Shown here: positions 1 through 64,000 of the stretch, piece after piece | Position numbering within the stretch: the stretch's first letter is position 1 | Layout: each line of letters opens with the position of its first letter | Origin: an uncultured Chloroflexales bacterium | GTDB lineage: Bacteria; Chloroflexota; Chloroflexia; Chloroflexales; Chloroflexaceae | Assembly: GCA_937918935.1 (NCBI GenBank) | Contig: CAKZSI010000072.1 | Span: forward strand, 1 to 64,000 | Reading direction: 5' to 3' | DNA length: 64,000 nt | Translations under genes and position numbers: made by a program | Notes under the pieces: generated by a model | Databases searched by the model: none | Told to the model about the DNA's origin: nothing | Seen by the model: the letters and a program-made list of their open reading frames with translations, nothing else

Positions 1-61
1 GCTTCATCAACCGCTTCAGTTCGTCTGCGTCCTCCGTAACCGTCGGCATCGCCCGATACAT
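1..61 (-). CDS. N-terminus of probable IS630-type transposase (runs off window)
   Basis: Twenty codons are visible, beginning MYRAMPTVTEDADELKR, before the window ends. A purine-rich ribosome binding site (GGGAGGGG) lies just upstream of the ATG. The start resembles the short N-terminal helix-turn-helix part of IS630-type transposases that are common in Chloroflexota; this is from memory of the family, with too few residues for proof. The context supports it: the frame lies immediately beyond the point where a secreted-protein gene (96-455) loses its homology, as expected if an insertion sequence has landed there. Confidence 0.4.
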   Translation of the reverse strand, partial: MYRAMPTVTEDADELKRLMK

Positions 62-95
62 CCTACCCCTCCCTATCACTGCTGCGTACCCCAGT

Positions 96-455
96 TCATG
101 CTAGCAGGACTTTGCGAGGATGTCTATAGGATTTGGTATCAATCGTCAGCGTGCCCTGTCCGCCCACAATAGCGGGCAGGGTCGAGCCAAGGGTGATCGT
201 GCCGCTGACGCTGAAGGTGATGATGTCGTCGGCGTTGCTCCCCGGTCCGCAGTCGTCATTGGCAGGCGTATTGTTCGCGGCCAGGATCGCTTCGCGCAAT
301 GTGCAATAGATAGGGGCGGTTGTTTCGTCGTTCGTGTCATCCGCCGTCGTATTGACCACGTAGCCCACCGCATACGCCAGCGGCACGCTTTGCTCGGAGA
401 GCAGAAGCGAAACGAGCAGCAGCGCCGAGAGGAGACGAAGGGTTCGGAGTTTCAT
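96..455 (-). pseudogene. CSLREA-type secreted protein, truncated 5' fragment
   Basis: The ATG at 455 follows a near-perfect Shine-Dalgarno (GTAAGGAGGT). The product starts with a signal peptide (MKLRTLRLL, hydrophobic core, cleavage near AYA) and continues with VVNTTADDTNDE and CTLREAILAANNT. That is the signature of the CSLREA domain at the N-terminus of large secreted or surface proteins in Chloroflexota and Planctomycetes. Full proteins run to several hundred residues; this one stops after about 119. Recognisable sequence ends at GTLTID, followed by about 14 unrelated residues and a stop. I infer disruption by the insertion sequence whose transposase start lies at 61; a TA at 137-138 is a plausible target. 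Confidence 0.7.
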
Positions 456-855
456 GGTTGACCTCCTTACGATGATGGGTCGGAAATGACGGGGGTTTCG
501 CCAGTCAGACTCGTCTGAGTACATCGTCACCGTTGAACTGGCCACCGGCAGCGCGCCTGGTGTGTCGCCCGTATGCGCGTAGATGAGTTGCGCGCCCTGC
601 CCGATAAGCAAGGCCCTTGCCGCCAGGCGCAAGGCGAAAACACAGGATTGTTTGATGTCGTAAGGTAAACCTCCTACGTTAGCCTGCGGGTCCGGGTATG
701 GAGATCAGGCGGCAGCCCGCTCTGCCGCTCGATGCTCAAGCCTGGGGTTGAGGACCCCGGGCAGGAAGAGTGAACACAGACACATTGGTGATCGCACGGG
801 CCGGCGCAGCGAAACAACCTCCCCTCCTGCTGCGGGCGCCCCCGCAGCCCCGCCG
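456..855. other. Intergenic, no gene recognised
   Basis: Open frames here have no recognisable domain or good ribosome binding site. The segment carries the promoter side of the CSLREA fragment (minus strand) and the downstream region of the zinc-binding gene. No strong hairpin was seen. Confidence 0.4.
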
Positions 856-1068
856 TCACCGCAGTTCGGGCATATCAACAGGATCTTCGCGTGGCTCGCA
901 GACCCCGCAAAACAGGGCCCGCGCAGTGATGATCGCCCGATGTTTACCCCGGTCGCTACGATAGATTGCCACAATATGCGGCATTTCACGGGCGTGCTCG
1001 CGGCACACCGCGCGCCCGCAGAAGACGCACACTCCGTGGGCCGGTCGCTCGCAGTGCCAGCAGTTCAT
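856..1068 (-). CDS. Small cysteine-rich zinc-binding protein
   Basis: A 70-residue product beginning MNCWHCERPAHGVCVFCGRA. Paired cysteines (C3/C6, C14/C17, then C22 with H24 nearby) and a later CGVC pair look like two treble-clef or B-box-like zinc sites. Small proteins of this pattern occur as orphans in Chloroflexota; no function is known to me. The ATG at 1068 is preferred over an upstream GTG at 1116 because the zinc motif starts at once and a GTGAGG sequence sits upstream. It could bind protein or nucleic acid; this is undecided. Confidence 0.55.
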   Translation of the reverse strand: MNCWHCERPAHGVCVFCGRAVCREHAREMPHIVAIYRSDRGKHRAIITARALFCGVCEPREDPVDMPELR

Positions 1069-1197
1069 TGGTGATGCCTCACGACCTTTCAACGCGCTGA
1101 TACGCTCTTCAAGCACCCGAGGGGTTTCCCGGGGGGCACGCCCTCCCAGAAGCCTCCCGCCGGCTATGACGACGGGTTTTCGTGAAAGGACCTTGCC

Positions 1198-3171
1198 TCA
1201 CTTTCGCAGCCTGGCGGCCATCTGTGATACGGCTTGCGAGACCTCGATGGCGCCAATTGCGGCCGGCCCCGCGCCCATAAACTGGCTGCGCTCGTCGGTC
1301 GCGTAGGCTTCGGGGTGGGCCGGGTCGTACCAGGCCACCCGCCAGGTGTAGCTGCCCATGGGTAGATCGGCGGGCAGTTCCAGGTCGAACTCCTCGCGAA
1401 TGATCGCCCCTACGGGCCACTCCGCAGTGGGCAGCAGGGCAAAGGTCGGCAGGTGGACGATCCGCGCCTCTACCCCATCGAGGGTGCTGACGGGGATAAG
1501 GCTACGGTCGGTCGGGAGGGGCGCCGTGGCCGTCCAGGCAAACCTGGCCCGGTAGCGCCGCCCCTCCACCAGTTTAAACTCGGCCCCCAGGAGCCGGATG
1601 GGGCCGAAGTAGGCCGTTTGCTCTGGAAGGTCGTTCGTCGCCGCCAGTCCCACCCGCTGGGTCAGCGGCGCGCCGGCGTTCCGCTCGAAGCGCAGCAGGC
1701 CATCCTCGGCGACGGTAAGACCGAAGGCCGGGTCGCGCAGGAGGAGGGCGATCTCGGCGCGTTCGTAGGCGGGGCCTCCGAGGATGGTGTAGCCATCAAC
1801 GGTACGCCAGTCGAAGAGCGCATCGGCCAGCACATAGTCCACCTGTGGCAAGAGCGTGGGCAGGCGCTCGCCGCCGGGATCATCGGGATACCGCACGGCG
1901 TAGAGGGTGTCGCGGTCGGCCAGGCGCGGCGCCAGAAACATCGAGGCGGCAATCGGGGCCTGGCGGGGCGGCGCGTAGGTCGCCAGAAAGCGGTCTTTGA
2001 GTCGGTCGCGGGCGATCACCCCATACGCCGACGGATCAATGCCTCGCCCTGGCAGACCCATCCAGAAGGTGGGGTTGAGGGGCTGATCCACCAGCAGGGC
2101 GCTGGTCAGGCCCACAACCACCGTCGTAAAGATCAGATCGGCGCGCCAGGAGCGCGCCTTCGCGTCGGGCGGGGCCGCTGCCGCGACATCGCGGAGACGG
2201 GCCGCACCATCAATGACAGCCATAACCATGAAGGGCACGGCAAGGGCGTAGTGGTGATAGGCGTAGTGGTAGCCCGCGCCCGGCCCGGTGCTGACCAGCA
2301 CCGCCCCGATCAACGGCGCGGCCATCAACAGCCAGCGCCAGCCGCGCCAGGCCAGGAACAGCGCGGGGCCGACCACAACCAGCGCAGCGAGCGCCCGTTC
2401 GCCACTCGTGGCAAACAGCGTCTCGGTTGCGCCAAAATAGTGGTTGATGTAGTCATTGGCAATATGGACCCCGCCGGCGGATGCGAAGCGGGGCCGGACG
2501 ACCAGGAAGACCAGCGCGCCATAGAGACCGGCGACGCCGGCAGTGATCAGACCGGCGCGGCGCTGCCCGCCCCAGAGAAACAGGTAGGCGCCCAGGGCGG
2601 CCACGGGGACGGCGACATACACCTTGCACAGCAGGCTCAGCCCCACCCACAGCGCGGCAGCGCGCGCAGCGCGGCGGTCGAAAGCATCAATCGCCCAGAG
2701 CAGCAGGGGCATGGCCAGGGTATCGCCGTGAAAGTCGAAGAGCACCGCGGTGAGCGCCACAGGGTAGAGCAGGTAGATCAGGGCGATGCAGCGGGCCGCC
2801 AGCACGCTATCGAGGCGGCGCAGGGCCAGACGATAGGCCGGAATGGCCCCCGATGCCGCCAGCACCGCCTGGCCGAGCAGCAACGCGCGCGGGTCGGGCC
2901 AGAGCGCCAGCAACGGGGCAAAGGCGAAGTAAATCACCTCGACGTGGCCGGCCAGGCGCGAGACGTTGCCTCTGGCAGAGGTGAGCATCAGTGGCTCGCC
3001 GCGCAGCACCGAGGCGATGGCCTGGTACATCGAGCCAAGGTCAAGCAGACCGGCGTTATAGCCAGCATAGCGCAGCAGGCTCAATCCCCCGATGACGATA
3101 ACATAGACCGTCATCGCCACCCAGAGGAGCGGGTCACGGGGAATATGATGTGAGCGAGACAGTTGCTGCAT
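1198..3171 (-). CDS. DUF2079 family polytopic membrane protein
   Basis: A 657-residue protein with about ten hydrophobic segments in the first 420 residues and a soluble C-terminal domain. The N-terminal part (LLRYAGYNAGLLDLGSMYQ, then FDFHGDTLAMPLLLWA) matches DUF2079, a family of predicted membrane proteins with GT-C glycosyltransferase-like topology. The FD/FH-containing loop after the first helices is where GT-C enzymes keep their acidic catalytic residues; that role is inference. It is the last gene on the minus strand behind a methyltransferase, flippase, GT4 and GT2, so a role in building or exporting a glycosylated envelope lipid is likely. The gap to the previous gene is about 90 bp, so it may have its own promoter. 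Confidence 0.8.
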   Translation of the reverse strand: MQQLSRSHHIPRDPLLWVAMTVYVIVIGGLSLLRYAGYNAGLLDLGSMYQAIASVLRGEPLMLTSARGNVSRLAGHVEVIYFAFAPLLALWPDPRALLLGQAVLAASGAIPAYRLALRRLDSVLAARCIALIYLLYPVALTAVLFDFHGDTLAMPLLLWAIDAFDRRAARAAALWVGLSLLCKVYVAVPVAALGAYLFLWGGQRRAGLITAGVAGLYGALVFLVVRPRFASAGGVHIANDYINHYFGATETLFATSGERALAALVVVGPALFLAWRGWRWLLMAAPLIGAVLVSTGPGAGYHYAYHHYALAVPFMVMAVIDGAARLRDVAAAAPPDAKARSWRADLIFTTVVVGLTSALLVDQPLNPTFWMGLPGRGIDPSAYGVIARDRLKDRFLATYAPPRQAPIAASMFLAPRLADRDTLYAVRYPDDPGGERLPTLLPQVDYVLADALFDWRTVDGYTILGGPAYERAEIALLLRDPAFGLTVAEDGLLRFERNAGAPLTQRVGLAATNDLPEQTAYFGPIRLLGAEFKLVEGRRYRARFAWTATAPLPTDRSLIPVSTLDGVEARIVHLPTFALLPTAEWPVGAIIREEFDLELPADLPMGSYTWRVAWYDPAHPEAYATDERSQFMGAGPAAIGAIEVSQAVSQMAARLRK

Positions 3172-3263
3172 CGCGGTCTCTGTTCAAATACCTCAACACC
3201 TCGGCGGGAGTGGCAGGGTCCAGTCCCCTGCCAGAATCTACAATCCAACACGACACATCAGGA

Positions 3264-4175
3264 TCAGGCCGGGCGGCGCGCGATCACCCGGATAACGCCG
3301 CTGGAGCGCCTGAGGGCCGACAGCAGCCCCAGCGGGGCGAACGCGGCCACCGCCAGGGGATTCTGGTAGCGAACAAAGCGCGCCAGGGCGGTATGCCCAC
3401 GGGCGGCAAGCCAGAAGCGCGTACTGCCGATCCACACATTGGGGGCGGGATTGTGAATGATTTGATCGATTTGCAGCCCGGATCTTTCCAGCAGCGTGAC
3501 CAGGACACGTTGCGGAAAGAGGAAGAAGTGGCGAGGAACTTGATACCCATACCAGTCCCGTCCAAAGATCCGCGCCGTATGCGAGTCGATGTTGGGGATA
3601 GTAAAAATACAAAAGCCTCCGGGCCGCAACAGGCGTGCGATCCTGGTCAGGGTTCCACGAGGGTCGGGCAGATGTTCGAGCACATGGCGCATCAGCACCA
3701 GGTCGAAACTGCCGGGAGGCAGGGGAACATCATCGAGTTGACCGGCGCGAACATCCAGACCGTGGCGCTCGCGGGCAATGCGCGCCGCTTCGGAGCTTAA
3801 TTCGAGGCCCAGGAGCCTGGCACGCCCGTGTCGGCGGAGTTCGGCCAGAAACTCGCCCGTGGCCGAACCGAGTTCGAGGATCGGGCTTTCAGGGGTGGTA
3901 CGAGCTACAATTTCGCGGACTTCCGGGCGCCAGGCGATGCGGCGCATCCACATCAGGAAACGCTGGCGCTCGCCCATGTAACTATCATACGTTGCCGGAT
4001 AGATCTCGGCCAGTTCCTCGGGCGTATCGGGGCGGGGACTCAAATAGACCAGGCCGCAGCCCGGACATTGTTGCAGCGTGTAAACTCGCCGGTTCTGGAG
4101 ATTATCGCGGTCGTAGCCGGTGCAGAGCAGGCGTTGCTCGGAGCTACCGCACAGGTTGCAAGTGATCGTTTTCAC
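3264..4175 (-). CDS. Class I SAM-dependent methyltransferase with N-terminal zinc ribbon
   Basis: The N-terminus carries two cysteine pairs (CNLCG and CPGCG), a zinc knuckle often found before the Methyltransf_23 fold. The SAM site is visible as ILELGSATGEF, followed by an acidic residue at the second strand and the VLMRHVLEHLPDP stretch typical of the family. Such enzymes methylate sugars, lipids or small metabolites. I prefer the GTG at 4175, preceded by a G-rich Shine-Dalgarno, over an ATG at 4244: the motif then begins within a few residues and the overlap with the upstream flippase-like gene shrinks to 32 bp. The overlap implies translational coupling in the glycosylation operon. Confidence 0.82.
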   Translation of the reverse strand: MKTITCNLCGSSEQRLLCTGYDRDNLQNRRVYTLQQCPGCGLVYLSPRPDTPEELAEIYPATYDSYMGERQRFLMWMRRIAWRPEVREIVARTTPESPILELGSATGEFLAELRRHGRARLLGLELSSEAARIARERHGLDVRAGQLDDVPLPPGSFDLVLMRHVLEHLPDPRGTLTRIARLLRPGGFCIFTIPNIDSHTARIFGRDWYGYQVPRHFFLFPQRVLVTLLERSGLQIDQIIHNPAPNVWIGSTRFWLAARGHTALARFVRYQNPLAVAAFAPLGLLSALRRSSGVIRVIARRPA

Positions 4176-5151
4176 ACCCCGTTCCCCCCCCAACAGCGTC
4201 GGCAGGCCGTTGCACCATGGGGATACGGCGGCGTCCGATGGCAAACCACACCCCCCCGGTCAGGCCAACCAACGTGCGCATGACGTGCAGAAAGATTGAC
4301 AGCGAGAGCGCTTGCGCGGCGGCTACGCCGACGGTGGCCAGGAGCAGGATCATGGCCTGATCCTGCAAGCCCAGGCCATTGATGGCCACCGGCAGCACCG
4401 TAATTGCCAGCGCAATCGGAATGGTTGCAAAATAGGCCAGCGGACCGACGGAGATCCCGAAAGCCTGACCGGCGCAAAACACCGAGACACAGATCACCAC
4501 CTGACGCAAGACAGAGATCGCGCCAGCGGCGAACAGGATGCCCCGCTGCCGACGAAAGCCAAGGAGGCTCTGGTGCGCCTTGAGGATCTGCTCGCCAAAG
4601 CGCCGCCAGAGGAATCCCGGCGCCAGGTGCGTGACCCATCGAAACAGAGTGCGGCTGAAGAGGGCGACAATCCCCAGCCCGAAGATCAGCGTTGCCGCCG
4701 CCAGCGTGCCAATGATGGCGCGATCACCCCAGACGACCGGCAGGAACAGGACCGCCAGGATGCCAACGAGTATCGTCACGGCCATGCCAACCACCCGGTC
4801 GATCACCACCGACGAAATAGCAGCCTCGCGCTGGTCGGTGTCGGGCGCCAGGAGCATCATTTTCACAACGTCGCCGCCAATGGAGGAGGGCAAAAACATG
4901 CTGAAAAAGGTGCTGACCAGCGTGACCCGCGTTAACTGTACGAACGGCTGTCTGACATCCACGCCGGCGAGCAACACCTGCCACCGCCAGATAAGCAGTG
5001 CGAAGGAAACCAGGTTCAGCACTGCCGCCAATGCCAGCCACGGCAGTCTGGTCTGCGCGAACACCCCCCCGATGCCCGCAACATCCACCTGGGTGAAGAG
5101 CCAGCCAAGCAAGACAGCGGTGACCAGAAAGCGAACGACAAACTTCCGCAT
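4144..5151 (-). CDS. Flippase-like / lysylphosphatidylglycerol synthase-type membrane protein
   Basis: A 335-residue polytopic protein (about eight membrane segments) of the UPF0104/AglD family, related to the membrane domain of MprF. Recognisable stretches are FFSMFLPSSIGGDVVKM and the glycine-rich LPVAINGLGLQDQAMI near the C-terminus. The family is associated with movement or synthesis of glycosylated lipids; the substrate is unknown. The gene starts 3 bp after the GT4 stop and overlaps the following methyltransferase, so it sits centrally in the operon, consistent with handling the lipid-linked glycan made by its neighbours. Confidence 0.85.
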   Translation of the reverse strand: MRKFVVRFLVTAVLLGWLFTQVDVAGIGGVFAQTRLPWLALAAVLNLVSFALLIWRWQVLLAGVDVRQPFVQLTRVTLVSTFFSMFLPSSIGGDVVKMMLLAPDTDQREAAISSVVIDRVVGMAVTILVGILAVLFLPVVWGDRAIIGTLAAATLIFGLGIVALFSRTLFRWVTHLAPGFLWRRFGEQILKAHQSLLGFRRQRGILFAAGAISVLRQVVICVSVFCAGQAFGISVGPLAYFATIPIALAITVLPVAINGLGLQDQAMILLLATVGVAAAQALSLSIFLHVMRTLVGLTGGVWFAIGRRRIPMVQRPADAVGGGTGCENDHLQPVR

Positions 5152-5154
5152 TGG

Positions 5155-6402
5155 TTAGTCTTTCACCGAAACCGTTTCGGCCCCTGGCGCTCCAGGAGAT
5201 AATCTGACCCCCATAGCCTTACGTTCGAGAAGGGTGTCGTAGGCCGCATTAATCGTTGCACCGATCGCGCGCCAGGAATAGCGTTGTTCGGCACGGAGCC
5301 GGGCGCGGCGACCCAGGTCGGCCCGGCGGGCGGGATCATGCAGCAGAGCGATGATCCGCGCCGCCAGGGCCGTGCCATCGCCGGTCGGGGCATAGTCTCC
5401 GGCATCGCCGAGGGTCGCCAGATTGCCCGGCAGATCAAAGGCGACGGTTGGCAGGCCGCAGGCCATGTAGTTGAGCAATTTGCCATTGCCTTCCATCGGC
5501 GTGAGCTTGGCCGAAACCGCCACATCGCCCAGCGAAAGGTAACGCGCCGCCTGAGCATAGTCAATGCGTCCCGGTAGTGTGACGTGGTCCGCGATGCCCA
5601 GCGCCCTGACGCGCGCGCGGTAATGCTCTTCATTGGGGTAGCCCATGAGCAGAACATGCGCCGCGGGGCAGGCGCGTACAATTTCGGGAATGGCCTCAAT
5701 CAGCAGATCAACACCCTGGTAATTACTCAAGATGCCCAGATACACCACCAGCAGACGCTCGCGGGGAATGCCGAGGCTGGCATACAGGTCGGCGAGATCT
5801 TCCCTGGGGTAAGGCCTGAAGCGCTCGAGATCAACGCCATAGTCTACCGGAAAGACCTTTGCCTGGTCGAAGTCGAACATGCGCTGTAAGGCGTCGCTGA
5901 TATAGCTCCACATGAGCATGCCATCCACGCGGGCAATAATCTGGCGCTCGATGGCCCGAAATGTGTGGAACAGCCCACCTTGCTGGCGCACAAAGCCGTG
6001 ATTGACCAGTTCGCCAACCAGGCTCCCCTGGAGGTCGAGCAACAGGGGCACACCGAGCAAGCGGGCGATGGGGAGGGCTACCGCGGCGCCCTCGTGCAGA
6101 TGGGCGTGGATGATGTGGGGTCGGTACTGGCGGGCCACCTGGAGCGTGCGGGCCATCAGGAGCACATCGAGGTACAGCTTGTGCCACGATGGCCCGGCTG
6201 CCCCCTTGCTGTACCAGGGAATCGGCGGGATGCGGTAGGTCGGGATGGAGCCAATTGTGTTGCCAAGATGATAGGTCACGATGGCGACATCATTCCCGTT
6301 CACTTGCTGCGAACGCGCGACCTCGTAGATCTGGACGTGGCAGCCGCGGTCGAGGAAGTAGGGTGTCGGGGCCACCATGAGCACGCGCTTCTGCGCAGCC
6401 AT
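5155..6402 (-). CDS. Glycosyltransferase family 4
   Basis: A 415-residue GT-B fold enzyme. The N-terminal Rossmann half begins KRVLMVAPTPYFLDRGCHVQIYE, as in GT4 enzymes that take off from a glycine-rich loop. The C-terminal half has the nucleotide-sugar segment VVYLGILSNYQGVDLLIEA and the acidic motif region LTPMEGNGKLLNYMACGLP, where the glutamates bind donor ribose or phosphate. It should transfer a sugar from a nucleotide donor to an envelope acceptor in the cytoplasm. A GGAGTGA ribosome site precedes the ATG. It follows the GT2 stop by 3 bp and precedes the flippase-like gene by 3 bp, so co-transcription is very likely. Confidence 0.9.
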   Translation of the reverse strand: MAAQKRVLMVAPTPYFLDRGCHVQIYEVARSQQVNGNDVAIVTYHLGNTIGSIPTYRIPPIPWYSKGAAGPSWHKLYLDVLLMARTLQVARQYRPHIIHAHLHEGAAVALPIARLLGVPLLLDLQGSLVGELVNHGFVRQQGGLFHTFRAIERQIIARVDGMLMWSYISDALQRMFDFDQAKVFPVDYGVDLERFRPYPREDLADLYASLGIPRERLLVVYLGILSNYQGVDLLIEAIPEIVRACPAAHVLLMGYPNEEHYRARVRALGIADHVTLPGRIDYAQAARYLSLGDVAVSAKLTPMEGNGKLLNYMACGLPTVAFDLPGNLATLGDAGDYAPTGDGTALAARIIALLHDPARRADLGRRARLRAEQRYSWRAIGATINAAYDTLLERKAMGVRLSPGAPGAETVSVKD

Positions 6403-6405
6403 CGT

Positions 6406-7431
6406 TCACTCCGTCGGTAACGCTGATGTGCCAGTGCCGTTCAACTCCTCGCGCACCACATAGATCGAGCGGTTGCGCCCCTCGTAATAGACCCGCGTGA
6501 TCAACTCGCCCAGGAGACCCATCCCCAGGAACTGCACCCCCACCAGAACCAGCAACACCGCCAGCAGCGCCAGGGGCCGGTCGGCGATCGGCTGGCTGAG
6601 GATCAGGCGCACGTAGGCCAGATACACGAGCAGCGCCGTGCCGATCGCCCCGCTCAGCAGGCCAATGCCGCCAAAGACCTGCATGGGCCGGGTGGAGTAG
6701 GAGAGCAGGAAGCGCACAGTGATCAGGTCGAGCAGGACACGCGAGGTGCGCCCGATGCCGTACTTCGAGCGGCCGTACTTGCGCGCGGCGTGGTTGACCG
6801 GCGCCTCGGCAACGGCCACCCCCTGCCACGAGGCGATCGCCGGGATGAAGCGGTGCAACTCGCCGTACAGATCGATGTTCTTCACCACCTCGGCCCGGTA
6901 GACCTTCAGCGAGCAGCCGTAGTCGTGGAGGTGCACCCCGGTGGCCCAGGAGATCAGCCGGTTGGCGATGATCGATGGGAGCCGCCGGCTGAGAAAGGGG
7001 TCCTGGCGGCGGGCGCGCCAGCCGCTCACCACATCAAAGCCGCTCTCGGCTCTGGCCAGCAGCGCCGGGATGTCGCCCGGGTCGTTCTGGAGATCGGCGT
7101 CAATAGTAATCACCCACTCGCCGCAGGCGCGGTCGAAGCCGGCGGCGAATGCGGCCGTCTGGCCGAAGTTGCGCCGGAAGCGAACGACCCGCAGGCGCTT
7201 ATCGGCGGCGGCCAGATCGCGCAGCAGCGCAAAGCTCCGGTCGCGTGAGCCGTCATCAATCGCCAGGATCTCGTAGGGATGCCCGAGATGGTTGAGGACC
7301 TCGGTCAACCGGGTGTAGAGATGGGGAATGCTCTCCTCTTCGTTGTAGATCGGCACGACGACGGAGAGGTAGGGTTTCCGCGCCTCCGCAACGAGATCCT
7401 GCATCTCGACGGCCACTGCACAGGTGGTCAT
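6406..7431 (-). CDS. Glycosyltransferase family 2, polyprenyl-phosphate sugar synthase type
   Basis: A 341-residue protein with the GT-A signature LSVVVPIYNEEESIPHLY, the acidic IDADLQNDP motif for metal and donor binding, and RRQDPFLSRRLPS acceptor-loop residues. Two C-terminal membrane helices follow from about residue 235. This layout matches DPM1/GtrB/ArnC-type enzymes, which load a sugar onto polyprenyl phosphate at the inner membrane face. It is the first gene of the minus-strand operon, with a GGAGTGA ribosome site. A lipid-linked sugar made here would be a natural donor for a GT-C-type enzyme such as the DUF2079 protein downstream; that link is inference. Confidence 0.9.
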   Translation of the reverse strand: MTTCAVAVEMQDLVAEARKPYLSVVVPIYNEEESIPHLYTRLTEVLNHLGHPYEILAIDDGSRDRSFALLRDLAAADKRLRVVRFRRNFGQTAAFAAGFDRACGEWVITIDADLQNDPGDIPALLARAESGFDVVSGWRARRQDPFLSRRLPSIIANRLISWATGVHLHDYGCSLKVYRAEVVKNIDLYGELHRFIPAIASWQGVAVAEAPVNHAARKYGRSKYGIGRTSRVLLDLITVRFLLSYSTRPMQVFGGIGLLSGAIGTALLVYLAYVRLILSQPIADRPLALLAVLLVLVGVQFLGMGLLGELITRVYYEGRNRSIYVVREELNGTGTSALPTE

Positions 7432-7517
7432 AGCTCACTCCGGCATACGGGTCATCCGCTCCAGTTTCTCCAACCACAAACTCGTTACGCGCCATGAAAC
7501 GCCGGTTGGAGGAGGGT

Positions 7518-7536
7518 GGGGAAACCAGGTTTCCCC
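7518..7536. repeat. Palindrome GGGGAAACCAGGTTTCCCC
   Basis: Perfect 9-bp arms around one central base. It is a member of the dispersed intergenic palindrome family of this window (core GGAAACC-N-GGTTTCC). Confidence 0.85.
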
Positions 7537-7790
7537 GCCCCCCGGCCTGAGCTGTCGGCCCCGCCATCGCCACGACCCGGTACGGAAACCTGCTTTCCCC
7601 GCCCCCCGGCCTGAGGGGAGGGGCTGGGGGGCTGCACCCGCGATGCGCCGGCTGCGCCTCGCATGCGTACGTGGCGTGGTCATTGTAGCGCAGCGCCCTT
7701 ACCGGCGAGAAGCGCGGCGGCTGGGAAGATGGTCCCATTGGGAGAGGAACGTTAAGGTCTGGTTGAAGCCTGCTACACAGTTGGATGGGC

Positions 7791-7813
7791 GCGGGGAGGC
7801 TGCGCCTCCCCGC
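7791..7813. repeat. Hairpin repeat GCGGGGAGGC-TGC-GCCTCCCCGC
   Basis: Perfect 10-bp arms with a TGC loop, 37 bp beyond the stop of the minus-strand Uma2 gene. A near copy lies at 12306-12328 and a degenerate one near 19127-19152. It could act as a transcription terminator for the convergent side, but there is no U-tract. Confidence 0.65.
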
Positions 7814-7850
7814 ACTGTCGCTCCGTCCGCGGCAGGCACGCACCGTGGGC

Positions 7851-8468
7851 CTACCTGGCGTCAAAGACCTCATCCACGCTCACGCTGAACCCGTCAATGA
7901 ACTTTGAGGCGGCGCGATCGCCGCGGCGGAACACGCCGTGCTCAACGTAGGCCGCGCCATCAAGAACGAGTACGGTAATTGTCTCATTGATGGGGTTCAC
8001 GATCCAGTATTCGGGGATGCCCGCCTCGGCGTAATCCCGCGGCTTCTCTTCGAGATCGCGCTCCGGCCTGTCCGGGCTTACAATCTCCATGACCAGATCG
8101 GCGCCGAGCCAGTAGTCGTTCTGGTTCCGCGGATCATGCATATCCTTCAGAGCGAGAATGTCCGGCTCGCGGAACTTCCCTGGCCGCACCTGAAGCCGTA
8201 GCGGCGCGAAGAGGACCTTCCCTCCGCGGGGGCGCAGCAGCAGCAGCAACGCCTCGTACAAAAAGGCCAGGATGACCTGATGGTCACGGGTCGGCATCGG
8301 AAGCACCTCAATAACACCATCGGTAAACTCAATGAGATGGTTTGTCTGATCGCTGAGCTTGAGGTACTGCTCAACGCTCCACAGACCCTGGAGGGCCTGC
8401 AAATCCAGATCCAGCCCATCAGCCTCGCGGACCATGCGCAGGTCGTCAGACCGGGTGTGAGTGGCCAT
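7851..8468 (-). CDS. Uma2 family (DUF820) restriction-endonuclease-fold protein
   Basis: A 205-residue product with the Uma2 pattern: WSVEQYLKL near the start, LIEFTDGVIEVLPMP, then the PD-(D/E)XK-like core EPDILAL followed by DLVMEIVSPDRPERD and KPRDYAEAGIPEYWIVNP. The Asp of EPD, the Glu of MEIVSP and the Lys of KPRDY are in the expected catalytic spacing, so an active nuclease fold is plausible. The family is greatly expanded in Chloroflexota and cyanobacteria and its biological role is unsettled. AAGGTGA precedes the ATG. No partner gene is adjacent. Confidence 0.85.
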   Translation of the reverse strand: MATHTRSDDLRMVREADGLDLDLQALQGLWSVEQYLKLSDQTNHLIEFTDGVIEVLPMPTRDHQVILAFLYEALLLLLRPRGGKVLFAPLRLQVRPGKFREPDILALKDMHDPRNQNDYWLGADLVMEIVSPDRPERDLEEKPRDYAEAGIPEYWIVNPINETITVLVLDGAAYVEHGVFRRGDRAASKFIDGFSVSVDEVFDAR

Positions 8469-9144
8469 AGCGCTTCACCTTCGGTAAGCCAGTCATCCCG
8501 ATCAGAGTATACGCGAGCCGGCCAGAGATTGGCAAAACCTCCTGACCCGGTATGTGCACACTTCCCCCGTGGAGCGCGGGCATCTTCCCCGCCCACCCTG
8601 ACGAGGGCGGGGCGCCGGTGCTCCCGGGTTTGCGGAGGTATCTCGGGCCGAACAGGTTTGACCCGGGAACGCCTGAGATGAATAATGGGGAAAGCACGTT
8701 CTTTGCCACGCCTCTGCCCCCTTGCCCGGGAACTCGCTATGGAAGGAAGGGAAAAACACCCTCCCCGGCTCCGCCCGGCGACGCAGGGCCAATAGGTCCC
8801 GGCGGACGATGTGCGTTGTAACTCCGCAGAGTAAACTACAGACAGATAGATCAGGGCCGGCAGCCAGGACACCGCCGCGTACAATCCTGCCGACCCGTCC
8901 ATCCTCTTTCGCGACTGTCCCTGGTGGGTCAGTCGCTTTTTTGTTACACTCGTGTGCGGCGCAGCGGCACATCACGAAATGGAGGAAAACCGGGTTGCCC
9001 CATCCCCCTGCCTCTGCAGGGGCGAGCGCGCCCGCCCGGCCTGATGGAGAGACCGGGAAACCCGGTTGCCCCTTCCCCCTGCCAGAAGGGAGACGAGGGC
9101 GAGCCGCCCCGCCCATACCGCCCCTGGTGATACTGGAGACTTGT
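8469..9144. other. Long intergenic region with repeat pair, no gene
   Basis: I see no supported gene here. Two related units (8984-9011 and 9055-9083) share a degenerate palindrome ending GGTTGCCCC followed by TCCCCCTGCC. Open frames entering from the left of the AEC transporter run through these repeats and have no domain, so they are not taken as N-terminal extensions. Confidence 0.5.
9055..9072. repeat. Degenerate palindrome GGGAAACCCGGTTGCCCC
   Basis: Imperfect member of the dispersed palindrome family, 72 bp upstream of the AEC transporter start. A second diverged copy is at 8984-9001. Confidence 0.6.
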
Positions 9145-10080
9145 GTGGTACGTGTGCTCCTTGAAGTGTTGCTGCCGGTCGCGCTGGCAGCCACGGCGGG
9201 CATAGCCCTGCGTTGGCGCATGGATCTGGATCAGGCTACGCTGAACCGGGTGGTCATTTACGGGTTAAGCCCGGCGCTGATCTTCAGTTCGCTCGTCACT
9301 ACTGATCTGTCGGGCGCTGGCGCGCTGCGGATGCTGGCTCTGGCGCTGGGGGTGCTGGTAGTCATGGGCCTGATCAGTTGGGCGACCGGCAGGCTGCTGG
9401 GGTTGCGCGGCGGCAGCCTGAGCGCCCTGGTGCTGGTGAGCGCGTTTATGAACTCGGGCAACTACGGCCTGCCAGCGGCGCGCTTCGCCTTTGGTCAGGA
9501 GGGCCTGAGCCTGGCGCTGTTTTACTTCATTGTCCAGGCCATCACGGGGCAGACGGTCGGCGTGGCGGTGGGCGCGGCGGGCAACGCCCGCTCCGGGGCG
9601 GGGCTGCCCATGGAGGTGGCGCGACGGGTGCTGCGTATGCCCCAGGTCTATGCCACCGTGGCGGCCCTGCTGGTACGCGCGACAGGCGTTGACCCCGCGG
9701 CGTCCGGCGGGGCCATCCTGGGCCTGTTCCGGGGCGTTACGCTGCTCGGCGAGGCCACCCTGCCGATGATGCTGATTGTGCTTGGCACGCAGCTTGGCAG
9801 CGGGATGGTGCGCGAGGACCCCTGGCTGGTGGGCCTGGCCTGCGGGCTGCGGCTGGTGGTGTCGCCGCTGGTGGCCTATGGCCTGGGCCTGATGCTGGGG
9901 CTGCACGGCATGGGTCTGGCAGTAGGGGTTATGCTCTCGGGGATGCCCGCCGCGGTGCATACGACCATCACCGCGATCGAGTTTGAGGCCCGCCCGAGCC
10001 TGGTTGTCGCCGTGGTGGTCGCTTCGTCGGCGCTCAGCCTGGTGAGCCTGGCAGTGCTGCTGGCGCTCCTGCCGGGGTGA
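9145..10080 (+). CDS. AEC (auxin efflux carrier) family transporter
   Basis: A 311-residue, about ten-helix membrane protein. Family features are VLLPVALAATAGIALRW at the start, the LNRVVIYGLSPALIFSSL segment, the NSGNYGLPAARFAFG motif near residue 100, and MLIVLGTQLG in the second half. AEC members export or import small carboxylates or other organic anions; the substrate cannot be told. The GTG at 9145 has GGAG 6 bp upstream; an in-frame GTG at 9127 is the alternative, and the longer frame to 8722 crosses repeats. The gene lies 86 bp upstream of an amidohydrolase and may share its transcript. Confidence 0.85.
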   Translation: MVRVLLEVLLPVALAATAGIALRWRMDLDQATLNRVVIYGLSPALIFSSLVTTDLSGAGALRMLALALGVLVVMGLISWATGRLLGLRGGSLSALVLVSAFMNSGNYGLPAARFAFGQEGLSLALFYFIVQAITGQTVGVAVGAAGNARSGAGLPMEVARRVLRMPQVYATVAALLVRATGVDPAASGGAILGLFRGVTLLGEATLPMMLIVLGTQLGSGMVREDPWLVGLACGLRLVVSPLVAYGLGLMLGLHGMGLAVGVMLSGMPAAVHTTITAIEFEARPSLVVAVVVASSALSLVSLAVLLALLPG

Positions 10081-10166
10081 TGCACAGGCCCCCTTATCCT
10101 CGCGTGCCTGTCGCCCTGCGAAGGCGTGGGAGCTACGCCCGTCAACTGAAGGAACAAGGTGACGCT

Positions 10167-11771
10167 ATGCAAGCAACCCTGGTCATTCGTAACGCAAAGG
10201 TCTGTACGTTCGACCCGGCGCGCCCGTGGGCCGGGGCGCTGGCCGTGGCAGGTGAGCGCATCGTCTGGACCGGTGACGATGCCGAGGCGACCGCGTGGGC
10301 GGGGCCAGGGACGCGGACCATCGACGCGGGCAGGGGCCTGCTGCTCCCCGGGTTCTGCGACAGCCACTTCCACCTGCTGCTCGGCGCGCGCACGCTGGCC
10401 CAGGCGCGCCTGGAAGGGGCCACAAGCCTCGACGAACTCGCCTCCCGCTTGCGGGACTACGCCGCCGCTCACCCCGATCGCCCCTGGATCGTCGGGCGCG
10501 GCTGGACCTATCGCCTCTTCGCCAGTGGCGCGACCATCAACCGTCGCCTGCTTGATGCGGTTGTGCCCGATCGGCCGGTGCTGCTCAGCGCCTTCGATGG
10601 GCATACGGCATGGGCCAACACCGCTGCGCTGCGGCTGGCCGGAATCCTCGAAGGAGCGGACACCGGCACGTCCTTTGGCGCCGTGGTGATGGGTGATGAT
10701 GGCTGCGCCACCGGCGAACTGCGCGAAGCGCCGGCGATCAATCTGGTGCGCCGCCACGTTCCGCCGCTGAGCGAGGATGAACAACTGGACCTGCTACGCC
10801 AGGCGCTCGCCGATCTGGCCGCCGTGGGCTTGACCAGCGTCCACAATATGGACGGCGATGTCTGGCAACTGGGGATGTACCAGCGCCTGCTGGAACGGGG
10901 CGAGTTGTCGCTGCGGGTGCTCACGCCCCTCCTGCTCAAGCCCGGCGCGCCGCTCGAGGCAATTGACGCCTGGGCCGAACGCGCCCGCGGCCTTCCCGGT
11001 CCCATCCTGACCGCCGGGGCGGTCAAACTGCTGCTCGATGGCGTGGTGGAGACGAAGACGGCACTGCTGCTCACCCCCTACGCCGACGGCTCGGGCGATA
11101 CGGGGATGGCCAACTTCAGCCAGGAGGAGTTTGAACGCCTGGTCACGCACGCCGACGCACGGCGGCTGCAAGTCTGCGTGCATGCCATCGGCGACGGGGC
11201 GACGCGCCGCACACTCGACGCCTTCGCCGCGGCCCGGCGCGCCAATGGCCCTCGCGATGCGCGCCATCGTATCGAGCACGTCGAACTGATTGACCCCGCC
11301 GATGCGCCGCGCTTCGCCGAACCTGGGGTCATCGCCTCCATGCAGCCGCTCCACGCCAGTTTCGGGAACGACCCGCAGAACACCTGGCGCCGGCTGAGCG
11401 GGCCAGAGCGCTGGCCGTGGGGCTTTGCCTGGCGCACGCTCCGCGACGCGGGCGCGCGACTGGCCCTGGGGAGCGACTGGCCGGTGGCCGATCCCGACCC
11501 GCTCAAAGGGATCCACGCCTGCCTGACCCGGCGCCCCCTCGCTGCCGGCGCGCCCGATCAGCGTCTCTCCCTCCACGAGGCGCTGGAAGGCTACACCACG
11601 GGCGCGGCCTACGCCGCGCACCGCGAACACGAACTGGGACGGCTCGCACCGGGCTATCTCGCCGACTGTGTGCTGCTCGATCGCGACGTGTTCGCCCTGG
11701 CGCCGGAGGCGCTCGGCGAGGCCCGCGTTGACCTGACCGTCATGGGAGGCGCAGTGGTCTATGAACGGTAA
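10167..11771 (+). CDS. Metal-dependent amidohydrolase, YtcJ-like
   Basis: A 534-residue enzyme of the amidohydrolase superfamily. The small beta-sandwich begins TLVIRNAKVCTFDPARPWAG, followed by the metal motif LLLPGFCDSHFHLLLGAR (HxH with aromatic insertion, typical of the YtcJ/Amidohydro_3 branch). Later elements are CVHAIGDGATRRTLDAF, RIEHVELID, the terminal aspartate region LALGSDWPVADPDP, and the closing sandwich LAPGYLADCVLLDRDVF. These enzymes hydrolyse exocyclic amide or formamide bonds; the substrate is not predictable. AAGGAACAAGGTG lies upstream of the ATG, preferred over a start at 10077 that overlaps the AEC gene. Confidence 0.9.
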   Translation: MQATLVIRNAKVCTFDPARPWAGALAVAGERIVWTGDDAEATAWAGPGTRTIDAGRGLLLPGFCDSHFHLLLGARTLAQARLEGATSLDELASRLRDYAAAHPDRPWIVGRGWTYRLFASGATINRRLLDAVVPDRPVLLSAFDGHTAWANTAALRLAGILEGADTGTSFGAVVMGDDGCATGELREAPAINLVRRHVPPLSEDEQLDLLRQALADLAAVGLTSVHNMDGDVWQLGMYQRLLERGELSLRVLTPLLLKPGAPLEAIDAWAERARGLPGPILTAGAVKLLLDGVVETKTALLLTPYADGSGDTGMANFSQEEFERLVTHADARRLQVCVHAIGDGATRRTLDAFAAARRANGPRDARHRIEHVELIDPADAPRFAEPGVIASMQPLHASFGNDPQNTWRRLSGPERWPWGFAWRTLRDAGARLALGSDWPVADPDPLKGIHACLTRRPLAAGAPDQRLSLHEALEGYTTGAAYAAHREHELGRLAPGYLADCVLLDRDVFALAPEALGEARVDLTVMGGAVVYER

Positions 11772-11778
11772 GGCAGCC

Positions 11779-12240
11779 TCAGGCCAATTCAACGTCCCCG
11801 GGATGCGGTTCCACCTGCCAGCCCTTCCGCGAACGCGGGCTATAGGTAATCAGGTACTGCCGTCCCAGTTCGAGAGGCTCCCACGTGGATAGGGGAACCT
11901 GAATGGTAACCGGGGTATCAAAGACCGCGTAATAGTTTTTCGGATGGCGCGCGGAACTATACTTGCGCGTCAGGCGCGCCGGGTGGACGAGGGCCATGCC
12001 GTCGCGCGCATCCAGCACGATATTGTAGATGTGCCAGACTATGAACCCGGACGCCATGAGCGCAATGAGCAGGCACAGGCCAGTAAAGATCCTGACCAAC
12101 AGCACATTGCCAGCAGCTATCAATATGCACGTCAAGATCGCGCCAAGACCGACAATGACAACAGCCACCACCCCTCCCGTCAGCCAGGCGATGGCTTTAA
12201 GAGCGTTTTGTTGTTCGATGGTGAGAGGAATACGTTGCAT
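11779..12240 (-). CDS. Two-helix membrane protein of unknown function
   Basis: About 153 residues. Two adjacent hydrophobic helices lie near residues 20-45 and 50-75, followed by a soluble C-terminal part rich in Tyr, Arg and Pro (KNYYAVFDTPVTIQVPL). I do not recognise a named family; the topology suggests two helices with a cytoplasmic or external beta domain. The ATG at 12240 is used because the frame upstream enters a repeated element (12258-12297); the ribosome site is weak. It is convergent with the amidohydrolase, 7 bp apart. Confidence 0.6.
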   Translation of the reverse strand: MQRIPLTIEQQNALKAIAWLTGGVVAVVIVGLGAILTCILIAAGNVLLVRIFTGLCLLIALMASGFIVWHIYNIVLDARDGMALVHPARLTRKYSSARHPKNYYAVFDTPVTIQVPLSTWEPLELGRQYLITYSPRSRKGWQVEPHPGDVELA

Positions 12241-12257
12241 ATCTCTGGAGGGTGTTA

Positions 12258-12297
12258 AGAGCACTGACCGGAATGATTGATCCACTGAAGAACCTGA
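12258..12297. repeat. 40-bp degenerate direct repeat, copy A
   Basis: Starts AGAGCACTGA and contains the conserved block TGATCCACTG. It matches copy B (13286-13325) at 33 of 40 positions in the same orientation. The two copies bracket the prepilin peptidase gene. Confidence 0.7.
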
Positions 12298-12305
12298 GCA
12301 GGATT

Positions 12306-12328
12306 GCGGGGAGACGGCGCCTCCCCGC
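12306..12328. repeat. Hairpin repeat related to 7791-7813
   Basis: GCGGGGAGAC-GGC-GCCTCCCCGC, 10-bp arms with one mismatch. Together with the palindrome at 12392-12410 it fills the gap downstream of the prepilin peptidase. Confidence 0.55.
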
Positions 12329-12391
12329 AGCGCTTCAATCCGACGTCTGCGCGGTCCTTCCCCTGCCAGCCCCTGCTATGGGGAGGGGCGT

Positions 12392-12410
12392 GGGGCAACC
12401 CGCTTGCCCC
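12392..12410. repeat. Palindrome variant GGGGCAACCCGCTTGCCCC
   Basis: Diverged member of the palindrome family with compensating C/G changes in both arms, 1 bp from the stop codon of the prepilin peptidase gene. Confidence 0.65.
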
Positions 12411-12411
12411 A

Positions 12412-13152
12412 TTACCCCATACCGCCCAGGGCGATGAACAGAAGTGTGCCCAGGCACAGGTAGCTGCCGTAGGCGATATAGGTTGGCGTAGGCCGGCCAG
12501 CGCGCCGGGCGACGAGGATGCCCGCCGAGACGACGCCGGCCAGGAGCATACCGTAGAACAGCGCCGGGGCCAGGTTGAGCAAACCGACCGCTGCGCCGAT
12601 GAAGATGGCCAGGTAGACATCGCCGAGGCCAAAGGGCACGCCAGCGCCCGGGAAGAGGAGGCGCGCCGCCAGGTAGAAGAGCATGAAGACGAAGCCGCCG
12701 GTAAGCGCGCCGAGCACGACATTGAGCCAGTTCAGGCCGGCGAGCGGCCCGGCGACCAGGGCCACCAGGGCCGCGCCGAGGATGACGAAGGTGTAGATGT
12801 AGCGGTAGAGCCAGTCAATCGCCCCGGTAACGATCAGCACCGCACAGACAAAAGCCAGGTAGAAGAAGGCCGGGCCAAAGCCGTAGAGCTGGTAGAGCCG
12901 CAGCAGAATGAGGGCGGTGATCAACTCGACCAGGGGATAGATCCAGTGTAACGGGCGCCCGTCGGCAGCGCGGCCCCGTTGCACCAGCCAGCCCGCCACG
13001 GGGATCAGTTGCCAGGGGGTCAGGGGCGCACCCGTGCGGGTGCAGCGCGGCCAGCCTAGCAGGCGCCGTTCGCGCGGGAGGCGGATGATCAGCACGTTAA
13101 GCAGCGTGCCGAGCAACAGTCCAGCCAGAAAGACCAGAAGCGCGGAAAGCAT
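12412..13152 (-). CDS. Prepilin peptidase, A24 family
   Basis: A 246-residue polytopic protease. The two catalytic aspartates of the family are visible: D113 in VTGAIDWLYRYIY and D178 in PFGLGDVYLAIFIGA (the GxGD motif). The N-terminal domain keeps the fold (LLNVLIIRLPRE, YPLVELI) but only one cysteine (C37) of the four that usually bind zinc, and the N-methyltransferase-like motif is degraded. It should therefore cleave type IV prepilin-like leaders at the membrane, perhaps without methylating them. The ATG at 13152 places the first helix at the N-terminus; the longer frame enters a repeat. No pilin gene is nearby. Confidence 0.85.
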   Translation of the reverse strand: MLSALLVFLAGLLLGTLLNVLIIRLPRERRLLGWPRCTRTGAPLTPWQLIPVAGWLVQRGRAADGRPLHWIYPLVELITALILLRLYQLYGFGPAFFYLAFVCAVLIVTGAIDWLYRYIYTFVILGAALVALVAGPLAGLNWLNVVLGALTGGFVFMLFYLAARLLFPGAGVPFGLGDVYLAIFIGAAVGLLNLAPALFYGMLLAGVVSAGILVARRAGRPTPTYIAYGSYLCLGTLLFIALGGMG

Positions 13153-13285
13153 GCGAATGTCCGTACCTGTACTGCTAAAGCGGGCAAGTGCGCCAGCCGG
13201 CAAGGGCGCGGCGGTCCGCTCTGCGCCGGGCGAGTAGATCCCACCTGCTGTATCATACCAGCCAGGTGCGACCAGTATGGATTTT

Positions 13286-13325
13286 AGAGCACTGAACGAC
13301 ATGCTTGATCCACTGAGGACACTGA
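13286..13325. repeat. 40-bp degenerate direct repeat, copy B
   Basis: Partner of 12258-12297; begins AGAGCACTGA and shares TGATCCACTG and the closing CTGA. Confidence 0.7.
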
Positions 13326-13452
13326 CCGTGTGGTTACACCCGCCCTTGCGCCAGCGTTTGACCCCTCCCGCTCCACCGTGCTATACTTTGCTCGGTATCG
13401 GCTACCGAAATGGCGCACGAAGCGCCTCTCTGAATAACTCCTGCGGGAAGGT

Positions 13453-13471
13453 GGGGCAACCTGGTTTCCCC
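13453..13471. repeat. Palindrome variant GGGGCAACCTGGTTTCCCC
   Basis: One mismatched pair (C versus T) in otherwise 9-bp arms. Dispersed palindrome family. Confidence 0.75.
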
Positions 13472-13525
13472 ATGTTACTGCCTGAGGAGAAGGACTGGGA
13501 TGGTGCAGCCCTCCCAGAAAGCAAT

Positions 13526-13544
13526 CGGATAACCTGGTTATCCG
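13526..13544. repeat. Palindrome CGGATAACCTGGTTATCCG
   Basis: Perfect 9-bp arms. It shares the AACC-N-GGTT centre with the GGGGAAACC family but has compensating changes outside it. The sister copy is at 49718-49734. It lies in the 5' leader of the ANTAR regulator gene, so it could form an RNA hairpin there. Confidence 0.75.
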
Positions 13545-13567
13545 AACAGGCTCGAATGAGGTGTCCC

Positions 13568-14146
13568 ATGGCTCAACAGACTCGCCTGGTGATCGCCGAT
13601 GATGAATCGATCATCCGCATGAATCTGAAGGAGACCCTGGTCGGCCTCGGCTATCTGGTGGTGGGCGAGGCTGGCGACGGGGTGAGCGTGATAAATCTGG
13701 CTCGCGAACTCAAGCCCGATCTGGTGCTGATGGACATCAAGATGCCCAGGCTTGACGGCATCCAGGCCGCGCGCATCCTCACCGAGGAGAAGATCGCCCC
13801 GGTCCTGCTGCTCACCGCCTACTCTGACCGCGAACTGGTTGAGCGGGCAAAGGAGGCGGGCGTGGTGAACTACGTCGTCAAGCCGTTCCGCGAGGCAGAA
13901 CTGCTTCCGGCGATCGAGATCGCCATGGCGCGCTATCAGGAGTTTCTGGAGATGGACCGGCAGATCGCCGATCTGAAGGAGACCCTCGATACGCGCAAGA
14001 TTGTCGAGCGCGCCAAGGGCATTTTGATGGACACGCAGGGGTTGAAGGAAGCGGAAGCCTTCCGCAAGATCCAGCAACTCTCGATGAACACCCGCAAGTC
14101 AATGAAGGAGATCGCCCAGGCGATCCTCCTGGCCAACGAGATCTAG
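13568..14146 (+). CDS. Response regulator with ANTAR RNA-binding output domain
   Basis: A 192-residue protein. The receiver domain (1-120) has the acidic pair D11/D12, phosphoacceptor D56 in LVLMDIKMP, the LLTAYSD threonine and K105 in YVVKPF. A helical linker leads to an ANTAR domain (about 135-190: RKIVERAKGILMDTQGLKEAEAFRKIQ), which binds paired-hexanucleotide hairpins in leader RNAs and prevents termination. The AmiR/NasT class is meant by analogy. GAGGTG precedes the ATG; an in-frame ATG 12 bp upstream is less likely. No histidine kinase is adjacent. The next gene follows after 6 bp. Confidence 0.92.
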   Translation: MAQQTRLVIADDESIIRMNLKETLVGLGYLVVGEAGDGVSVINLARELKPDLVLMDIKMPRLDGIQAARILTEEKIAPVLLLTAYSDRELVERAKEAGVVNYVVKPFREAELLPAIEIAMARYQEFLEMDRQIADLKETLDTRKIVERAKGILMDTQGLKEAEAFRKIQQLSMNTRKSMKEIAQAILLANEI

Positions 14147-14152
14147 GCGCGT

Positions 14153-14749
14153 GTGTCAGAGGTTCCTCAGCCACCCGGAGACGCGGCGGGCGCGTCTCCG
14201 TCCGCTTTTCAACGGCGCTTGCGAGCGATTCTTCCGCACGCGCTCACGGCGGCGCTGGCCGTCGTGGTGACACTGGGCATTCAATGGCTCTGGCCGCGCC
14301 CTCCCGTGGGGGCGCCGGCCCCGGCCCCCACCGCTGCGCCGGCGCCTTCCGCTCCTCCCCCGACGGCGGCGCCCCCGCCGGCAGCGTCACCGGAGACCAC
14401 ACCCCCTGATGGCAGCGTTGTGCGCCTGGAGGTGCTCGATCTTCAGGCGCAGGACCGCCAGCTCTGGAGCGCCCTCTACCTGCTGCGGGCCGCCAGCCAG
14501 ATCGACGACGCGGTGGCGGCCCTCCAGCGTAACGACCTGGTCGAGGCCGACCGCACCATACTGACAGCCTACCGCTCCCTGGATCAGGCCTACCTCTACA
14601 GCGCCGAGCGCGAGAAAGGGCCCATTGACAGCTTCCGGCTCCAGCTCAGCCAGATCCGTGATGATCTGCACCTGCGACCCGAACGTCTCGACCGCCGCCT
14701 GCGCCAGTTGCGCCAGTTACTGCTTAGTCTGGTAGAGGAAGGCAGTTAG
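14153..14749 (+). CDS. Membrane-anchored protein with Pro/Ala linker and helical C-terminal domain
   Basis: A 198-residue product starting at a GTG 6 bp after the ANTAR regulator stop. It has one membrane helix (about 28-48, LPHALTAALAVVVTLGIQWLW), a 40-residue Pro/Ala/Thr-rich linker, and a helical C-terminal domain of about 100 residues (LDLQAQDRQLWSALYLLRAASQIDDAVAALQ) that looks like a helical-hairpin repeat or coiled coil. I know no named family for it. Position implies co-expression with the ANTAR regulator; it could be an exported sensor or structural partner, but that is only suggested by context. Confidence 0.7.
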   Translation: MSEVPQPPGDAAGASPSAFQRRLRAILPHALTAALAVVVTLGIQWLWPRPPVGAPAPAPTAAPAPSAPPPTAAPPPAASPETTPPDGSVVRLEVLDLQAQDRQLWSALYLLRAASQIDDAVAALQRNDLVEADRTILTAYRSLDQAYLYSAEREKGPIDSFRLQLSQIRDDLHLRPERLDRRLRQLRQLLLSLVEEGS

Positions 14750-14942
14750 GGGATGCCGGCTTACAGATGAATTGGCTCTGGCTCGGTTCAGTGAAGCCCC
14801 GGTGGGCCTTGCACGTGCCTGGCGGGGGCTTCAGACCGCGGTGCTCTACGCTACCGAATAGAGCTAGTCAGCGCCCGATGGGGCCGGTGGGGTGGATCGT
14901 CGCGCGTGCAGAACGTTTTGTCATGCCAGTAAGCGAGGACAC

Positions 14943-15659
14943 TCAGGCCGGTTTGTGCTCGAAATCCACGAAGCGGTAACCGACGCCGCGCTCGGTGAGA
15001 ATGTATCTGGGATTGGCGGGGTCCTCCTCGATCTTCTGGCGCAGATAGGTGATGTAGAGCCGCAAATAGTGGCTTTCCTCGCGGTACTCTGGCCCCCAGA
15101 CTTTGGTCAGGAGCATCTCGTGGGTTTGCACGTAGCCCGCGTTCTGCACCAGATGGTAGAGCAGGCGGTACTCGGTCGGACGCAGGTTGACCCGCTTGCC
15201 ATCCACCAGCACCTCGCGGCGGGCAAAATCAATGCTCAACCGGTCGTCCACCTTGACCAGCGTCTGCGGAACAGGGGGAGTAGCATAGTGGCGCCGGAGC
15301 ACGGCCTTGATGCGGCTCACCAGCTCGCGGTGGCTGAAGGGTTTGCCGATATAATCATCGGCGCCAAGTTCCAGACCGCGCACCCGGTCCTCCTCCTCAT
15401 CCCTGGCGGTGAGCATCAGTACCGGCACCTGCGAAAACTGGCGGATGCGGCGCAGGGTCTCGAAGCCGTCCATCACCGGCATCATCACGTCGAGCAAGAC
15501 GACATCGGGCATATCCTCGCGCACCCGTTCGAGGGCCTCGCGCCCGTTGGCTGCCGTGGCCACGCGCATGCCTTCAAGTTCGAGGTTGAGGCGCATGAAG
15601 TTCACCATGCGCGCTTCATCATCAACCACGAGCACCAGTTTATCTTTAAGTTCCGACAT
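14943..15659 (-). CDS. OmpR/PhoB-type response regulator
   Basis: A 238-residue protein. The receiver domain has phosphoacceptor D57 in [10 protein letters not shown]84 in LMLTARD and K106 in YIGKPF. The C-terminal winged helix (about 140-232) is recognised by [19 protein letters not shown] and [13 protein letters not shown]. It should bind tandem direct repeats in promoter DNA when phosphorylated. The N-terminal [15 protein letters not shown] fixes the start at the ATG at 15659, although the Shine-Dalgarno (GGGGACGG) is only moderate. No cognate kinase gene is in the window. Confidence 0.92.
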
Positions 15660-15812
15660 AGACACACCGTCCCCATTGCTGGTTCCGGCCCATCGAGATA
15701 CCCTGATCGGGCCGGGCCGTGAAGGGGGCCGGGATCGGTAATGGGTAGCGCATAGGCCGGTGAAAGGTTTGAGGCCAATTGTAGCACGGCAATTGCCCCG
15801 CTCACAAGGTAT

Positions 15813-15831
15813 GGGGAAACCTGGTTTCCCC
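15813..15831. repeat. Palindrome GGGGAAACCTGGTTTCCCC
   Basis: Perfect 9-bp arms, 30 bp upstream of the small membrane protein start at 15861. Consensus member of the dispersed family. Confidence 0.85.
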
Positions 15832-15860
15832 TTGCCCCCGCCGGACAGGAAAGAGGGTCT

Positions 15861-16148
15861 ATGCAACTGGTCCTTACGAACGTCTTACTCCTGATCATCG
15901 CGGGGGGCGTGGGCTATCTGCTGGGGCAGGGCCGGCCCCAATGGTTCGGGCCGGAGTTCCGGCAGCGCCTGTTCATCGTGGGCTGGATCGTCGCCCTGCT
16001 GCTGGCGGGGGCCCTGCGCGCGGCGGCCCTGGTCTACGGGCCAGGGGCCATGTTCGCCGTGCTGAGCCTGCTGGGCGGGTTCGCCGCCGGCGTCTGGATG
16101 GCCTTGCGCCCGCGCGGGCCGCGCCGACCCGGACGGCGGCGACCCTGA
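15861..16148 (+). CDS. Small three-helix membrane protein, unknown
   Basis: A 95-residue protein with three hydrophobic segments (about 5-22, 37-55, 62-82) and a basic Arg/Pro-rich tail. AGGAAAGAGGG lies upstream of the ATG. No family recognised. It lies almost entirely antisense to the 3' end of the MsrQ frame. The regular helix pattern and good ribosome site favour this strand as coding and make the overlapping MsrQ tail suspect. Confidence 0.6.
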
Positions 16149-16853
16149 TACCATTCTGGATTGTGGATTGTGGATTGTAGATTGGGGGAGAGGGCGTTCT
16201 GGTGGGATCTGGGGATGATACGCCTGCGTGCCGGGCAACGGGAACTGCTGTCTGTCATCGCGCGCCCTGCGGCGCCAGAACATCGGTACGCGGGCCAGTA
16301 GCAGTACGATGAGGACCACGCCCCACAGGGCTGGCTCCCGCCAGACCTTCGACAGCCACAGGTAGTGCAGCACCGCCAGCGCCGCCGCGGCATACACCAG
16401 GCGGTGGAGGCGGCGCCACCAGCGCCCCAGGCGCTGCACGGCCCCGCGGGTGGACGTAAGCGCCAGGGGGAGCAGCAGGGCAAAGCTTGCCAGGCCCGCC
16501 AGAATATAGCGCTTCTCGGCGATCGCCTGGCCGATCAACGCCGGGTCGAGCCGGTAATCGGCCACGGCGAAGACCAGCAGGTGCAGACAGACATACAGAA
16601 AACTGTAGAGACCCAGGGGCTTTCGCAGGGCCACGGCCCACTTCCAGCCCAGCAGCCGGTTGAGCGGCGTGCAGGCCAGGGAAAGCATCAGCAGCGCCAG
16701 CGCCGCCTTGCCCGTGCGCAGGGTCATATCCTGGATAGGGTTGGCCGACAGGCGCCCCGTGATCGCGTCGAAGACCAGCAGGGCGAGGGGCAACAGGGCC
16801 AGATGGACGGCCAGGCGCAACCAGGCGCGCCACGGTTGTTGAGAATGGGCCAC
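15885..16853 (-). CDS. msrQ: Heme-binding membrane subunit of methionine sulfoxide reductase (MsrQ-like)
   Basis: The first 205 or so residues are a six-helix ferric-reductase-like membrane protein, with histidines in LYVCLHLLVF and in RLHRLVYAAAALAVLHYLW that would bind heme. MsrQ passes quinone electrons to periplasmic MsrP, encoded just upstream. The GTG at 16853 has AGGAGCC about 8 bp upstream. The known family ends near residue 210; this frame continues about 110 Pro/Arg/Gln-rich residues through a repeat (near 16150-16190) and antisense to the gene at 15861-16148. That tail looks like readthrough of a lost stop codon. Confidence 0.82.
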   Translation of the reverse strand: MAHSQQPWRAWLRLAVHLALLPLALLVFDAITGRLSANPIQDMTLRTGKAALALLMLSLACTPLNRLLGWKWAVALRKPLGLYSFLYVCLHLLVFAVADYRLDPALIGQAIAEKRYILAGLASFALLLPLALTSTRGAVQRLGRWWRRLHRLVYAAAALAVLHYLWLSKVWREPALWGVVLIVLLLARVPMFWRRRARDDRQQFPLPGTQAYHPQIPPERPLPQSTIHNPQSRMVSGSPPSGSARPARAQGHPDAGGEPAQQAQHGEHGPWPVDQGRRAQGPRQQQGDDPAHDEQALPELRPEPLGPALPQQIAHAPRDDQE

Positions 16854-16965
16854 CCCCGGCTCCTATAGCCTTTCTCGAAACGACTGACCCACAAGGATGG
16901 CAGCGCGCGTGCAGCGAGCCACACGGCGCAGGGTCCTCAGCAATCCAGGCATTCCGGTCACTGCG

Positions 16966-17895
16966 CTAGAAATTCGCTCGCAGGTCGAGACCGGCATAGA
17001 GCGGGGCAACCTGTTCGGCATAGCCGTTGAAGGGCAGCGTCGGGCGGCGCCCGCCTTCGCCAATGCGCCGCTCGGTCGCCTGCGACCAGCGGGGGTGGGG
17101 CACGTCGGGATTGACATTGGCGTAGAAGCCATACTCGTTGGGGGCAACCGTCATCCAGAGCGAGCGGGGCATCTGCTCAACCAGGTCAATGCGCACAATG
17201 GCCTTGATGCTCTTGAAGCCGTACTTCCAGGGCGCCGCCAGGCGTAGCGGCGCGCCATTCTGCGGCGTCAGCGACCGGCCATAGAGACCCGTCACCAGCA
17301 GCGTCAGGTCGTGCATGGCCTCATCGAGACGCAAGCCTTCGACATACGGCCAGGGGTAGAGGCGGTCGCGCTGGCCAGGCATCTCCTCCGGGCGCAGCAG
17401 CGTCTCGAAGCGCACATAGCGCGCCGCGGCCAGCGGCTCCACCTCGGCCAGGAGACGCCGTAGCGGAAATCCCAGCCAGGGGATGACCATTGACCAGCCC
17501 TCGACGCAGCGCAGGCGATAGATGCGCTCCTCCTGCTCGAAGCGTAGCAGATCCTCCAGCGCAAAGACGCGCGGCTGGCGCGCCAGGCCGCCGACGGCCA
17601 CCTCCCAGGGAGAGACGCGAAAGTCGCGCGCCAGCCGCGCCACCCGTTGCTTGTCGGTGGTGAACTCGTAGTAGTTGTTGTACGTAGTGATCTGCTCAAA
17701 GCTATTCAGGCGATCGCCGAGTTCGTCGGTGCGCGTATCGGCGGGGACGGCCTGTGGCGTACCGGGAGTTGCGCCGCAGGCCCCCAGCGCCAGCGCGGCG
17801 CCCAGCGCCCCGGCGGCGCCGAGGAAGCGGCGGCGCGAGAGATACACGTGCTCGGGGGTAATCTCCGATGAAGGAATGTCTCGCATCTGCTTCAT
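16966..17895 (-). CDS. msrP: Molybdopterin-dependent methionine sulfoxide reductase catalytic subunit
   Basis: A 309-residue sulfite-oxidase-fold protein. A twin-arginine signal ([13 protein letters not shown], residues 20-32) is followed by LGAC, so it may be exported by Tat and lipidated on C40. The molybdenum-ligand cysteine is C130 in [14 protein letters not shown], and the C-terminal half contains the family's [20 protein letters not shown]. It repairs oxidised methionines in exported proteins, taking electrons from MsrQ, which follows on the same strand. The ATG at 17895 lies 1 bp after the stop of the nucleotidyltransferase gene, suggesting coupling; an ATG at 17886 also fits. Confidence 0.92.
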
Positions 17896-17896
17896 C

Positions 17897-18964
17897 CTAC
17901 AACACACCCACATTTGAATTATCGCCGATCACCAGGCGATACGCCCTGGGCTTGAGCGGGCTGCGGCTGACCTCGACATTGCGGCCAATCAGGCTATCCT
18001 CGATGCGATGGGGGATGCCGCGAATGCTGCAATGCTCCATTACGATACTGTGCTCGATCTCGCTATCCTCAATCAAACAGTTGTGATAGATTGACGTAAA
18101 GGGACCGACATAGGAATTGAGGATGCGCGTTTTCTCGCCAATGATCGCCGGGCCGCGGATGGTCGAATTGATCACCTCGGCCCCGGTTTCGATGATCACC
18201 TTGCCAATCAACTGCGAATCACGATCCACGTAGCCCTGCACGACTGGCTGCAACTCCTCGAGCACCAGGCGATTGGCCTCCAGGAGATCATCTTTCTTTC
18301 CAGTATCAATCCACCACCCTTCGTGTACATAGGGGTAGACGCTATAGCCGGCGGTCACGAGCCACTGAATTGCATCGGTAATCTCCAGTTCGCCGCGGGC
18401 GGAGGGCCGGATGGCGTTGACCGCCTCAAAGATATGGTGGTCGAACATATAGATGCCCACCAGGGCCAGATCGCTCCGCGGTTCGCGCGGCTTTTCGACC
18501 AGGCGCGCAATGCGGCCATCCTCGTCAAGTTCGGCCACGCCGAAGGAGCGGGGATCATCAACCTTCTTGAGCACAATCTGGGCATTGTAGGCGCTCCGGC
18601 CAAACCCCTCGATCAGCGGACTGATGCCGCCCTGGATGCAATTGTCGCCAAGGAACATCACAAAGCGGTCGTCGCCGATAAAATGCTGGCTAATCTTGAC
18701 CGCATGGGCCAGACCCAGGGGCGCTTCCTGGGGAATGTAGGTCACCTTCAGCCCCCAGCGCCTGCCATTGCCCACCGCCGCGCGGATCTCATCGCCGGTG
18801 TCGCCAATGACGATCCCGACCTCAGTAATGCCCGCATCGCGGATGGCCTCGATGACACGGAAGAGCACCGGCTTATTCGCGACCGGCACCAGTTGTTTGG
18901 CGCTCGTATAGGTAATGGGGCGGAGACGCGTACCCTTCCCGCCGCTCAGCACAAGACCTTTCAT
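17897..18964 (-). CDS. Glucose-1-phosphate thymidylyltransferase, long type with left-handed beta helix
   Basis: A 355-residue protein. The N-terminal nucleotidyltransferase domain (1-240) has the signature [22 protein letters not shown], the metal-binding FLGDNCIQG and the sugar-site [17 protein letters not shown]. The C-terminal hexapeptide-repeat part (about 245-345, as in [20 protein letters not shown]) forms a left-handed beta helix. This long form resembles enzymes from antibiotic-sugar and actinobacterial or archaeal pathways rather than short RmlA. It makes dTDP-glucose for deoxysugar synthesis. AAGAGGA precedes the ATG. No RmlB/C/D gene is adjacent, although the glycosyltransferases in this window could use the product. 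Confidence 0.9.
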
Positions 18965-19335
18965 GCATGTCCTCTTGAATGACCTGAGTGGTGCGTCCGG
19001 CAGGTTCCGTGTCACCCTGAGCGAAGCGAAAGGTCCCGGTTGAGATTCTTCGACGCGCTCAGCACAACAAATGCTTACCGGATGAACCACTAAGCTATGG
19101 TTCACGCCGCCGTTCCCGTCTGGCGGGCGGAGAGGTGAAGCCTCCCCGCCCACGCTGTTCCGCTCACGGCGGATGCGCCCGGTCGAAACGCGGATGTGTC
19201 AACTGCCGCGGGCGGAACCAGTCAATCACGGAGGGCGGCGCCCTTCGCGCCCCCCGAAAGATCACCTCTGCCGTAGGGATTGTACCCGATCTGTACAACC
19301 GCGTGGAGACAGAAAGCCCCGTTGCGCAAAGCAAA

Positions 19336-19370
19336 GCGCCGGAGACGTTACCAGGCAACATCTCCGGCGC
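19336..19370 (-). terminator. Hairpin downstream of NlpC/P60 gene (distal)
   Basis: Perfect 10-bp arms GCGCCGGAGA / TCTCCGGCGC around a 15-nt loop, about 50 bp beyond the stop codon. No U-tract, so termination is inferred from position and stability. Confidence 0.5.
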
Positions 19371-19381
19371 TGCTGGAGCAG

Positions 19382-19414
19382 GGCCGAAGCACTGGCTGCG
19401 CCAATGCTTCGGCC
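19382..19414 (-). terminator. Hairpin downstream of NlpC/P60 gene (proximal)
   Basis: Perfect 10-bp arms GGCCGAAGCA / TGCTTCGGCC with a 13-nt loop, 6 bp after the stop codon at 19421. Probably an intrinsic terminator without a U-tract or an mRNA 3' end stabiliser. Confidence 0.55.
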
Positions 19415-19420
19415 TTACAG

Positions 19421-21055
19421 TTAGCGATACGGACGGACCGCACCGACGAAGGTATTCTGCCAGTAACTGCTCCAGATGCTTGACACCTGCACCCCATAGC
19501 GGGGGGTCATGGCATGCACCATCTGCCCGCCTCCGATGTAGATCGCCACGTGCGAGATGCCGCGCCGCCCGGCGGTTCCGGAGAAGAACATCAGGTCGCC
19601 AGGGGCGAGATTGCCCATGCCACCGATGATGGCGCCGTAGCGGGAGCTATACTGCGCCGCGGCATTGTGGGGCAGGCTGACGCCGAACTGCCGGTAGACG
19701 TAACTGGTCAGACCACTACAATCGAAGCCGCGGCTCGGGCTGCTGCCGCCCCACACGTAGCGCGAACCGACGAACTGCACGGCGAAACTGGCCACGTCGC
19801 CGCTGGCAGGAATGTTGACCGCTGCCGCGCCACGGCCGGCGCCACCGCCACCGCCACCGCCCGGCGCGGCCGGGCGCACGCGAACCGGCAAGGCCGGGAT
19901 GTCATTGGTCACGGGCACGCGCCGCGCGGCCATCGGCGAAACCCGGAGCAGATCGGAGAAGATCCACGCCTTCGTGCCATCGGGCAACTGGACGCGGTAC
20001 CAATCCTTGTGGCGAGCAAGCAGGCTCACGCTGGTACCGGCCTTGAGTGACGTGATCCGGTCATAGGCCGAACCAGGCCCCCTGCGCACATTGACATTAT
20101 TCTCAAGCACCGAGCCGACCAGGGGCGGATTGGGGTCAGGGATCGACGTCGCCACCGGCACCCGTTCAACCACACCCTCAACGATGTTGAGGAAATCCGA
20201 GGTTACCCAGCCGTACAACTGGCCGTATTCCACCAGGAACCAGCCCTGGTAGCGCTCGATGAGCGTCAGTTCCTGGCCGAGGCGCATCCTGGCCATGCTC
20301 ACATAGTTGGTGCCCGGGCCATCGCGCAGATTGACATTCTCTTCGCGCACCACACCGATCTTGGGCGGCGGCGGCGGCGGAATAGCTTCGGCGGGAACCT
20401 GATTGAGGGCATACACGACCGCCTCGGGAATATCCACCAGTTCGGCGGCCACCCAGTACACCGTCGGGTCATCGTCGCGGCGCACCTGCAGCCACTCCTC
20501 GAAGCGCCCGATCACCTCAACGCCGTCGCCAGCATTCAGGCGCGCGACCTCATCATAGGCCAGGCCGGGACCATTGCGCAGCCGCACCACGTCGCCGCTG
20601 ATCATCGCCTGCACCGTCAATGGCGCCAGTACCGCGCTCCGCGACGAGGACGCGAGGGTGAGCGGCGGCGGCAGGGTATCATCGTCGGGCAACGGGGGAT
20701 CGCCAACCATGCGCTCCGCGCCAGCATCGAGTGCGATGGGCCCCACGCCGATCGGCGCCTCGACCAGTTCTACCGGTTTCAGAGCGGGCGATGCCACAGG
20801 ATGCAGCGGCAACTGGCTCAACACCAATGCCAGTGGCACCATAAGGGCGACCATCAGGTGAACGAAGAAGCGGGCAGGCAGGCGGGAGAACCAGGCGTTG
20901 GGAGCGAAGAGTGTAGTAGCGAGGTATGCGCGGAATGCGGCGAGTGAGCGGCGTTGATGCCGGTAGCGGTGGCGATGCTCTGAAACGCGCTGCTGTAGAC
21001 GCTCAACATCGCTACGCAGGGGCATAGGAGACGGGTTTCGGTTTAGCTCAATCAT
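19421..21055 (-). CDS. Exported NlpC/P60 cell-wall hydrolase with three SH3b domains
   Basis: A 544-residue protein. One membrane helix lies near residues 63-85 after a basic, helical cytoplasmic stretch. Three bacterial SH3 domains follow (each with an N-V-N-x-R-x-G-P-G or similar core: VVRLRNGPG, NVNLRDGPG, NVNVRRGPG), then a Gly/Ala linker and a C-terminal NlpC/P60 domain. C446 in GFDCSGLTSYVYR is the nucleophile, with histidines in ISHVAIYIGG and MVHAM. It should cleave gamma-D-glutamyl-meso-DAP bonds or similar in peptidoglycan. The start at 21055 has GTGAGGT upstream; the longer frame adds nothing recognisable. Confidence 0.92.
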   Translation of the reverse strand: MIELNRNPSPMPLRSDVERLQQRVSEHRHRYRHQRRSLAAFRAYLATTLFAPNAWFSRLPARFFVHLMVALMVPLALVLSQLPLHPVASPALKPVELVEAPIGVGPIALDAGAERMVGDPPLPDDDTLPPPLTLASSSRSAVLAPLTVQAMISGDVVRLRNGPGLAYDEVARLNAGDGVEVIGRFEEWLQVRRDDDPTVYWVAAELVDIPEAVVYALNQVPAEAIPPPPPPKIGVVREENVNLRDGPGTNYVSMARMRLGQELTLIERYQGWFLVEYGQLYGWVTSDFLNIVEGVVERVPVATSIPDPNPPLVGSVLENNVNVRRGPGSAYDRITSLKAGTSVSLLARHKDWYRVQLPDGTKAWIFSDLLRVSPMAARRVPVTNDIPALPVRVRPAAPGGGGGGGAGRGAAAVNIPASGDVASFAVQFVGSRYVWGGSSPSRGFDCSGLTSYVYRQFGVSLPHNAAAQYSSRYGAIIGGMGNLAPGDLMFFSGTAGRRGISHVAIYIGGGQMVHAMTPRYGVQVSSIWSSYWQNTFVGAVRPYR

Positions 21056-21595
21056 GGAGCAATCTACCTCACTTGGGTCCCTGTGGCGCGCTGATTGGGG
21101 TTCTGACAACCCTGACACGCTCCTGGTGAATACGCAACCACAATGACTATCAAGCCGGGATGGTGCGAGTGTACCACGAATTCGCAATATCCGCAAGCGT
21201 CATCGCTTTGTCAGGCAGGTCTCAGTGCTGCATCGCGTGAGTGGTCAGAGCCAAAAAGTAAAAAGAGTTTAATGGAATCCGGCAGATCTGTCAATAGCCC
21301 CTGAGAATACGGCTTCTTGAAGCCTTAAATCGCGGTCAGCCAACACCGAAGTGTCATTGTCATCCCTGAAGATTGTAAAGAATAATTTGCCGTGGAGGGG
21401 CCGGAGCGCCGGAGGGGCCCCGGTCGCGCCGAGCGCATGGGCATGGGTTGGCGAGCAACCTGACAGCCGGCTGAAGGGGAGTAGCGGTGTCTGATAACCC
21501 TTGTCAGGGTTGCATTCCCCGGGCATGACGCGGGCCAGCAAGGACTAGCCGAAAAAAGGACCAAGGTACTGGAGTTCTTGCAGCGAACCGGGGTC
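21056..21595. other. Intergenic, relatively AT-rich, no supported gene
   Basis: Holds the promoter region of the NlpC/P60 gene. The section 21240-21390 is noticeably lower in GC than its surroundings. A minus-strand open frame (21269-21541) has no domain and a poor ribosome site. A GC-rich imperfect hairpin lies near 21395-21425. Confidence 0.45.
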
Positions 21596-22192
21596 TTAGC
21601 GCTGGATCAGCGCATAGCGCCAGTACTGCCCGCTGGCCCGCAGCAGCGCCACCGGCCCCGGCGCGACCCCGCGAGGCGGGGCGCCATAGGCGCTCAAGCC
21701 ATTGTCACCCACGATCTTGAGCCAGAGCAACATCTCGGCAGGGTCGCCGACGATCAAGGCGCTGGCGGCCCCGGCGCTCCGGGCCGAGCGCGCGACCTCC
21801 TGCAAGGCGACCACCGTCGCCTCGGTTGGCCTGGCTGCCTGCAGCGTCCCCTCGGGCGCGCCGCGCTCAAGCAGCGCGACGCGCAGCGCCTCGCTGCCCG
21901 CTCCGACGATGATGACGCCTGGCGCGTAGCGGCGCCGGTAGATTTCAAAGGCATGGTCGATCAGCGCCGGCGAGGGGAGCGCCGGCGCGACAATCAACAA
22001 AACATCGGCGCTACGGGCCTCGTCGCGCCGGGCCTGCAAGCCGGCGGCCACCGCGCCAACCAGCAGGGCGATCAGCGTGATCACCAGCAGCACACTCACC
22101 GCATACCCCGCCTGCCGGCGCGCGTGGCGCCAACCTGCGACTCCCCCCGCCGCCCCGACCATTTCGACCTCGATGCCTTGCTCGTGAGCCAT
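21596..22192 (-). CDS. Membrane-anchored DUF218/YdcF-like protein (divergent)
   Basis: A 198-residue protein with one membrane helix (about 28-52) and a soluble Rossmann-like domain: DVLLIVAPALPSPALIDHAFEIYRR, then GVIIVGAGSEA, ATVVALQEVARSA and ASALIVGDPAEMLL. The order of elements (LIV.., GAGS.., ..T..EA.., LIVGDP..) resembles DUF218/ElyC/YdcF proteins linked to envelope polysaccharide or lipid carrier metabolism, but the usual acidic motif is weak, so the assignment is tentative. GGGGAGCG lies upstream of the ATG at 22192. Confidence 0.5.
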   Translation of the reverse strand: MAHEQGIEVEMVGAAGGVAGWRHARRQAGYAVSVLLVITLIALLVGAVAAGLQARRDEARSADVLLIVAPALPSPALIDHAFEIYRRRYAPGVIIVGAGSEALRVALLERGAPEGTLQAARPTEATVVALQEVARSARSAGAASALIVGDPAEMLLWLKIVGDNGLSAYGAPPRGVAPGPVALLRASGQYWRYALIQR

Positions 22193-22291
22193 GCGCTTCG
22201 CTCCCCACCGGGCGCGCAGCGCCGCGGTGCTTGCGGGCGGGTTGCACCCTCCCACACCCCCGCGCCGGGCGATGAAGGCGCGAAAAGGCGT

Positions 22292-22324
22292 TTTCCTGGG
22301 AGGGCTGCGCCCTCCTGAACCCTC
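22292..22324. repeat. GGGAGGGC-type intergenic hairpin
   Basis: TTTCCTGGGAGGGCTGCGCC followed by CTCCTGAACCCTC. Member of a second dispersed family; related copies lie near 1125-1158, 23651-23685, 49836-49870 and 63940-63978. Confidence 0.5.
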
Positions 22325-22465
22325 AGCCCGGTTGCATGTCAGCGGGCCGTTGCAACTCCACATCTCCTGGGACGAGGCCGACGAGGATTCTCCCGAACCC
22401 TTCGCCTGGTTTCACGTCACCACACCTCTCCATCCGGGTGGTCTGTAACTACCTGGCTGGTTGTT

Positions 22466-22499
22466 ATACGACATAATTTTCGTGTTATTATCTTCGTAT
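22466..22499 (+). promoter_or_regulatory. Inverted repeat in AT-rich promoter of the bicarbonate transporter
   Basis: Left half ATACGACATAAT (22466-22477) and right half ATTATCTTCGTAT (22487-22499) form an imperfect inverted repeat of ATACGA-ATAAT around a 9-bp centre, in the most AT-rich patch of the region. A possible -35 (TTGTTA, 22461) and -10 (TATTAT, 22486) overlap it, with a long 19-bp spacer. It looks like an operator for the downstream transporter gene; the regulator is unknown. LysR-type CO2-responsive regulators would be one candidate class. Confidence 0.5.
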
Positions 22500-22543
22500 A
22501 TCTGCAAGAGGCATTATTGCCAGTATACAGGGAGTTGCCTGGT

Positions 22544-23566
22544 ATGGAGTTGGCTGAGACATTAGGCATCTTGCAGCGGAACCTCTTTTCGCCGTTGACC
22601 CTGGCCTTTGTGCTGGGGATGATTGCCACCCTGGTCAAAAGTGACATCGAGTTCCCCGAGCAGGCCTACAAGTTTATCGCCTTTTACCTGATGTTCGCCA
22701 TTGGCTTGAATGGCGGCGTAGAACTGGCGGGGACAAGCTTCCAGACCTTCGTCTGGCCGGCGCTGGCAACCATCTTTCTGGCCATCCTGCTGCCAACTGC
22801 GTGCTATTGTATCCTGAGAACGGTCTTCCGCTTCGACGTAGCCAACGCTGCGGGCGTGGCCGCGCTCTACGGGTCGGTATCCTCGGTCACCTTCGTGGCA
22901 GGGATTGGTGTCGTCGAAACGGCCAGCATCGGCTACGAGGGCTTTATCCCCACCCTCGCAGCCCTCGCGGAATGGGGCATCATCGTGGCGCTCTTCTGGG
23001 GCCGCCTGGGGCTGAAAGCGCCGAATGACGCCATCGGCAAGGTCGTTCAGGAGACCCTGACCGGGCGCAGCGTGATCCTGCTGATGGGCGGGTTGCTGAT
23101 CGGTATGATCATCGGTGAACAGGGTTTCACGCGCATCGCAGTAGTCTTCAGCCAGGGGCCCGAGGGGCTGTTCCGCGGGGTGCTGGTGCTGTTCCTGATC
23201 GAAATGGGTATGGTGGCCGCGCGGCAGTTGCGCGAGTTCGCCAAAGTCGGCCCGCGTATGCTGGCCTTTGGCACAGTGGTACCCCTGATCATGGGTGTGT
23301 CTGGCGCGAGCCTCGGCGCCTTTTCCGGTCTGTCGCTGGGTGGCGCCTTTATTCTGGCCGCGATCGCCGGCAGCGCCTCCTACATTGACGCGCCCGCTGC
23401 AGTGCGCGCAACGTTCCCCCAGGCCAATCCGAGCATCTACCTGACCTCATCGCTGGGGATCACGCTGCCGTTCAATCTGCTGATTGGTTTGCCGCTGCTT
23501 TTCGCCTATACCCGGTGGTTTTGCTATAGTGTGGTTGGGTGTGCAGTATTGCCCGCCGGAGGATGA
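22544..23566 (+). CDS. sbtA: Sodium-dependent bicarbonate transporter, SbtA family
   Basis: A 340-residue, about ten-helix membrane protein. It shows the family's inverted-repeat features: FIAFYLMFAIGLNGGVEL in the first half, AALYGSVSSVTFVAG, then VLFLIEMGMVAARQL and FAIAGSASYIDAPAAVRATFP-like sequence (ILAAIAGSASYIDAPAA) in the second. SbtA is a high-affinity Na+/HCO3- symporter. The ATG at 22544 follows AGGGAG; a TTG at 22517 is the alternative. The next gene encodes a PII-like SbtB partner, the classic sbtA-sbtB arrangement. In a Chloroflexota member this would feed bicarbonate-fixing carboxylases such as those of the 3-hydroxypropionate cycle; that is inference. Confidence 0.92.
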   Translation: MELAETLGILQRNLFSPLTLAFVLGMIATLVKSDIEFPEQAYKFIAFYLMFAIGLNGGVELAGTSFQTFVWPALATIFLAILLPTACYCILRTVFRFDVANAAGVAALYGSVSSVTFVAGIGVVETASIGYEGFIPTLAALAEWGIIVALFWGRLGLKAPNDAIGKVVQETLTGRSVILLMGGLLIGMIIGEQGFTRIAVVFSQGPEGLFRGVLVLFLIEMGMVAARQLREFAKVGPRMLAFGTVVPLIMGVSGASLGAFSGLSLGGAFILAAIAGSASYIDAPAAVRATFPQANPSIYLTSSLGITLPFNLLIGLPLLFAYTRWFCYSVVGCAVLPAGG

Positions 23567-23650
23567 GTGACTCCCAGCTCTCCCGTTGGACAGGAGCATG
23601 AGAAATCCCCGGTTTCCCCCCTTGCCAGGCGAACCAGGGATCTGAATAGA

Positions 23651-23685
23651 TTTCCCGGGAGGGCAAAGCCCTCCCGGACTGTCCC
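23651..23685. repeat. GGGAGGGC-type hairpin between sbtA and sbtB
   Basis: CCGGGAGGGC-AAA-GCCCTCCCGG forms a perfect 10-bp-arm hairpin between the transporter and its PII-like partner. It could attenuate transcription or set the expression ratio of the pair. Confidence 0.6.
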
Positions 23686-23728
23686 ACCGGTGCGCCCCGC
23701 CAGACGAATGTGAAGAAAGGAATGGAAC

Positions 23729-24031
23729 ATGGAGACCACTACGATCAGCCTGGTAACGATCATCGCCGAGGGCGTGCTGCGCGAGCGCCTGCTGGAAGAT
23801 CTGCAACGTCTCGGCGCCCGCGGCTGGACAATCGCCGAGGTGCAGGGGCACGGCATCAGTGGAATCAGTGAATACTTCTGGGCCGGCTCGCAGGTGCGCA
23901 TCGAGACGCTGGTAAGCCCCGCAGTCGGCGAGAAGATCCTGGCCTATCTCCGGGAGCATTACTTCACTGATTATTCTGTGACCGCCTTCGTCCACGATGT
24001 GCGCGTAGTGCGGGCGGAGCGGTATGTGTGA
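23729..24031 (+). CDS. sbtB: PII-like bicarbonate transporter regulator, SbtB family
   Basis: A 100-residue protein with ferredoxin-like PII fold elements: LVTIIAEGVLRERLLEDLQRLGARGWTIAEV for the first strand-helix-strand, a short loop GHGISGISEYFW in place of the canonical T-loop, and a second half ending TDYSVTAFVHDVRVV. SbtB trimers bind adenine nucleotides (cAMP, AMP, ADP, ATP) and regulate SbtA. No C-terminal CGPEGC redox motif is present. AAAGGA precedes the ATG. The 160-bp gap to sbtA holds a strong hairpin. Confidence 0.88.
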   Translation: METTTISLVTIIAEGVLRERLLEDLQRLGARGWTIAEVQGHGISGISEYFWAGSQVRIETLVSPAVGEKILAYLREHYFTDYSVTAFVHDVRVVRAERYV

Positions 24032-24036
24032 ATGAT

Positions 24037-24055
24037 GGGAAAACCGGGTTTCGCC
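24037..24055. repeat. Palindrome variant GGGAAAACCGGGTTTCGCC
   Basis: Imperfect member of the dispersed family, 6 bp downstream of the sbtB stop. Confidence 0.6.
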
Positions 24056-24215
24056 ACTGCCTGCATAGAGACGGCCCGCCGTTCCCCCCGGACATCTCAG
24101 AAGTCCTGTTATACTGGAATCAGGGCTGCACCGCACCCCTGCCTGCGGAACGGCAGGGATGTGGCGCAGCCGCGTGGACGACCGAGAGCGAATTACGAGA
24201 AGTCCCGGAGGGAAC

Positions 24216-25730
24216 GTGTCAAAAAACATTCTGATCGTTGGGGCCGGACCGGGGGGGATGGCTACGGCGATGCGTCTGGCGTCCGCGGGCTACCAGGTGG
24301 CGATCTACGAGGCGGCCGACCGGGTTGGCGGGCGCATGCGCGGTTTTGAACTTGGCGCCTATGCCTTCGACACCGGGCCAACCATCCTGCAGGTGCCGCG
24401 CGTCTACGAAGAGCTTTTCGGCGCGTGCGGCCTCAACGTGTACGATTACATCAAGTTGATCCGTCTGGAGCCGAATACCCGTATCGCCTTCTGGGACGGC
24501 ACGCACCTCGACCTGACCTCGAATATCCCGGCCTTCAAGGAGCAACTGGCTCGCTTCGGGCCGGATCTGCCGGCGGCCTTTGAACGCTGGTACATCGAGC
24601 ATCTGCGCAAGGACAAGGTGGGCTACGGCCCCTACCTGGGCACGCCGGTGCGCCCGCCCCTGGGCTACCTGAAGCCCGAGGAGGTGGCGGCAGCCCTGCC
24701 CTTCCGGCCCTGGGAGAGCCTTTACGACCATTTCAAGCGCTTCTTCCCCGACGAGCGCCTGGTCTATGCCCTGGCCTATCAAGCCAAATACCTGGGCATG
24801 CACCCCACCGCCTGCTCCAGCGTATTCAGCCTGGTTACCTTCCTGGAGTTCCACTACGGCATCTGGCATCCCCAGGGCGGCTTCCGCGCCCTGGCCCGCG
24901 CCCTGGCCCGCGCCGCCGAGGATCTGGGCGTGGAAATCCACCTGCGGCGCCCGGTGCGCCAGGTGATCGTCGAGGACGGGCGCGCCCGCGGCCTGCTGAT
25001 GGCCGATGGGGAGCGAATCATGGGCGATGCGGTAGTGATCAACGCCGACTTCGGCCACGCCGTGCAGACGCTCCTGCCCGCCGACGCCCGCGGCCCCTAC
25101 ACTGACCGCTGGCTGAACCGCAAGGAGTTCTCCTGTTCGACGTTCATGCTCTACCTGGGCGTCAACCGGCGCTGGGAGCACCTGCCGCACCACCAGTTGT
25201 ACCTCTCCGAGCACATTCGCCGCACCGACCCGCTGTGGGCCAGAAGCGCCGTACTCGATGAAGAGGACCCCTCGTTTTACGTCTGTAATCCAACGATTGT
25301 TGACCCGGCGAACGCCCCGGAGGGGCATAGCACGCTCTTCGTGCTGGTGCCGGTTCCCAATCTGCGCTACCCGGTGGATTGGGCGGCGAAGGCCGGGCCG
25401 TACCGCGATCTCATTCTGCGGCAGATGGCCAGACTGGGCTTTGAGGAAGTGGAGCGCCATATTGTGGTCGAGCGCCACTACACCGCCGAGACCTGGCGCG
25501 ACGAGCACCACACCTACCTGGGCGCGGTGTTCAACCTCATCCATAGCTGGCAGCAACTCGGCCCGTTACGCCCGCACATTCGCCACCGGGGCGCCCGCAA
25601 CCTGTACTGGATCGGCGGCGCCGTGCACCCCGGCAGCGGGTTGATGACCATCCTGGAGGCAGCGAAGAGTGCCGTGCATTTCATCGGCGAAGATCTGCCT
25701 GTCGCGGCCTCGCTGGTGAGCAGCCGGTAG
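24216..25730 (+). CDS. CrtI-type phytoene/carotenoid desaturase
   Basis: A 504-residue FAD enzyme. The N-terminal dinucleotide motif is ILIVGAGPGGMATAMRLASAG with E31 of VAIYEA contacting ribose, followed by the desaturase signature DRVGGRM and FDTGPTILQVP. Near the end, the carotenoid-desaturase motif LYWIGGAVHPGSGLMTILEAAKS is clear. Members introduce double bonds into phytoene or its relatives at the membrane. The GTG at 24216 has CCGGAGGG upstream. The CrtO-like ketolase lies convergent, 68 bp away. Desaturation steps cannot be assigned from sequence; a CrtD-like or CrtN-like role is possible. Confidence 0.87.
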   Translation: MSKNILIVGAGPGGMATAMRLASAGYQVAIYEAADRVGGRMRGFELGAYAFDTGPTILQVPRVYEELFGACGLNVYDYIKLIRLEPNTRIAFWDGTHLDLTSNIPAFKEQLARFGPDLPAAFERWYIEHLRKDKVGYGPYLGTPVRPPLGYLKPEEVAAALPFRPWESLYDHFKRFFPDERLVYALAYQAKYLGMHPTACSSVFSLVTFLEFHYGIWHPQGGFRALARALARAAEDLGVEIHLRRPVRQVIVEDGRARGLLMADGERIMGDAVVINADFGHAVQTLLPADARGPYTDRWLNRKEFSCSTFMLYLGVNRRWEHLPHHQLYLSEHIRRTDPLWARSAVLDEEDPSFYVCNPTIVDPANAPEGHSTLFVLVPVPNLRYPVDWAAKAGPYRDLILRQMARLGFEEVERHIVVERHYTAETWRDEHHTYLGAVFNLIHSWQQLGPLRPHIRHRGARNLYWIGGAVHPGSGLMTILEAAKSAVHFIGEDLPVAASLVSSR

Positions 25731-25798
25731 CCAGGCCAGGGCTGATGCAACGTCGAGCGCCGCTGGCCCTCACCCGCAGGGAGAGATACCGGCGCACC

Positions 25799-27466
25799 CT
25801 ACTCCGCCAGCACCCTTCGCGCCCTCCCGGCGGCCCACAGCCCGGCCGCCAGGGCACCGGCTCCCACCGCCAGCGGCGCCCAACTGCGCCGTCGCGTGTC
25901 CCCGAGCACGACCCTCGCGGTGTTGTAGCCGCTGGCGCCGAAGACGCCGCCACCGGGGTGGGTGCTGGCCCCGGTGAGGTACAGCCCCTTGATCGGCGTG
26001 CGGTAACTCGCCAACTCCGGCAGTGGGCGGAAGAAGAACATCTGGTCGAAACTCATCTCCACATGCATCACGTTGCCCTTGAGCAGGCCGATGCGGCGTT
26101 CCAGGTCCAGCGGTGATTGGATGAAGCGATCGATGATCTTGCCGCGCATGTTGGGGGCGTAGCGGTAGAGCACCTCCAGAATGCTGTCGGCGACCTCCTC
26201 ACGCACGTCGTCCCAGTGCCGCCCGCCGCTGAGTTCGTAGGGAAAGTACTGCGCCCAGAGGAAGACGGTGTGCTTGCCGGGGGGAGCGACGATCGGATCG
26301 ATCGCCGAGAAGGTCATCGCAATCACCGCCGGGTCCTTCGAAGGCTCGCCCCGCAGGTAGTCTTCGTAGGCCCGGCGCACGTAATCCATGCTCGGGCTGA
26401 GGAGTTGGAGACCGTGGTGACTCTCGTGGGGTTTGCCGCCACTGGGGGCGCCGGGGTAGTCGGGGAGTTCTTCGGCGGCGCAGCGCACGGTCATGCCGAA
26501 GCCGTTGCCGACCCGCACCTTCTGCAGCCGCTCCACCAGGCGCGAGGGCAGGTGGGCGGGACCAACAAGCCGCAGCAGGGTGGTGAGCACATGGGCGTTC
26601 GACACCACCACCGGCGCGGAGTAACGCTGGCCATCCTCGGTTTCGATGCCCTGCACCCGACCCGACTGGATCAAAATGCGGCGCACCGGCGCGTCTACCG
26701 CCACGTTGCCCCCGAAGCTGATCAAGGCGCGGGCCATGGCCTGGGTGAGCATGCCGCTGCCGCCTCTGGGATGCGCCGCGCCACTGTAGTGCAGCATGGA
26801 GTGCCAGCCGAAGAAATCGCCGGCCCCGATCTCGTCCGGCGGCGGCCCGCTCTGGGCGGCCAGCCAGGTCATCGCGGCGCGCATCGCCTCGCTCTCGAAT
26901 GTCTCGCTGATCAACTGAGCATAGCTGGTAAACAGGCGCCGAGAGACCTCGGTTGCGTTACGCTCGTGGGCGGGTAAACGCGGGATTGCTGCAGCCACGC
27001 TGCTAAAAAGCCGCCCCACGGAGGGTGGATTGAGGAACACATCAAACACCGCCTCGTTCAGCGGCGTCCAGTAGGCCAGGAAGCGGCGATAGGCCTCGGC
27101 GTCGCGCGGGCTGACACGGGCGATGCTTTCGACCGTGCGCTCGGTGTCCTTATAAAAACTGATCGCGCCGCTGCCATCAGGCAGCGGATAGAAGGCGAAG
27201 GGGTCCATCGGAATATACTCGAGGCCGTGCCGCTCCAACTCCAGATCGCGCACGATGGGGGTGAGATGGACCATAATGTGGGCTGAGGAGCCTACGTCGA
27301 TTTTGTAGCCAGGAATGACCTCTTCGGTACAAACGGCGCCGCCGACGATAGGGCGGCGTTCGGCGACCAGCACCCGCAATCCGGCCTTCGCCAGGTAACC
27401 GGCGCAGGTAAGGCCGTTGTGCCCGCCACCGACCACGATCACATCGTAGTCCGTTTTGTGAGCCAT
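25799..27466 (-). CDS. CrtO-type carotene ketolase / FAD-dependent oxidoreductase
   Basis: A 555-residue protein with the dinucleotide motif DVIVVGGGHNGLTCAGYLAKAG and RPIVGGAVCTEE, typical of the CrtO/NAD(P)/FAD-dependent oxidoreductase branch. It ends with LYLTGASTHPGGGVFGASGYNTA. CrtO enzymes add a 4-keto group to beta- or gamma-carotene, consistent with keto-carotenoids reported in filamentous anoxygenic phototrophs. A C-terminal hydrophobic helix (about 530-548) after the catalytic domain may anchor it to the membrane. The family also contains RetSat-like proteins, so the exact reaction is uncertain. Confidence 0.85.
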   Translation of the reverse strand: MAHKTDYDVIVVGGGHNGLTCAGYLAKAGLRVLVAERRPIVGGAVCTEEVIPGYKIDVGSSAHIMVHLTPIVRDLELERHGLEYIPMDPFAFYPLPDGSGAISFYKDTERTVESIARVSPRDAEAYRRFLAYWTPLNEAVFDVFLNPPSVGRLFSSVAAAIPRLPAHERNATEVSRRLFTSYAQLISETFESEAMRAAMTWLAAQSGPPPDEIGAGDFFGWHSMLHYSGAAHPRGGSGMLTQAMARALISFGGNVAVDAPVRRILIQSGRVQGIETEDGQRYSAPVVVSNAHVLTTLLRLVGPAHLPSRLVERLQKVRVGNGFGMTVRCAAEELPDYPGAPSGGKPHESHHGLQLLSPSMDYVRRAYEDYLRGEPSKDPAVIAMTFSAIDPIVAPPGKHTVFLWAQYFPYELSGGRHWDDVREEVADSILEVLYRYAPNMRGKIIDRFIQSPLDLERRIGLLKGNVMHVEMSFDQMFFFRPLPELASYRTPIKGLYLTGASTHPGGGVFGASGYNTARVVLGDTRRRSWAPLAVGAGALAAGLWAAGRARRVLAE

Positions 27467-27916
27467 AGCAGTCGCTTTCTATCCGAGCCGGGAATCACCA
27501 CCTCTTCAGTATACGCCAGATCGGGGCGAAGGGATGAACGCCCCCCGGGGAGGTGCGGTGTCATAGTTTGCACGAAACCCCTGTGCCCGCGACTCCGCTG
27601 GCAACGGTCGTGTCCCTCCGGCGCCCGTGACGACCTCTACGCCGTGGGGCGGCGGGTTTTCACCCCCGCTGGCGCGAACTGATCACCATGGCCGCAGGGG
27701 CGGCGGATCCGGTGCCGTGGCCCTCGGGGCCGCCCCCGGGCCATGCCGCGTTCTTCGCCTTCCTCCCGGGGCCTGGCCTGGCCCGCCTATTGCCTCGCGT
27801 CATCCTGGCGGAAGAGCACTACAAAGACCTGCGGGGGCGTTGCAGGCGCGGTGAGGGGCATAGCGGCGGGCGCTGGTATGAAGCCGATCACGATAGAGAT
27901 CTCTTCTCTTATCGCC
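27467..27916. other. Intergenic, no gene recognised
   Basis: A GC-rich gap between the ketolase promoter and the 3' end of the UbiA gene. Open frames here have no domain and continue antisense into UbiA. No strong hairpin was noticed. Confidence 0.4.
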
Positions 27917-28927
27917 CTACCTCATCCCCAGTAGCCAGCGCAGCGCCGCATACGTCGCGCCATTGGGGAGCAGCGGCAGCAGGTGGGCGGCGAGCAGGGC
28001 CAGGCGGGGCAGGGGCGCCAGCCGTGGTGCTACCAGGGCGATGGGTATACTCAGCAACAGGACCAGGTGGGCCATGCCCGGGCCATCGCCGGCCTGCCCG
28101 CCACGGGCCAGGCGCGCGAGGGTAAGCGCCGTGCCCGCGGCGAGGGCCACGACCCCGCCGGCGCCTTTACCGGATCGCGTGGCGAGGTACCACAGCGGCA
28201 GGGCCAGCAGCGCCGCCTGCAATGTCACAATGTAGAGCAGCAGCGCCCGTGAGAGGCGCAGCCGCCCCTCTTCCATGCGCGCACCGAGAAACAGCGCCGT
28301 GGTCCGCGCGCCCCGCGCGGCGTCGTTTTCGAGATCGCGCAAGGCCCCGTGAACGCCGTTCACCATGAGGATCAGCAGCGTCTCGTAGACCATGAGCAGG
28401 CACGTCAACGTCGTTAACGCCCGACCCATCGTCAGCGCCCCGTAGCGCAGCAGCGCGGCCCATCCCAGGGCCTGTACCAGGTCGGTGAGGGGCGGGAAGG
28501 GGCATGCTTTGCCCCAGCGGTTATAGATCGCCATTGCGCCAAATGCCGCCGCCAGGCTGATTCTGGCATCACCACGCGCCGGGCTACAGGCGTCCGCGGC
28601 AACCAGCCGGGTGTGTAGGGCGAAGGCCAGTGGCACACAGGCCAGGGCCAGGCCCAGGGCAAGCTCCGGCTCAACCGCGCCCCGCACCAGCGGATAGTGC
28701 CGCCGGCGAGGCTGGGTGCGGTCGAGGTCAAGGTCGCAGATGTCGTTGTGCAGGTAGGCGAAGAGGTGAAAGGCGCTTGCCACCGCCAGCAAGCCGGTGG
28801 CGCGTCGCGGGGTCAGATGCGCGGTCACGCTGCCCGCGCCGAGCAGCGGGAGGGTCGCGGTCGCACCGAGGGCCGAGAAGCGGCTGAAGTGGTAGAGATC
28901 CCAGAGCAGCGCCTTGATGCTCATCAT
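27917..28927 (-). CDS. UbiA family prenyltransferase
   Basis: About 336 residues with eight or nine membrane helices. The first aspartate-rich motif NDICDLDLD fits NDxxDxxxD and the second is RDLENDAARGARTTA, so the Mg2+-diphosphate site is intact. UbiA enzymes attach isoprenoid chains to quinone, chlorin, heme or lipid acceptors; which applies here is unclear. The carotenoid genes nearby suggest an isoprenoid pigment or quinone step. The ATG at 28927 overlaps the stop of the giant kinase gene (TGATGA), so the two are translationally coupled. An ATG at 28924 is also possible. Confidence 0.85.
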   Translation of the reverse strand: MMSIKALLWDLYHFSRFSALGATATLPLLGAGSVTAHLTPRRATGLLAVASAFHLFAYLHNDICDLDLDRTQPRRRHYPLVRGAVEPELALGLALACVPLAFALHTRLVAADACSPARGDARISLAAAFGAMAIYNRWGKACPFPPLTDLVQALGWAALLRYGALTMGRALTTLTCLLMVYETLLILMVNGVHGALRDLENDAARGARTTALFLGARMEEGRLRLSRALLLYIVTLQAALLALPLWYLATRSGKGAGGVVALAAGTALTLARLARGGQAGDGPGMAHLVLLLSIPIALVAPRLAPLPRLALLAAHLLPLLPNGATYAALRWLLGMR

Positions 28928-31900
28928 GCATCCCGCGTCCACTCGCTCAGGCGAAAACCCGCCTCGCGCAGCATACGGAAGACGGTGGCAGTGTACACGG
29001 CGACGAACTCGTTTGGGGTGCGGGAGCGGGTCAGCATCTCCATGGCGGCCATAGCCATCTGGCGGCGCATTTTGGGGTAGTAGACGCAGGAATGGACCAC
29101 CTGGTTGTAGAGGCCCAGCCAGTAGATGTAGCGCCGCACCAGTTCGGTATCGGCGGCGGCGGCCACGCGGCGCTGCAAGGCATCGCTGAGGCCTCGCCGG
29201 GCCATGAACACATCCACCGCGTCACGGTGCTGCATGCGGATGGTCGCCAGGGTGGGCGTCAGAGCCGCCGGCAGGTCGTCGCGCATCGCCGCCACCACGT
29301 CGCCAAGGAGCCGCAACACCGGCTCGGGGTAGTAGAAGCCTACCGCGGCCAGGCCAGCAACCACCCGTTCGACCTGCCGCCGATCGTCGCGCATCAGGCC
29401 GTCCTGGAGCAGCAATTCAATCAGGGGCATGGTCTGGCCGAGTTTGCCGTAGGCCAGACCCAGGGGCAGGAGCAGGATGTCGAACTGCTGCAGCAGGCTC
29501 GGTGTCGTGCCGTAGATCAGGTCGGGGTTGGCGCCAAAAAGGCCCTCGGTCAACTCCTCGACCAGGGGCGTCCACTCGTGGGGCGTATGCGGCAACAGCA
29601 CGCTGAAGGAGAGCAACAGCCAGAGCCGGCCCGGCGGCGGCAGGCGCTCGAAAAGCGCCCGCACCACGGGGGCGGCGCTGGCGATGTCGGCGAAGGCGTG
29701 AATGGCGATCTGGACCGTGCCCACGAGGTTGAAGAGCACATTGTCTTCGCGCAGCAGGGTCTCCAGGTCGGCGATGTAGGCGCGCAATGGCTTCCCCGGG
29801 TCGAACAGCGGCGCGACGCGCATCAAGATGGCGCGCTCGGCGTGCGGCACCTCGAAGAAACGCTCTACCGGCACGATTTCCGCCAGCAGCATGGTGTCGA
29901 GAATGGGGCGCGAGAAGGCGCTGGCCACCGCCTGAAAGATCAGGTCCTCGATGGTTTTGCCGAATACGCCGGTGTTGAGAATGTCGAGATGGAGCCGCTG
30001 GCGGGCCAGTTCGTAGTAGAGTTCCACCGTCGTATCACGGACATCCGGGCGCTCGGGGTGGTTGATGTAGATGACCACCGAGAGTTCAAAGAAGAACTCC
30101 AGGATGTTCCGCAGGTCGCGCAGGGCCGACGGGCCAACCCGCGCCACCAGGTCGCGCAGAAGACCATAGGTGAAGTCGGGATCGGAGCGCCAGATGAGGT
30201 AGAGCACGTCGCGGGCGACCCGCCGCAGGGCCGGGGCGCCACGGGCGGCGGCCCAGAGGAACAGGTCGCGGGCGGGCGGGCCAATGTAGTAAGCCGCCTT
30301 GAGCGCGGTCCGGCGCGTTTCATCAGTGTCTTGCTGGCAGAGCGACTTGAGCAGCTCGGCGCCGGCCTGCGCATCCTCGGCGTACAACTCAACGAGGGTC
30401 TGGGCGGCAAGTTCGCGCAGCTCGATGTCGGGCGCGCGGGCCAGGGTGGCGAAGGCGGCTGGCTGCCGGGCGACCAGCAGGGCGATGCGGGCCACGTCGA
30501 AGGCCAGGGGAAACTCCCGCGCACGGGCCATCAGGCCCGTGATGGCCCCGACAAGCCCCTCGCCACCAGCCGCGCCCCCCAGGAGGCGCCGGGCAAGCAC
30601 GTAGGCGCCGAGTTCGTTGTAGGCGAAGCTCACCGTTTCACCGGCGAAGGGGTGGCCTCGCTGCTCTGCAAGCACGCCGTTGTCGAGCAGGCGGCAGTAG
30701 GCGGTATCGGGGTCCTCGCGCAGCAACTCCTCGCGCAGGTGCTCGTTGCGGGCCAGATCGCGAACAGGTATGCTGATTGCCCCCCGGCGGAGCATCTCGC
30801 CGGCCAGTTCATCAATGAACAGATGCTCGCGGCGCTGACGCACCCGTTCCTCGTAGTAGCGGCGAAAAAGGCCCAGTCCTGGCCCACGCGCCGCCAGTTC
30901 GACCGGGCCATCGCGGCAACTCTCGGCAATCAAACGAAGCATGAGCGGCTTGCGCAGGCGCTCGCGCACACCCGCAGGCAGGCGTTCCAGGGGCGTCTGG
31001 AGGCGGTAGAAGCCGGCGTAGCGCTGGTAGGCCAGGGCCAGTTCGTCGGGGGTGAAGGGTTCCAGCGACAGCCACGGCTCGCCGTCGGGGCCGTAGTAGT
31101 ATGCGCTCCAGAACAGATTGGCCGCGCCGGCCCGCTCCAACTGGCCCCAGGCCACGCTGTTGCAACTGATCACCACACGTAACGCCGGACTGGCCACGCG
31201 GCCAACCAGGGCATCGAGTTGCTTGAGCAGGCTCTCGGGGCCGGCATGGACGCCGCTGCGATACTCATTCAGGCCGTCGAAGATCAGCACCAGGCGACGC
31301 CCGGCCTCGGCTGCCAGACGCCCGATCTGCCCCAGGTCGTGCGCCAGCGCCTCGGGCGCCTCGCGCCCCAGATCACGGCTGATCTCCCGATCAATCTCCG
31401 CGCCGAGCGAGCCGCCGCAACGGTAGAAGAGCACCGCGTCGCCCTCTTCCTGCAGATACTCGGCCCACCGCGCCAGCAGACAGGTTTTTCCCGTACCCGA
31501 GTCGCCGAGCAACAGCAGCGCCCCGCTCGCGCTTGCCAGAAAGGCCCGCAGATGCGCTTCGGCCCCGACGCGCGTCACGTACAGGTGCGGCGCGTAGGGT
31601 CCGGGACGATGGGGTGTGCCGGCCAGTTCGCGGAGTACCTGGCTGGCCTGGGTTCGGGCGGCGGCACGCACGTGGTCCCAGCCGACACTGATGGGCCGTG
31701 CCGGGGCAGACACACCGGGGCGCGGCACGAGGTGCGTCGGCGCGTCCACGACCGGTAGAGAGTCGACAACAGCGCTGGCGGCGGCCCGCAGCGCCTGGCG
31801 CAACGCGGCAGCGCTGGCCGGGCGCTCCTCACGCCGTAGCGCCAGGGCCTGTCCCAGCACCTCACTGACTTCGAGCGGCGCCTGGCGGTTCACCAGATGG

Positions 31901-32586
31901 ACCGGCGGCAGCGGGTCGGCCCGGCCCGCAAGCAGCGCCTCGGCCCGCGCCGGCGCGCTGACCGGAACACGATCGGTGAGCAAATGGTAGAGGGTCGCGG
32001 CGAGGGCGTAGAGGTCGGAACGGGCATCGGTGCCGCTGCCCTGGATCTGCTCCAGCGGCGCATAGTGCAAGGTGTAGCCGAAGAGACTCTGCGACGTGCC
32101 GAGACCGATACTCCTGGCGAGGCCAAAGTCGAGCAGGACCACCAGGCCCTCAGCCGTGAGCTTGAGATTCTGCGGCTTAATGTCGCGGTGCAACACCGGC
32201 GGCTCGCGGGTGTGCAGATACTCCAGCGTGGCGAGCACCTGATCGGCCCAGGAGAGCGCCTGGCCCACCGGGAACGGGCCGCCGTGGCGGGCCAGCAGCG
32301 CGGCCAGATCCGCCCCGGGAAAAAACTCCATCACCAGGTAACGCCCGGCGCCATCGCGGAAGTAGTCGATCACCTTGGGCAACGCGGGGTGGCGCAAGGC
32401 GGCGAGGAGCCGGGCCTCGCGCTCGAAGGCCTGGGCGTTCTCGGGGGCATCGCCGAGCATCTGCTTCAGGGCGACCGTATTGCGCAACCGCCGGTCCACC
32501 GCCTCGTAGACCGCGCCCATTCCCCCGCGGCCGATCAGCCGCACGATCTGGTAACGCTGGAAGATGAGGGAACCGGGATGGAGCAT
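28924..32586 (-). CDS. Ser/Thr protein kinase fused to a NACHT/STAND-like NTPase and helical repeats
   Basis: A 1220-residue protein. A PknB-like kinase (11-270) has the glycine loop GRGGMGAVYE, K41, HRDIKPQN (133-140) and DFG (153-155). After a linker, a P-loop NTPase follows: Walker A GDSGTGKT (361-368) and Walker B LVLIFDGLNEY (432-442), the latter typical of NACHT/STAND ATPases. The C-terminal 550 residues are alpha-helical and HEAT-like, probably a sensor scaffold. No membrane helix is obvious, so it is likely cytoplasmic. No Shine-Dalgarno is visible at the ATG. An FHA-winged-helix gene is divergent 180 bp away; UbiA overlaps at the 3' end. Confidence 0.85.
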   Translation of the reverse strand: MLHPGSLIFQRYQIVRLIGRGGMGAVYEAVDRRLRNTVALKQMLGDAPENAQAFEREARLLAALRHPALPKVIDYFRDGAGRYLVMEFFPGADLAALLARHGGPFPVGQALSWADQVLATLEYLHTREPPVLHRDIKPQNLKLTAEGLVVLLDFGLARSIGLGTSQSLFGYTLHYAPLEQIQGSGTDARSDLYALAATLYHLLTDRVPVSAPARAEALLAGRADPLPPVHLVNRQAPLEVSEVLGQALALRREERPASAAALRQALRAAASAVVDSLPVVDAPTHLVPRPGVSAPARPISVGWDHVRAAARTQASQVLRELAGTPHRPGPYAPHLYVTRVGAEAHLRAFLASASGALLLLGDSGTGKTCLLARWAEYLQEEGDAVLFYRCGGSLGAEIDREISRDLGREAPEALAHDLGQIGRLAAEAGRRLVLIFDGLNEYRSGVHAGPESLLKQLDALVGRVASPALRVVISCNSVAWGQLERAGAANLFWSAYYYGPDGEPWLSLEPFTPDELALAYQRYAGFYRLQTPLERLPAGVRERLRKPLMLRLIAESCRDGPVELAARGPGLGLFRRYYEERVRQRREHLFIDELAGEMLRRGAISIPVRDLARNEHLREELLREDPDTAYCRLLDNGVLAEQRGHPFAGETVSFAYNELGAYVLARRLLGGAAGGEGLVGAITGLMARAREFPLAFDVARIALLVARQPAAFATLARAPDIELRELAAQTLVELYAEDAQAGAELLKSLCQQDTDETRRTALKAAYYIGPPARDLFLWAAARGAPALRRVARDVLYLIWRSDPDFTYGLLRDLVARVGPSALRDLRNILEFFFELSVVIYINHPERPDVRDTTVELYYELARQRLHLDILNTGVFGKTIEDLIFQAVASAFSRPILDTMLLAEIVPVERFFEVPHAERAILMRVAPLFDPGKPLRAYIADLETLLREDNVLFNLVGTVQIAIHAFADIASAAPVVRALFERLPPPGRLWLLLSFSVLLPHTPHEWTPLVEELTEGLFGANPDLIYGTTPSLLQQFDILLLPLGLAYGKLGQTMPLIELLLQDGLMRDDRRQVERVVAGLAAVGFYYPEPVLRLLGDVVAAMRDDLPAALTPTLATIRMQHRDAVDVFMARRGLSDALQRRVAAAADTELVRRYIYWLGLYNQVVHSCVYYPKMRRQMAMAAMEMLTRSRTPNEFVAVYTATVFRMLREAGFRLSEWTRDA

Positions 32587-32660
32587 GGATATGACGTGAG
32601 ACTACCACTCCGGCGGAGCGCGTGTGATGGGTCGGCCCTCTCCCCACCCTCCCCCTGGCC

Positions 32661-32693
32661 GCCTCCCTCTCCACCCTCAGTGGAGAGGGAGGC
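32661..32693. repeat. Hairpin in kinase-FHA divergent intergenic region
   Basis: Perfect 13-bp arms GCCTCCCTCTCCA / TGGAGAGGGAGGC with a 7-nt loop. A related hairpin (CCCTCTCC...GGAGAGGG) is at 55129-55165. It lies between divergent promoters, so it is not a terminator for either; it is probably a mobile repeat or a DNA-level site. Confidence 0.65.
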
Positions 32694-32753
32694 CGAAGAA
32701 GGTGAGGAACGACACTGCGGCCCATTGTAGCACAGCAGTTTGCGCGCCTGCGG

Positions 32754-32759
32754 TACAAT
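32754..32759 (+). promoter_or_regulatory. Possible -10 box TACAAT, near-leaderless start
   Basis: TACAAT ends 6 bp before the ATG of the FHA gene, so transcription would begin at or near the start codon. No convincing -35 hexamer is placed at 16-18 bp. Confidence 0.35.
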
Positions 32760-32765
32760 GAGGGT

Positions 32766-33410
32766 ATGAGCGAGTCGAATCATCCAGCCGTCGCGCGCCT
32801 GGTGGCCCTGGCCGACGATGTGCGGCCAGTCGAGTTCCTCCTGAGCGGCGAAGAGCACACCCTGGGCCGCGCGCCCGGCTGCGACATAGTCATTCCCCGG
32901 CAGACGATCTCCCGGCTGCATGCGCGCATCACTCGCGAGGGGCCGCGCTACGTGCTGCGCGACGCGGGCAGCGCCAACGGCACATACGTCAACGGTCTAC
33001 CTGTAATCGGCCCCCATCTGCTAAACGACCAGGACACAATCGGGCTGGGCGCCACCGGCGGCCTGCTGCGCTTCCTCGACCCCGACCCGACCGTAGTCGC
33101 CGGCACGCGCCTGCGCTTCGATGAACGAGCGCAGGTCTTCCTGCTCAACGGCCAGGCGCTCGATCTGCCACCCGGGCAGTTCAGGTTGCTGCTGCACCTG
33201 CACCGCAACCTGGGGGCGCTGTGCAGCCGCGAGTCTTGCGCCGAGGCTATCTGGGGGCGCGACTACGACCCGGGCCTCGATGCTGAGGCTCTCGACCGCG
33301 CCGTGAGCAACCTGCGCGCCGCCCTGCGCCGCGCCGATCCTTCCGCCGACCTGATTCAGACTCGCCGCGGCCTGGGCTATGTGCTGCTGGCACAGTCACC
33401 AGGGACGTGA
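32766..33410 (+). CDS. FHA domain fused to OmpR-type winged-helix DNA-binding domain
   Basis: A 214-residue protein. The N-terminal FHA domain (about 25-100) keeps the phosphothreonine-binding residues G34-R35, S49-R50-x-H52 and N71-G72. The C-terminal half (about 120-210: LDLPPGQFRLLLHLHRNLG, CAEAIWG, DRAVSNLRAALRRADPS, TRRGLGYVLLA) is a Trans_reg_C winged helix. It should bind a phosphothreonine protein through FHA and DNA through the winged helix. Mycobacterial EmbR joins the same domain types in the opposite order. Divergent neighbour of the kinase-NTPase, the obvious candidate partner. Confidence 0.9.
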   Translation: MSESNHPAVARLVALADDVRPVEFLLSGEEHTLGRAPGCDIVIPRQTISRLHARITREGPRYVLRDAGSANGTYVNGLPVIGPHLLNDQDTIGLGATGGLLRFLDPDPTVVAGTRLRFDERAQVFLLNGQALDLPPGQFRLLLHLHRNLGALCSRESCAEAIWGRDYDPGLDAEALDRAVSNLRAALRRADPSADLIQTRRGLGYVLLAQSPGT

Positions 33411-33671
33411 ACATGGGCCAGTTTGAAAGTTCGCACCTGCGTGGCGGTCTGGAGGGTTGCGGAGAGGCAGAGCCTCTCGGCAACCCCGCTGGCCCTGAAC
33501 TCACTCCACCGGGATCGTAGCGCCGGACGCTCTCCCTCCCGGTGTAAGGCAACCTTGCCCCACCGCGCCTCGACTTGCGCGACCGGGGCGCCCCGCAGGT
33601 TGGAGCGTGGAGATCACTTTAGCAACCAGTGTCGGGGGTCCCGACACCCCTCGAAATGAGATTGATGCACA

Positions 33672-34949
33672 ATGAATATTCCATTACTGATCTGGATGCG
33701 CGCCCGGATACCCCTCTGGGCGGCAACTATGCTGCTGAGTCTGACCTTGATTGGCGGCCTGGGCGGCGGGATGTATGCCGGGTACCACCTCAACCGGTCC
33801 CCGGTCGCCTGCCCGGAAAGCCCCGAGGTCTGCGAACAGTTTTCGGTCTTCTGGGAAGCGTGGGAACTGGCAAGCAAGCGTTTCGTGGATCCGGCGGCGA
33901 TCGACCCGGGCGAGATGACAACCGGCGCTATCAACGGGATGCTCGACAGCCTGGGCGACAACGGCCACACGCGCTTTCTCAGCGCCGAAGAAGCCCGGCA
34001 GTGGGAAGAGTCCCTGCGAGGATCGTTCGAGGGCATCGGCGCCTACATTGACGTGCGGAACGGACGGACAATCATCGTCGCGCCGATCGAAGGCTCACCC
34101 GCCGAGCAGGCTGGCCTGCGCCCCGGCGACGTGATCCTGGCGGTAAATGGCGAGCCGACCACCGGCTGGTCAGTTGACGAGTTGCGCACAAAGGTGCGCG
34201 GCCCCGGTGGCACCAGCGTTACCCTGCGTGTCCTGCATCCCGGTGACAACCTTCCGGTGGAAGTCACCGTCGTCCGGGCGCAGGTGGTGGTGCCGAGCGT
34301 CAACTGGCGCATGCTGCCCGACGATGTCGCGTTCATCCGGCTGAGTTCCTTCGACGACGACGCGGGCAAGGAACTGCGTGATGCGCTTACCAGCGCCCGC
34401 CAGCAGGGCGCCCGCGCCGTTGTCCTGGATCTGCGCAATAACCCGGGCGGTCTGCTCGATCAGGCCATCGAAGTGGCCAGCCAGTTCTTGCCGGAGGGCA
34501 CAACCGTGCTGATCGAGGAGAATCGCGAAGGGGAGCGCAAGATCACAACGGCGCGCCGCGGCGGCGTGGCCCTCGATGTACCCCTGGCGGTGCTGATCAA
34601 CGAGAACTCGGCCAGTTCCGCCGAGATCGTTTCGGGGGCCTTGCAGGCGGCGGAGCGGGCCGTGCTGATCGGCGAGACGACCTTCGGCACCGGCACCGTG
34701 CTGACGCCGTACCGCCTGAGCGACGGCAGCCGTCTGCTGCTGGGCACCCAGCAATGGCTCACCCCCGACGAACGCACCATCCGCGGCCAGGGCATCGAGC
34801 CCGACGAAGTGATCGTCCTTGGCGACGAGGTGGCGCCTCTCTCGCCGGCCGAGGCGGCGGCCCTGCCCGCAGCCGAACTGCGCGCCAGCCCCGACACTCA
34901 GCTCGCGCGGGCAGTGGAACGGGTGTTAGAGGTGGCGGCAAGCCGGTAG
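33672..34949 (+). CDS. S41 family C-terminal processing protease-like protein, catalytic Lys replaced
   Basis: A 425-residue exported protein. It has an N-terminal membrane anchor (about 13-38), a helical part, a PDZ domain (about 118-205, with GSPAEQAGLRPGDVILAVNG) and an S41 protease core. Ser315 in NENSASSAEIVSGAL aligns with the nucleophile of CtpA/Prc. The usual lysine of TFGKG is Thr340 here (TTFGTGTVLTPY), so the Ser-Lys dyad is not canonical. Similar TFGTG variants exist in this phylum as far as I recall. It could use another base or act as a non-proteolytic PDZ protein. The ribosome site is weak. Confidence 0.88.
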   Translation: MNIPLLIWMRARIPLWAATMLLSLTLIGGLGGGMYAGYHLNRSPVACPESPEVCEQFSVFWEAWELASKRFVDPAAIDPGEMTTGAINGMLDSLGDNGHTRFLSAEEARQWEESLRGSFEGIGAYIDVRNGRTIIVAPIEGSPAEQAGLRPGDVILAVNGEPTTGWSVDELRTKVRGPGGTSVTLRVLHPGDNLPVEVTVVRAQVVVPSVNWRMLPDDVAFIRLSSFDDDAGKELRDALTSARQQGARAVVLDLRNNPGGLLDQAIEVASQFLPEGTTVLIEENREGERKITTARRGGVALDVPLAVLINENSASSAEIVSGALQAAERAVLIGETTFGTGTVLTPYRLSDGSRLLLGTQQWLTPDERTIRGQGIEPDEVIVLGDEVAPLSPAEAAALPAAELRASPDTQLARAVERVLEVAASR

Positions 34950-35346
34950 TACGTGTTCAGATTTACCGCAGCGCCGCACGCAGAGGATGGGCTTGTTCAA
35001 CCTCTCTGCGTTCTCTGCGGTGAGCATGTGCCGGGTAAACACGAACACTATCAGCTCGTAGCAACCTTGACGGGTCATGGAGCTCGTGCTAGCATGCACT
35101 ACATACTTCCGCTCCTGGCAATACGCACGGGAGGGGCCATGCCGCCGCTTTCCCAGGAACGTTCTTTAAGCAACCCGCTAGTGTGCGGCACAGCCGTAGA
35201 GTATTGTGGAGAAAGCCGGGTTTGTCCCTGCTCCTGCCGATGAAACGCAACCCTCCGGGTTTCAGGGCGGGGAAACTGGCTTTCCCCACGCTCCTGCCAA
35301 TGGCGTGCCCTCCCTGGAGTTGCCCGCAGGGTCTGTAAGGGCGAGG
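34950..35346. other. Intergenic, promoter region of ABC ATPase pair
   Basis: Contains an imperfect inverted repeat of CGCAGAGG (34979-35010) and two palindrome-family copies (35208-35227 degenerate, 35269-35287). No gene is supported. Confidence 0.5.
35269..35287. repeat. Palindrome variant GGGGAAACTGGCTTTCCCC
   Basis: One mismatched pair near the centre. Lies 60 bp upstream of the first ABC ATPase gene. Dispersed palindrome family. Confidence 0.7.
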
Positions 35347-36369
35347 ATGCTGATGGCCCCGCTGCTCGAAGTACGCAATTTGCAAACCCATTTCCACACT
35401 CAGGACGGCGTTGTCAAGGCCGTTGACGGGGTTTCGTTCTCCGTGGATCGCGGCGAGACGCTGGGGATCGTCGGTGAATCGGGGTGCGGGAAGAGCGTCA
35501 CGTCGCTCTCGATTATGCGCCTCATTCCTTCGCCGCCAGGAAAGATCGCCGGAGGACAGGTCATCTTCGACGGCGAGGACCTGCTGCAACAGAGCGAAGA
35601 GCGCATGCGCCATATCCGGGGTAACCGGATCGCTATGATCTTCCAGGACCCGATGACCTCGCTCAATCCGGTGCTGACGGTCGGGCGGCAGATCACCGAG
35701 TCGCTGGAACTGCACCTGAAGCTCTCCCGGCGCGAGGCCCAGAGTCGCGCCGCCGAACTGCTCGATATGGTGGGCATTCCCTCGGCCAGCAAGCGCCTCG
35801 ATAACTATCCGCACCAGTTTTCGGGCGGCATGCGCCAGCGGGTGATGATCGCCATGGCGCTTTCATGCAACCCCGAATTGCTGATCGCCGATGAGCCGAC
35901 AACCGCTCTGGACGTGACCATCCAGGCCCAGATCCTCGAATTGATCAACCGACTCAAAGAGGAGCTTGATACCGCTGTCATCATTATCACCCACGACCTG
36001 GGGGTCGTCGCCGGTATGACCGATCGGGTGACGGTGATGTACGCCGGCAGGGTGGTGGAGGAGGGGCCAACCCGGGAGATCTTCGAGAACCCGCGTATGC
36101 CCTATACCATTGGCCTGCTGCGCTCCATTCCGCGCCTGGACGAAGCCCGCGGGCGCAAGTTGAACCCCATCCGCGGCCTGCCACCAAATCTGATCGACCT
36201 GCCGCCGATCTGCGCCTTCAGCCCGCGCTGCGACTTCGCCCAGGAGCGATGTATCACGACGCGTCCGGAACTGCGCCCCGTCGGGGCCGGGCACGCCGCT
36301 GCGTGTCACTTCGATATCACCCTGGAGACGCCCGTGCCCGAACGGAGCGCCGAGGAACTGCCAGTCTAG
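35347..36369 (+). CDS. Oligopeptide/dipeptide-type ABC transporter ATP-binding protein (DppD/OppD-like)
   Basis: A 340-residue ATPase with Walker [10 protein letters not shown]-loop [11 protein letters not shown], signature FSGGMRQRV, Walker [13 protein letters not shown] and switch His in IITHDLGVV. The C-terminal oligopeptide-transporter domain [17 protein letters not shown] carries the cysteines that may hold an iron-sulfur cluster in this subfamily. It energises import of peptides or related solutes. ATGs at 35347 and 35353 are both possible; AAGGGCGAGG lies upstream. The DppF-like gene follows, but no permease or binding-protein gene is in the window. Confidence 0.92.
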
Positions 36370-36503
36370 CGAGCCGTGAGGGGGGGCGTCGGAGGGCAAA
36401 ACTCTCCCCGCCATCGTATCCAACAGCGCGGGAGGCGCTCAGGGCGCGCCGACTATCCCTGAAGAATAGAAAAAGCATCCGAAGGCCGCCGGGTACGATA
36501 GCT

Positions 36504-37613
36504 ATGGCAACGAAATCTGTTACCACGAATGATGCCGGCGACGCCTCGCTGATCGAGATCCGCGACCTGAAGGTGCATTTCCCCGTCACCCGCGGCATCA
36601 TTTTTCAGCGCCGTGTAGGCACGATTAAGGCCGTGGACGGGGTCAGTTTCAGCATCAAGCGGGGGGAAACCCTGGGCCTTGTGGGCGAGTCGGGCTGTGG
36701 GAAAAGCACGACCGGACGGGCCATCCTGCAACTCTACCGGCCCACCTCAGGCGAGGTGCGCTTCAATGGTCAGGATCTGACGAAGCTGCGTGGCGATGAA
36801 CTGCGGAAGATGCGCCGCCAGGTCCAGATGATTTTTCAGGATCCCTACGCTTCGCTCAACCCGCGCATGACCGTCGGCGATATTATCGGCGAGCCGATCA
36901 AGGTGCACCGGTTGCGCCAGGGTAAGGCGGTGCGCGAGCGGGTCGAGGAACTGCTCAGTCTGGTGGGGCTGAATCCGGCCTTTGCCAACCGCTACCCCCA
37001 CGAGTTCTCCGGCGGCCAGCGTCAGCGCATCGGCATCGCCCGCGCCCTGGCGGTTGAGCCGCAGTTCGTGGTGTGTGATGAGCCCGTCTCGGCCCTCGAT
37101 GTTTCCATCCAGGCCCAGGTGGTCAATCTGCTGGAAGAACTCCAGGAAAAACTCGGCCTCACCTATCTGTTCATTGCCCACGACCTGAGCGTGGTGAAAC
37201 ACATCTCCAATCGCGTGGCGGTGATGTATCTGGGCAAGGTGGTGGAACTGGCCGAAGGCCCGAAGCTGTACCGCGCGCCCCTGCACCCCTACAGCCAGGC
37301 GCTGCTCTCGGCGGTGCCGATCCCCGACCCCGGAGTGGAAAAGCAGCGCCGGCGCATCATCCTCGAGGGCGATGTGCCCAGCCCGCTGAACCCGCCCTCA
37401 GGCTGCCGCTTCCATACCCGCTGCCCGATCGCCATCCAGCAGTGCCGGGAGGAGGAACCGCCCTTTGTTGACTACGGCGACGGGCACTTCGCGGCCTGCT
37501 GGCGCGCTCGTGAGTCTGGCGAATTGATGCCCGCCGTCGCCCGCAAACAGACTGAGGGCCTCGCCGCGCGCATCCACGCCGAGGTGGCGAAGGTCAAGGG
37601 CGTGGCTGATTAG
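36504..37613 (+). CDS. Oligopeptide/dipeptide-type ABC transporter ATP-binding protein (DppF/OppF-like)
   Basis: A 369-residue ATPase partner of the preceding gene. Walker [15 protein letters not shown], signature [16 protein letters not shown], Walker [15 protein letters not shown] and switch His in FIAHDLSVV are intact. The C-terminal domain [15 protein letters not shown] has the subfamily's cysteines. DppD/F-type ATPases act as a heterodimer under two permeases. The start at the ATG at 36504 excludes an 85-residue extension without similarity. Its stop overlaps by 4 bp with the stop of the convergent lipoprotein peptidase gene. Confidence 0.92.
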
Positions 37614-38857
37614 TAGCGTTGCCTGAGCCACTCCCTCCATCCGGCGTCGAACTCGGCGAAGCTCACCCCGAACACCTCGCGCATCGCCGCATCATAACGC
37701 GCCTCGCCCGTTCCCGGCGCGCGGCGCATGGCCCCCGCCAGTTTCCAGAAGCCCTCGATCCCACCATAGCGTTCAACAATGTGGGCCGTCAGAGCGTAAG
37801 CCAGGCCGTAGGCCAGGCCCACGTCGCGCTCCAGTAAAGAGAGATGATCGAGATCCTGGGGCGCCGTTACGTTGCTCCGGTCAACGATGGGAATAATGCG
37901 ACCTTCGCGCACCGCCGCGCTGACGATCTCGGCCCGGGGATTGTCAGCGACGTATTCGGCCAGTCCCTCCGACATCCAGTCGGAGAGGCCGTAGTACTCC
38001 GGGAAGCTACGGAGATGCACCAGGTGCGTGTACTCGTGGACCAGGACCTGCCCTAGCAGGCCCTGCCAGCCCTCGTCAGGATCGTAGGCCCCGAAGGCGT
38101 ATGAACCCGGCGCGTAGATCTCGATACGGTCGCCGCGCGGGCGCGTCGCCGCCCGGTACCATGCCAGGGCGCCCGCATCGGCAGGCGGAGTCAGGCCGAA
38201 GATAGGCCGCACGTAGACGTTGTACCGCCCCTCCGGTTCTCGCCCGAGCTTGTTCACGACCTGATCGCGGGCCTGTTCCATCATGGCCACCAGTTCTTGA
38301 TTCGCATCGCCGGACCAGGCGTAGGTGTGGAAGACGAAGTGTTCACTCTCGATGTTGAAGCGCTCACCCAACTGCTCCTCGGTCGGCTCTGAGAGGCGCC
38401 AGCGACCGTCCACCTCGCGGAAGAGCCAGTCGGCCCGTAGCCCGCTGGCAGTATTGATGTGCGCCAGGACGAAACCCGCGTGACGCGGCTCTACCCCGGT
38501 GACCCGGTAGGCAAAGGCGCCCCCTCCACCGACACTGGCGCGCTGGTAGGCGTCGAAACGCTCCTGGACGAGACGGCGCAGCGGAACGTTGCCCTGGTCT
38601 ACCGTGGTGCGAAGGAGTTCGGCATCGCCGGTGTTGTAGGCCCGTGCCAGGTCATCGAGGGTGGCCTGGATCCCCTCCCACGCGGCCCGTACATCCAATG
38701 CACCTTCAGGCGACGGGACGGCAACTGTCGGAGTGATCACCGTGGGCCGCTGGGCGGGCAACGTCGGGGCAGGCGCGAGGCCGTCACGCTCGCCTGCACA
38801 GCCGCTCAGTAGAGCGAGAAGGAAAGCCAGGATCGCTGTACGGCGCATCGTGTTCAT
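37610..38857 (-). CDS. Lipoprotein with gluzincin-type metallopeptidase domain
   Basis: About 415 residues. The signal peptide ends in a lipobox ([10 protein letters not shown]), giving a lipid-anchored cysteine. An N-terminal domain (about 60-170) is followed by a peptidase MA-like domain with the zinc motif [15 protein letters not shown] (HExxH) and the downstream glutamate in [13 protein letters not shown], the gluzincin arrangement. The C-terminal [17 protein letters not shown] is common in this family. Likely an extracytoplasmic metalloprotease; the substrate is unknown. The ATG at 38857 is preferred; 38848 is possible. It diverges from the methyltransferase gene across about 60 bp. Confidence 0.85.
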
Positions 38858-38873
38858 CGCTTTCACGATCGGG

Positions 38874-38879
38874 TACAAT
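38874..38879 (+). promoter_or_regulatory. Possible -10 box TACAAT for methyltransferase gene
   Basis: TACAAT, 40 bp upstream of the GTG at 38920. The -35 region (GTGTTC at 18 bp) is weak. It overlaps the divergent promoter of the lipoprotein gene. Confidence 0.35.
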
Positions 38880-38919
38880 CACACGTCAACCATATCGTAC
38901 CATAGGAGCACCGCGTTTC

Positions 38920-40152
38920 GTGGACCTGGAGATCTTCAACTGGCTCCTGTCACCGCAGGGGCAGGCATTGCTGGCCGAACTGGCCGAGCGCCCGTTGCGC
39001 GAGGGCGACACGCTTCGCGAGATGGAGCGGTTGCGCCAGCGCGTTTCACCGGAACAGGCCCGCGCCGCATTGGAACTGGCCCTTTTGCGCCGCCGCGCAA
39101 GCGCGAAGTTCCCCGCCGCCGAGCGGCTCTACTTCACCCGTGAGGCGCTGGAGCAGGCCAGCGCCGCGCCGGTGGCCGCGCATCGCGCCACGCGCCTGGC
39201 GCCCCGCGGGCACGTCGCCGATCTGGGTTGCGGCATGGGAGGCGACACGCTGGCACTGGCCATGGCCGGCGCGCGGGTAACCGCGGTGGAGCGTGAGCCG
39301 CTGCGGCTGGCGATGGCCCGCGCCAACGCCGAGGCCCTTGGCCTGAGCGAGCGGATCGACTGGCGCCTGAGCGATCTGTCCGTGGCGGCGCCGCCACGGG
39401 CCGACGCGCTCTTCAGCGACCCCGGCCGGCGCGCAGGTGGGCAGCGGCGCTTTCACGTCGAGAACTACGATCCGCCGCTAAGCCGGGTGCTGGCGTGGCG
39501 GGAGCGTAACCCGGCGCTGGCGGTGAAGGTCGCGCCAGGCATCGATCTGGCCGCGCTGCCCGCCGACGCCGAGGTCGAGTTTGTTTCGCTCGACGGCGAG
39601 TTGAAGGAGGCGGTGATCTGGTGCGGGCCTCTGGCGCAGGTTGCGCGACGGGCCAGCCTGTTGCGCACCGAAGCGAACGGCCAGGTCGCTACCTGTACGC
39701 TCCGAGCCGGGTACGGCGCCGTCCTCCCGACGGCGCCGCTGGCCGAGCCGGATGCCTTTCTCTACGAACCCGATCCAGCGGTGATCCGCGCCGGTCTGGT
39801 CACCGACCTGGCCCTCCAGCTCGAGGCGGCGCAACTCGACCCTACGATCGCCTACCTGACGGCGCCAACCTGTGTGGCTACGCCCTTCGCCCGGGCCTGG
39901 CGGGTACTGGAGTGGTTCCCGTTCAGCCTGAAACGCCTACGGGCGCGACTGCGCGAGCTTGGGGCCGGCCCGGTCACGGTGAAGAAGCGCGGCTCGCCCC
40001 TCGACAGTGATGCGCTTGCCCGCCGGCTCAGTGGCCCCGGGACGCGCCCGCTCGTCGTGACGCTCACCCAGGTGCGAGGGCGCCCGGCGGCATTGCTCTG
40101 CGACCCACCCGTCCCCCCCACACCAATCGATGAAAAGAGGAGGTTCCAATGA
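38920..40152 (+). CDS. THUMP-like class I SAM methyltransferase
   Basis: A 410-residue protein starting at a GTG with AGGAG 11 bp upstream. The helical N-terminal region (FNWLLSPQGQALLAELAERP) is followed by a Rossmann methyltransferase domain with VADLGCGMGGDTLALAMAGARVTAVERE and LFSDPGRRAGGQR in the motif IV position. A C-terminal THUMP-like domain (WFPFSLKRLRARLRELGAGPVTVKKRG) ends it. This domain order marks a family of predicted RNA methyltransferases of bacteria; the target is not established to me. It overlaps the following hydrolase by 4 bp (ATGA). Confidence 0.87.
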   Translation: MDLEIFNWLLSPQGQALLAELAERPLREGDTLREMERLRQRVSPEQARAALELALLRRRASAKFPAAERLYFTREALEQASAAPVAAHRATRLAPRGHVADLGCGMGGDTLALAMAGARVTAVEREPLRLAMARANAEALGLSERIDWRLSDLSVAAPPRADALFSDPGRRAGGQRRFHVENYDPPLSRVLAWRERNPALAVKVAPGIDLAALPADAEVEFVSLDGELKEAVIWCGPLAQVARRASLLRTEANGQVATCTLRAGYGAVLPTAPLAEPDAFLYEPDPAVIRAGLVTDLALQLEAAQLDPTIAYLTAPTCVATPFARAWRVLEWFPFSLKRLRARLRELGAGPVTVKKRGSPLDSDALARRLSGPGTRPLVVTLTQVRGRPAALLCDPPVPPTPIDEKRRFQ

Positions 40153-40937
40153 ACGCCGCGCCAACGACCAGCCAGGCCCTGCCTCACGAACGCAGGGGTG
40201 CCGGTTTCCCCTTGTTGTTGCTCCACGGTGCAATGGTGGACCGGGAATACTGGCGCGAACAGATCCCCGTTTTCGCCGCACGCTACGAGGTGATCGCCTG
40301 CGACCTTCCGGGCCACGGCGCCGCCCCGCCTCTCGCCGGGCCGACCAGCATCGCTGACCTGGCCAGGGAGGTGCTGGCTACCCTCGACGCCCTCGACCTG
40401 CCCGCAGTGCGGGTGCTGGGCCACTCGCTCGGCGGCATGGTGGCCCAGGAACTGGCGCTGATGGCCCCCGAGCGCGTCAGCGCCCTGATCCTCGCCGACA
40501 CCTGGTGCCGTCCGCGGGGCTATTTCCTCGAACCCTTTCCCTTCCGCACCACCTACCTGCACTGGATCCTGCGGGCCTACCCGGTAGCCCAGGTGATCGA
40601 CATCATGTCGAAGGCCGCGGCGCTACGCACGCCCGCCGTTCGCCCCTACGCCCTTCAGACAATGAGCCGCTATCTCGGCGACCGCGAGACGCTCCTGCAC
40701 ATCTGGGACGCGGCTACCGCCTTCGATAGCCACGAGCGCCTGGAACGGATCAGCGCCCCGACGCTGATTGTGGCCAGCGACGGCTACCTTTTCACCGCTG
40801 CGCAGGCCGTGCGGCTCGCCGCGGGCATCCCCGGGGCCGCGCTGGCAGTTATTCCCAGGACCGGCCACTGGGTCAACTGGGATAACCCCGTCGCCTTCCA
40901 GGAGGCGGTGATGCGTTTTCTGGAAACCATTGATTGA
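40149..40937 (+). CDS. Alpha/beta hydrolase
   Basis: A 262-residue protein with the alpha/beta hydrolase core. The oxyanion loop is LLLLHGAMVD, the nucleophile elbow is VLGHSLGGM with S93, and a histidine sits in RTGHWVNWDNP near residue 243, with the acid expected in LIVASDGYLF. The lid region between residues 120 and 190 is short. The family includes esterases, lactonases and dehalogenase-like enzymes; no substrate can be assigned. The start codon overlaps the stop of the methyltransferase gene, so the pair is translationally coupled. Confidence 0.88.
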   Translation: MNAAPTTSQALPHERRGAGFPLLLLHGAMVDREYWREQIPVFAARYEVIACDLPGHGAAPPLAGPTSIADLAREVLATLDALDLPAVRVLGHSLGGMVAQELALMAPERVSALILADTWCRPRGYFLEPFPFRTTYLHWILRAYPVAQVIDIMSKAAALRTPAVRPYALQTMSRYLGDRETLLHIWDAATAFDSHERLERISAPTLIVASDGYLFTAAQAVRLAAGIPGAALAVIPRTGHWVNWDNPVAFQEAVMRFLETID

Positions 40938-40975
40938 GCCGTGGTTCACACCTACGTTACCGTTTGGAGTGTGAT

Positions 40976-40994
40976 GGGGAAACCGGGTTTCCCC
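40976..40994. repeat. Palindrome GGGGAAACCGGGTTTCCCC
   Basis: Near-perfect consensus copy in the convergent gap between the hydrolase and the trans-sulfuration gene, where it may also work as a bidirectional hairpin. Confidence 0.85.
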
Positions 40995-41032
40995 ATCCTC
41001 TGCCTGGAGAGCCAGCCGGGTTGTTGCGCTGA

Positions 41033-42307
41033 TTAGACGGCCTCGAGAGCCTGGGCCAGGTCGGCGATCAGGTCCTCGGGATGCTCGACGCCGATGGACA
41101 GGCGCACCATCGCCGGGGTAATGCCCAGTTCCATGCGCTCTTCGGGGTCCACATCGGCGTGGGTCATGGTAGCAGGATGTTCGGCCAGCGACTCGTTGCT
41201 GCCCAGGCTTACCGCCAGGTGGATGAGCTTGAGGGCGTTGAGCAGGCGAAAGGCCTCACGTTCACCGCCGACCACATCGAAGGCGATCATACCGCCCGGC
41301 GCGCTGCACTGGCGATGGTACACCTCGTACTGCGGGTCTTCTTCGGTCAGGTTGCCCAGGTAGTAAACACGGTCCACTTTGGGGTGATCATTCAGGAACT
41401 CGGCCACGTGGCGGGCGGTCTTCATCTGGGCGGTCATGCGTAGTTTGAGGGTTTCGAGGCTGCGCATCAGCAGCCAGCCGGTGTGCGGGCCGGCCATGGT
41501 GCCGAAGATAGTACGCAGAAACTTGACCTGGTCGAGGAGTTCACGTCTGCCCAGGCAGACGCCGGCGATCAGGTCGCTATGGCCGCCGATATACTTGGTG
41601 GCTGAGTAGAGCACCAGGTCGGCGCCGTGGCGGAGGGGTTGCTGCCAGAGCGGCCCGAGGAAGGTGTTGTCCACCGCGGTCAGAATGGGGCGTTCGCCAC
41701 TGAGGCGGGCGGCGAGGCCGGCGTAGGCGGCGATGTCCACCAGGGCGTTAGTGGGGTTGGCAGGCGTTTCGATGTAGATCAGGGCCAGGCGCTCGGCCAG
41801 GCCCAGGCGGCGCAGTTCGGCCTCGGCGGCTTCGGGCGGCGCGCCGGCGCGGAAGCCGACCACACGGATGCCGAAGCGTGGCAGCACGTGTTTGAGCAGG
41901 TAGTCGGTGCCGCCGTAGACCGGCTCGCTGTGGAGCAGGGCGTCACCCGGTTGCAGAAAGGTCAGCAGGGTGGTGCTGATCGCCGCCATGCCGCTGGCGA
42001 AGACCGCGGCGCACTCCGCCTCGTCCCACAGGGTGAGGCGATCTTCGAGGATCTCCAGGTCGGGATTGTTCAGGCGGCTGTAGATCAGGCCCGGTTCTTC
42101 GCCGGGATCGCGGCGGCGCAGGCCATAGGCGATTTCGAAGAAGGCTTTACCCTCTTCGGCGGTTTTGAAGGTGAAAGTTGAGGTCTGGAAGATCGGACAC
42201 TTGATCGCACCCTGGGACAGTTCGGGCTGGTAGCCATAGCTCATCATCAGGCTTTCGGGACGCAGGGGCCGTCCGTTCAAGTAGCCTTCGGGCTTGCGTC
42301 TGGCCAT
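41033..42307 (-). CDS. Trans-sulfuration PLP enzyme, cystathionine gamma-synthase family
   Basis: A 424-residue enzyme of the Cys/Met metabolism PLP family. The Schiff-base lysine is K238 in YSATKYIGGHSD, with D213 (AVDNTFLGP) contacting the pyridine nitrogen and an aromatic near VYGGTDYL. IYSRLNNPDLEILEDRL is the family's YxRxxNPT-like segment, here with variation (RLNNPD). It could be cystathionine gamma-synthase, cystathionine gamma-lyase or methionine gamma-lyase; the N-terminal segment PLRPESLMMSYGYQPE is typical of a distinct cystathionine gamma-synthase-like clade. GAGGAGG lies before the ATG. Confidence 0.88.
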   Translation of the reverse strand: MARRKPEGYLNGRPLRPESLMMSYGYQPELSQGAIKCPIFQTSTFTFKTAEEGKAFFEIAYGLRRRDPGEEPGLIYSRLNNPDLEILEDRLTLWDEAECAAVFASGMAAISTTLLTFLQPGDALLHSEPVYGGTDYLLKHVLPRFGIRVVGFRAGAPPEAAEAELRRLGLAERLALIYIETPANPTNALVDIAAYAGLAARLSGERPILTAVDNTFLGPLWQQPLRHGADLVLYSATKYIGGHSDLIAGVCLGRRELLDQVKFLRTIFGTMAGPHTGWLLMRSLETLKLRMTAQMKTARHVAEFLNDHPKVDRVYYLGNLTEEDPQYEVYHRQCSAPGGMIAFDVVGGEREAFRLLNALKLIHLAVSLGSNESLAEHPATMTHADVDPEERMELGITPAMVRLSIGVEHPEDLIADLAQALEAV

Positions 42308-42414
42308 GGTCGCCTCCTCGCGGTACGCGGGGCGCCCCGCCGCCCCGTCCTGGCCTCATGGTGCACCAGGGAGGTCGCCAGCCCGGTTAAGCTATGACAA
42401 CCAGACGATAACCT

Positions 42415-42451
42415 GGAGGATGGCGGAGGGCCAGACCCTCCGCCATCCTCC
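42415..42451 (-). terminator. Strong hairpin after pyrophosphatase gene
   Basis: Perfect 16-bp arms (GGAGGATGGCGGAGGG and its complement) with a 5-nt loop, about 50 bp past the stop of the proton pyrophosphatase on the minus strand. No U-tract. Likely terminator or processing barrier before the trans-sulfuration gene. Confidence 0.6.
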
Positions 42452-42467
42452 CATCAGGGAGGGGTGT

Positions 42468-42486
42468 GGGGAACCCGGGGTTCCCC
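42468..42486. repeat. Palindrome GGGGAACCCGGGGTTCCCC
   Basis: Perfect 9-bp arms, 13 bp after the stop of the pyrophosphatase gene. Family member with compensating changes in the inner arms. Confidence 0.8.
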
Positions 42487-42499
42487 TCCCTTCTCGCGC

Positions 42500-44833
42500 C
42501 TAATCCGCACCAGCGGGCGCCTTGGCCGGCTCAACCAGCGACTGGGCCTCGCGCTTGCTCTGCCAGATCGCCCAGAACAGCGCCGCGGCGCAGATGATCA
42601 TCGCGATGATCACCCCCGGGCTGCCGGGATCGATCGTCACCACCATGGGCGCGATGATCAGGGCCACCAGGTTGATCACCTTGATCATCGGATTCAGGGC
42701 AGGACCGGCAGTGTCCTTGAGCGGGTCGCCGACGGTATCGCCGACCACGGCGGCCTTGTGCGGCTCACTGTGCTTGCCGCCGAAGTTGCCCTCCTCGATG
42801 TACTTCTTGGCGTTATCCCAGGCGCCGCCGGCGTTGGCCTGGAACACGGCCATCAACTGGCCCGAGAGGATGATGCCGGCCAGGAAGCCGCCGAGCGCCT
42901 CGACCCCCAGAGTGAAGCCCACCAGGATGGGGACCATCACGGCGATAATGCCCAGGCTGATCAACTCCTTCTGCGCCGCGGTGGTGCTGATGGTCACTGC
43001 GCGGGCGTAGTCGGGCTGCACCTTGCCTTCCATCAGGCCAGGGATGCGGAACTGCCGGCGCACCTCGGCGACGATCTGCGAGGCGGCGCGAGAGACGGCG
43101 CGAATGGTCAGCGAGGAGAACAGGAAGGGCACGGCTCCGCCGATGAGCAGACCGATGAAGACGATCGGCGCCGAGACGTTGATGCCGGTGAGCAACTGCA
43201 CGCCCTGGTTGCCCGCCTCGATCAACTGTTGCTGCACCTTGTTCACGTCGGTGAGGTAGGAGCCGTAGAGCGCCACGGCGGCGATCACCGCCGAACCAAT
43301 GGCGATACCCTTCGTCACTGCCTTGGTAGTGTTGCCCACCGCGTCGAGGTCATCCATCACGTTGCGGGCATTCTTGTCCAGCCCGGCCATTTCGCCGATA
43401 CCGTTGGCATTGTCCGAGATCGGCCCGAAGCTATCCATCGAGATCGTATTGCCGGTGAGCAGGAGCATGCCAATGCCGGTCAGCGAGACACCGTAGAGCA
43501 TCGCTGTGAACGTCACCACCGGATCGGACGAATAGCCGCTGAAGATCACCACCGAGGTGAGGATAGAGCCACAGATCACCAGGATGGCCCAGACACTCGA
43601 CTCCATACCCAGGGCCAGACCGGAGAGGATATTCGTGGCCGCGCCGCTCTGGGAGGAACGCGAGACCTCCTTCACCGGATTGTAGTGAGTGCTGGTGAAG
43701 TACTCGGTCAGCTTATCGAGCACAATCGCCAGCGCAACGCCAGCGATTGTCGCCCAGAGCGGACGCCAGTCAATCGCGCCGCCGGCAGGATCGCGCATGA
43801 ACACCGCTGTCGCGGCCACACAGCCGGCAATCGCCAGGCCCGCGGCGATATAGAAGCCGCGGTTCATGGCGGCCATAGCATTACGGCGGCGCTCATCGGT
43901 GGTCACGAACAGGTTGCCGATCACCGAGGCAACCACACCGATGGCCCGCAGCACCAGGGGGAAGATGATGAAGCGCAGGTCGTACTGCCCATCGCCGATC
44001 GTCCCGGCCACGGCATCGCCCAGCACCAGACCGAGGATCAACGCCGAGACCAGGGTCACCTCGAAGCTCTCGAACACGTCGGCGGCCATACCGGCGCAGT
44101 CGCCGACATTATCGCCCACCAGGTCGGCGATCACCGCAGCGTTGCGCGGGTCATCCTCGGGGATGCCGGCCTCGACCTTGCCCACCAGATCGGCGCCGAC
44201 ATCGGCGGCCTTGGTATAGATGCCGCCGCCCACGCGCATAAACAGCGCGATCAGCGAGCCGCCGAAGCCGAAGCCCAGCAGCGCGTCGGGGGCCGCGATA
44301 CCGAACACCATAAAGATCAACGTGCCGCCCAGGAGCCCCAGGCCCACGGTGAGCATGCCCGTCACCGAGCCGGCGCGGTAGGCGATCTGCATCGCCGGGT
44401 TGTACCCCTTGCGCGAGGCGGCGGCCACGCGCACGTTCCCCTCGACCGCGACGTTCATACCCACGAAGCCCACGCTGTAAGAGAAGAGCGACCCCATCAG
44501 GAAGGCGATGGCCCGTCCGATGGCTACCCACAGCGTGGCTGCTTCAGGACTGCCAAAATGCTCGACTGCTTCGCGCGTTGGCGGGATAATAAACACACTC
44601 GCGCCAAGCACGAACGTGAGGATCACGATGAGGATGGCAATGGTACGGAACTGCTGGCTGAGATAGGCATTGGCGCCCGACTTGATGAACCCCCAGACCT
44701 CCTGCATCTTCGTCGTGCCCTTATCCTGAGCGAGGATCATGCTCCTCAGGTAAAAGGCATAGGCGATGCCGAAGATGGAGATGATGAGCACCGTCCATAC
44801 GGCGTACTGCTGTAGTGCTGTGAGATCCTGCAT
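42500..44833 (-). CDS. hppA: K+-independent proton-translocating membrane pyrophosphatase
   Basis: A 777-residue protein with about 16 membrane helices. Pyrophosphate-binding motifs are present: [42 protein letters not shown]-type sequence around residues 205-255, and [12 protein letters not shown] near 475. K504 in [10 protein letters not shown] marks the K+-independent class, which pumps protons; K+-dependent enzymes have Ala there. It couples PPi hydrolysis to proton export, recycling PPi from biosynthesis. AAGGAG lies upstream of the ATG. The gene stands alone; a strong hairpin and a palindrome follow its stop. Confidence 0.95.
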
Positions 44834-45372
44834 CGTCCAACTCCTTCACGTTGCGTCGGCAAGCAAACCGAATATCACGCTCAGGCGCAGTTCACACTCG
44901 CGTGACCATCTGGTCTTCACCTCCACAGACTGGTTGCATGGATCAACGATCAAGCTGGCACGTCGAGGTCTGAACCATGCCTTAAACGGCAAGGGCGCTC
45001 AGTAACCCTGGCAACGCCCTCGACATCGTTCCGCGACGGGGAGATCTGGTGAGTGCAATTATACCGCAGTTGCGTATCCGTGGAGCCTATTCTAACACAT
45101 GCACTTCGCGATTGTAAAGAATGGTATCGTAATCTTCGCCTAAAGTTGTCAATGCTCACTCGGATGTTGGGCAAAGGCCGTGCAGAACCGCTGCCCGCCC
45201 GGCCCGCGGGTGTGGTAAGCTTAGACATGATTCGCACAGCAGACCTCGGCATGACCATTCGGGGGAGGCGTCGAGGGGTTTCTATCCCCCGGCATCCCCT
45301 TCCGGCGCGGCGTCGCCGCACGACCCGGACGAAGCGTTCGACGCCCACACCCTCAACGAGGAGGAATTTCCC
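44834..45372. other. Intergenic divergent promoter region, AT-rich centre
   Basis: Lies between the pyrophosphatase and the acyl-CoA dehydrogenase. The section 45050-45160 has markedly lower GC and probably holds divergent promoters, but no -35/-10 pair is convincing. No gene supported; open frames here are shadows of the dehydrogenase or lack domains. Confidence 0.45.
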
Positions 45373-46527
45373 ATGGAACGCACGATCTTTACGAGTGAGC
45401 ATCACCTGTTTCGCCAGAGCTTTCGCACCTTCGTCGAGCGCGAGATCGCCCCAAATTACGAACGCTGGGAGCGCGAAGGGGTGGTTGAACGCGCCCTGTG
45501 GGCGAAGGCGGGCGCGGCGGGCTTTCTCAGCCTGGGCATCGCCGAGGAGGACGGCGGCTCCGGCATTGACGACTTCCGTTATAACGCGATCATCACTGAG
45601 GAGTTGTCGCGCCCGTTCTTCATGGGGGTGGGCTTCTCCGTCCACACCGATCTGGTCATTCCCTACCTGGTGAACCACGGCAGCGCCGAGCAGCGCCGCC
45701 GCTGGTTGCCCCGCATCGCCAGCGGCGAGTGCATCGGGGCCCTGGCCATGACCGAGCCCGCCGCCGGCAGCGACCTGGCCGGCATTCGCACCACCGCCCG
45801 GCGCGAGGGTGATTATTACCTCCTCAACGGTCAGAAGACCTTTATCTCCAACGGCATCAATGCCGACCTGGTGATCGTGGCCGTCAAGACCGACCCCGCC
45901 GCCGGCCACCGAGGGATCAGCCTGCTGGTGGTCGAGCGCGATATGCCCGGCTTCAGTCGCGGCCGCAATCTCGAGAAGATCGGCCAGCACGCCCAGGATA
46001 CCGCCGAACTGTTCTTCGACGACGTGCGGGTCCCCGTTGCCAACCTGCTCGGCGAGGAGGGCCGCGGCTTCGCCTACATGATGAGCAAGCTGCCCCAGGA
46101 ACGCCTGATCATCGCCGTCAGCGCCATGGCCGGCGCCGAGGCCGCCTTTGAGATGACCGTGGCCTACTGCGCCGAGCGCACCGCCTTTGGTCGGCCCATC
46201 GGCGATTTTCAGCATACCCGCTTCCTGCTCGCCGAACTGAAGACCGAACTGACTATCGGTCGCGTCTTTGTTGACCGCTGCATCGAGGCCCACACCGCCG
46301 GCCGGCTGACCACCGAGGAGGCTTCGATGGCCAAGTGGTGGGCCACTGAACTCCAGAACCGCGTAGTGGATCGGGGGGTGCAGCTCCACGGCGGCTACGG
46401 CTACATGCGCGAGTATCCCATCGCCCGCGCCTTCGTTGATGCTCGCGTGCAGACGATCTACGGCGGCACCACCGAGATTATGAAGGAGATTATCGGGCGT
46501 TCGCTGTTTCCAAAACGGCAGGGGTAG
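45373..46527 (+). CDS. Acyl-CoA dehydrogenase
   Basis: A 384-residue flavoenzyme with all three ACAD domains: an N-terminal helical domain ([27 protein letters not shown]), a middle beta domain with [20 protein letters not shown] and [18 protein letters not shown], and the C-terminal helical domain ending [17 protein letters not shown]. It oxidises acyl-CoA to enoyl-CoA, giving electrons to ETF. The [16 protein letters not shown] ending resembles long-chain-type members. GAGGAGGAA precedes the ATG. The thiolase follows after 64 bp, which suggests a beta-oxidation or related degradation unit; no hydratase is present here. Confidence 0.93.
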
Positions 46528-46533
46528 AGGGGT

Positions 46534-46552
46534 GGGCAAACCCGGTTTCCCC
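46534..46552. repeat. Palindrome variant GGGCAAACCCGGTTTCCCC
   Basis: Imperfect family member between the acyl-CoA dehydrogenase stop and the thiolase start, hence inside the probable transcript. Confidence 0.7.
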
Positions 46553-46591
46553 ACTGCCCCTGCCCGCCGGAATCTCCATAGGAACATCACC

Positions 46592-47812
46592 ATGCCAGAT
46601 GCTTTCATTTTCGATGCGATCCGCACCCCCAGGGGGCGCGGCAGGGCCGGGGGCGGCCTGGCCGGGGTCAGGCCGGTGCACCTCCTCACCGGCCTGCTGC
46701 GCGAGTTGCCGCGGCGCACCGGCCTCGACCCCGCCGCGATTGAGGATGTCATCCTCGGCTGCGTAACACCTGTCGGCGAGCAGGGGGCCAACATTGCCCG
46801 CACGGCGGTGCTCGCCGCCGGGTGGGACGAGCGCGTGCCAGGGGTGCAACTCAACCGTTTCTGCGCCAGCGGCCTGGAGGCGGTCAACCTGGCCGCAGCC
46901 ATGGTCCGCTCGGGGTGGGAAGCGTTGGTGCTGGCCGGGGGCGTCGAGTCGATGTCGCGCGTGCCGATGGGCAGCGATGGCGGCGCCTTGATGGACGATC
47001 CGGAGATCAGTCAGGCGGCCGGCTTCGTGCCCCAGGGCATCGGCGCCGATCTGCTCGCTACCCTCGATGGCTTCAGCCGCGAGGAGCTAGACGCCTTCGC
47101 CGCCGAGTCGCAGCGCCGCGCCGCCGCTGCCCGTGCCGCGGGGCGCTTCGCCCGCTCAATCGTGCCCGTGCGCGACGCTGGCGGTCAGGTGCTCCTGACC
47201 GAAGACGAGCATATTCGCCCCGATACCACCCTCGAGACCCTGGCCAGCCTGCCGCCAGCCTTCGCCCGGCTCGGCGCGTCGGGCTTCGACGCCGTGGCCC
47301 TGCGGCGCTACCCGCAACTCACGCGCATCGAGCATCTGCACACCGCCGGTAACTCCTCGGGCATCGTGGACGGCGCGGCGCTCGTGCTGGTGGGCAGCGA
47401 GGCCCGCGGACACGCCCTGGGCCTCACGCCGCGGGCGCGTATCGTCTCCGCCGCCGTGGTCGGCAGCGAGCCAACAATCATGTTGACCGGCCCGGCCCCC
47501 GCGGTGCGCCTGGCCCTCGAACGTGCCGGCCTCGGCTTTGACGACATTGACCTGTTCGAGATCAACGAGGCCTTCGCCGCAGTGGTGCTGCACTTTCAGC
47601 GCGAGACCGGGGTGGACCTCGAACGGATCAATGTCAACGGCGGGGCGATTGCCCTGGGGCATCCCCTGGGCGCGACCGGGGCGATGATCCTCGGAACCCT
47701 GCTCGACGAGTTGGAGCGCCGCGGCGGGCGCTACGGCCTGGCGGCCCTCTGCGTTGGCGGGGGCATGGGCATCGCCACCATCATTGAGCGTTGCCCTGGC
47801 GAACATGATTGA
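46592..47812 (+). CDS. Acetyl-CoA C-acyltransferase (thiolase)
   Basis: A 406-residue thiolase. Nucleophile C91 lies in [14 protein letters not shown], the CoA-site histidine in [18 protein letters not shown], and the second cysteine in [11 protein letters not shown]. The middle motif EINEAFAAV is intact. It catalyses thiolytic cleavage of 3-ketoacyl-CoA or the reverse condensation. The ATG at 46592 has AGGA upstream and begins with the family's [15 protein letters not shown]; a longer frame crosses the palindrome. Co-directional with the acyl-CoA dehydrogenase. Confidence 0.93.
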
Positions 47813-47819
47813 GGGGCGT

Positions 47820-47838
47820 GGGGAAACCGGGTTTCCCC
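47820..47838. repeat. Palindrome GGGGAAACCGGGTTTCCCC
   Basis: Consensus copy identical to 40976-40994, 7 bp after the thiolase stop codon; may act as a terminator hairpin. Confidence 0.85.
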
Positions 47839-47944
47839 ACGCCCCTTCCTGTGGGCACGGTCAGGGAGCGCTTGCCCTCCCTGAATAACCTTCTTCTGCA
47901 AGGCCGCGAGCCTGACTTGCAAGCATGGAGCGATGAGGTGAGCT

Positions 47945-48634
47945 ATGAGCAGCACGGCAGTAGCCGCGGCGCCGGTCGTCTACCCCGATAGTGACGGTCA
48001 ACCCATGGCGGACAATACCAGACAGTTTCGAGCCATTGTCACCATCCAGGGCAACCTCGACGCTCTGTTCCGCAACCGTCCCGACGTGTTCGTCGCCGGT
48101 GACCTGCTGTGGTATCCGGTTGAAGGGCGGCCCGACATTCGTCGTGCGCCTGACGCAATGGTCGTCTTCGGGCGTCCCCGGGGCGATCGTGGCTCCTATC
48201 GCCAGTGGGAAGAGGACGGGATCGCGCCCCACGTGGTCTTTGAGGTGCTGTCGCCGGGAAACAGACTGGCCGAGATCGCCGCTAAGTTTGAGTTCTATGA
48301 CCAGTATGGGGTCGAGGAATACTATCTCTACGACCCCGAGAGCGGGGATCTGAGCGGCTGGCAGCGCAGAGAAGGGCGGTTGAGGGTCATCCCCGAAATC
48401 GACGGCTGGATCAGTCCACGCCTGGGTGTACGCTTCGTCCGCGAAGGCGACCAGGTGCGGATGTACCTGCCCGACGGGCGCCCGTTCTTGAGCTTCGTCG
48501 AACTGCAGGCCCAGATGGAGGCGGAGCGGGAGCGGGCGGAGGCGGAGCGAGAGCGGGCGGAGGCGGAGCGCCAGCGTGCCGAGCGTCTGGCGGCGCGCCT
48601 GCGCGCGTTGGGGGTTGATCCTGATCAGGAGTAG
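47945..48634 (+). CDS. Uma2 family nuclease-fold protein with C-terminal coiled coil
   Basis: A 229-residue second Uma2 protein. The core shows RRAPDAMVVFG, PHVVFEVLSPGNRLAEI and KFEFYDQYGVEEYYLYDPE, fitting the PD-(D/E)XK layout (Asp, Glu, then Lys of KFEFY). The last 45 residues are a heptad-like ERERAEAERERAEAERQRAE coiled coil, as in a common Uma2 subgroup. GAGGTGA lies upstream of the ATG. It is diverged from the other Uma2 protein at 7851-8468 and belongs to a different subgroup. Function unknown. Confidence 0.87.
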   Translation: MSSTAVAAAPVVYPDSDGQPMADNTRQFRAIVTIQGNLDALFRNRPDVFVAGDLLWYPVEGRPDIRRAPDAMVVFGRPRGDRGSYRQWEEDGIAPHVVFEVLSPGNRLAEIAAKFEFYDQYGVEEYYLYDPESGDLSGWQRREGRLRVIPEIDGWISPRLGVRFVREGDQVRMYLPDGRPFLSFVELQAQMEAERERAEAERERAEAERQRAERLAARLRALGVDPDQE

Positions 48635-48787
48635 AGCATGATTTGCGCCTCCAGTACCCTCCTGAAGTGCGCAGGCAGACAGGGCTGATGCAACGTCGGC
48701 GGGCCGTGGGGCGGCGTAGCCGCCAGACCCGCCGACAAACCCGGGGGCTGAGGCTTGCCGCGTGTGTTCACAGCCTTTCCCCTACGT

Positions 48788-49702
48788 TCACCTTAGCATT
48801 GTCAGCGCCGCGACGCCGAACAACACCTGCACGAGGGCCGAGGTCACCTGGAGCATGCGCGCGCCTACCGGCTCGCGCCCATACAGCCACAACCCCACCC
48901 CGACGTTGAGGAAGAGGATCGCCGCCCCGGCCAGGGGAAGCAGAAGGATCTGGTAGCGGAACGCCATCTCTACAATGGCGCCCGTGGCATCGCTGCGCCA
49001 GCCGATCAGCGGAGGAAAGGAAGGATACAGGACCATCAACGCGCCGAGCAGGGCCAGGTTGAGCAGGATGGCCCCGATCACGCCGCCCCGCACCAGGGGA
49101 TCGCGCCAGAAGTTGTAGGCAAAGACCCGGCCCGCCTCCACGCCCGGCGCGAGTTGCTGCACCACACCCAGGCGCCGGAGTTGCTCCAGATCCTGCACGA
49201 ACCCATCCACGTCCCGTGGTGACACAGCATAGGACTCAGACGGCGTGTGGATGATCAGCGCCCGCTTCAGCGGCACGGTGCTGAAACGATGGACCTCGCG
49301 GCCCTCGGGCAGGCGCGCGGATCCACTCAGGTAGGCGATGCTGGCGAAGGGTGAGGCGCCTCTGGCGGGGGCGCTGAGGCCGCTCTCGATGCTCTCGATC
49401 CGCCCCATGGGTACAATGGCGCGGTTGCCCAGCCAGAGGATGTAGAGGCCGTTGCGGTCAAGGGTGTAGGCCAGACTCTGCGCCGCGGCCACGCGATAGG
49501 CCAGGAACGCAGCGCAGGTGAGAAGTGCCAGTGCCGCTACCTGGCGGAGAAACAGGCGTCCATCAATTGGCCACAGTTCGGGCGGTTGCACCAGCAGCGT
49601 GACCAGGCTCGCCAGCAGGTAGCCCGCCACCCCGAGTGCGGCAATACAGGCTGCCAGGGCCACCCACAGGCGCCAGGAAGGTTGAGCGGTCCAGCGTCGC
49701 AT
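48788..49702 (-). CDS. Membrane protein with PH-like domain
   Basis: A 304-residue protein. Two helices near the N-terminus (about 12-35 and 49-70) are followed by a soluble segment (about 75-185: LDRNGLYILWLGNRAIVPMGRIESIE, then LIIHTPSESYAVSPRDVDGFVQDL) that reads like a bacterial PH domain as in YdbS/YdbT-type proteins. Two or three C-terminal helices complete it. Function unknown; PH-domain membrane proteins are thought to act in the envelope. The ribosome site is weak (GATGAGAT). Confidence 0.65.
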   Translation of the reverse strand: MRRWTAQPSWRLWVALAACIAALGVAGYLLASLVTLLVQPPELWPIDGRLFLRQVAALALLTCAAFLAYRVAAAQSLAYTLDRNGLYILWLGNRAIVPMGRIESIESGLSAPARGASPFASIAYLSGSARLPEGREVHRFSTVPLKRALIIHTPSESYAVSPRDVDGFVQDLEQLRRLGVVQQLAPGVEAGRVFAYNFWRDPLVRGGVIGAILLNLALLGALMVLYPSFPPLIGWRSDATGAIVEMAFRYQILLLPLAGAAILFLNVGVGLWLYGREPVGARMLQVTSALVQVLFGVAALTMLR

Positions 49703-49717
49703 CCGAGTATCTCATCT

Positions 49718-49734
49718 GGATAACCAGGTTATCC
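49718..49734. repeat. Palindrome GGATAACCAGGTTATCC
   Basis: Perfect 8-bp arms, sister of 13526-13544, lying 16 bp upstream of the PH-like gene start. Confidence 0.75.
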
Positions 49735-49903
49735 GATCACGTTCTGGGAGGGCTGCCCCCACCCAGAACCTCCAGGAGGCGTGTGAGGAAGCCGAGGTTC
49801 CCCACCCTCTTCCACGTGAGCGAAGAAAAAAGCGCGTTCCCGGGAGAGCGCAGCCCTCCCGTCCACTCCCGCAGGAGGTGGTCCGGATAGGCTCCAGAGC
49901 CTC

Positions 49904-51451
49904 TCATGGCACGGGCGTCGCCGTCGCGGTCGGCTCAGGCGTCGGCGTCGGCAACGGGGTGGGCGGGCCGGGCAGATAGGTCGGCTCGGGAGTGGGGAGC
50001 GGCGTCGCGGGCGCGGCCGTCGGGCTGGGTGTCGGCTCAGGGAAGCGCCGGACAGTCAGGGTCTCCCGCTGCTCCTCCACCCAGCGATCGAGGGCCTCGG
50101 TGCGGGCCTTGCGTAGCTGGTTCTCCTCCGAAGGTATTTCGCGACGGGTCACTTCGAGAACGTGCCAGCCAAACCGGGTGCGGATCGGGTCGCTGATCTG
50201 CCCCTCGGGCAAGCCGAAGGCGGTCGTAACCAGTTCGGGCGGGTAGGTGGCGCCGTTGTCCGCACGTCCGTCGCGGTCGAAGGCGCCGAGATCGCCGCCC
50301 TGCTCACGCGAACCGGCATCATCGGAGCGTTCGGCGGCCAGAGCAGCAAAATCGGCGCCGCCGCGCAATTCGGCGGCGATCGCTTCGGCCCGCGGCTGTG
50401 CCTCGGCGAATGCGGACTCGATCTGCTCCTGGGCGGCGCCTTCGGGCGTCGTTACAGCGACCAGGATCTGGCGGGCGCTGACGCGCTCCGGCTCCTGGCT
50501 GTACGCAAAACCCTCCTCGGGCACCAGGGCCTCCTGCACGCGGGTCGTAACCACCTGCTCACGGTACTGGGTCAACAGGGCAGCGCGGAAATCGTCTTTA
50601 CTCAACTCAGGTTTGGCGGCAACGGCGGCCAGTTCCAGTTCGTAGCGCCGGAAGATCTCATTAACGATCCCATCAACCTGCAAGGCCGCCTCGGCGGGCG
50701 CCGGCGTCGGGCGTGGCGTGCTGGTCGGTGCAGGAGTGGCCGTAGGTGCGGGAGTGGCCGTGGGGCCGCCGGGGGTTGGTGTGGCCTCGGGTGTCACGGT
50801 GGGCGCCGGGGTCTCGGTTGCGCCGGGGGTGGCGGTTGCCCCTGCGCTTTCCGGCGTCGGTGTCACCGTATCCGTCACCGGCTCGGTGGGCGGAGGCAAA
50901 AAGATCAGCCCGAGATCGCCGACCATGGCCTGGTTCACTTCGTCGTCGGTCACCAGAATGCCCATCAGGGTAGCCCCCTGCAGCTTCACCTGGCGCGTGA
51001 TCCACTGCTCAACCACCGTCTCATCCACGGGAGCGCCGCGGATGGCGGCGACCTGCTGGTCAATCACCGGACTCTGACCAAGGAACTGCTGGGTGAACTG
51101 GGGATTGCCGCCAAAGAGGGCCAGGAGTTGAAAGTTCTGCGTGATCTGACGGGCGTAGGCCTGGCGCCGCTCGGTCCAGTAGCCTGATCGGGTGAGTTCA
51201 GCCGCGCCGACACGGGAGACGGGGCGGCTCGGCAGCCAGAGGTTTTCGTAGGTCAGGCCGACCAGCACGGCCAGGAGGGCCAGGCCGACGGCCGCGGCGG
51301 TAACCAGGATAACAAGGCGCTGGCGTTGCTCTTCCTGGAGCTTACGCGCGGCCACGCGCCGCTGGCCCGCGGGGTTGCCTGCCGGCTTTGCGCGCGCGGA
51401 GGGCGACTTCGGGTCGCTGCCCCGCCGGGGGTTCTTTGGAGTTTCTGCCAT
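49904..51451 (-). CDS. Membrane-anchored peptidylprolyl isomerase (PpiC/SurA type) with Thr-Pro linker
   Basis: A 515-residue foldase. It has a basic cytoplasmic N-terminus, one membrane helix (46-66), and a SurA-like helical region split by a low-complexity Thr/Pro/Ala segment (about 187-255). A parvulin rotamase domain follows (about 325-440: VSARQILVAV, then GGDLGAFDRDG and IRTRFGWHVLEVTRRE). A second Thr/Pro-rich tail ends the protein. It should assist folding of exported proteins outside the membrane. Such linkers are likely exposed and may be glycosylated; that is inference. It lies about 200 bp downstream of ssb on the same strand. Confidence 0.9.
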   Translation of the reverse strand: MAETPKNPRRGSDPKSPSARAKPAGNPAGQRRVAARKLQEEQRQRLVILVTAAAVGLALLAVLVGLTYENLWLPSRPVSRVGAAELTRSGYWTERRQAYARQITQNFQLLALFGGNPQFTQQFLGQSPVIDQQVAAIRGAPVDETVVEQWITRQVKLQGATLMGILVTDDEVNQAMVGDLGLIFLPPPTEPVTDTVTPTPESAGATATPGATETPAPTVTPEATPTPGGPTATPAPTATPAPTSTPRPTPAPAEAALQVDGIVNEIFRRYELELAAVAAKPELSKDDFRAALLTQYREQVVTTRVQEALVPEEGFAYSQEPERVSARQILVAVTTPEGAAQEQIESAFAEAQPRAEAIAAELRGGADFAALAAERSDDAGSREQGGDLGAFDRDGRADNGATYPPELVTTAFGLPEGQISDPIRTRFGWHVLEVTRREIPSEENQLRKARTEALDRWVEEQRETLTVRRFPEPTPSPTAAPATPLPTPEPTYLPGPPTPLPTPTPEPTATATPVP

Positions 51452-51471
51452 GATGATGTATGTAAGCACCA

Positions 51472-51505
51472 TGTGGGAAGCGTGCCGTGCGGCACGCTTC
51501 CCACA
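51472..51505. repeat. Perfect 15-bp-arm hairpin upstream of PPIase gene
   Basis: TGTGGGAAGCGTGCC / GGCACGCTTCCCACA with a GTGC loop, ending 20 bp before the PPIase start codon. As RNA it would lie in the 5' leader or at the end of an upstream transcript. Confidence 0.65.
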
Positions 51506-51611
51506 GGTTGGAGGGATCAGAAGTGGACTGCGACCATCTGCTACTGTAAGTATTCACACGTTGGCGGGTGGGGAGTGGAGCGACTACGCTGCCCCACAGG
51601 TCGTTTTTTCA

Positions 51612-51642
51612 GTGGTTCTGACGGCTGCGCCGTCAGAACCAC
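51612..51642 (-). terminator. Hairpin just after ssb
   Basis: Perfect 14-bp arms GTGGTTCTGACGGC / GCCGTCAGAACCAC with a 3-nt loop, 10 bp beyond the ssb stop. The adjacent tract is A-rich, not U-rich, on the transcript, so it may be a U-less terminator or act on the opposite strand. Confidence 0.55.
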
Positions 51643-51652
51643 CGCATCGTTA

Positions 51653-52102
51653 TTAAAACGGAATGTCCTCATCACCAATGTCAGGCGGGGGCGGAGGTTG
51701 CGCCCCGCCGCGCGGCGGGCGCGACGGTTCACGGGGCGGCGGATAGTCCTCGGTCTCACGGCTGGAGCGACTATCGAGTATGATCAGATCACTGGCGATC
51801 ACCTCGGTGCGATAGCGCGTCTGGCCGCTCTGCTGATCCTCCCACGAACGGGTCTGCAAGCGACCCTCCAGGTACACCCGCGCGCCTCTGCTCAGGTACT
51901 GGCTGCAGGTCTCGGCCAGGCGGTTCCAGGCCACGATGTTGAACCACTCGGTCTCATCATGGATCTCACCGGCACTATCGCGCCACTGCCGCCCGACGGC
52001 GAGGCGAAACGTGGTCACCGGGCTGCCCGAGGCGGTGTAACGCATTTCGGGATCGGCGCCGAGGCGGCCAATCAACATGACTTTGTTCAGATCACGCGCC
52101 AT
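51653..52102 (-). CDS. ssb: Single-stranded DNA-binding protein
   Basis: A 149-residue protein with an OB fold (1-108: LNKVMLIGRLGADPEMRYTASGSPVTTFRLAV, then EWFNIVAWNRLAETCSQYLSRG). A Pro/Gly/Arg-rich flexible tail ends in the acidic DEDIPF, the peptide that recruits replication and repair proteins. It coats single-stranded DNA in replication and repair. The ATG at 52102 follows AGGACAGGCGAG. It is located after rpsF, the classical order, but rpsR and rplI do not follow. Confidence 0.95.
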   Translation of the reverse strand: MARDLNKVMLIGRLGADPEMRYTASGSPVTTFRLAVGRQWRDSAGEIHDETEWFNIVAWNRLAETCSQYLSRGARVYLEGRLQTRSWEDQQSGQTRYRTEVIASDLIILDSRSSRETEDYPPPREPSRPPRGGAQPPPPPDIGDEDIPF

Positions 52103-52149
52103 TGCTCGCCTGTCCTTCGCGCCCCACGTCTCCACGCGGCAGAGGTCAC

Positions 52150-52184
52150 GCTCACCCCTCGTCGCTCTCGCCAATCGGCTCGAC
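52150..52184. repeat. Duplicate of the rpsF 3' end
   Basis: A 35-bp direct repeat of 52219-52253 (2 mismatches), offset 69 bp. It repeats the last codons of rpsF, VEPIGESDEG plus stop, in frame and with no stop in the 66 bp between. Confidence 0.8.
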
Positions 52185-52220
52185 CAGGCATGCGTGGTAG
52201 GTATTGACAGATTTTGCCGC

Positions 52221-52643
52221 TCACCCCTCGTCACTCTCGCCAACCGGCTCGACTGCCTCGACCTCCTCCGCCACTTCGGCTACCGGGGCGGAAGAAGAGC
52301 CTTTTTGCTCCACGACGGTGATCAGGTAGCGCAGGATGGTGTCGGTCAGTTTGAGGGTTCGCTCGACATCAATCACCTTCGCCGCGCTGAGGCTGAAGTG
52401 CATCAGCACGTAGAAGCCCTCGGTGAAGCTGCGGCGGCTGGGTTCGCCCGTCACGTACTCGCGGATCGGATAGGCCAGTTTGCGCCGGCCCCACGGCGAG
52501 GAGTGGTTCACCGATCGCACCTCGCCACCGTTAGACTCGATGGCCTGCTTCACCCGCTCCACCACCGCCGCTACCCCCTCATCACTCGCGGCCAGGGGGC
52601 TGATAATGAACATCAATTCGTAGTCACGACGACGCTCGCGCAC
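52221..52643 (-). CDS. rpsF: 30S ribosomal protein S6
   Basis: A 140-residue protein beginning VRERRRDYELMFIISP, the normal S6 N-terminus. The start is a GTG at 52643 with an excellent AGAGGAGG Shine-Dalgarno 6 bp upstream. S6 elements follow: HSSPWGRRKLAYPIREY, EGFYVLMHFSLSAAKVIDVERTLKLTDTILRYL. The C-terminal tail is acidic (EVAEEVEAVEPVGESDEG) and longer than in E. coli before modification. S6 binds S18 on the small-subunit platform. The last 11 codons are duplicated downstream before ssb. Confidence 0.95.
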   Translation of the reverse strand: MRERRRDYELMFIISPLAASDEGVAAVVERVKQAIESNGGEVRSVNHSSPWGRRKLAYPIREYVTGEPSRRSFTEGFYVLMHFSLSAAKVIDVERTLKLTDTILRYLITVVEQKGSSSAPVAEVAEEVEAVEPVGESDEG

Positions 52644-53024
52644 GTGTTCCTCCTCTGGTGACGTCCCGCTCGACCGATCCTCGCCCGGCTGCGCGGCCCG
52701 GGCAGCGCGGCGGAACAGAAAGAAAGATGGGCCACGCCGGACGGCGCAGCGCCATGCCTGTGTCAACGCGAGATTATACCACGGGTCAGGGAGGTAGGGC
52801 AATTGAGTTCCGGTCCAGAAGAGGGCTCGTCCAACGTCCATAGGGCAAGCCCCCAACTCCGAGGTTTCGATGGTTTTGACGGCGTAGCCGCCCCAGATCC
52901 CGCTGTGGAAGTGAGTCTGGGACCTCCCGACTCAGGGGAAAAGCCGCGCAGCGAGACTTTGTCTAGTACAATGACAGCCAGGAGAGCGGGGCGCTGCCGC
53001 GCCGCGCGCAGCCCTTCGGTGACG

Positions 53025-55103
53025 ATGGCCAATCCTCCGACAACCGTTACCGCATCCCATTGGAACACCCCCGGTCGCCGCCTGCTCCTCGCCGTCGCCC
53101 TGGGGGTGATCCCCGCCGCACTTGTGGCGCCCGCCGGGCGGCTGGGGGTCGCGATGGCCCTCGTGCTCCTGGCGCCGGGGTTCCTCATTGAGCGTCGCCT
53201 GGCGCCGTCGCAACCTATGCTCGCGCGGCTGAGCCTCTGGCTCGCGCTGAGCCTCAGCCTGGTTCCGCTGGCCTACCAGTGGCTCCACGTCGCGGGTCTG
53301 GCCCTCGGCGCGCCGGGCCTCTGGCTGGCCGCCGCGGTGCTCGCTGGCGCCACCCTGGTGTGCGCCTGGTGCGACCTGGACGCATCTCCCGACCGGGGGC
53401 CGGAGGGCGCCGGCCCGCGCTGGGCCGGCGCCCTCACCACACTCATCTTCGCCCTGACCCTCTGGAACCGCTTCGCGCAGATCGAGGGGCTGGCCTTCCC
53501 GCCCTGGGTTGATCCGGTGCATCACGCGCTGCTCATTCGCGTCGCCGCAGAGACGGGCATGGCCCCGTTGTCGCTGGAACCTTACCTGCCGGTGCAGGAC
53601 CTGCCCTACCACTGGGGCTACCACGTGACCATCGCCACGCTGCTGCGGCTGAGCGGCCTGGATCTTCCCCGGACGCTGCTCGTCAGCGGGCAGATCCTCA
53701 ACGCGCTGAACGCGCTGACGGTCGCCGGGTTGGCCCTTAGCCTCTGGCGCCGCCCGCTGGCCGCGCCGGTGGCGGCCCTGATTGTCGGGCTGGTATCGCT
53801 GATGCCGGCGTACTACCTCTCGTGGGGGCGCTATACCCAGCTGGCCGGGCTGCTGATGTTGCCCGGTCTGGCCATCGCCTGGAACGCCGCGCTGCATCAT
53901 CGGGGGCGGGGGTGGTGGCTGGCCGTGGCCCTCTGCCTGGCCGGGCTTAACCTGGTCCACATCCGCATGCTGATCTTCGGCCTGTTGCTCATGGCGGCCC
54001 TCGGCCTGGTCTGGGCGACCGGGCAACCCTGGGCGGCGCTGCGGGCGCGCCTGCCCGGCGTCCTGGCAGCCGTAGCCGCAGCGGTCGCGCTGACCGCTCC
54101 CTGGCTGGCGCTGATCACTAACCGCGCCTTGCTGCCGGCAGCGGCGGCGGGCGAACTGGCCGGCGGCGGCAGTTACAACGCGCTGAACGAGAACCTGCTG
54201 TGGATCGCGCCCAACCGCCTGCTGGTCGCCCTGGCTCTTGGCGGCGCGCTGCTGGCCCTGTGGCGGCGCGAACGGGCCGGCGCCGCGCTGCTGATCTGGG
54301 TCGGCTTGCTGGTGCTGGCGACCAACCCCTGGCTCCTGGGCTACGCGCTGCCCGCCGCCGGGGCCGTGGCGCTGATCAACGGCCTGCTGCGCCGCGCGCC
54401 GCTCCTGGCGCTCGCCGGCGCGGTCCTGCTGCTGCTGAACCCGGCCCTGGTCACACTCCCCTACCTCTGGCTGCTGCCCAACGATGTGCTGGTCATCAGC
54501 CTGTTTCTGCCCCTGGCGCTACTCATCGGCGGCGGCGCGGCCCTGGCTCTCCGCTGGCTGGAGGAGACGCGCCCCCGTCTGCGACCCTTCCTCATGCCGG
54601 CCACCGCCGTCGTGGTGCTCGCCCTGGGACTCTGGGGCGCGAACAACAGCCGCTCGGTGATCAACCCCGTCACCCTGCTGGTGCGCCCTGGCGAGCCAGC
54701 CGCCCTGGCCTGGGCCGCGGCGGAGACCCCGCCGGACGCGCGCTTCCTGGTCAACGCCGCTCCCTGGCTGCCCGGCGCGCGCCGCGGCGCCGATGGCGGC
54801 TGGTGGCTGTTGCCGCTGGCCGGACGCTGGACCAGCGCGCCGCCGGTGGTCTATGTCTACGGAGCGCCCGAGTATGTCGCCCATGTCAACGCCATGGCCG
54901 ACACAGTGATCGGCTACGGGCCGGGCCAGGAACAGGCGATCTTCGACCTGATCCGCGCCGAGGGTATCACCCACATCTACCTGGTGGACGGCAGCGGGCC
55001 GCTCCAGGCCGGCCTTTTCGCCGGGCGCCCTGGTTTTGTACAAGTGTATGGACGGGACGGGGTGACGATCTTCGCCGTGGAGGACGTCGGAGTGGGGCGC
55101 TGA
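53025..55103 (+). CDS. Large polytopic membrane protein, GT-C-like, unknown
   Basis: A 692-residue protein with about 15 hydrophobic helices and a C-terminal soluble segment (from about 535). The loop LAFPPWVDPVHHALLIRVAAETG has an acidic residue followed by paired histidines after early helices, and LPYHWGYHVTI follows, reminiscent of GT-C glycosyltransferases or DUF6541-type proteins. The C-terminal AAAETPPDARFLVNAAPWLPG is like membrane glycosyltransferase or mannosyltransferase tails. No named family is certain. Start uncertain: the ATG at 53025 places a helix soon after; an ATG at 52971 and a longer frame to 52803 exist. Confidence 0.65.
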   Translation: MANPPTTVTASHWNTPGRRLLLAVALGVIPAALVAPAGRLGVAMALVLLAPGFLIERRLAPSQPMLARLSLWLALSLSLVPLAYQWLHVAGLALGAPGLWLAAAVLAGATLVCAWCDLDASPDRGPEGAGPRWAGALTTLIFALTLWNRFAQIEGLAFPPWVDPVHHALLIRVAAETGMAPLSLEPYLPVQDLPYHWGYHVTIATLLRLSGLDLPRTLLVSGQILNALNALTVAGLALSLWRRPLAAPVAALIVGLVSLMPAYYLSWGRYTQLAGLLMLPGLAIAWNAALHHRGRGWWLAVALCLAGLNLVHIRMLIFGLLLMAALGLVWATGQPWAALRARLPGVLAAVAAAVALTAPWLALITNRALLPAAAAGELAGGGSYNALNENLLWIAPNRLLVALALGGALLALWRRERAGAALLIWVGLLVLATNPWLLGYALPAAGAVALINGLLRRAPLLALAGAVLLLLNPALVTLPYLWLLPNDVLVISLFLPLALLIGGGAALALRWLEETRPRLRPFLMPATAVVVLALGLWGANNSRSVINPVTLLVRPGEPAALAWAAAETPPDARFLVNAAPWLPGARRGADGGWWLLPLAGRWTSAPPVVYVYGAPEYVAHVNAMADTVIGYGPGQEQAIFDLIRAEGITHIYLVDGSGPLQAGLFAGRPGFVQVYGRDGVTIFAVEDVGVGR

Positions 55104-55128
55104 GGTTGGGGACTCACCCTTCCCCCAA

Positions 55129-55165
55129 CCCCGTCCCTCTCCAACACTGGTGGAGAGGGACGGGG
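55129..55165 (+). terminator. Hairpin after large membrane protein gene
   Basis: Perfect 14-bp arms CCCCGTCCCTCTCC / GGAGAGGGACGGGG around a 9-nt loop, 26 bp past the stop at 55103. Same family as 32661-32693. Terminator role inferred from position. Confidence 0.6.
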
Positions 55166-55166
55166 C

Positions 55167-55198
55167 GCCGAGCGCAGCGAGGCGGGGAGGTTGAAGCC
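55167..55198. repeat. 32-bp exact direct repeat, copy A
   Basis: GCCGAGCGCAGCGAGGCGGG followed by GAGGTTGAAGCC; identical to 55242-55273, 75 bp apart. Confidence 0.8.
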
Positions 55199-55241
55199 CT
55201 GGCTCGGCGGCCCCGATCCTGACCCGCAGACATTTGGGGGT

Positions 55242-55273
55242 GCCGAGCGCAGCGAGGCGGGGAGGTTGAAGCC
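55242..55273. repeat. 32-bp exact direct repeat, copy B
   Basis: Identical partner of 55167-55198, ending 28 bp beyond the 3' end of the convergent ABC-2 permease gene. Confidence 0.8.
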
Positions 55274-55300
55274 ACCCCCTGAGCGGTGTAACCATGCGCC

Positions 55301-56308
55301 TCAGGCGCCAGCGGGCACGACACCGAGTCCCGCCAGCCACCAGTGGCGAAAGCCATAGGCCAGTACGACCCCGCCGAGGAGCAGAAGGGCCATGGCGGCG
55401 TCAACCGTGGTCAGGCGCCAGCGGCGGCGTGGCAGGGCCAGGTGGATGGTCGCCCAGAGCAGGAGCAGGCTCATCCCGGCATACAGCACCGCCGTGGCCC
55501 GGTACAGCGGCACGCTATCGGTAATGCCCACCCCCCCAAGGTTAGCCACTCCCCGCGTCAGAGGGATCAGCAACGCCAGGGGGCGCAGACCGCCGGTGAA
55601 TGAAACCACCGGCGGCTGGGCCTCGCTCAACGCCGCGCCCATCGCCGACAGCGGATTGGCGACCACGAAGACCGGCGGGGCCAGTTGCATGCCATTCACC
55701 AGCGACCAGACGCTGGCGGCGAACAGCGTTCCGCCGATCAGCGTGAACAAGACCGCGTAGCAGAGCAATACCGCGCTGTAGGTCTGCCGGGTGAGTGCCG
55801 AGCAGAACAGTCCAAAGACGCTCCCGGCCAGCATAGTGATCATTAAGATCCCCGCCACACGCGCGATGTCGGCGACAGTGACCCCGCCGAAGAGCGTTAC
55901 GACGGCGAATACCGGCACCACCGCGAGTTGCAGCAGCAGCAGGAACACCAGGCCGGTTGCCAGTTTGCCGATCACGAATTGCAACGGCGGCACCGGCGTA
56001 ACCAGCAACATCTCGAAGGCGCCCCGCTCGTACTCGTGACTGATCGCGTTCAGGGTGATCGCCGGACTGAGAAAGACCGTCAGCGCCTGTAACCCCAGGC
56101 TGATGCCGATGAACAGCACCTGCCCGATCTGCGCGCTGAGCAGCGGCGCGCCCCGGTCGAGCTGTTCCAGTACCGCGCTGGTGAGAAGGCGCGCCGCAAT
56201 GGTTGCCAGACCCACGTACACGGCCAGCATAAGTGCGGCGCGGCTGCCGCGCATGAAGACCTTGAACTCTTTGAACAGCACGGGAACCGTGGGTCTCCAT
56301 CCGCTCAC
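55301..56308 (-). CDS. ABC-2 type transporter permease
   Basis: A 335-residue membrane protein. An N-terminal KEFKVFMRGSRAALMLAVYVG precedes the first helix, and the ABC-2 signature AISHEYERGAFEMLLVTPVPPLQFVIGKLATGLVFLLLL is in the middle; several further helices follow. It would form the pore of an ABC exporter of NatB or GldF type. Its start overlaps the stop of the 792-residue upstream gene by 4 bp (ATGA), so the two are coupled. The required ATPase is not in this neighbourhood. Confidence 0.87.
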   Translation of the reverse strand: MSGWRPTVPVLFKEFKVFMRGSRAALMLAVYVGLATIAARLLTSAVLEQLDRGAPLLSAQIGQVLFIGISLGLQALTVFLSPAITLNAISHEYERGAFEMLLVTPVPPLQFVIGKLATGLVFLLLLQLAVVPVFAVVTLFGGVTVADIARVAGILMITMLAGSVFGLFCSALTRQTYSAVLLCYAVLFTLIGGTLFAASVWSLVNGMQLAPPVFVVANPLSAMGAALSEAQPPVVSFTGGLRPLALLIPLTRGVANLGGVGITDSVPLYRATAVLYAGMSLLLLWATIHLALPRRRWRLTTVDAAMALLLLGGVVLAYGFRHWWLAGLGVVPAGA

Positions 56309-58683
56309 GGCAGCACTCCCTGGAGATTGGCGTCAATGTACAGGCACCGCGCCTCAGTGATCCGCCCGTAGAAACGTACCAGCAGTTGCCCATCGCGCAG
56401 ATAGGCCGCGGGATTGGCGAGTCTCAGATCGCCCGGCCCGTCGAAATCCTGCTCGACCCAGCGCCGGGCGGTCCAGTCAAACAGCACGGTGGTCAACCCT
56501 GCGTTTGGCCAGCGGCCAGTGCTATCCAGGGTCAGGGTGAGTTCCTCGGCCCGCAACCGGCCCATCCCCGGCGGGAGCCGCAGCAACACGGTCAGCGGCT
56601 CGGCAGTGACGGCAATGCCCGCGCCCTGGTCGCCGGCGCAGGCAATTTGCCCGTTGGCCGCCAGATCGGGGCGCATCCATCCGGGCGGGAGCGTGACCGG
56701 CCCGCTGCCCTCGAAGAGTGGACGCAGCACCAGCAGACTGGTCTCGCGCCATGCGGCGCCGGGCGCTTCTACGCGCACAGGCAGGGGCGAGTGCTCCAGC
56801 CAGGCGAGCACCACTGGCCCCTCATCGCTGCCAACACCGCGCGTCGTAGCGGCGTTGATCAGCGCCTCGCGCACCAGCACCGCGCGATCCGGCGCCTGAC
56901 CAGGGCCGCGTCCGGCCTCCAGGTCGTCGCGCAACACCAGGTAGCTGATCGGCGTGCCGCGGCGGGCGCCAGGGGCGCTGGTCGCGGGCCAGACCTGGGT
57001 GGCTCGCGTCCCGGGGGCGATATCCCCCAGTCGCGCGAGGTATTCGCCGTAGGCGGCCACGACATCGCGCAGGGTCCAGGGGCCTGGATTGTCCACTTCG
57101 ACGGCCAGTTGCCCATCCTGGAGGGTGAGCCGGGCGGTAATGCCGGGGAGCGCCAACTGCCGTTCCACCAGCAGGCCCTGCAACTGCCAGGGCGCCACGT
57201 CGAACGCCAGGCTTTCCCCCTCCTGGGCCAGATCACCGCCCACTCCGATGACGCCCCCGTACTGCCCCGTCGTGGAGCGAACGGGACGCGCCAGCCCCCC
57301 GGCTTCGAGCACGGCCTCAAAGGCCTGCTGGCGGGGGGTGAGGACGCCGGTGATGCTACGGGCGCGGGCCTGATCATCGCCGATCACCTCGACCAGGCTG
57401 AGTTGATGCACCACGCGCTGATCGGCGCGGAGGGCGAAGGCCAGACCGAACACCGCCGCGCCCGTCACCAGGGCCAGCGCGGGCGCGGCGAGCCACATCA
57501 GCGCCTGGCCATCGAAGCGCCGCAGCAGTAATGCCAACCCCGGGCCGACCAGCACCGCGTAGATCGCAAGGATGCCGAAGATCACCCCGTCGGGCGGAAG
57601 GTTGACCGTGGGCGTCGCGCTCAAGGCGCCCGCCAGGATGCCCTCCTGGTAGGGATCGATGCCAGGGAGCGACCCGAAGGGGAAGGAAGCCAGGATCGGG
57701 GAACGCAGCAACTGATCCCAGAACCGGGGCGCCGCCTCCCAGTTGGCAAGTTCAGGCGCCCCGGGGTCAAACGCCAGTTGCGTGACCATACCCACGCCAA
57801 GGGATCGCTGTACCCAGGCCGGCGGATCGCGCTCAAGCGCGGCACGGGCATCGGGGGCCGGCGTCAGCAGGACCCCGGGCAACGCCCCGGGACCGGGCGC
57901 GCCGGCCAGTGCCGCCAGCGATGCATCGGGTATCTGCACGCTTCCTCCGAGCGTCGCCGGCTGCAACCGTGGCGGCAGACCGGCCAGCGTGCGAGCGGCG
58001 GTCGGGCCGCCACCAAGCACCAGGTGCCCCCCGGCGCTGACCCAGCCCAGGAGCGCATGGCGCTGCGCCGGGCTGAGTTCCGCAGTGGGTGCATCGGCAA
58101 GGATCAGCAGGCTCAGACTGCTCAAGCCGACCGCCGCTTCGGGGATCTCGGCGAGGGGCAACCGGACGACGGTGAATGGCAGCGCGCTCAACTCCTGGCG
58201 TCGCGGCAGGGACAGGCGGAGATCGCCGCTCGACACCAGAGCCAGCAAGCGCTCGCTGGCGCGCGGGCGGACCGCCAGGTCCCGCTCGGCCAGCACCGCG
58301 CTATCGGCTTCCACGGTGACCCGCAGGGAGCGCGCTTCCTGCTCCATCGCCGCATAGAGCACGATCTGCTTCTCGGCGCCCGCCGGCAGATCCACCGGAG
58401 CGGTGTTGCGGAAAGAGGCATTGGCGATGGCCACGGCAACATCAACGACGCGCGCGGCGCCGGTGTTCTTGAGGCGCACCTGGATGGGCAGCCAGGCGCC
58501 CGGCAGGTAGTTCCCTTCAAAGGCGGGAACGGCCGTAAGCTCCAACCCGGCCTGCGCCCGGGCAGGCGCGCGCGGCGCCAGCAGCAGCGTGATGAACGCC
58601 AGCGTGGCAAGGACGCGCCAGCCAGTGAACAACGGGCGCCAGAAGAACCGTATCAAACGTGCACGCCTGGAACATAACCGCAT
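56305..58683 (-). CDS. Large exported membrane protein coupled to ABC-2 permease
   Basis: A 792-residue protein. A hydrophobic N-terminal segment (about 20-44, ending APARAQA) looks like a signal peptide. It is followed by a beta-rich ectodomain (LTAVPAFEGNYLPGAWLPIQVRLKNTGAARVVDVAVAI) and a Rossmann-like part (LLILADAPTAELSPAQRHALLGWVSAGGHLVLGGG) that resembles the unusual-glutamine-amidotransferase-like domains of GldG-type partners. Two membrane helices (about 375-435) separate it from a second soluble domain of about 350 residues. Such proteins often sit beside ABC-2 permeases in Chloroflexota and Firmicutes. Function not established. Confidence 0.65.
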   Translation of the reverse strand: MRLCSRRARLIRFFWRPLFTGWRVLATLAFITLLLAPRAPARAQAGLELTAVPAFEGNYLPGAWLPIQVRLKNTGAARVVDVAVAIANASFRNTAPVDLPAGAEKQIVLYAAMEQEARSLRVTVEADSAVLAERDLAVRPRASERLLALVSSGDLRLSLPRRQELSALPFTVVRLPLAEIPEAAVGLSSLSLLILADAPTAELSPAQRHALLGWVSAGGHLVLGGGPTAARTLAGLPPRLQPATLGGSVQIPDASLAALAGAPGPGALPGVLLTPAPDARAALERDPPAWVQRSLGVGMVTQLAFDPGAPELANWEAAPRFWDQLLRSPILASFPFGSLPGIDPYQEGILAGALSATPTVNLPPDGVIFGILAIYAVLVGPGLALLLRRFDGQALMWLAAPALALVTGAAVFGLAFALRADQRVVHQLSLVEVIGDDQARARSITGVLTPRQQAFEAVLEAGGLARPVRSTTGQYGGVIGVGGDLAQEGESLAFDVAPWQLQGLLVERQLALPGITARLTLQDGQLAVEVDNPGPWTLRDVVAAYGEYLARLGDIAPGTRATQVWPATSAPGARRGTPISYLVLRDDLEAGRGPGQAPDRAVLVREALINAATTRGVGSDEGPVVLAWLEHSPLPVRVEAPGAAWRETSLLVLRPLFEGSGPVTLPPGWMRPDLAANGQIACAGDQGAGIAVTAEPLTVLLRLPPGMGRLRAEELTLTLDSTGRWPNAGLTTVLFDWTARRWVEQDFDGPGDLRLANPAAYLRDGQLLVRFYGRITEARCLYIDANLQGVLP

Positions 58684-58796
58684 AGACTGGCGCTTCTACA
58701 GTTACGAATTGTTGAACGGGAGGTTCTACGAGGGCTGCGCTCTCCCAGCAATCCTCTTCCCCGAACCTTCGTGGAAACGAACTTGCCAGACGCACC

Positions 58797-58833
58797 AGTC
58801 ATCAAACCGTGAGCACGGCCGCCTTGCCCCACC
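58797..58833. repeat. 37-bp exact direct repeat, distal copy
   Basis: Identical to 58871-58907 (offset 74 bp). Contains the small palindrome CCGTGAGCACGG at 58807-58818. Lies 114 bp upstream of the start of the minus-strand exported protein and upstream of the LuxR-Kelch gene. Confidence 0.85.
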
Positions 58834-58870
58834 TGCTCATTAGCGTAGCGACGGGGTCCGGCAAATCAAA

Positions 58871-58907
58871 AGTCATCAAACCGTGAGCACGGCCGCCTTG
58901 CCCCACC
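58871..58907. repeat. 37-bp exact direct repeat, proximal copy
   Basis: Contains CCGTGAGCACGG at 58881-58892. It ends 26 bp before a TATTAT -10 candidate, so it abuts the place where the -35 element would be. Confidence 0.85.
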
Positions 58908-58933
58908 CCCACAGTCATGCTATGATCAGCCAG

Positions 58934-58939
58934 TATTAT
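58934..58939 (+). promoter_or_regulatory. -10 box TATTAT of the LuxR-Kelch gene
   Basis: TATTAT, 21 bp upstream of the ATG at 58961. The -35 position (ACAGTC, 17 bp upstream) is poor, as in activator-dependent promoters. It supports the start at 58961 over ATG 58922, which would lie upstream of the transcript. Confidence 0.45.
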
Positions 58940-58960
58940 AAAGTCTCAGGACACGCTGGC

Positions 58961-60385
58961 ATGACCAACAACGTCCAGATCAGCGACCGCGAGCGCGAGA
59001 TCCTGCAACTGGTCGCCCGAGGGGCCACCAACCAGCAAATCGCCGATCAGCTTAACATCAGCGTCAATACTGTCAAGGTTCACCTCCGCAACATCTTCAG
59101 CAAAATCGGCGTCGTCTCGCGCACCGAGGCGACGCTGTACGCGATACGCAGCGGGATCGTCAGCGTTGACGAGCAGGTCGGCGCCCCCGGGGAAGCGGAG
59201 AGGTTGAACGCAGTCCTGGCCAATGAAACTGGCCCGACGGCGGTCGCTCCCGCAGGCGTAGAAGAACCTGAACCGGCGACAATCCTGGCGCCAGCGGCTC
59301 TCACGGCGCCTTCCTCAGTGGGCGGCCCACTGCCCGCGCAGCCTGATGTCCAGCGGCAATGGTGGGGACTGGCGTTGTTCGCGGGACTGGTTCTGGCCGG
59401 CGCGCTTGTCGCCGGCTGGTTGATCTGGCGCCCGCAACCCTCGACAGCCGAACCGACCGCCGCTCCCGCAACCGGCAGTGCGGAACCGGCAGCCGAAGAG
59501 CGCTGGATCGCCCACGCGCCGGTTCCCACGCCGCGACAGGATTTCGCCTTGATTGCCAGCCCGTCGGAGGGACGGCTGTATGTCATCGGCGGGCGGCATC
59601 AGGGGCAAACGCTGCCTGGCCTGGACCGCTACGACCCGCGCACGAAGCTCTGGGTTCCGCTCGCCGATATGAACGTCGCCACCAGCGCGATGCAGGCCGC
59701 CGAACTGCGCGGACGGATCTACGTTCCAGGCGGCGAACTGGCCAGTGGTGGCGTGAGCAACCGTCTGGAAGCCTATGACCCCCGCGAGCAGCGCTGGTAC
59801 GAACTCGCGCCCTTGCCTGCGCCGCGCAGCCGCTACGGCCTCGCGGTGTGGGAAGGAAAACTCTACCTCCTGGGCGGATGGGACGGCCAGCAGATCAGTG
59901 CGGAGGTGTTCGTCTACGACCCGGTAGGCGATGCGTGGACGCCTGGCCCGGCGTTGCCTTCTGCGCGCCAGTACGCCGCCGCGGTGGTCGTATCCGGCCA
60001 GTTGTACCTGATCGGCGGCGAAGGTCCGGGCAGCCCGCTGCGCGAGAGTTTGCGGCTCGACGTGGAGGGCGCAACCGAACGCTGGCAGTTCCTCCCGCCG
60101 CTGCCGCAGCCGATTGGTCGCCCACAGGCCGTAGCCCTGCTCAACAGCCTGCTGGCCATCAACGGCCAGGATCGGGCGGTCTGGCAGTACGACGCCGCTT
60201 CCGACGCCTGGGTGCCCTATCCCATTCCCGCCGATATTGGAGCGAATAGCAGCGCCGCGCTGCTCAATGCGAGCCTGTACTTTGTCGGTGATGATCAGGC
60301 CCCTGAGCCGGGCGCGGTCATGGAGTACCGTGTACTGTACACCATCTTCGTGCCGGGTGCCGGAGGCCCGCCCGGCGCGCCTTGA
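58961..60385 (+). CDS. LuxR-type HTH, single membrane helix and extracytoplasmic Kelch repeats
   Basis: A 474-residue protein. The N-terminal HTH (7-62: ISDREREILQLVARGATNQQIADQLNISVNTVKVHLRNIFSKIG) is a full GerE/LuxR DNA-binding domain with no receiver domain. A Pro/Ala linker leads to one membrane helix (134-156), then a second linker and five to six Kelch motifs (about 185-470: GRLYVIGGRHQGQTLPGLDRYDP, GKLYLLGGWDGQQISAEVFVYDP, GQLYLIGGEGPG), forming a beta-propeller outside the membrane. It is laid out as a one-component membrane-tethered regulator, comparable in topology to ToxR or CadC but with different domains. The ligand is unknown. Confidence 0.9.
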   Translation: MTNNVQISDREREILQLVARGATNQQIADQLNISVNTVKVHLRNIFSKIGVVSRTEATLYAIRSGIVSVDEQVGAPGEAERLNAVLANETGPTAVAPAGVEEPEPATILAPAALTAPSSVGGPLPAQPDVQRQWWGLALFAGLVLAGALVAGWLIWRPQPSTAEPTAAPATGSAEPAAEERWIAHAPVPTPRQDFALIASPSEGRLYVIGGRHQGQTLPGLDRYDPRTKLWVPLADMNVATSAMQAAELRGRIYVPGGELASGGVSNRLEAYDPREQRWYELAPLPAPRSRYGLAVWEGKLYLLGGWDGQQISAEVFVYDPVGDAWTPGPALPSARQYAAAVVVSGQLYLIGGEGPGSPLRESLRLDVEGATERWQFLPPLPQPIGRPQAVALLNSLLAINGQDRAVWQYDAASDAWVPYPIPADIGANSSAALLNASLYFVGDDQAPEPGAVMEYRVLYTIFVPGAGGPPGAP

Positions 60386-60501
60386 GTCTCGCTTCCAAGC
60401 GTCCCGGCGCGCAACCATATAGTCGGAGGCTGGATTCCCGATCCCCTCTGCAATCCGCCCCACTCAAAACGAACCCCGCCTGCCCATCCCCAAGCCAAAA
60501 T

Positions 60502-61452
60502 CTAAAATCCAAAACGTTCCGCCTTCTGCGGAAGCGCGACGTTCAGCGGTCGCAGAGCGTAGCCATCGACAGTGGCGCGCCACCGCAGGCGCGCCAGCGC
60601 CGCATCGCCCCGCGCGTAGTCGCGGGCGGCGCCGAGTGCGGCCTGGGCCAGCAAGAACGCCAGCGTCAGGCCCGGGAACGGCCCGTGGGGGTACTGCCGG
60701 TAAAACCGCGCCCGGCCCCAGGCCGCGATGGCGCGGGTCGCCTGCGGGACCTGGCGGGCGCTTAACGAAACTCGATGCCACATCCGCGCCTCGGGCACGC
60801 ACCAGATCTCAAAGCCCGCCGCTCGCGCGCGGTAACAAAAATCGGCATCCTCGTAGTACATCGCGTAGTGGCTATCGAACAGACCGATCCGCGTAAACAC
60901 CTCGCGACGCACCAGCATCGCGCACCCGGTGACGGCAGCGACCCGCAGCGGGCGCCCGCGGGCGCGGCGCAGCGCGCCCGCGCCCAGGTTGATCGGCAGA
61001 GGCAACAGCGCGTAGCGGCGCGTCCCGGCCTGCCACAGGCGCGCGGGAGCGTCGTAGTAGTAGATTGCCGGCCCCAGAATGCCAGCCCGTGGGCGCCCGC
61101 CGGCGGCCTCACGCAGGCGGGGGATCATTTCCGCATCGGCGATGGTATCGTTGTTCAGGAGCAGCACCGACCCGGCGCCTGCGCCCAGCGCCGCCTCGAT
61201 CCCCGCGTTCATCCCACCGGCAAAGCCGCGATTGGCCTCCAGCGCCACCAGCAGCACCTGATCGCCAAACGCCTGCCGGAACTGGCGCAGCGAGTCATCG
61301 GATGAGGCGTTGTCAACAATGATGATCGCGCTCCCCGGCAACAAGCCCCGCTGTAGCGAACGGACGCAGGCAATCGTATCGCCCGGCAAGTTCCAGTTGA
61401 GCACAACAACGAATAATGGTTCCCAACCGACTGCCGGCCCGTCAGTTTGCAT
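60502..61452 (-). CDS. Glycosyltransferase family 2, rhamnosyltransferase-like
   Basis: A 316-residue GT-A enzyme. The fold starts LFVVVLNWNLPGDTIACVRSL, with VDNASSDDSL, LEANRGFAGGMNAGI and the metal-binding LLLNNDTIADAE. The C-terminal part has CAMLVRREVFTRIGLFDSHYAMYYEDADFCYRAR, typical of rhamnosyl- and related transferases of polysaccharide synthesis. The ATG at 61452 is preferred over a TTG at 61461, with a G-rich Shine-Dalgarno. It diverges from two GT4 genes across about 250 bp. No membrane helix is obvious apart from a weak C-terminal hydrophobic patch. Confidence 0.9.
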   Translation of the reverse strand: MQTDGPAVGWEPLFVVVLNWNLPGDTIACVRSLQRGLLPGSAIIIVDNASSDDSLRQFRQAFGDQVLLVALEANRGFAGGMNAGIEAALGAGAGSVLLLNNDTIADAEMIPRLREAAGGRPRAGILGPAIYYYDAPARLWQAGTRRYALLPLPINLGAGALRRARGRPLRVAAVTGCAMLVRREVFTRIGLFDSHYAMYYEDADFCYRARAAGFEIWCVPEARMWHRVSLSARQVPQATRAIAAWGRARFYRQYPHGPFPGLTLAFLLAQAALGAARDYARGDAALARLRWRATVDGYALRPLNVALPQKAERFGF

Positions 61453-61705
61453 AACCCCCAACCCCCTTTGCCTTTCCCCACGAGTTGCCCTATAATGCCG
61501 GCGGTCTGCATACTGCTACAATGAGACTTCGTCTCGGCGGGGGTTGTGGGGGCCTGCGGCCCCCCGCGAGATTTCCTGTTCCGGTGCGCCGTGGCGTAGC
61601 CGCATCGCACCAGAACGGGACTTTCGGAGGGGCTGCGCCCCTCCGAACCCCCCCTCTGAGGGGAAGTCTCGTTGTCGTAATACGGCAACACACCACGGAA
61701 GTGCC
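61453..61705. repeat. Divergent intergenic region with GC hairpins
   Basis: Includes TTCGGAGGGGC-TGC-GCCCCTCCGAA (61623-61647, perfect 11-bp arms) and a GGGGGCC-TGC-GGCCCCC element near 61548-61564. Both share the TGC loop seen in other hairpins of this window. Promoters for the divergent glycosyltransferases must lie here. Confidence 0.6.
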
Positions 61706-62779
61706 ATGAAGGTGCTGTTTATATGCGGGCGAGAACCGGAATACGTTCGCAATCAGATTATTCTTAGATCTTTACATCAGTTTGCGGAAGTTAACGCAAT
61801 TACCGATAGCGGGAAAACCTATCCAGGTCGGCATCTGCGCCTGTTGTTCAAACTACTTTCAGGCTATCGCGATCATGACATTGTCTTCGTCGGGTTTTAT
61901 GGCTATCTGCTCGTACCGCTGTTGCGCCTGCTGAGCCGAAAACCGATTATTTTCGACGCATATCTTTCAACGTACAACACGCTGTGTTTTGACCGTCGCG
62001 TGGTTAAACCAGACTCGCTCCTGGGCAGACTGGTGTTCTTGATGGATCGCCTGGCATGCCGCCTGGCCGATGTTGTCATCCTCGATACACGCGCCCATAG
62101 CGCCTACTTTTCCAACCTGTACCATCTCCCGCCCGAGAAGTTCCGCGTGCTTTATCTCGGCTACGACGAAGAACTCTTCTACCCCCGCAGCGCGCCGCCT
62201 GAGCGCCCGTTCCGCGTATTCTACTACGGCTCCTTTCTGCCGCTGCAAGGAATCGAGTATGTGGTGCGGGCGGCCAAGTTGCTGGAAGACGAGCCCGACA
62301 TCGTCTTCCAGATCGCCGGCGACGGCATGCGCTCCGGCGAGATTCGCGCCCTTGCCGAGTCGTTGAACTGCAAGAACATCGGCTTTCTCGGCTGGATTCC
62401 TTACCATCAACTGCCCGACGCCATCGCCCAGGCTTCAGTATGTCTGGGCGGGCATTTCTCCGATACCGCCAGGGCCCAGCAGGTGATCGCCACCAAGACG
62501 TTTCAGTTTCTCGGCATGGCCAAGCCGACCATTGTCGGCGACAATCCTGCCAATACCGAGATCTTCACCCACGGCGAACACGTGTACATGTGCCGCGTGG
62601 CCGATCCGCGCTCACTGGTTGACGCCATCCTCACCCTGCGCGCCAACCGCGCCCTGCGCGAGAAGATCGCCTGGGGCGGCTACCGCCATTCTATCGAACG
62701 CTACAGCAGCGCGCGTATCGGCGCGACGCTCCACGATATTCTGCGAGAAGCGCATGCGGCTGTGCCTGGTGAGTCTTGA
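61706..62779 (+). CDS. Glycosyltransferase family 4
   Basis: A 357-residue GT-B protein. N-terminal MKVLFICGREPEYVRNQIILRSL is unusual for GT4 but the C-terminal half is typical: FRVFYYGSFLPLQGIEYVVRAAKLL, IAGDGMRSGEIRALAES, then the donor-binding segment (ATKTFQFLGMAKPTIVGDNPANTE) where a Lys-rich variant replaces the usual E-x7-E. The N-terminal domain is short, with LLFKLLSGYRDHDIVFVGFYGY. Membrane-associated sugar transfer is likely. It overlaps the next glycosyltransferase by 26 bp. Confidence 0.87.
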   Translation: MKVLFICGREPEYVRNQIILRSLHQFAEVNAITDSGKTYPGRHLRLLFKLLSGYRDHDIVFVGFYGYLLVPLLRLLSRKPIIFDAYLSTYNTLCFDRRVVKPDSLLGRLVFLMDRLACRLADVVILDTRAHSAYFSNLYHLPPEKFRVLYLGYDEELFYPRSAPPERPFRVFYYGSFLPLQGIEYVVRAAKLLEDEPDIVFQIAGDGMRSGEIRALAESLNCKNIGFLGWIPYHQLPDAIAQASVCLGGHFSDTARAQQVIATKTFQFLGMAKPTIVGDNPANTEIFTHGEHVYMCRVADPRSLVDAILTLRANRALREKIAWGGYRHSIERYSSARIGATLHDILREAHAAVPGES

Positions 62780-63917
62780 TTTCGCCCCGGCGCGCACCTC
62801 GGGTCTGACCATTTACGCCGAGCGGCTGGCCCGCCTCCTGGCAAACCACGGGCACGCGGTCACGGTCGTCGCCGCGCGCCGTCCTGGTCTCCCCGGGCAG
62901 ACCTTCGCCGACGGTATCGCGGTTGAACGCCTGCCCATCGGGCGTAGCGACTGGATCGGCTACGGCCTGCACGCCGCGCGCCACGTCGCGCGACGCCGGG
63001 CCAGGGGCGAGCTTGATCTGGTCCACTTCCTGGACGTGCATTTCGCCTGGGCCTACCGCGGCCCCTTCGTGGCCAGCCTGCTACAGTCGTTTCGGCAGCG
63101 CCTCACCGCCGATGGCGGCCAACCCTACGCTTCCTCGTGGCCCAACCGGGTGTTCCGGCGAGCCTACTACAACGGCGCGTTGCGCTGGATGGAGCGCCCG
63201 GCCCTGCGCCGCGCCGGGGCGCTGGTCTCCTTGAGCGAGGCGACCCGCCAGGAGTTCGCGCGGCACTACCACATCCGGCCCGAGCGCATTATCCTCACGC
63301 CACCCTCGATTGACACCGCGCGCTTCGCCCCTCCACCTGCGGAGGCGGTCGCCGCCCTGCGCCGGCGCCTGGGTCTGGAGGGCCGACGTGTGCTGCTGCA
63401 CGTCGGCTTCTCCACCCCGCGCAAGGGCCTGGAGTACCTGGTCGCCGCCCTGCCCGCCCTGCCCCCCGACGCGCGCCTGGTGCTGGTCGGCACGTGGGAG
63501 CCGGGATACCGCGAGAAGGTGCGGGCTGCGGCAGGCGCGGCCTGGGAACGGGTGCTCGAAACCGGCAGCGTGCCCGACGCCGAGATGCCGCTCTACTTCG
63601 CCCTCGCGGAGATGCTGACGCTCCCCTCGCTGCTCGAAGGCTTCGGCCTGCCCGCGCTCGAAGCCATGGCCTGCGGAACGCCGGTGATCGCCACCACGAC
63701 CGGCGCGCTGCCCGAGGTGGTTGGCCCCTGCGGCATCCTGGTTCCCCCACGGGACACGCCGGCTCTGGTCGCAGCGATCCGCGCCCTGCTGGACGATGAA
63801 CCGCGCCGCACGCACCTGGCCCGTTGCGGGCGCGAGCGCGCCTGCACGGCCTTCTCGCCCGAACGCGAGTACACCACGCTTATGCAGGCCTACCGGCGGA
63901 TGACAGATGTGATGTAA
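62754..63917 (+). CDS. Glycosyltransferase family 4
   Basis: A 387-residue GT-B enzyme. MRLCLVSLDFAPARTSGLTIYAERLARLL carries the glycine loop of the acceptor domain. The donor domain has VLLHVGFSTPRKGLEYLVAAL, LVLVGTWEPGYREKV and the full motif LPSLLEGFGLPALEAMACGTPVIAT with both glutamates of E-x7-E. The start overlaps the previous gene by 26 bp, so the two are probably co-translated and act in one glycan pathway with the GT2 gene opposite. Confidence 0.92.
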   Translation: MRLCLVSLDFAPARTSGLTIYAERLARLLANHGHAVTVVAARRPGLPGQTFADGIAVERLPIGRSDWIGYGLHAARHVARRRARGELDLVHFLDVHFAWAYRGPFVASLLQSFRQRLTADGGQPYASSWPNRVFRRAYYNGALRWMERPALRRAGALVSLSEATRQEFARHYHIRPERIILTPPSIDTARFAPPPAEAVAALRRRLGLEGRRVLLHVGFSTPRKGLEYLVAALPALPPDARLVLVGTWEPGYREKVRAAAGAAWERVLETGSVPDAEMPLYFALAEMLTLPSLLEGFGLPALEAMACGTPVIATTTGALPEVVGPCGILVPPRDTPALVAAIRALLDDEPRRTHLARCGRERACTAFSPEREYTTLMQAYRRMTDVM

Positions 63918-63939
63918 CATCACTCAGGTGATAAGAGAG

Positions 63940-63978
63940 TTTCCTGGGAAGGCAAACCCTCCCGGACCCTGCCCTCCG
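63940..63978. repeat. GGGAGGGC-type element after last glycosyltransferase
   Basis: Degenerate copy of the second hairpin family (TTTCCTGGGAAGGC followed by ACCCTCCCGGACCCTGCC), 22 bp after the stop codon at 63917. Confidence 0.45.
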
Positions 63979-64000
63979 AACTGTCTCTATGCTGCACTTG

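Follow-up and report, generated by a model that had tools for sequence, protein, structure and literature searches.

PknK of Mycobacterium tuberculosis is described as a STAND Ser/Thr kinase that carries a Hanks kinase and a STAND module in one protein and phosphorylates transcription regulators (PMC9045387, PMC4381067), among them VirS (PMC9045387). The receptor kinase PknH acts on the regulator EmbR, and the FHA domain of EmbR is required (PMC4601284). FHA domains bind phosphothreonine through GR, SxxH and NG motifs (PMC1262709). In Streptomyces, AfsK phosphorylates AfsR, a regulator in which a NOD switch and repeats are joined to an OmpR-type winged helix (PMC10936776).

The window, which is the whole 64,000-nucleotide stretch of Chloroflexales DNA analyzed here, contains a divergent gene pair whose components are of known kinds and whose combination is new. 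A literature search of open-licence papers returned no report of this kinase-FHA pair. The 1220-residue kinase resembles PknK in architecture, with a kinase, a STAND NTPase and a solenoid at the C-terminus fused in one chain. It differs in having a NACHT-type switch (best Pfam match) with a HEAT/ARM-like solenoid, and its partner is an FHA-OmpR-type regulator, whereas VirS is AraC-type. As in PknH-EmbR, the kinase is accompanied by a regulator that combines an FHA domain with OmpR-type DNA binding, and the EmbR FHA domain (2fez/2ff4) matches the regulator at E 3.1e-12. EmbR is built as winged helix-BTAD-FHA, whereas the regulator here is FHA-winged helix, and PknH is a receptor kinase, whereas the kinase here carries a STAND module. 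In contrast to AfsK-AfsR, the switch sits on the kinase and not on the regulator, which would read phosphothreonine.

Table 1. Positions of the kinase-FHA locus features, numbered from the first letter of the window.
Feature	Positions	Strand	Basis
Ser/Thr kinase-NACHT-solenoid fusion (STAND kinase), 1220 aa, ATG start	28924..32586	-	ORF; Pfam Pkinase and NACHT; full-length orthologues
Hanks kinase domain, about residues 12-270; VALK, HRD, DFG intact; RD kinase	31777..32553	-	
NACHT-type nucleotide-binding oligomerisation region with winged-helix-like part, about residues 331-666	30589..31596	-	Pfam NACHT; motifs; VIA-align
All-helical solenoid, about residues 667-1220, presumed sensor; HEAT/ARM-like	28927..30588	-	AlphaFold2 secondary structure; Foldseek (low TM)
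UbiA-family prenyltransferase, overlaps kinase 3' end; true start possibly a few codons inward	27917..28942	-	Pfam UbiA E 5.9e-16
Predicted extended -10 promoter element TGCTACAAT of kinase gene	32724..32732	-	Conserved upstream motif
Predicted -10 element TACAAT of FHA gene, 6 nt before ATG	32754..32759	+	Motif
FHA-OmpR-type winged-helix regulator, 214 aa, ATG start	32766..33410	+	ORF; Pfam; alignment; profile match to structures
FHA domain, residues 32-95; GR, SxxH, NGT/N pocket residues invariant	32859..33050	+	
Thr109 of a D-P-x-x-T motif that lies between the two domains; phosphosite candidate or structural residue	33090..33092	+	
OmpR/PhoB-type winged helix, residues 129-207	33150..33386	+	Pfam

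An earlier note on this DNA had described a 1220-residue protein with a kinase, an NTPase with a NACHT-like Walker B and a helical C-terminus, adjacent to a gene for an FHA domain and an OmpR-type winged helix. Coordinates, Pfam, motifs and an AlphaFold2 model agree with the first description, and Pfam FHA and Trans_reg_C matches bear out the second. Pfam places Pkinase at residues 12-216 (E 1.5e-38) and NACHT at residues 357-488 (E 3.8e-9, 37 bits versus a gathering cut-off of 26.7). The catalytic Lys, Glu, HRD, Asn and DFG that mark Hanks-type Ser/Thr kinases are all present, and K41, E57, H133-R134-D135, N140 and D153-F154-G155 are unchanged across 15 orthologues. The protein also has the Walker A (G-[DE]-[SA]-G-x-GKT) and NACHT-type Walker B (F-D-[GA]-x-N-E-Y-R, where the Asp is followed by a small residue) of NACHT/STAND proteins; GKT and D-[GA]-x-N-E are unchanged across the 15 orthologues. 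Downstream lie a P-L-x-L-R stretch and F-x-Y-x-E-x-G-A-Y/F-V-L-A-R, which we read as the probable end of the NACHT winged helix. In membership the protein belongs to the Hanks kinases, and its STAND module to the NACHT family. VIA-align matches the NTPase part to those of Avs3, Avs5 and Dark, and a sequence search of solved structures with the NTPase-solenoid profile returned no match at E 0.01. The AlphaFold2 model, with a mean pLDDT of just 60.8, shows only helices in the C-terminal half, and Foldseek matches the solenoid of this low-confidence model to HEAT/ARM proteins at low TM.

Orthologues from other genomes and genera match the 1220-residue frame over its full length at 66-91% identity, so it is more than a chance frame. 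The codon-position GC of the gene resembles that of its neighbours. A 696-residue plus-strand ORF antisense to the kinase (29092-31182) was rejected as a gene. It is interrupted by 9-15 stops in several orthologues and seems to be a by-product of GC-rich codon usage.

The regulator shares with EmbR an FHA domain with a phosphothreonine pocket (E 2.9e-20) and an OmpR-type winged helix (Trans_reg_C, E 7.7e-15). Pfam gave the N-terminal FHA and C-terminal Trans_reg_C alone and no BTAD; this absence and the opposite domain order set the regulator outside the EmbR/SARP members. The pocket residues Gly34-Arg35, Ser49-x-x-His52, Asn71-Gly72-Thr73 and Asn76 are unchanged in 24 relatives, and a sequence profile matches the domain to the GarA, OdhI and EmbR FHA structures. 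Thr109 is unchanged in the same 24 relatives, and a Thr is also kept in distant FHA-winged-helix proteins. Thr109 was considered as a self-docking site and not adopted: the residue is invariant, but its +3 residue varies and departs from the usual FHA type, so that it stays only a candidate.

The full-length kinase, with NTPase and solenoid, was found in 21 of the 41 family genomes, and these are the sole carriers among 158 genomes of the class. Close full-length relatives are found in records named Oscillochloris, Chloroploca and Viridilinea-type Chloroflexales, green filamentous bacteria among which the genome of the window is placed; the kinase is absent from genus g4, which we take to be Chloroflexus. 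An FHA orthologue (>60% identity) accompanies the kinase in 20/21 carriers, counting G021, where it lies in two frames, and is present in 0/20 non-carriers, whose best copy reaches 53%. The remaining carrier, G002 (86% complete), has a best copy of 58%. Carriers group together on an rpoB tree in which three rows used an antisense ORF and are misplaced, and which serves a rough clade statement only. G026 falls among them with no kinase, FHA or UbiA gene; its assembly is 84% complete, so this reflects either loss or missing contigs. Because the carriers look like one clade, the co-occurrence counts as mainly one inheritance, with roughly one shared origin, and not as 20 independent events.

Conservation of the divergent pair had been set beforehand as a test of the earlier note, and the outcome was favourable. 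In 10 of the 18 genomes that could be judged, the two genes lie side by side and diverge (G000, G001, G003, G017, G021, G024, G025, G031, G033 and G035); G027 and G039 (contig ends) and G002 stand outside this count. The arrangement is common to g1, g2, g6, g10, g15 and part of g16, so it is probably ancestral and was broken later. The other eight genomes (G014, G015, G016, G032, G034, G036, G037 and G040) keep both genes unlinked. These fit the alternative that the genes are incidental neighbours by descent, with a STAND kinase that has many substrates and an FHA-winged-helix protein that answers other host kinases; the genome of the window is rich in kinases, with at least 16 kinase matches and 32 candidates. 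Against this stand the near-perfect co-occurrence and the recurrence of kinase/FHA-winged-helix neighbourhoods with independent make-up. By a rough estimate, about 32 kinases in 4.6 Mb give a chance of about 3% that any particular gene has one within 2 kb. We regard incidental proximity as rather unlikely.

The preferred reading, to which we assign a probability of about 0.58, is that the pair forms a one-step circuit in which a cytoplasmic STAND kinase switch would signal to the FHA regulator and through it to gene expression. It draws on the intact kinase, NACHT and phosphothreonine-pocket motifs, the conserved pairing and the co-occurrence, by analogy with PknK-VirS and PknH-EmbR. Kinase-to-FHA-regulator signalling, as the earlier note proposed, stands as the best account of the locus on sequence and analogy. 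We infer the cue, oligomerisation, trans-phosphorylation, docking and target genes. The 1220-residue protein would be a soluble STAND kinase whose helical solenoid holds the NACHT switch shut until an intracellular cue arrives. The opened switch, with ATP bound, would gather several kinase copies, and the clustered kinase domains would cross-phosphorylate on the activation segment. The neighbour's FHA domain could then dock the resulting phosphothreonine, on the kinase or on a partner, and the docked protein would be phosphorylated or retained, which would change DNA binding by its OmpR-type winged helix. The pair is a compact two-gene test of STAND control over kinases and of the route by which FHA domains pass phosphosignals on to transcription. 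In the eight unlinked genomes joint presence is the sole tie between the genes, an observation that counts against the circuit, as do the one-clade carriers, the sensor-1 Asn/Ser and the lack of a recognised regulator site between the genes.

A possible and more tentatively held proposal is an NLR-like platform in which ligand-driven NACHT-solenoid oligomers cluster the fused Hanks kinases and signal directly to the FHA-winged-helix factor, with loss of the sensor-1 Arg slowing reset. If true, a third arrangement would join those of AfsR, with the switch on the regulator, and EmbR, with the sensor on a receptor kinase. An Arg at sensor-1 after an S/T-C/S strand touches the nucleotide in STAND proteins and is typical of them, but does not strictly define them. 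The position is Asn or Ser in 15/15 kinase-fused orthologues in place of the typical Arg. STAND membership by homology stands despite the missing Arg because the Pfam NACHT cut-off is passed. In a STAND-kinase switch of this sequence, hydrolysis or reset may be changed, giving unusual cycling or no hydrolysis.

A profile search of 400 phylum genomes with the NACHT-solenoid returned three distant matches, L199, L200 and L201, all with Arg at sensor-1 (CR/SR). The NACHT-solenoid aligns with L199 (1179 aa) over 779 columns (E 4.1e-46, 100%, hhalign). The L199 N-terminus has a BTAD domain (E 5.9e-23) and what we read as a SARP-type winged helix, an AfsR-like order with a switch homologous to that of the 1220-residue protein. 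L201 is a NACHT-HEAT protein with an XRE-type HTH at its N-terminus, and thus 2/3 distant matches fuse the NACHT-solenoid to DNA-binding domains. These fusions are the best argument for a transcriptional output of the pair in the window, which is also supported by other FHA-winged-helix genes that adjoin unrelated kinases. The SARP-type fusion also makes direct (cis) and kinase-relayed (trans) versions of one switch comparable within the phylum.

L200 adjoins a TIR-domain gene, a sign that conflict systems may likewise draw on the wider NACHT pool. The earlier note had raised phage defence as a role and proximity to defence islands as a check. An anti-phage NLR-like protein, with a solenoid that senses a phage protein and a kinase as toxic effector as in Avs or kinase-based abortive infection, would share with Avs/NLR-type defence proteins the NACHT switch, the C-terminal solenoid and the structural match of the NTPase part to Avs3 and Avs5. 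PADLOC PD-T4-6 models match the kinase domain, but the matches shown span only the generic kinase domain and linker. NCBIfam gave weak matches to EruA (17.6 bits) and Avs2 (13.2 bits) versus a cut-off of 1000, and among the matches listed neither PADLOC nor NCBIfam gave a defence-model match beyond the kinase or P-loop. The protein differs from the Avs/NLR type in its kinase N-terminus, its paired transcription regulator, which is atypical for such effectors, and its vertical inheritance as a chromosomal set within one clade of one family at 66-91% identity, with a C-terminus that is conserved and not hypervariable. The surroundings are metabolic (carotenoid/FAD oxidoreductase, UbiA, S41 protease and ABC-transporter genes), with no defence neighbourhood, and a screen of ten other proteins from the window turned up no convincing match to a defence system. 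The defence proposal is set aside on this evidence as improbable.

The kinase and FHA genes diverge across 179 bp, and their predicted -10 hexamers lie 24 nt apart in the window, so polymerases at the two predicted promoters should interfere. The element TGCTACAAT precedes the kinase gene in 18 genomes, among them genomes with the FHA gene elsewhere; of two other rows, G027 has none within 170 bp and G039 offers 75 bp of upstream sequence. TACAAT precedes the FHA gene with similar spacing in most of g1, g2, g5 and g15, and its position only about 6 nt from the ATG suggests a leaderless FHA mRNA. A 52-nt patch (32641-32692) was discarded as a regulatory site of the pair since it is a dispersed genomic repeat. 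The predicted back-to-back promoters would suit local autoregulation, in which the FHA-winged-helix protein would act chiefly on the divergent promoter common to both genes and so on the kinase-UbiA operon, perhaps with a membrane or prenyl-lipid function and with phosphorylation as feedback. UbiA, a probable operon partner, follows the kinase in several genera (g1, g6, g10, g15 and g16), but not in g5 or g18. The kinase promoter element is as conserved where the FHA gene lies elsewhere, and comparison of the intergenic regions revealed no shared operator motif or conserved regulator binding site beyond the promoter-like elements. A purely local role appears quite unlikely.

The gene pairing behind the preferred kinase-to-regulator circuit recurs with other kinases. 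Elsewhere in the family, FHA-winged-helix genes lie on the same strand beside different kinases at L122, L128, L130, L131 (own genome) and L146. Many paralogues (L114-L121 and others) have no kinase within the fetched stretch, and the adjacency is recurrent without being a rule. Divergent pairs with a PknB-like kinase occur at L149, L150 and L148 (G006 and G007 of g4, and also G005). Such unrelated pairs in genomes of the Chloroflexus type suggest that the phylum has a broader class of one-step phospho-to-transcription circuits that has been little studied. The PknB-like kinase of the g4 and G005 pairs has a membrane segment and a low-complexity tail.

The divergent layout of the window pair is also found in two Chloroflexus-type genomes, but the proteins differ: a PknB-like membrane kinase lies opposite another FHA-OmpR-type winged-helix gene. 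The source genome itself carries a second FHA-winged-helix gene (51% identical), which is followed by two kinase domains on the same strand. The NACHT-solenoid portion of a SARP-type fusion at L199, a locus elsewhere in the phylum, is homologous to the C-terminal 890 residues of the window kinase. The NACHT protein at a second such locus, L200, is a distant relative of the same switch module, and together with the adjoining TIR-domain gene it may form a pair that serves defence or conflict.

The kinase upstream region in the window is lengthened by a 52-nt dispersed repeat, with many further copies across the genome on both strands (~77-89% identity). The kinase upstream region in G025, a genome with the divergent pair, seems to be lengthened likewise. 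The minus-strand oxidoreductase near the pair is closest to CrtO-type ketolases, with a score under the cut-off. The 696-aa ORF antisense to the kinase was rejected as a candidate gene; it is interrupted in several kinase orthologues and stays open here because of GC-rich codon usage.

Features in the window and at related loci
Feature	Position	Strand	Context
52-nt dispersed repeat	32641-32692		intergenic, kinase/FHA gene
FAD-dependent oxidoreductase, carotenoid type	25802-27466	-	close to pair
FAD-dependent oxidoreductase, carotenoid type	24159-25730	+	close to pair
696-aa ORF	29092-31182	+	antisense to kinase gene
PknB-like kinase/FHA-winged-helix	L149:3095-5586		g4 genome
PknB-like kinase/FHA-winged-helix	L150:3064-5623		g4 genome
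Second FHA-winged-helix gene, two kinase domains	L131:5093-7606		own genome, contig C15
SARP-type (BTAD) regulator-NACHT-solenoid fusion	L199:7993-11529		
TIR-domain gene	L200:10388-11179		adjoins NACHT-protein gene L200:6526-10311
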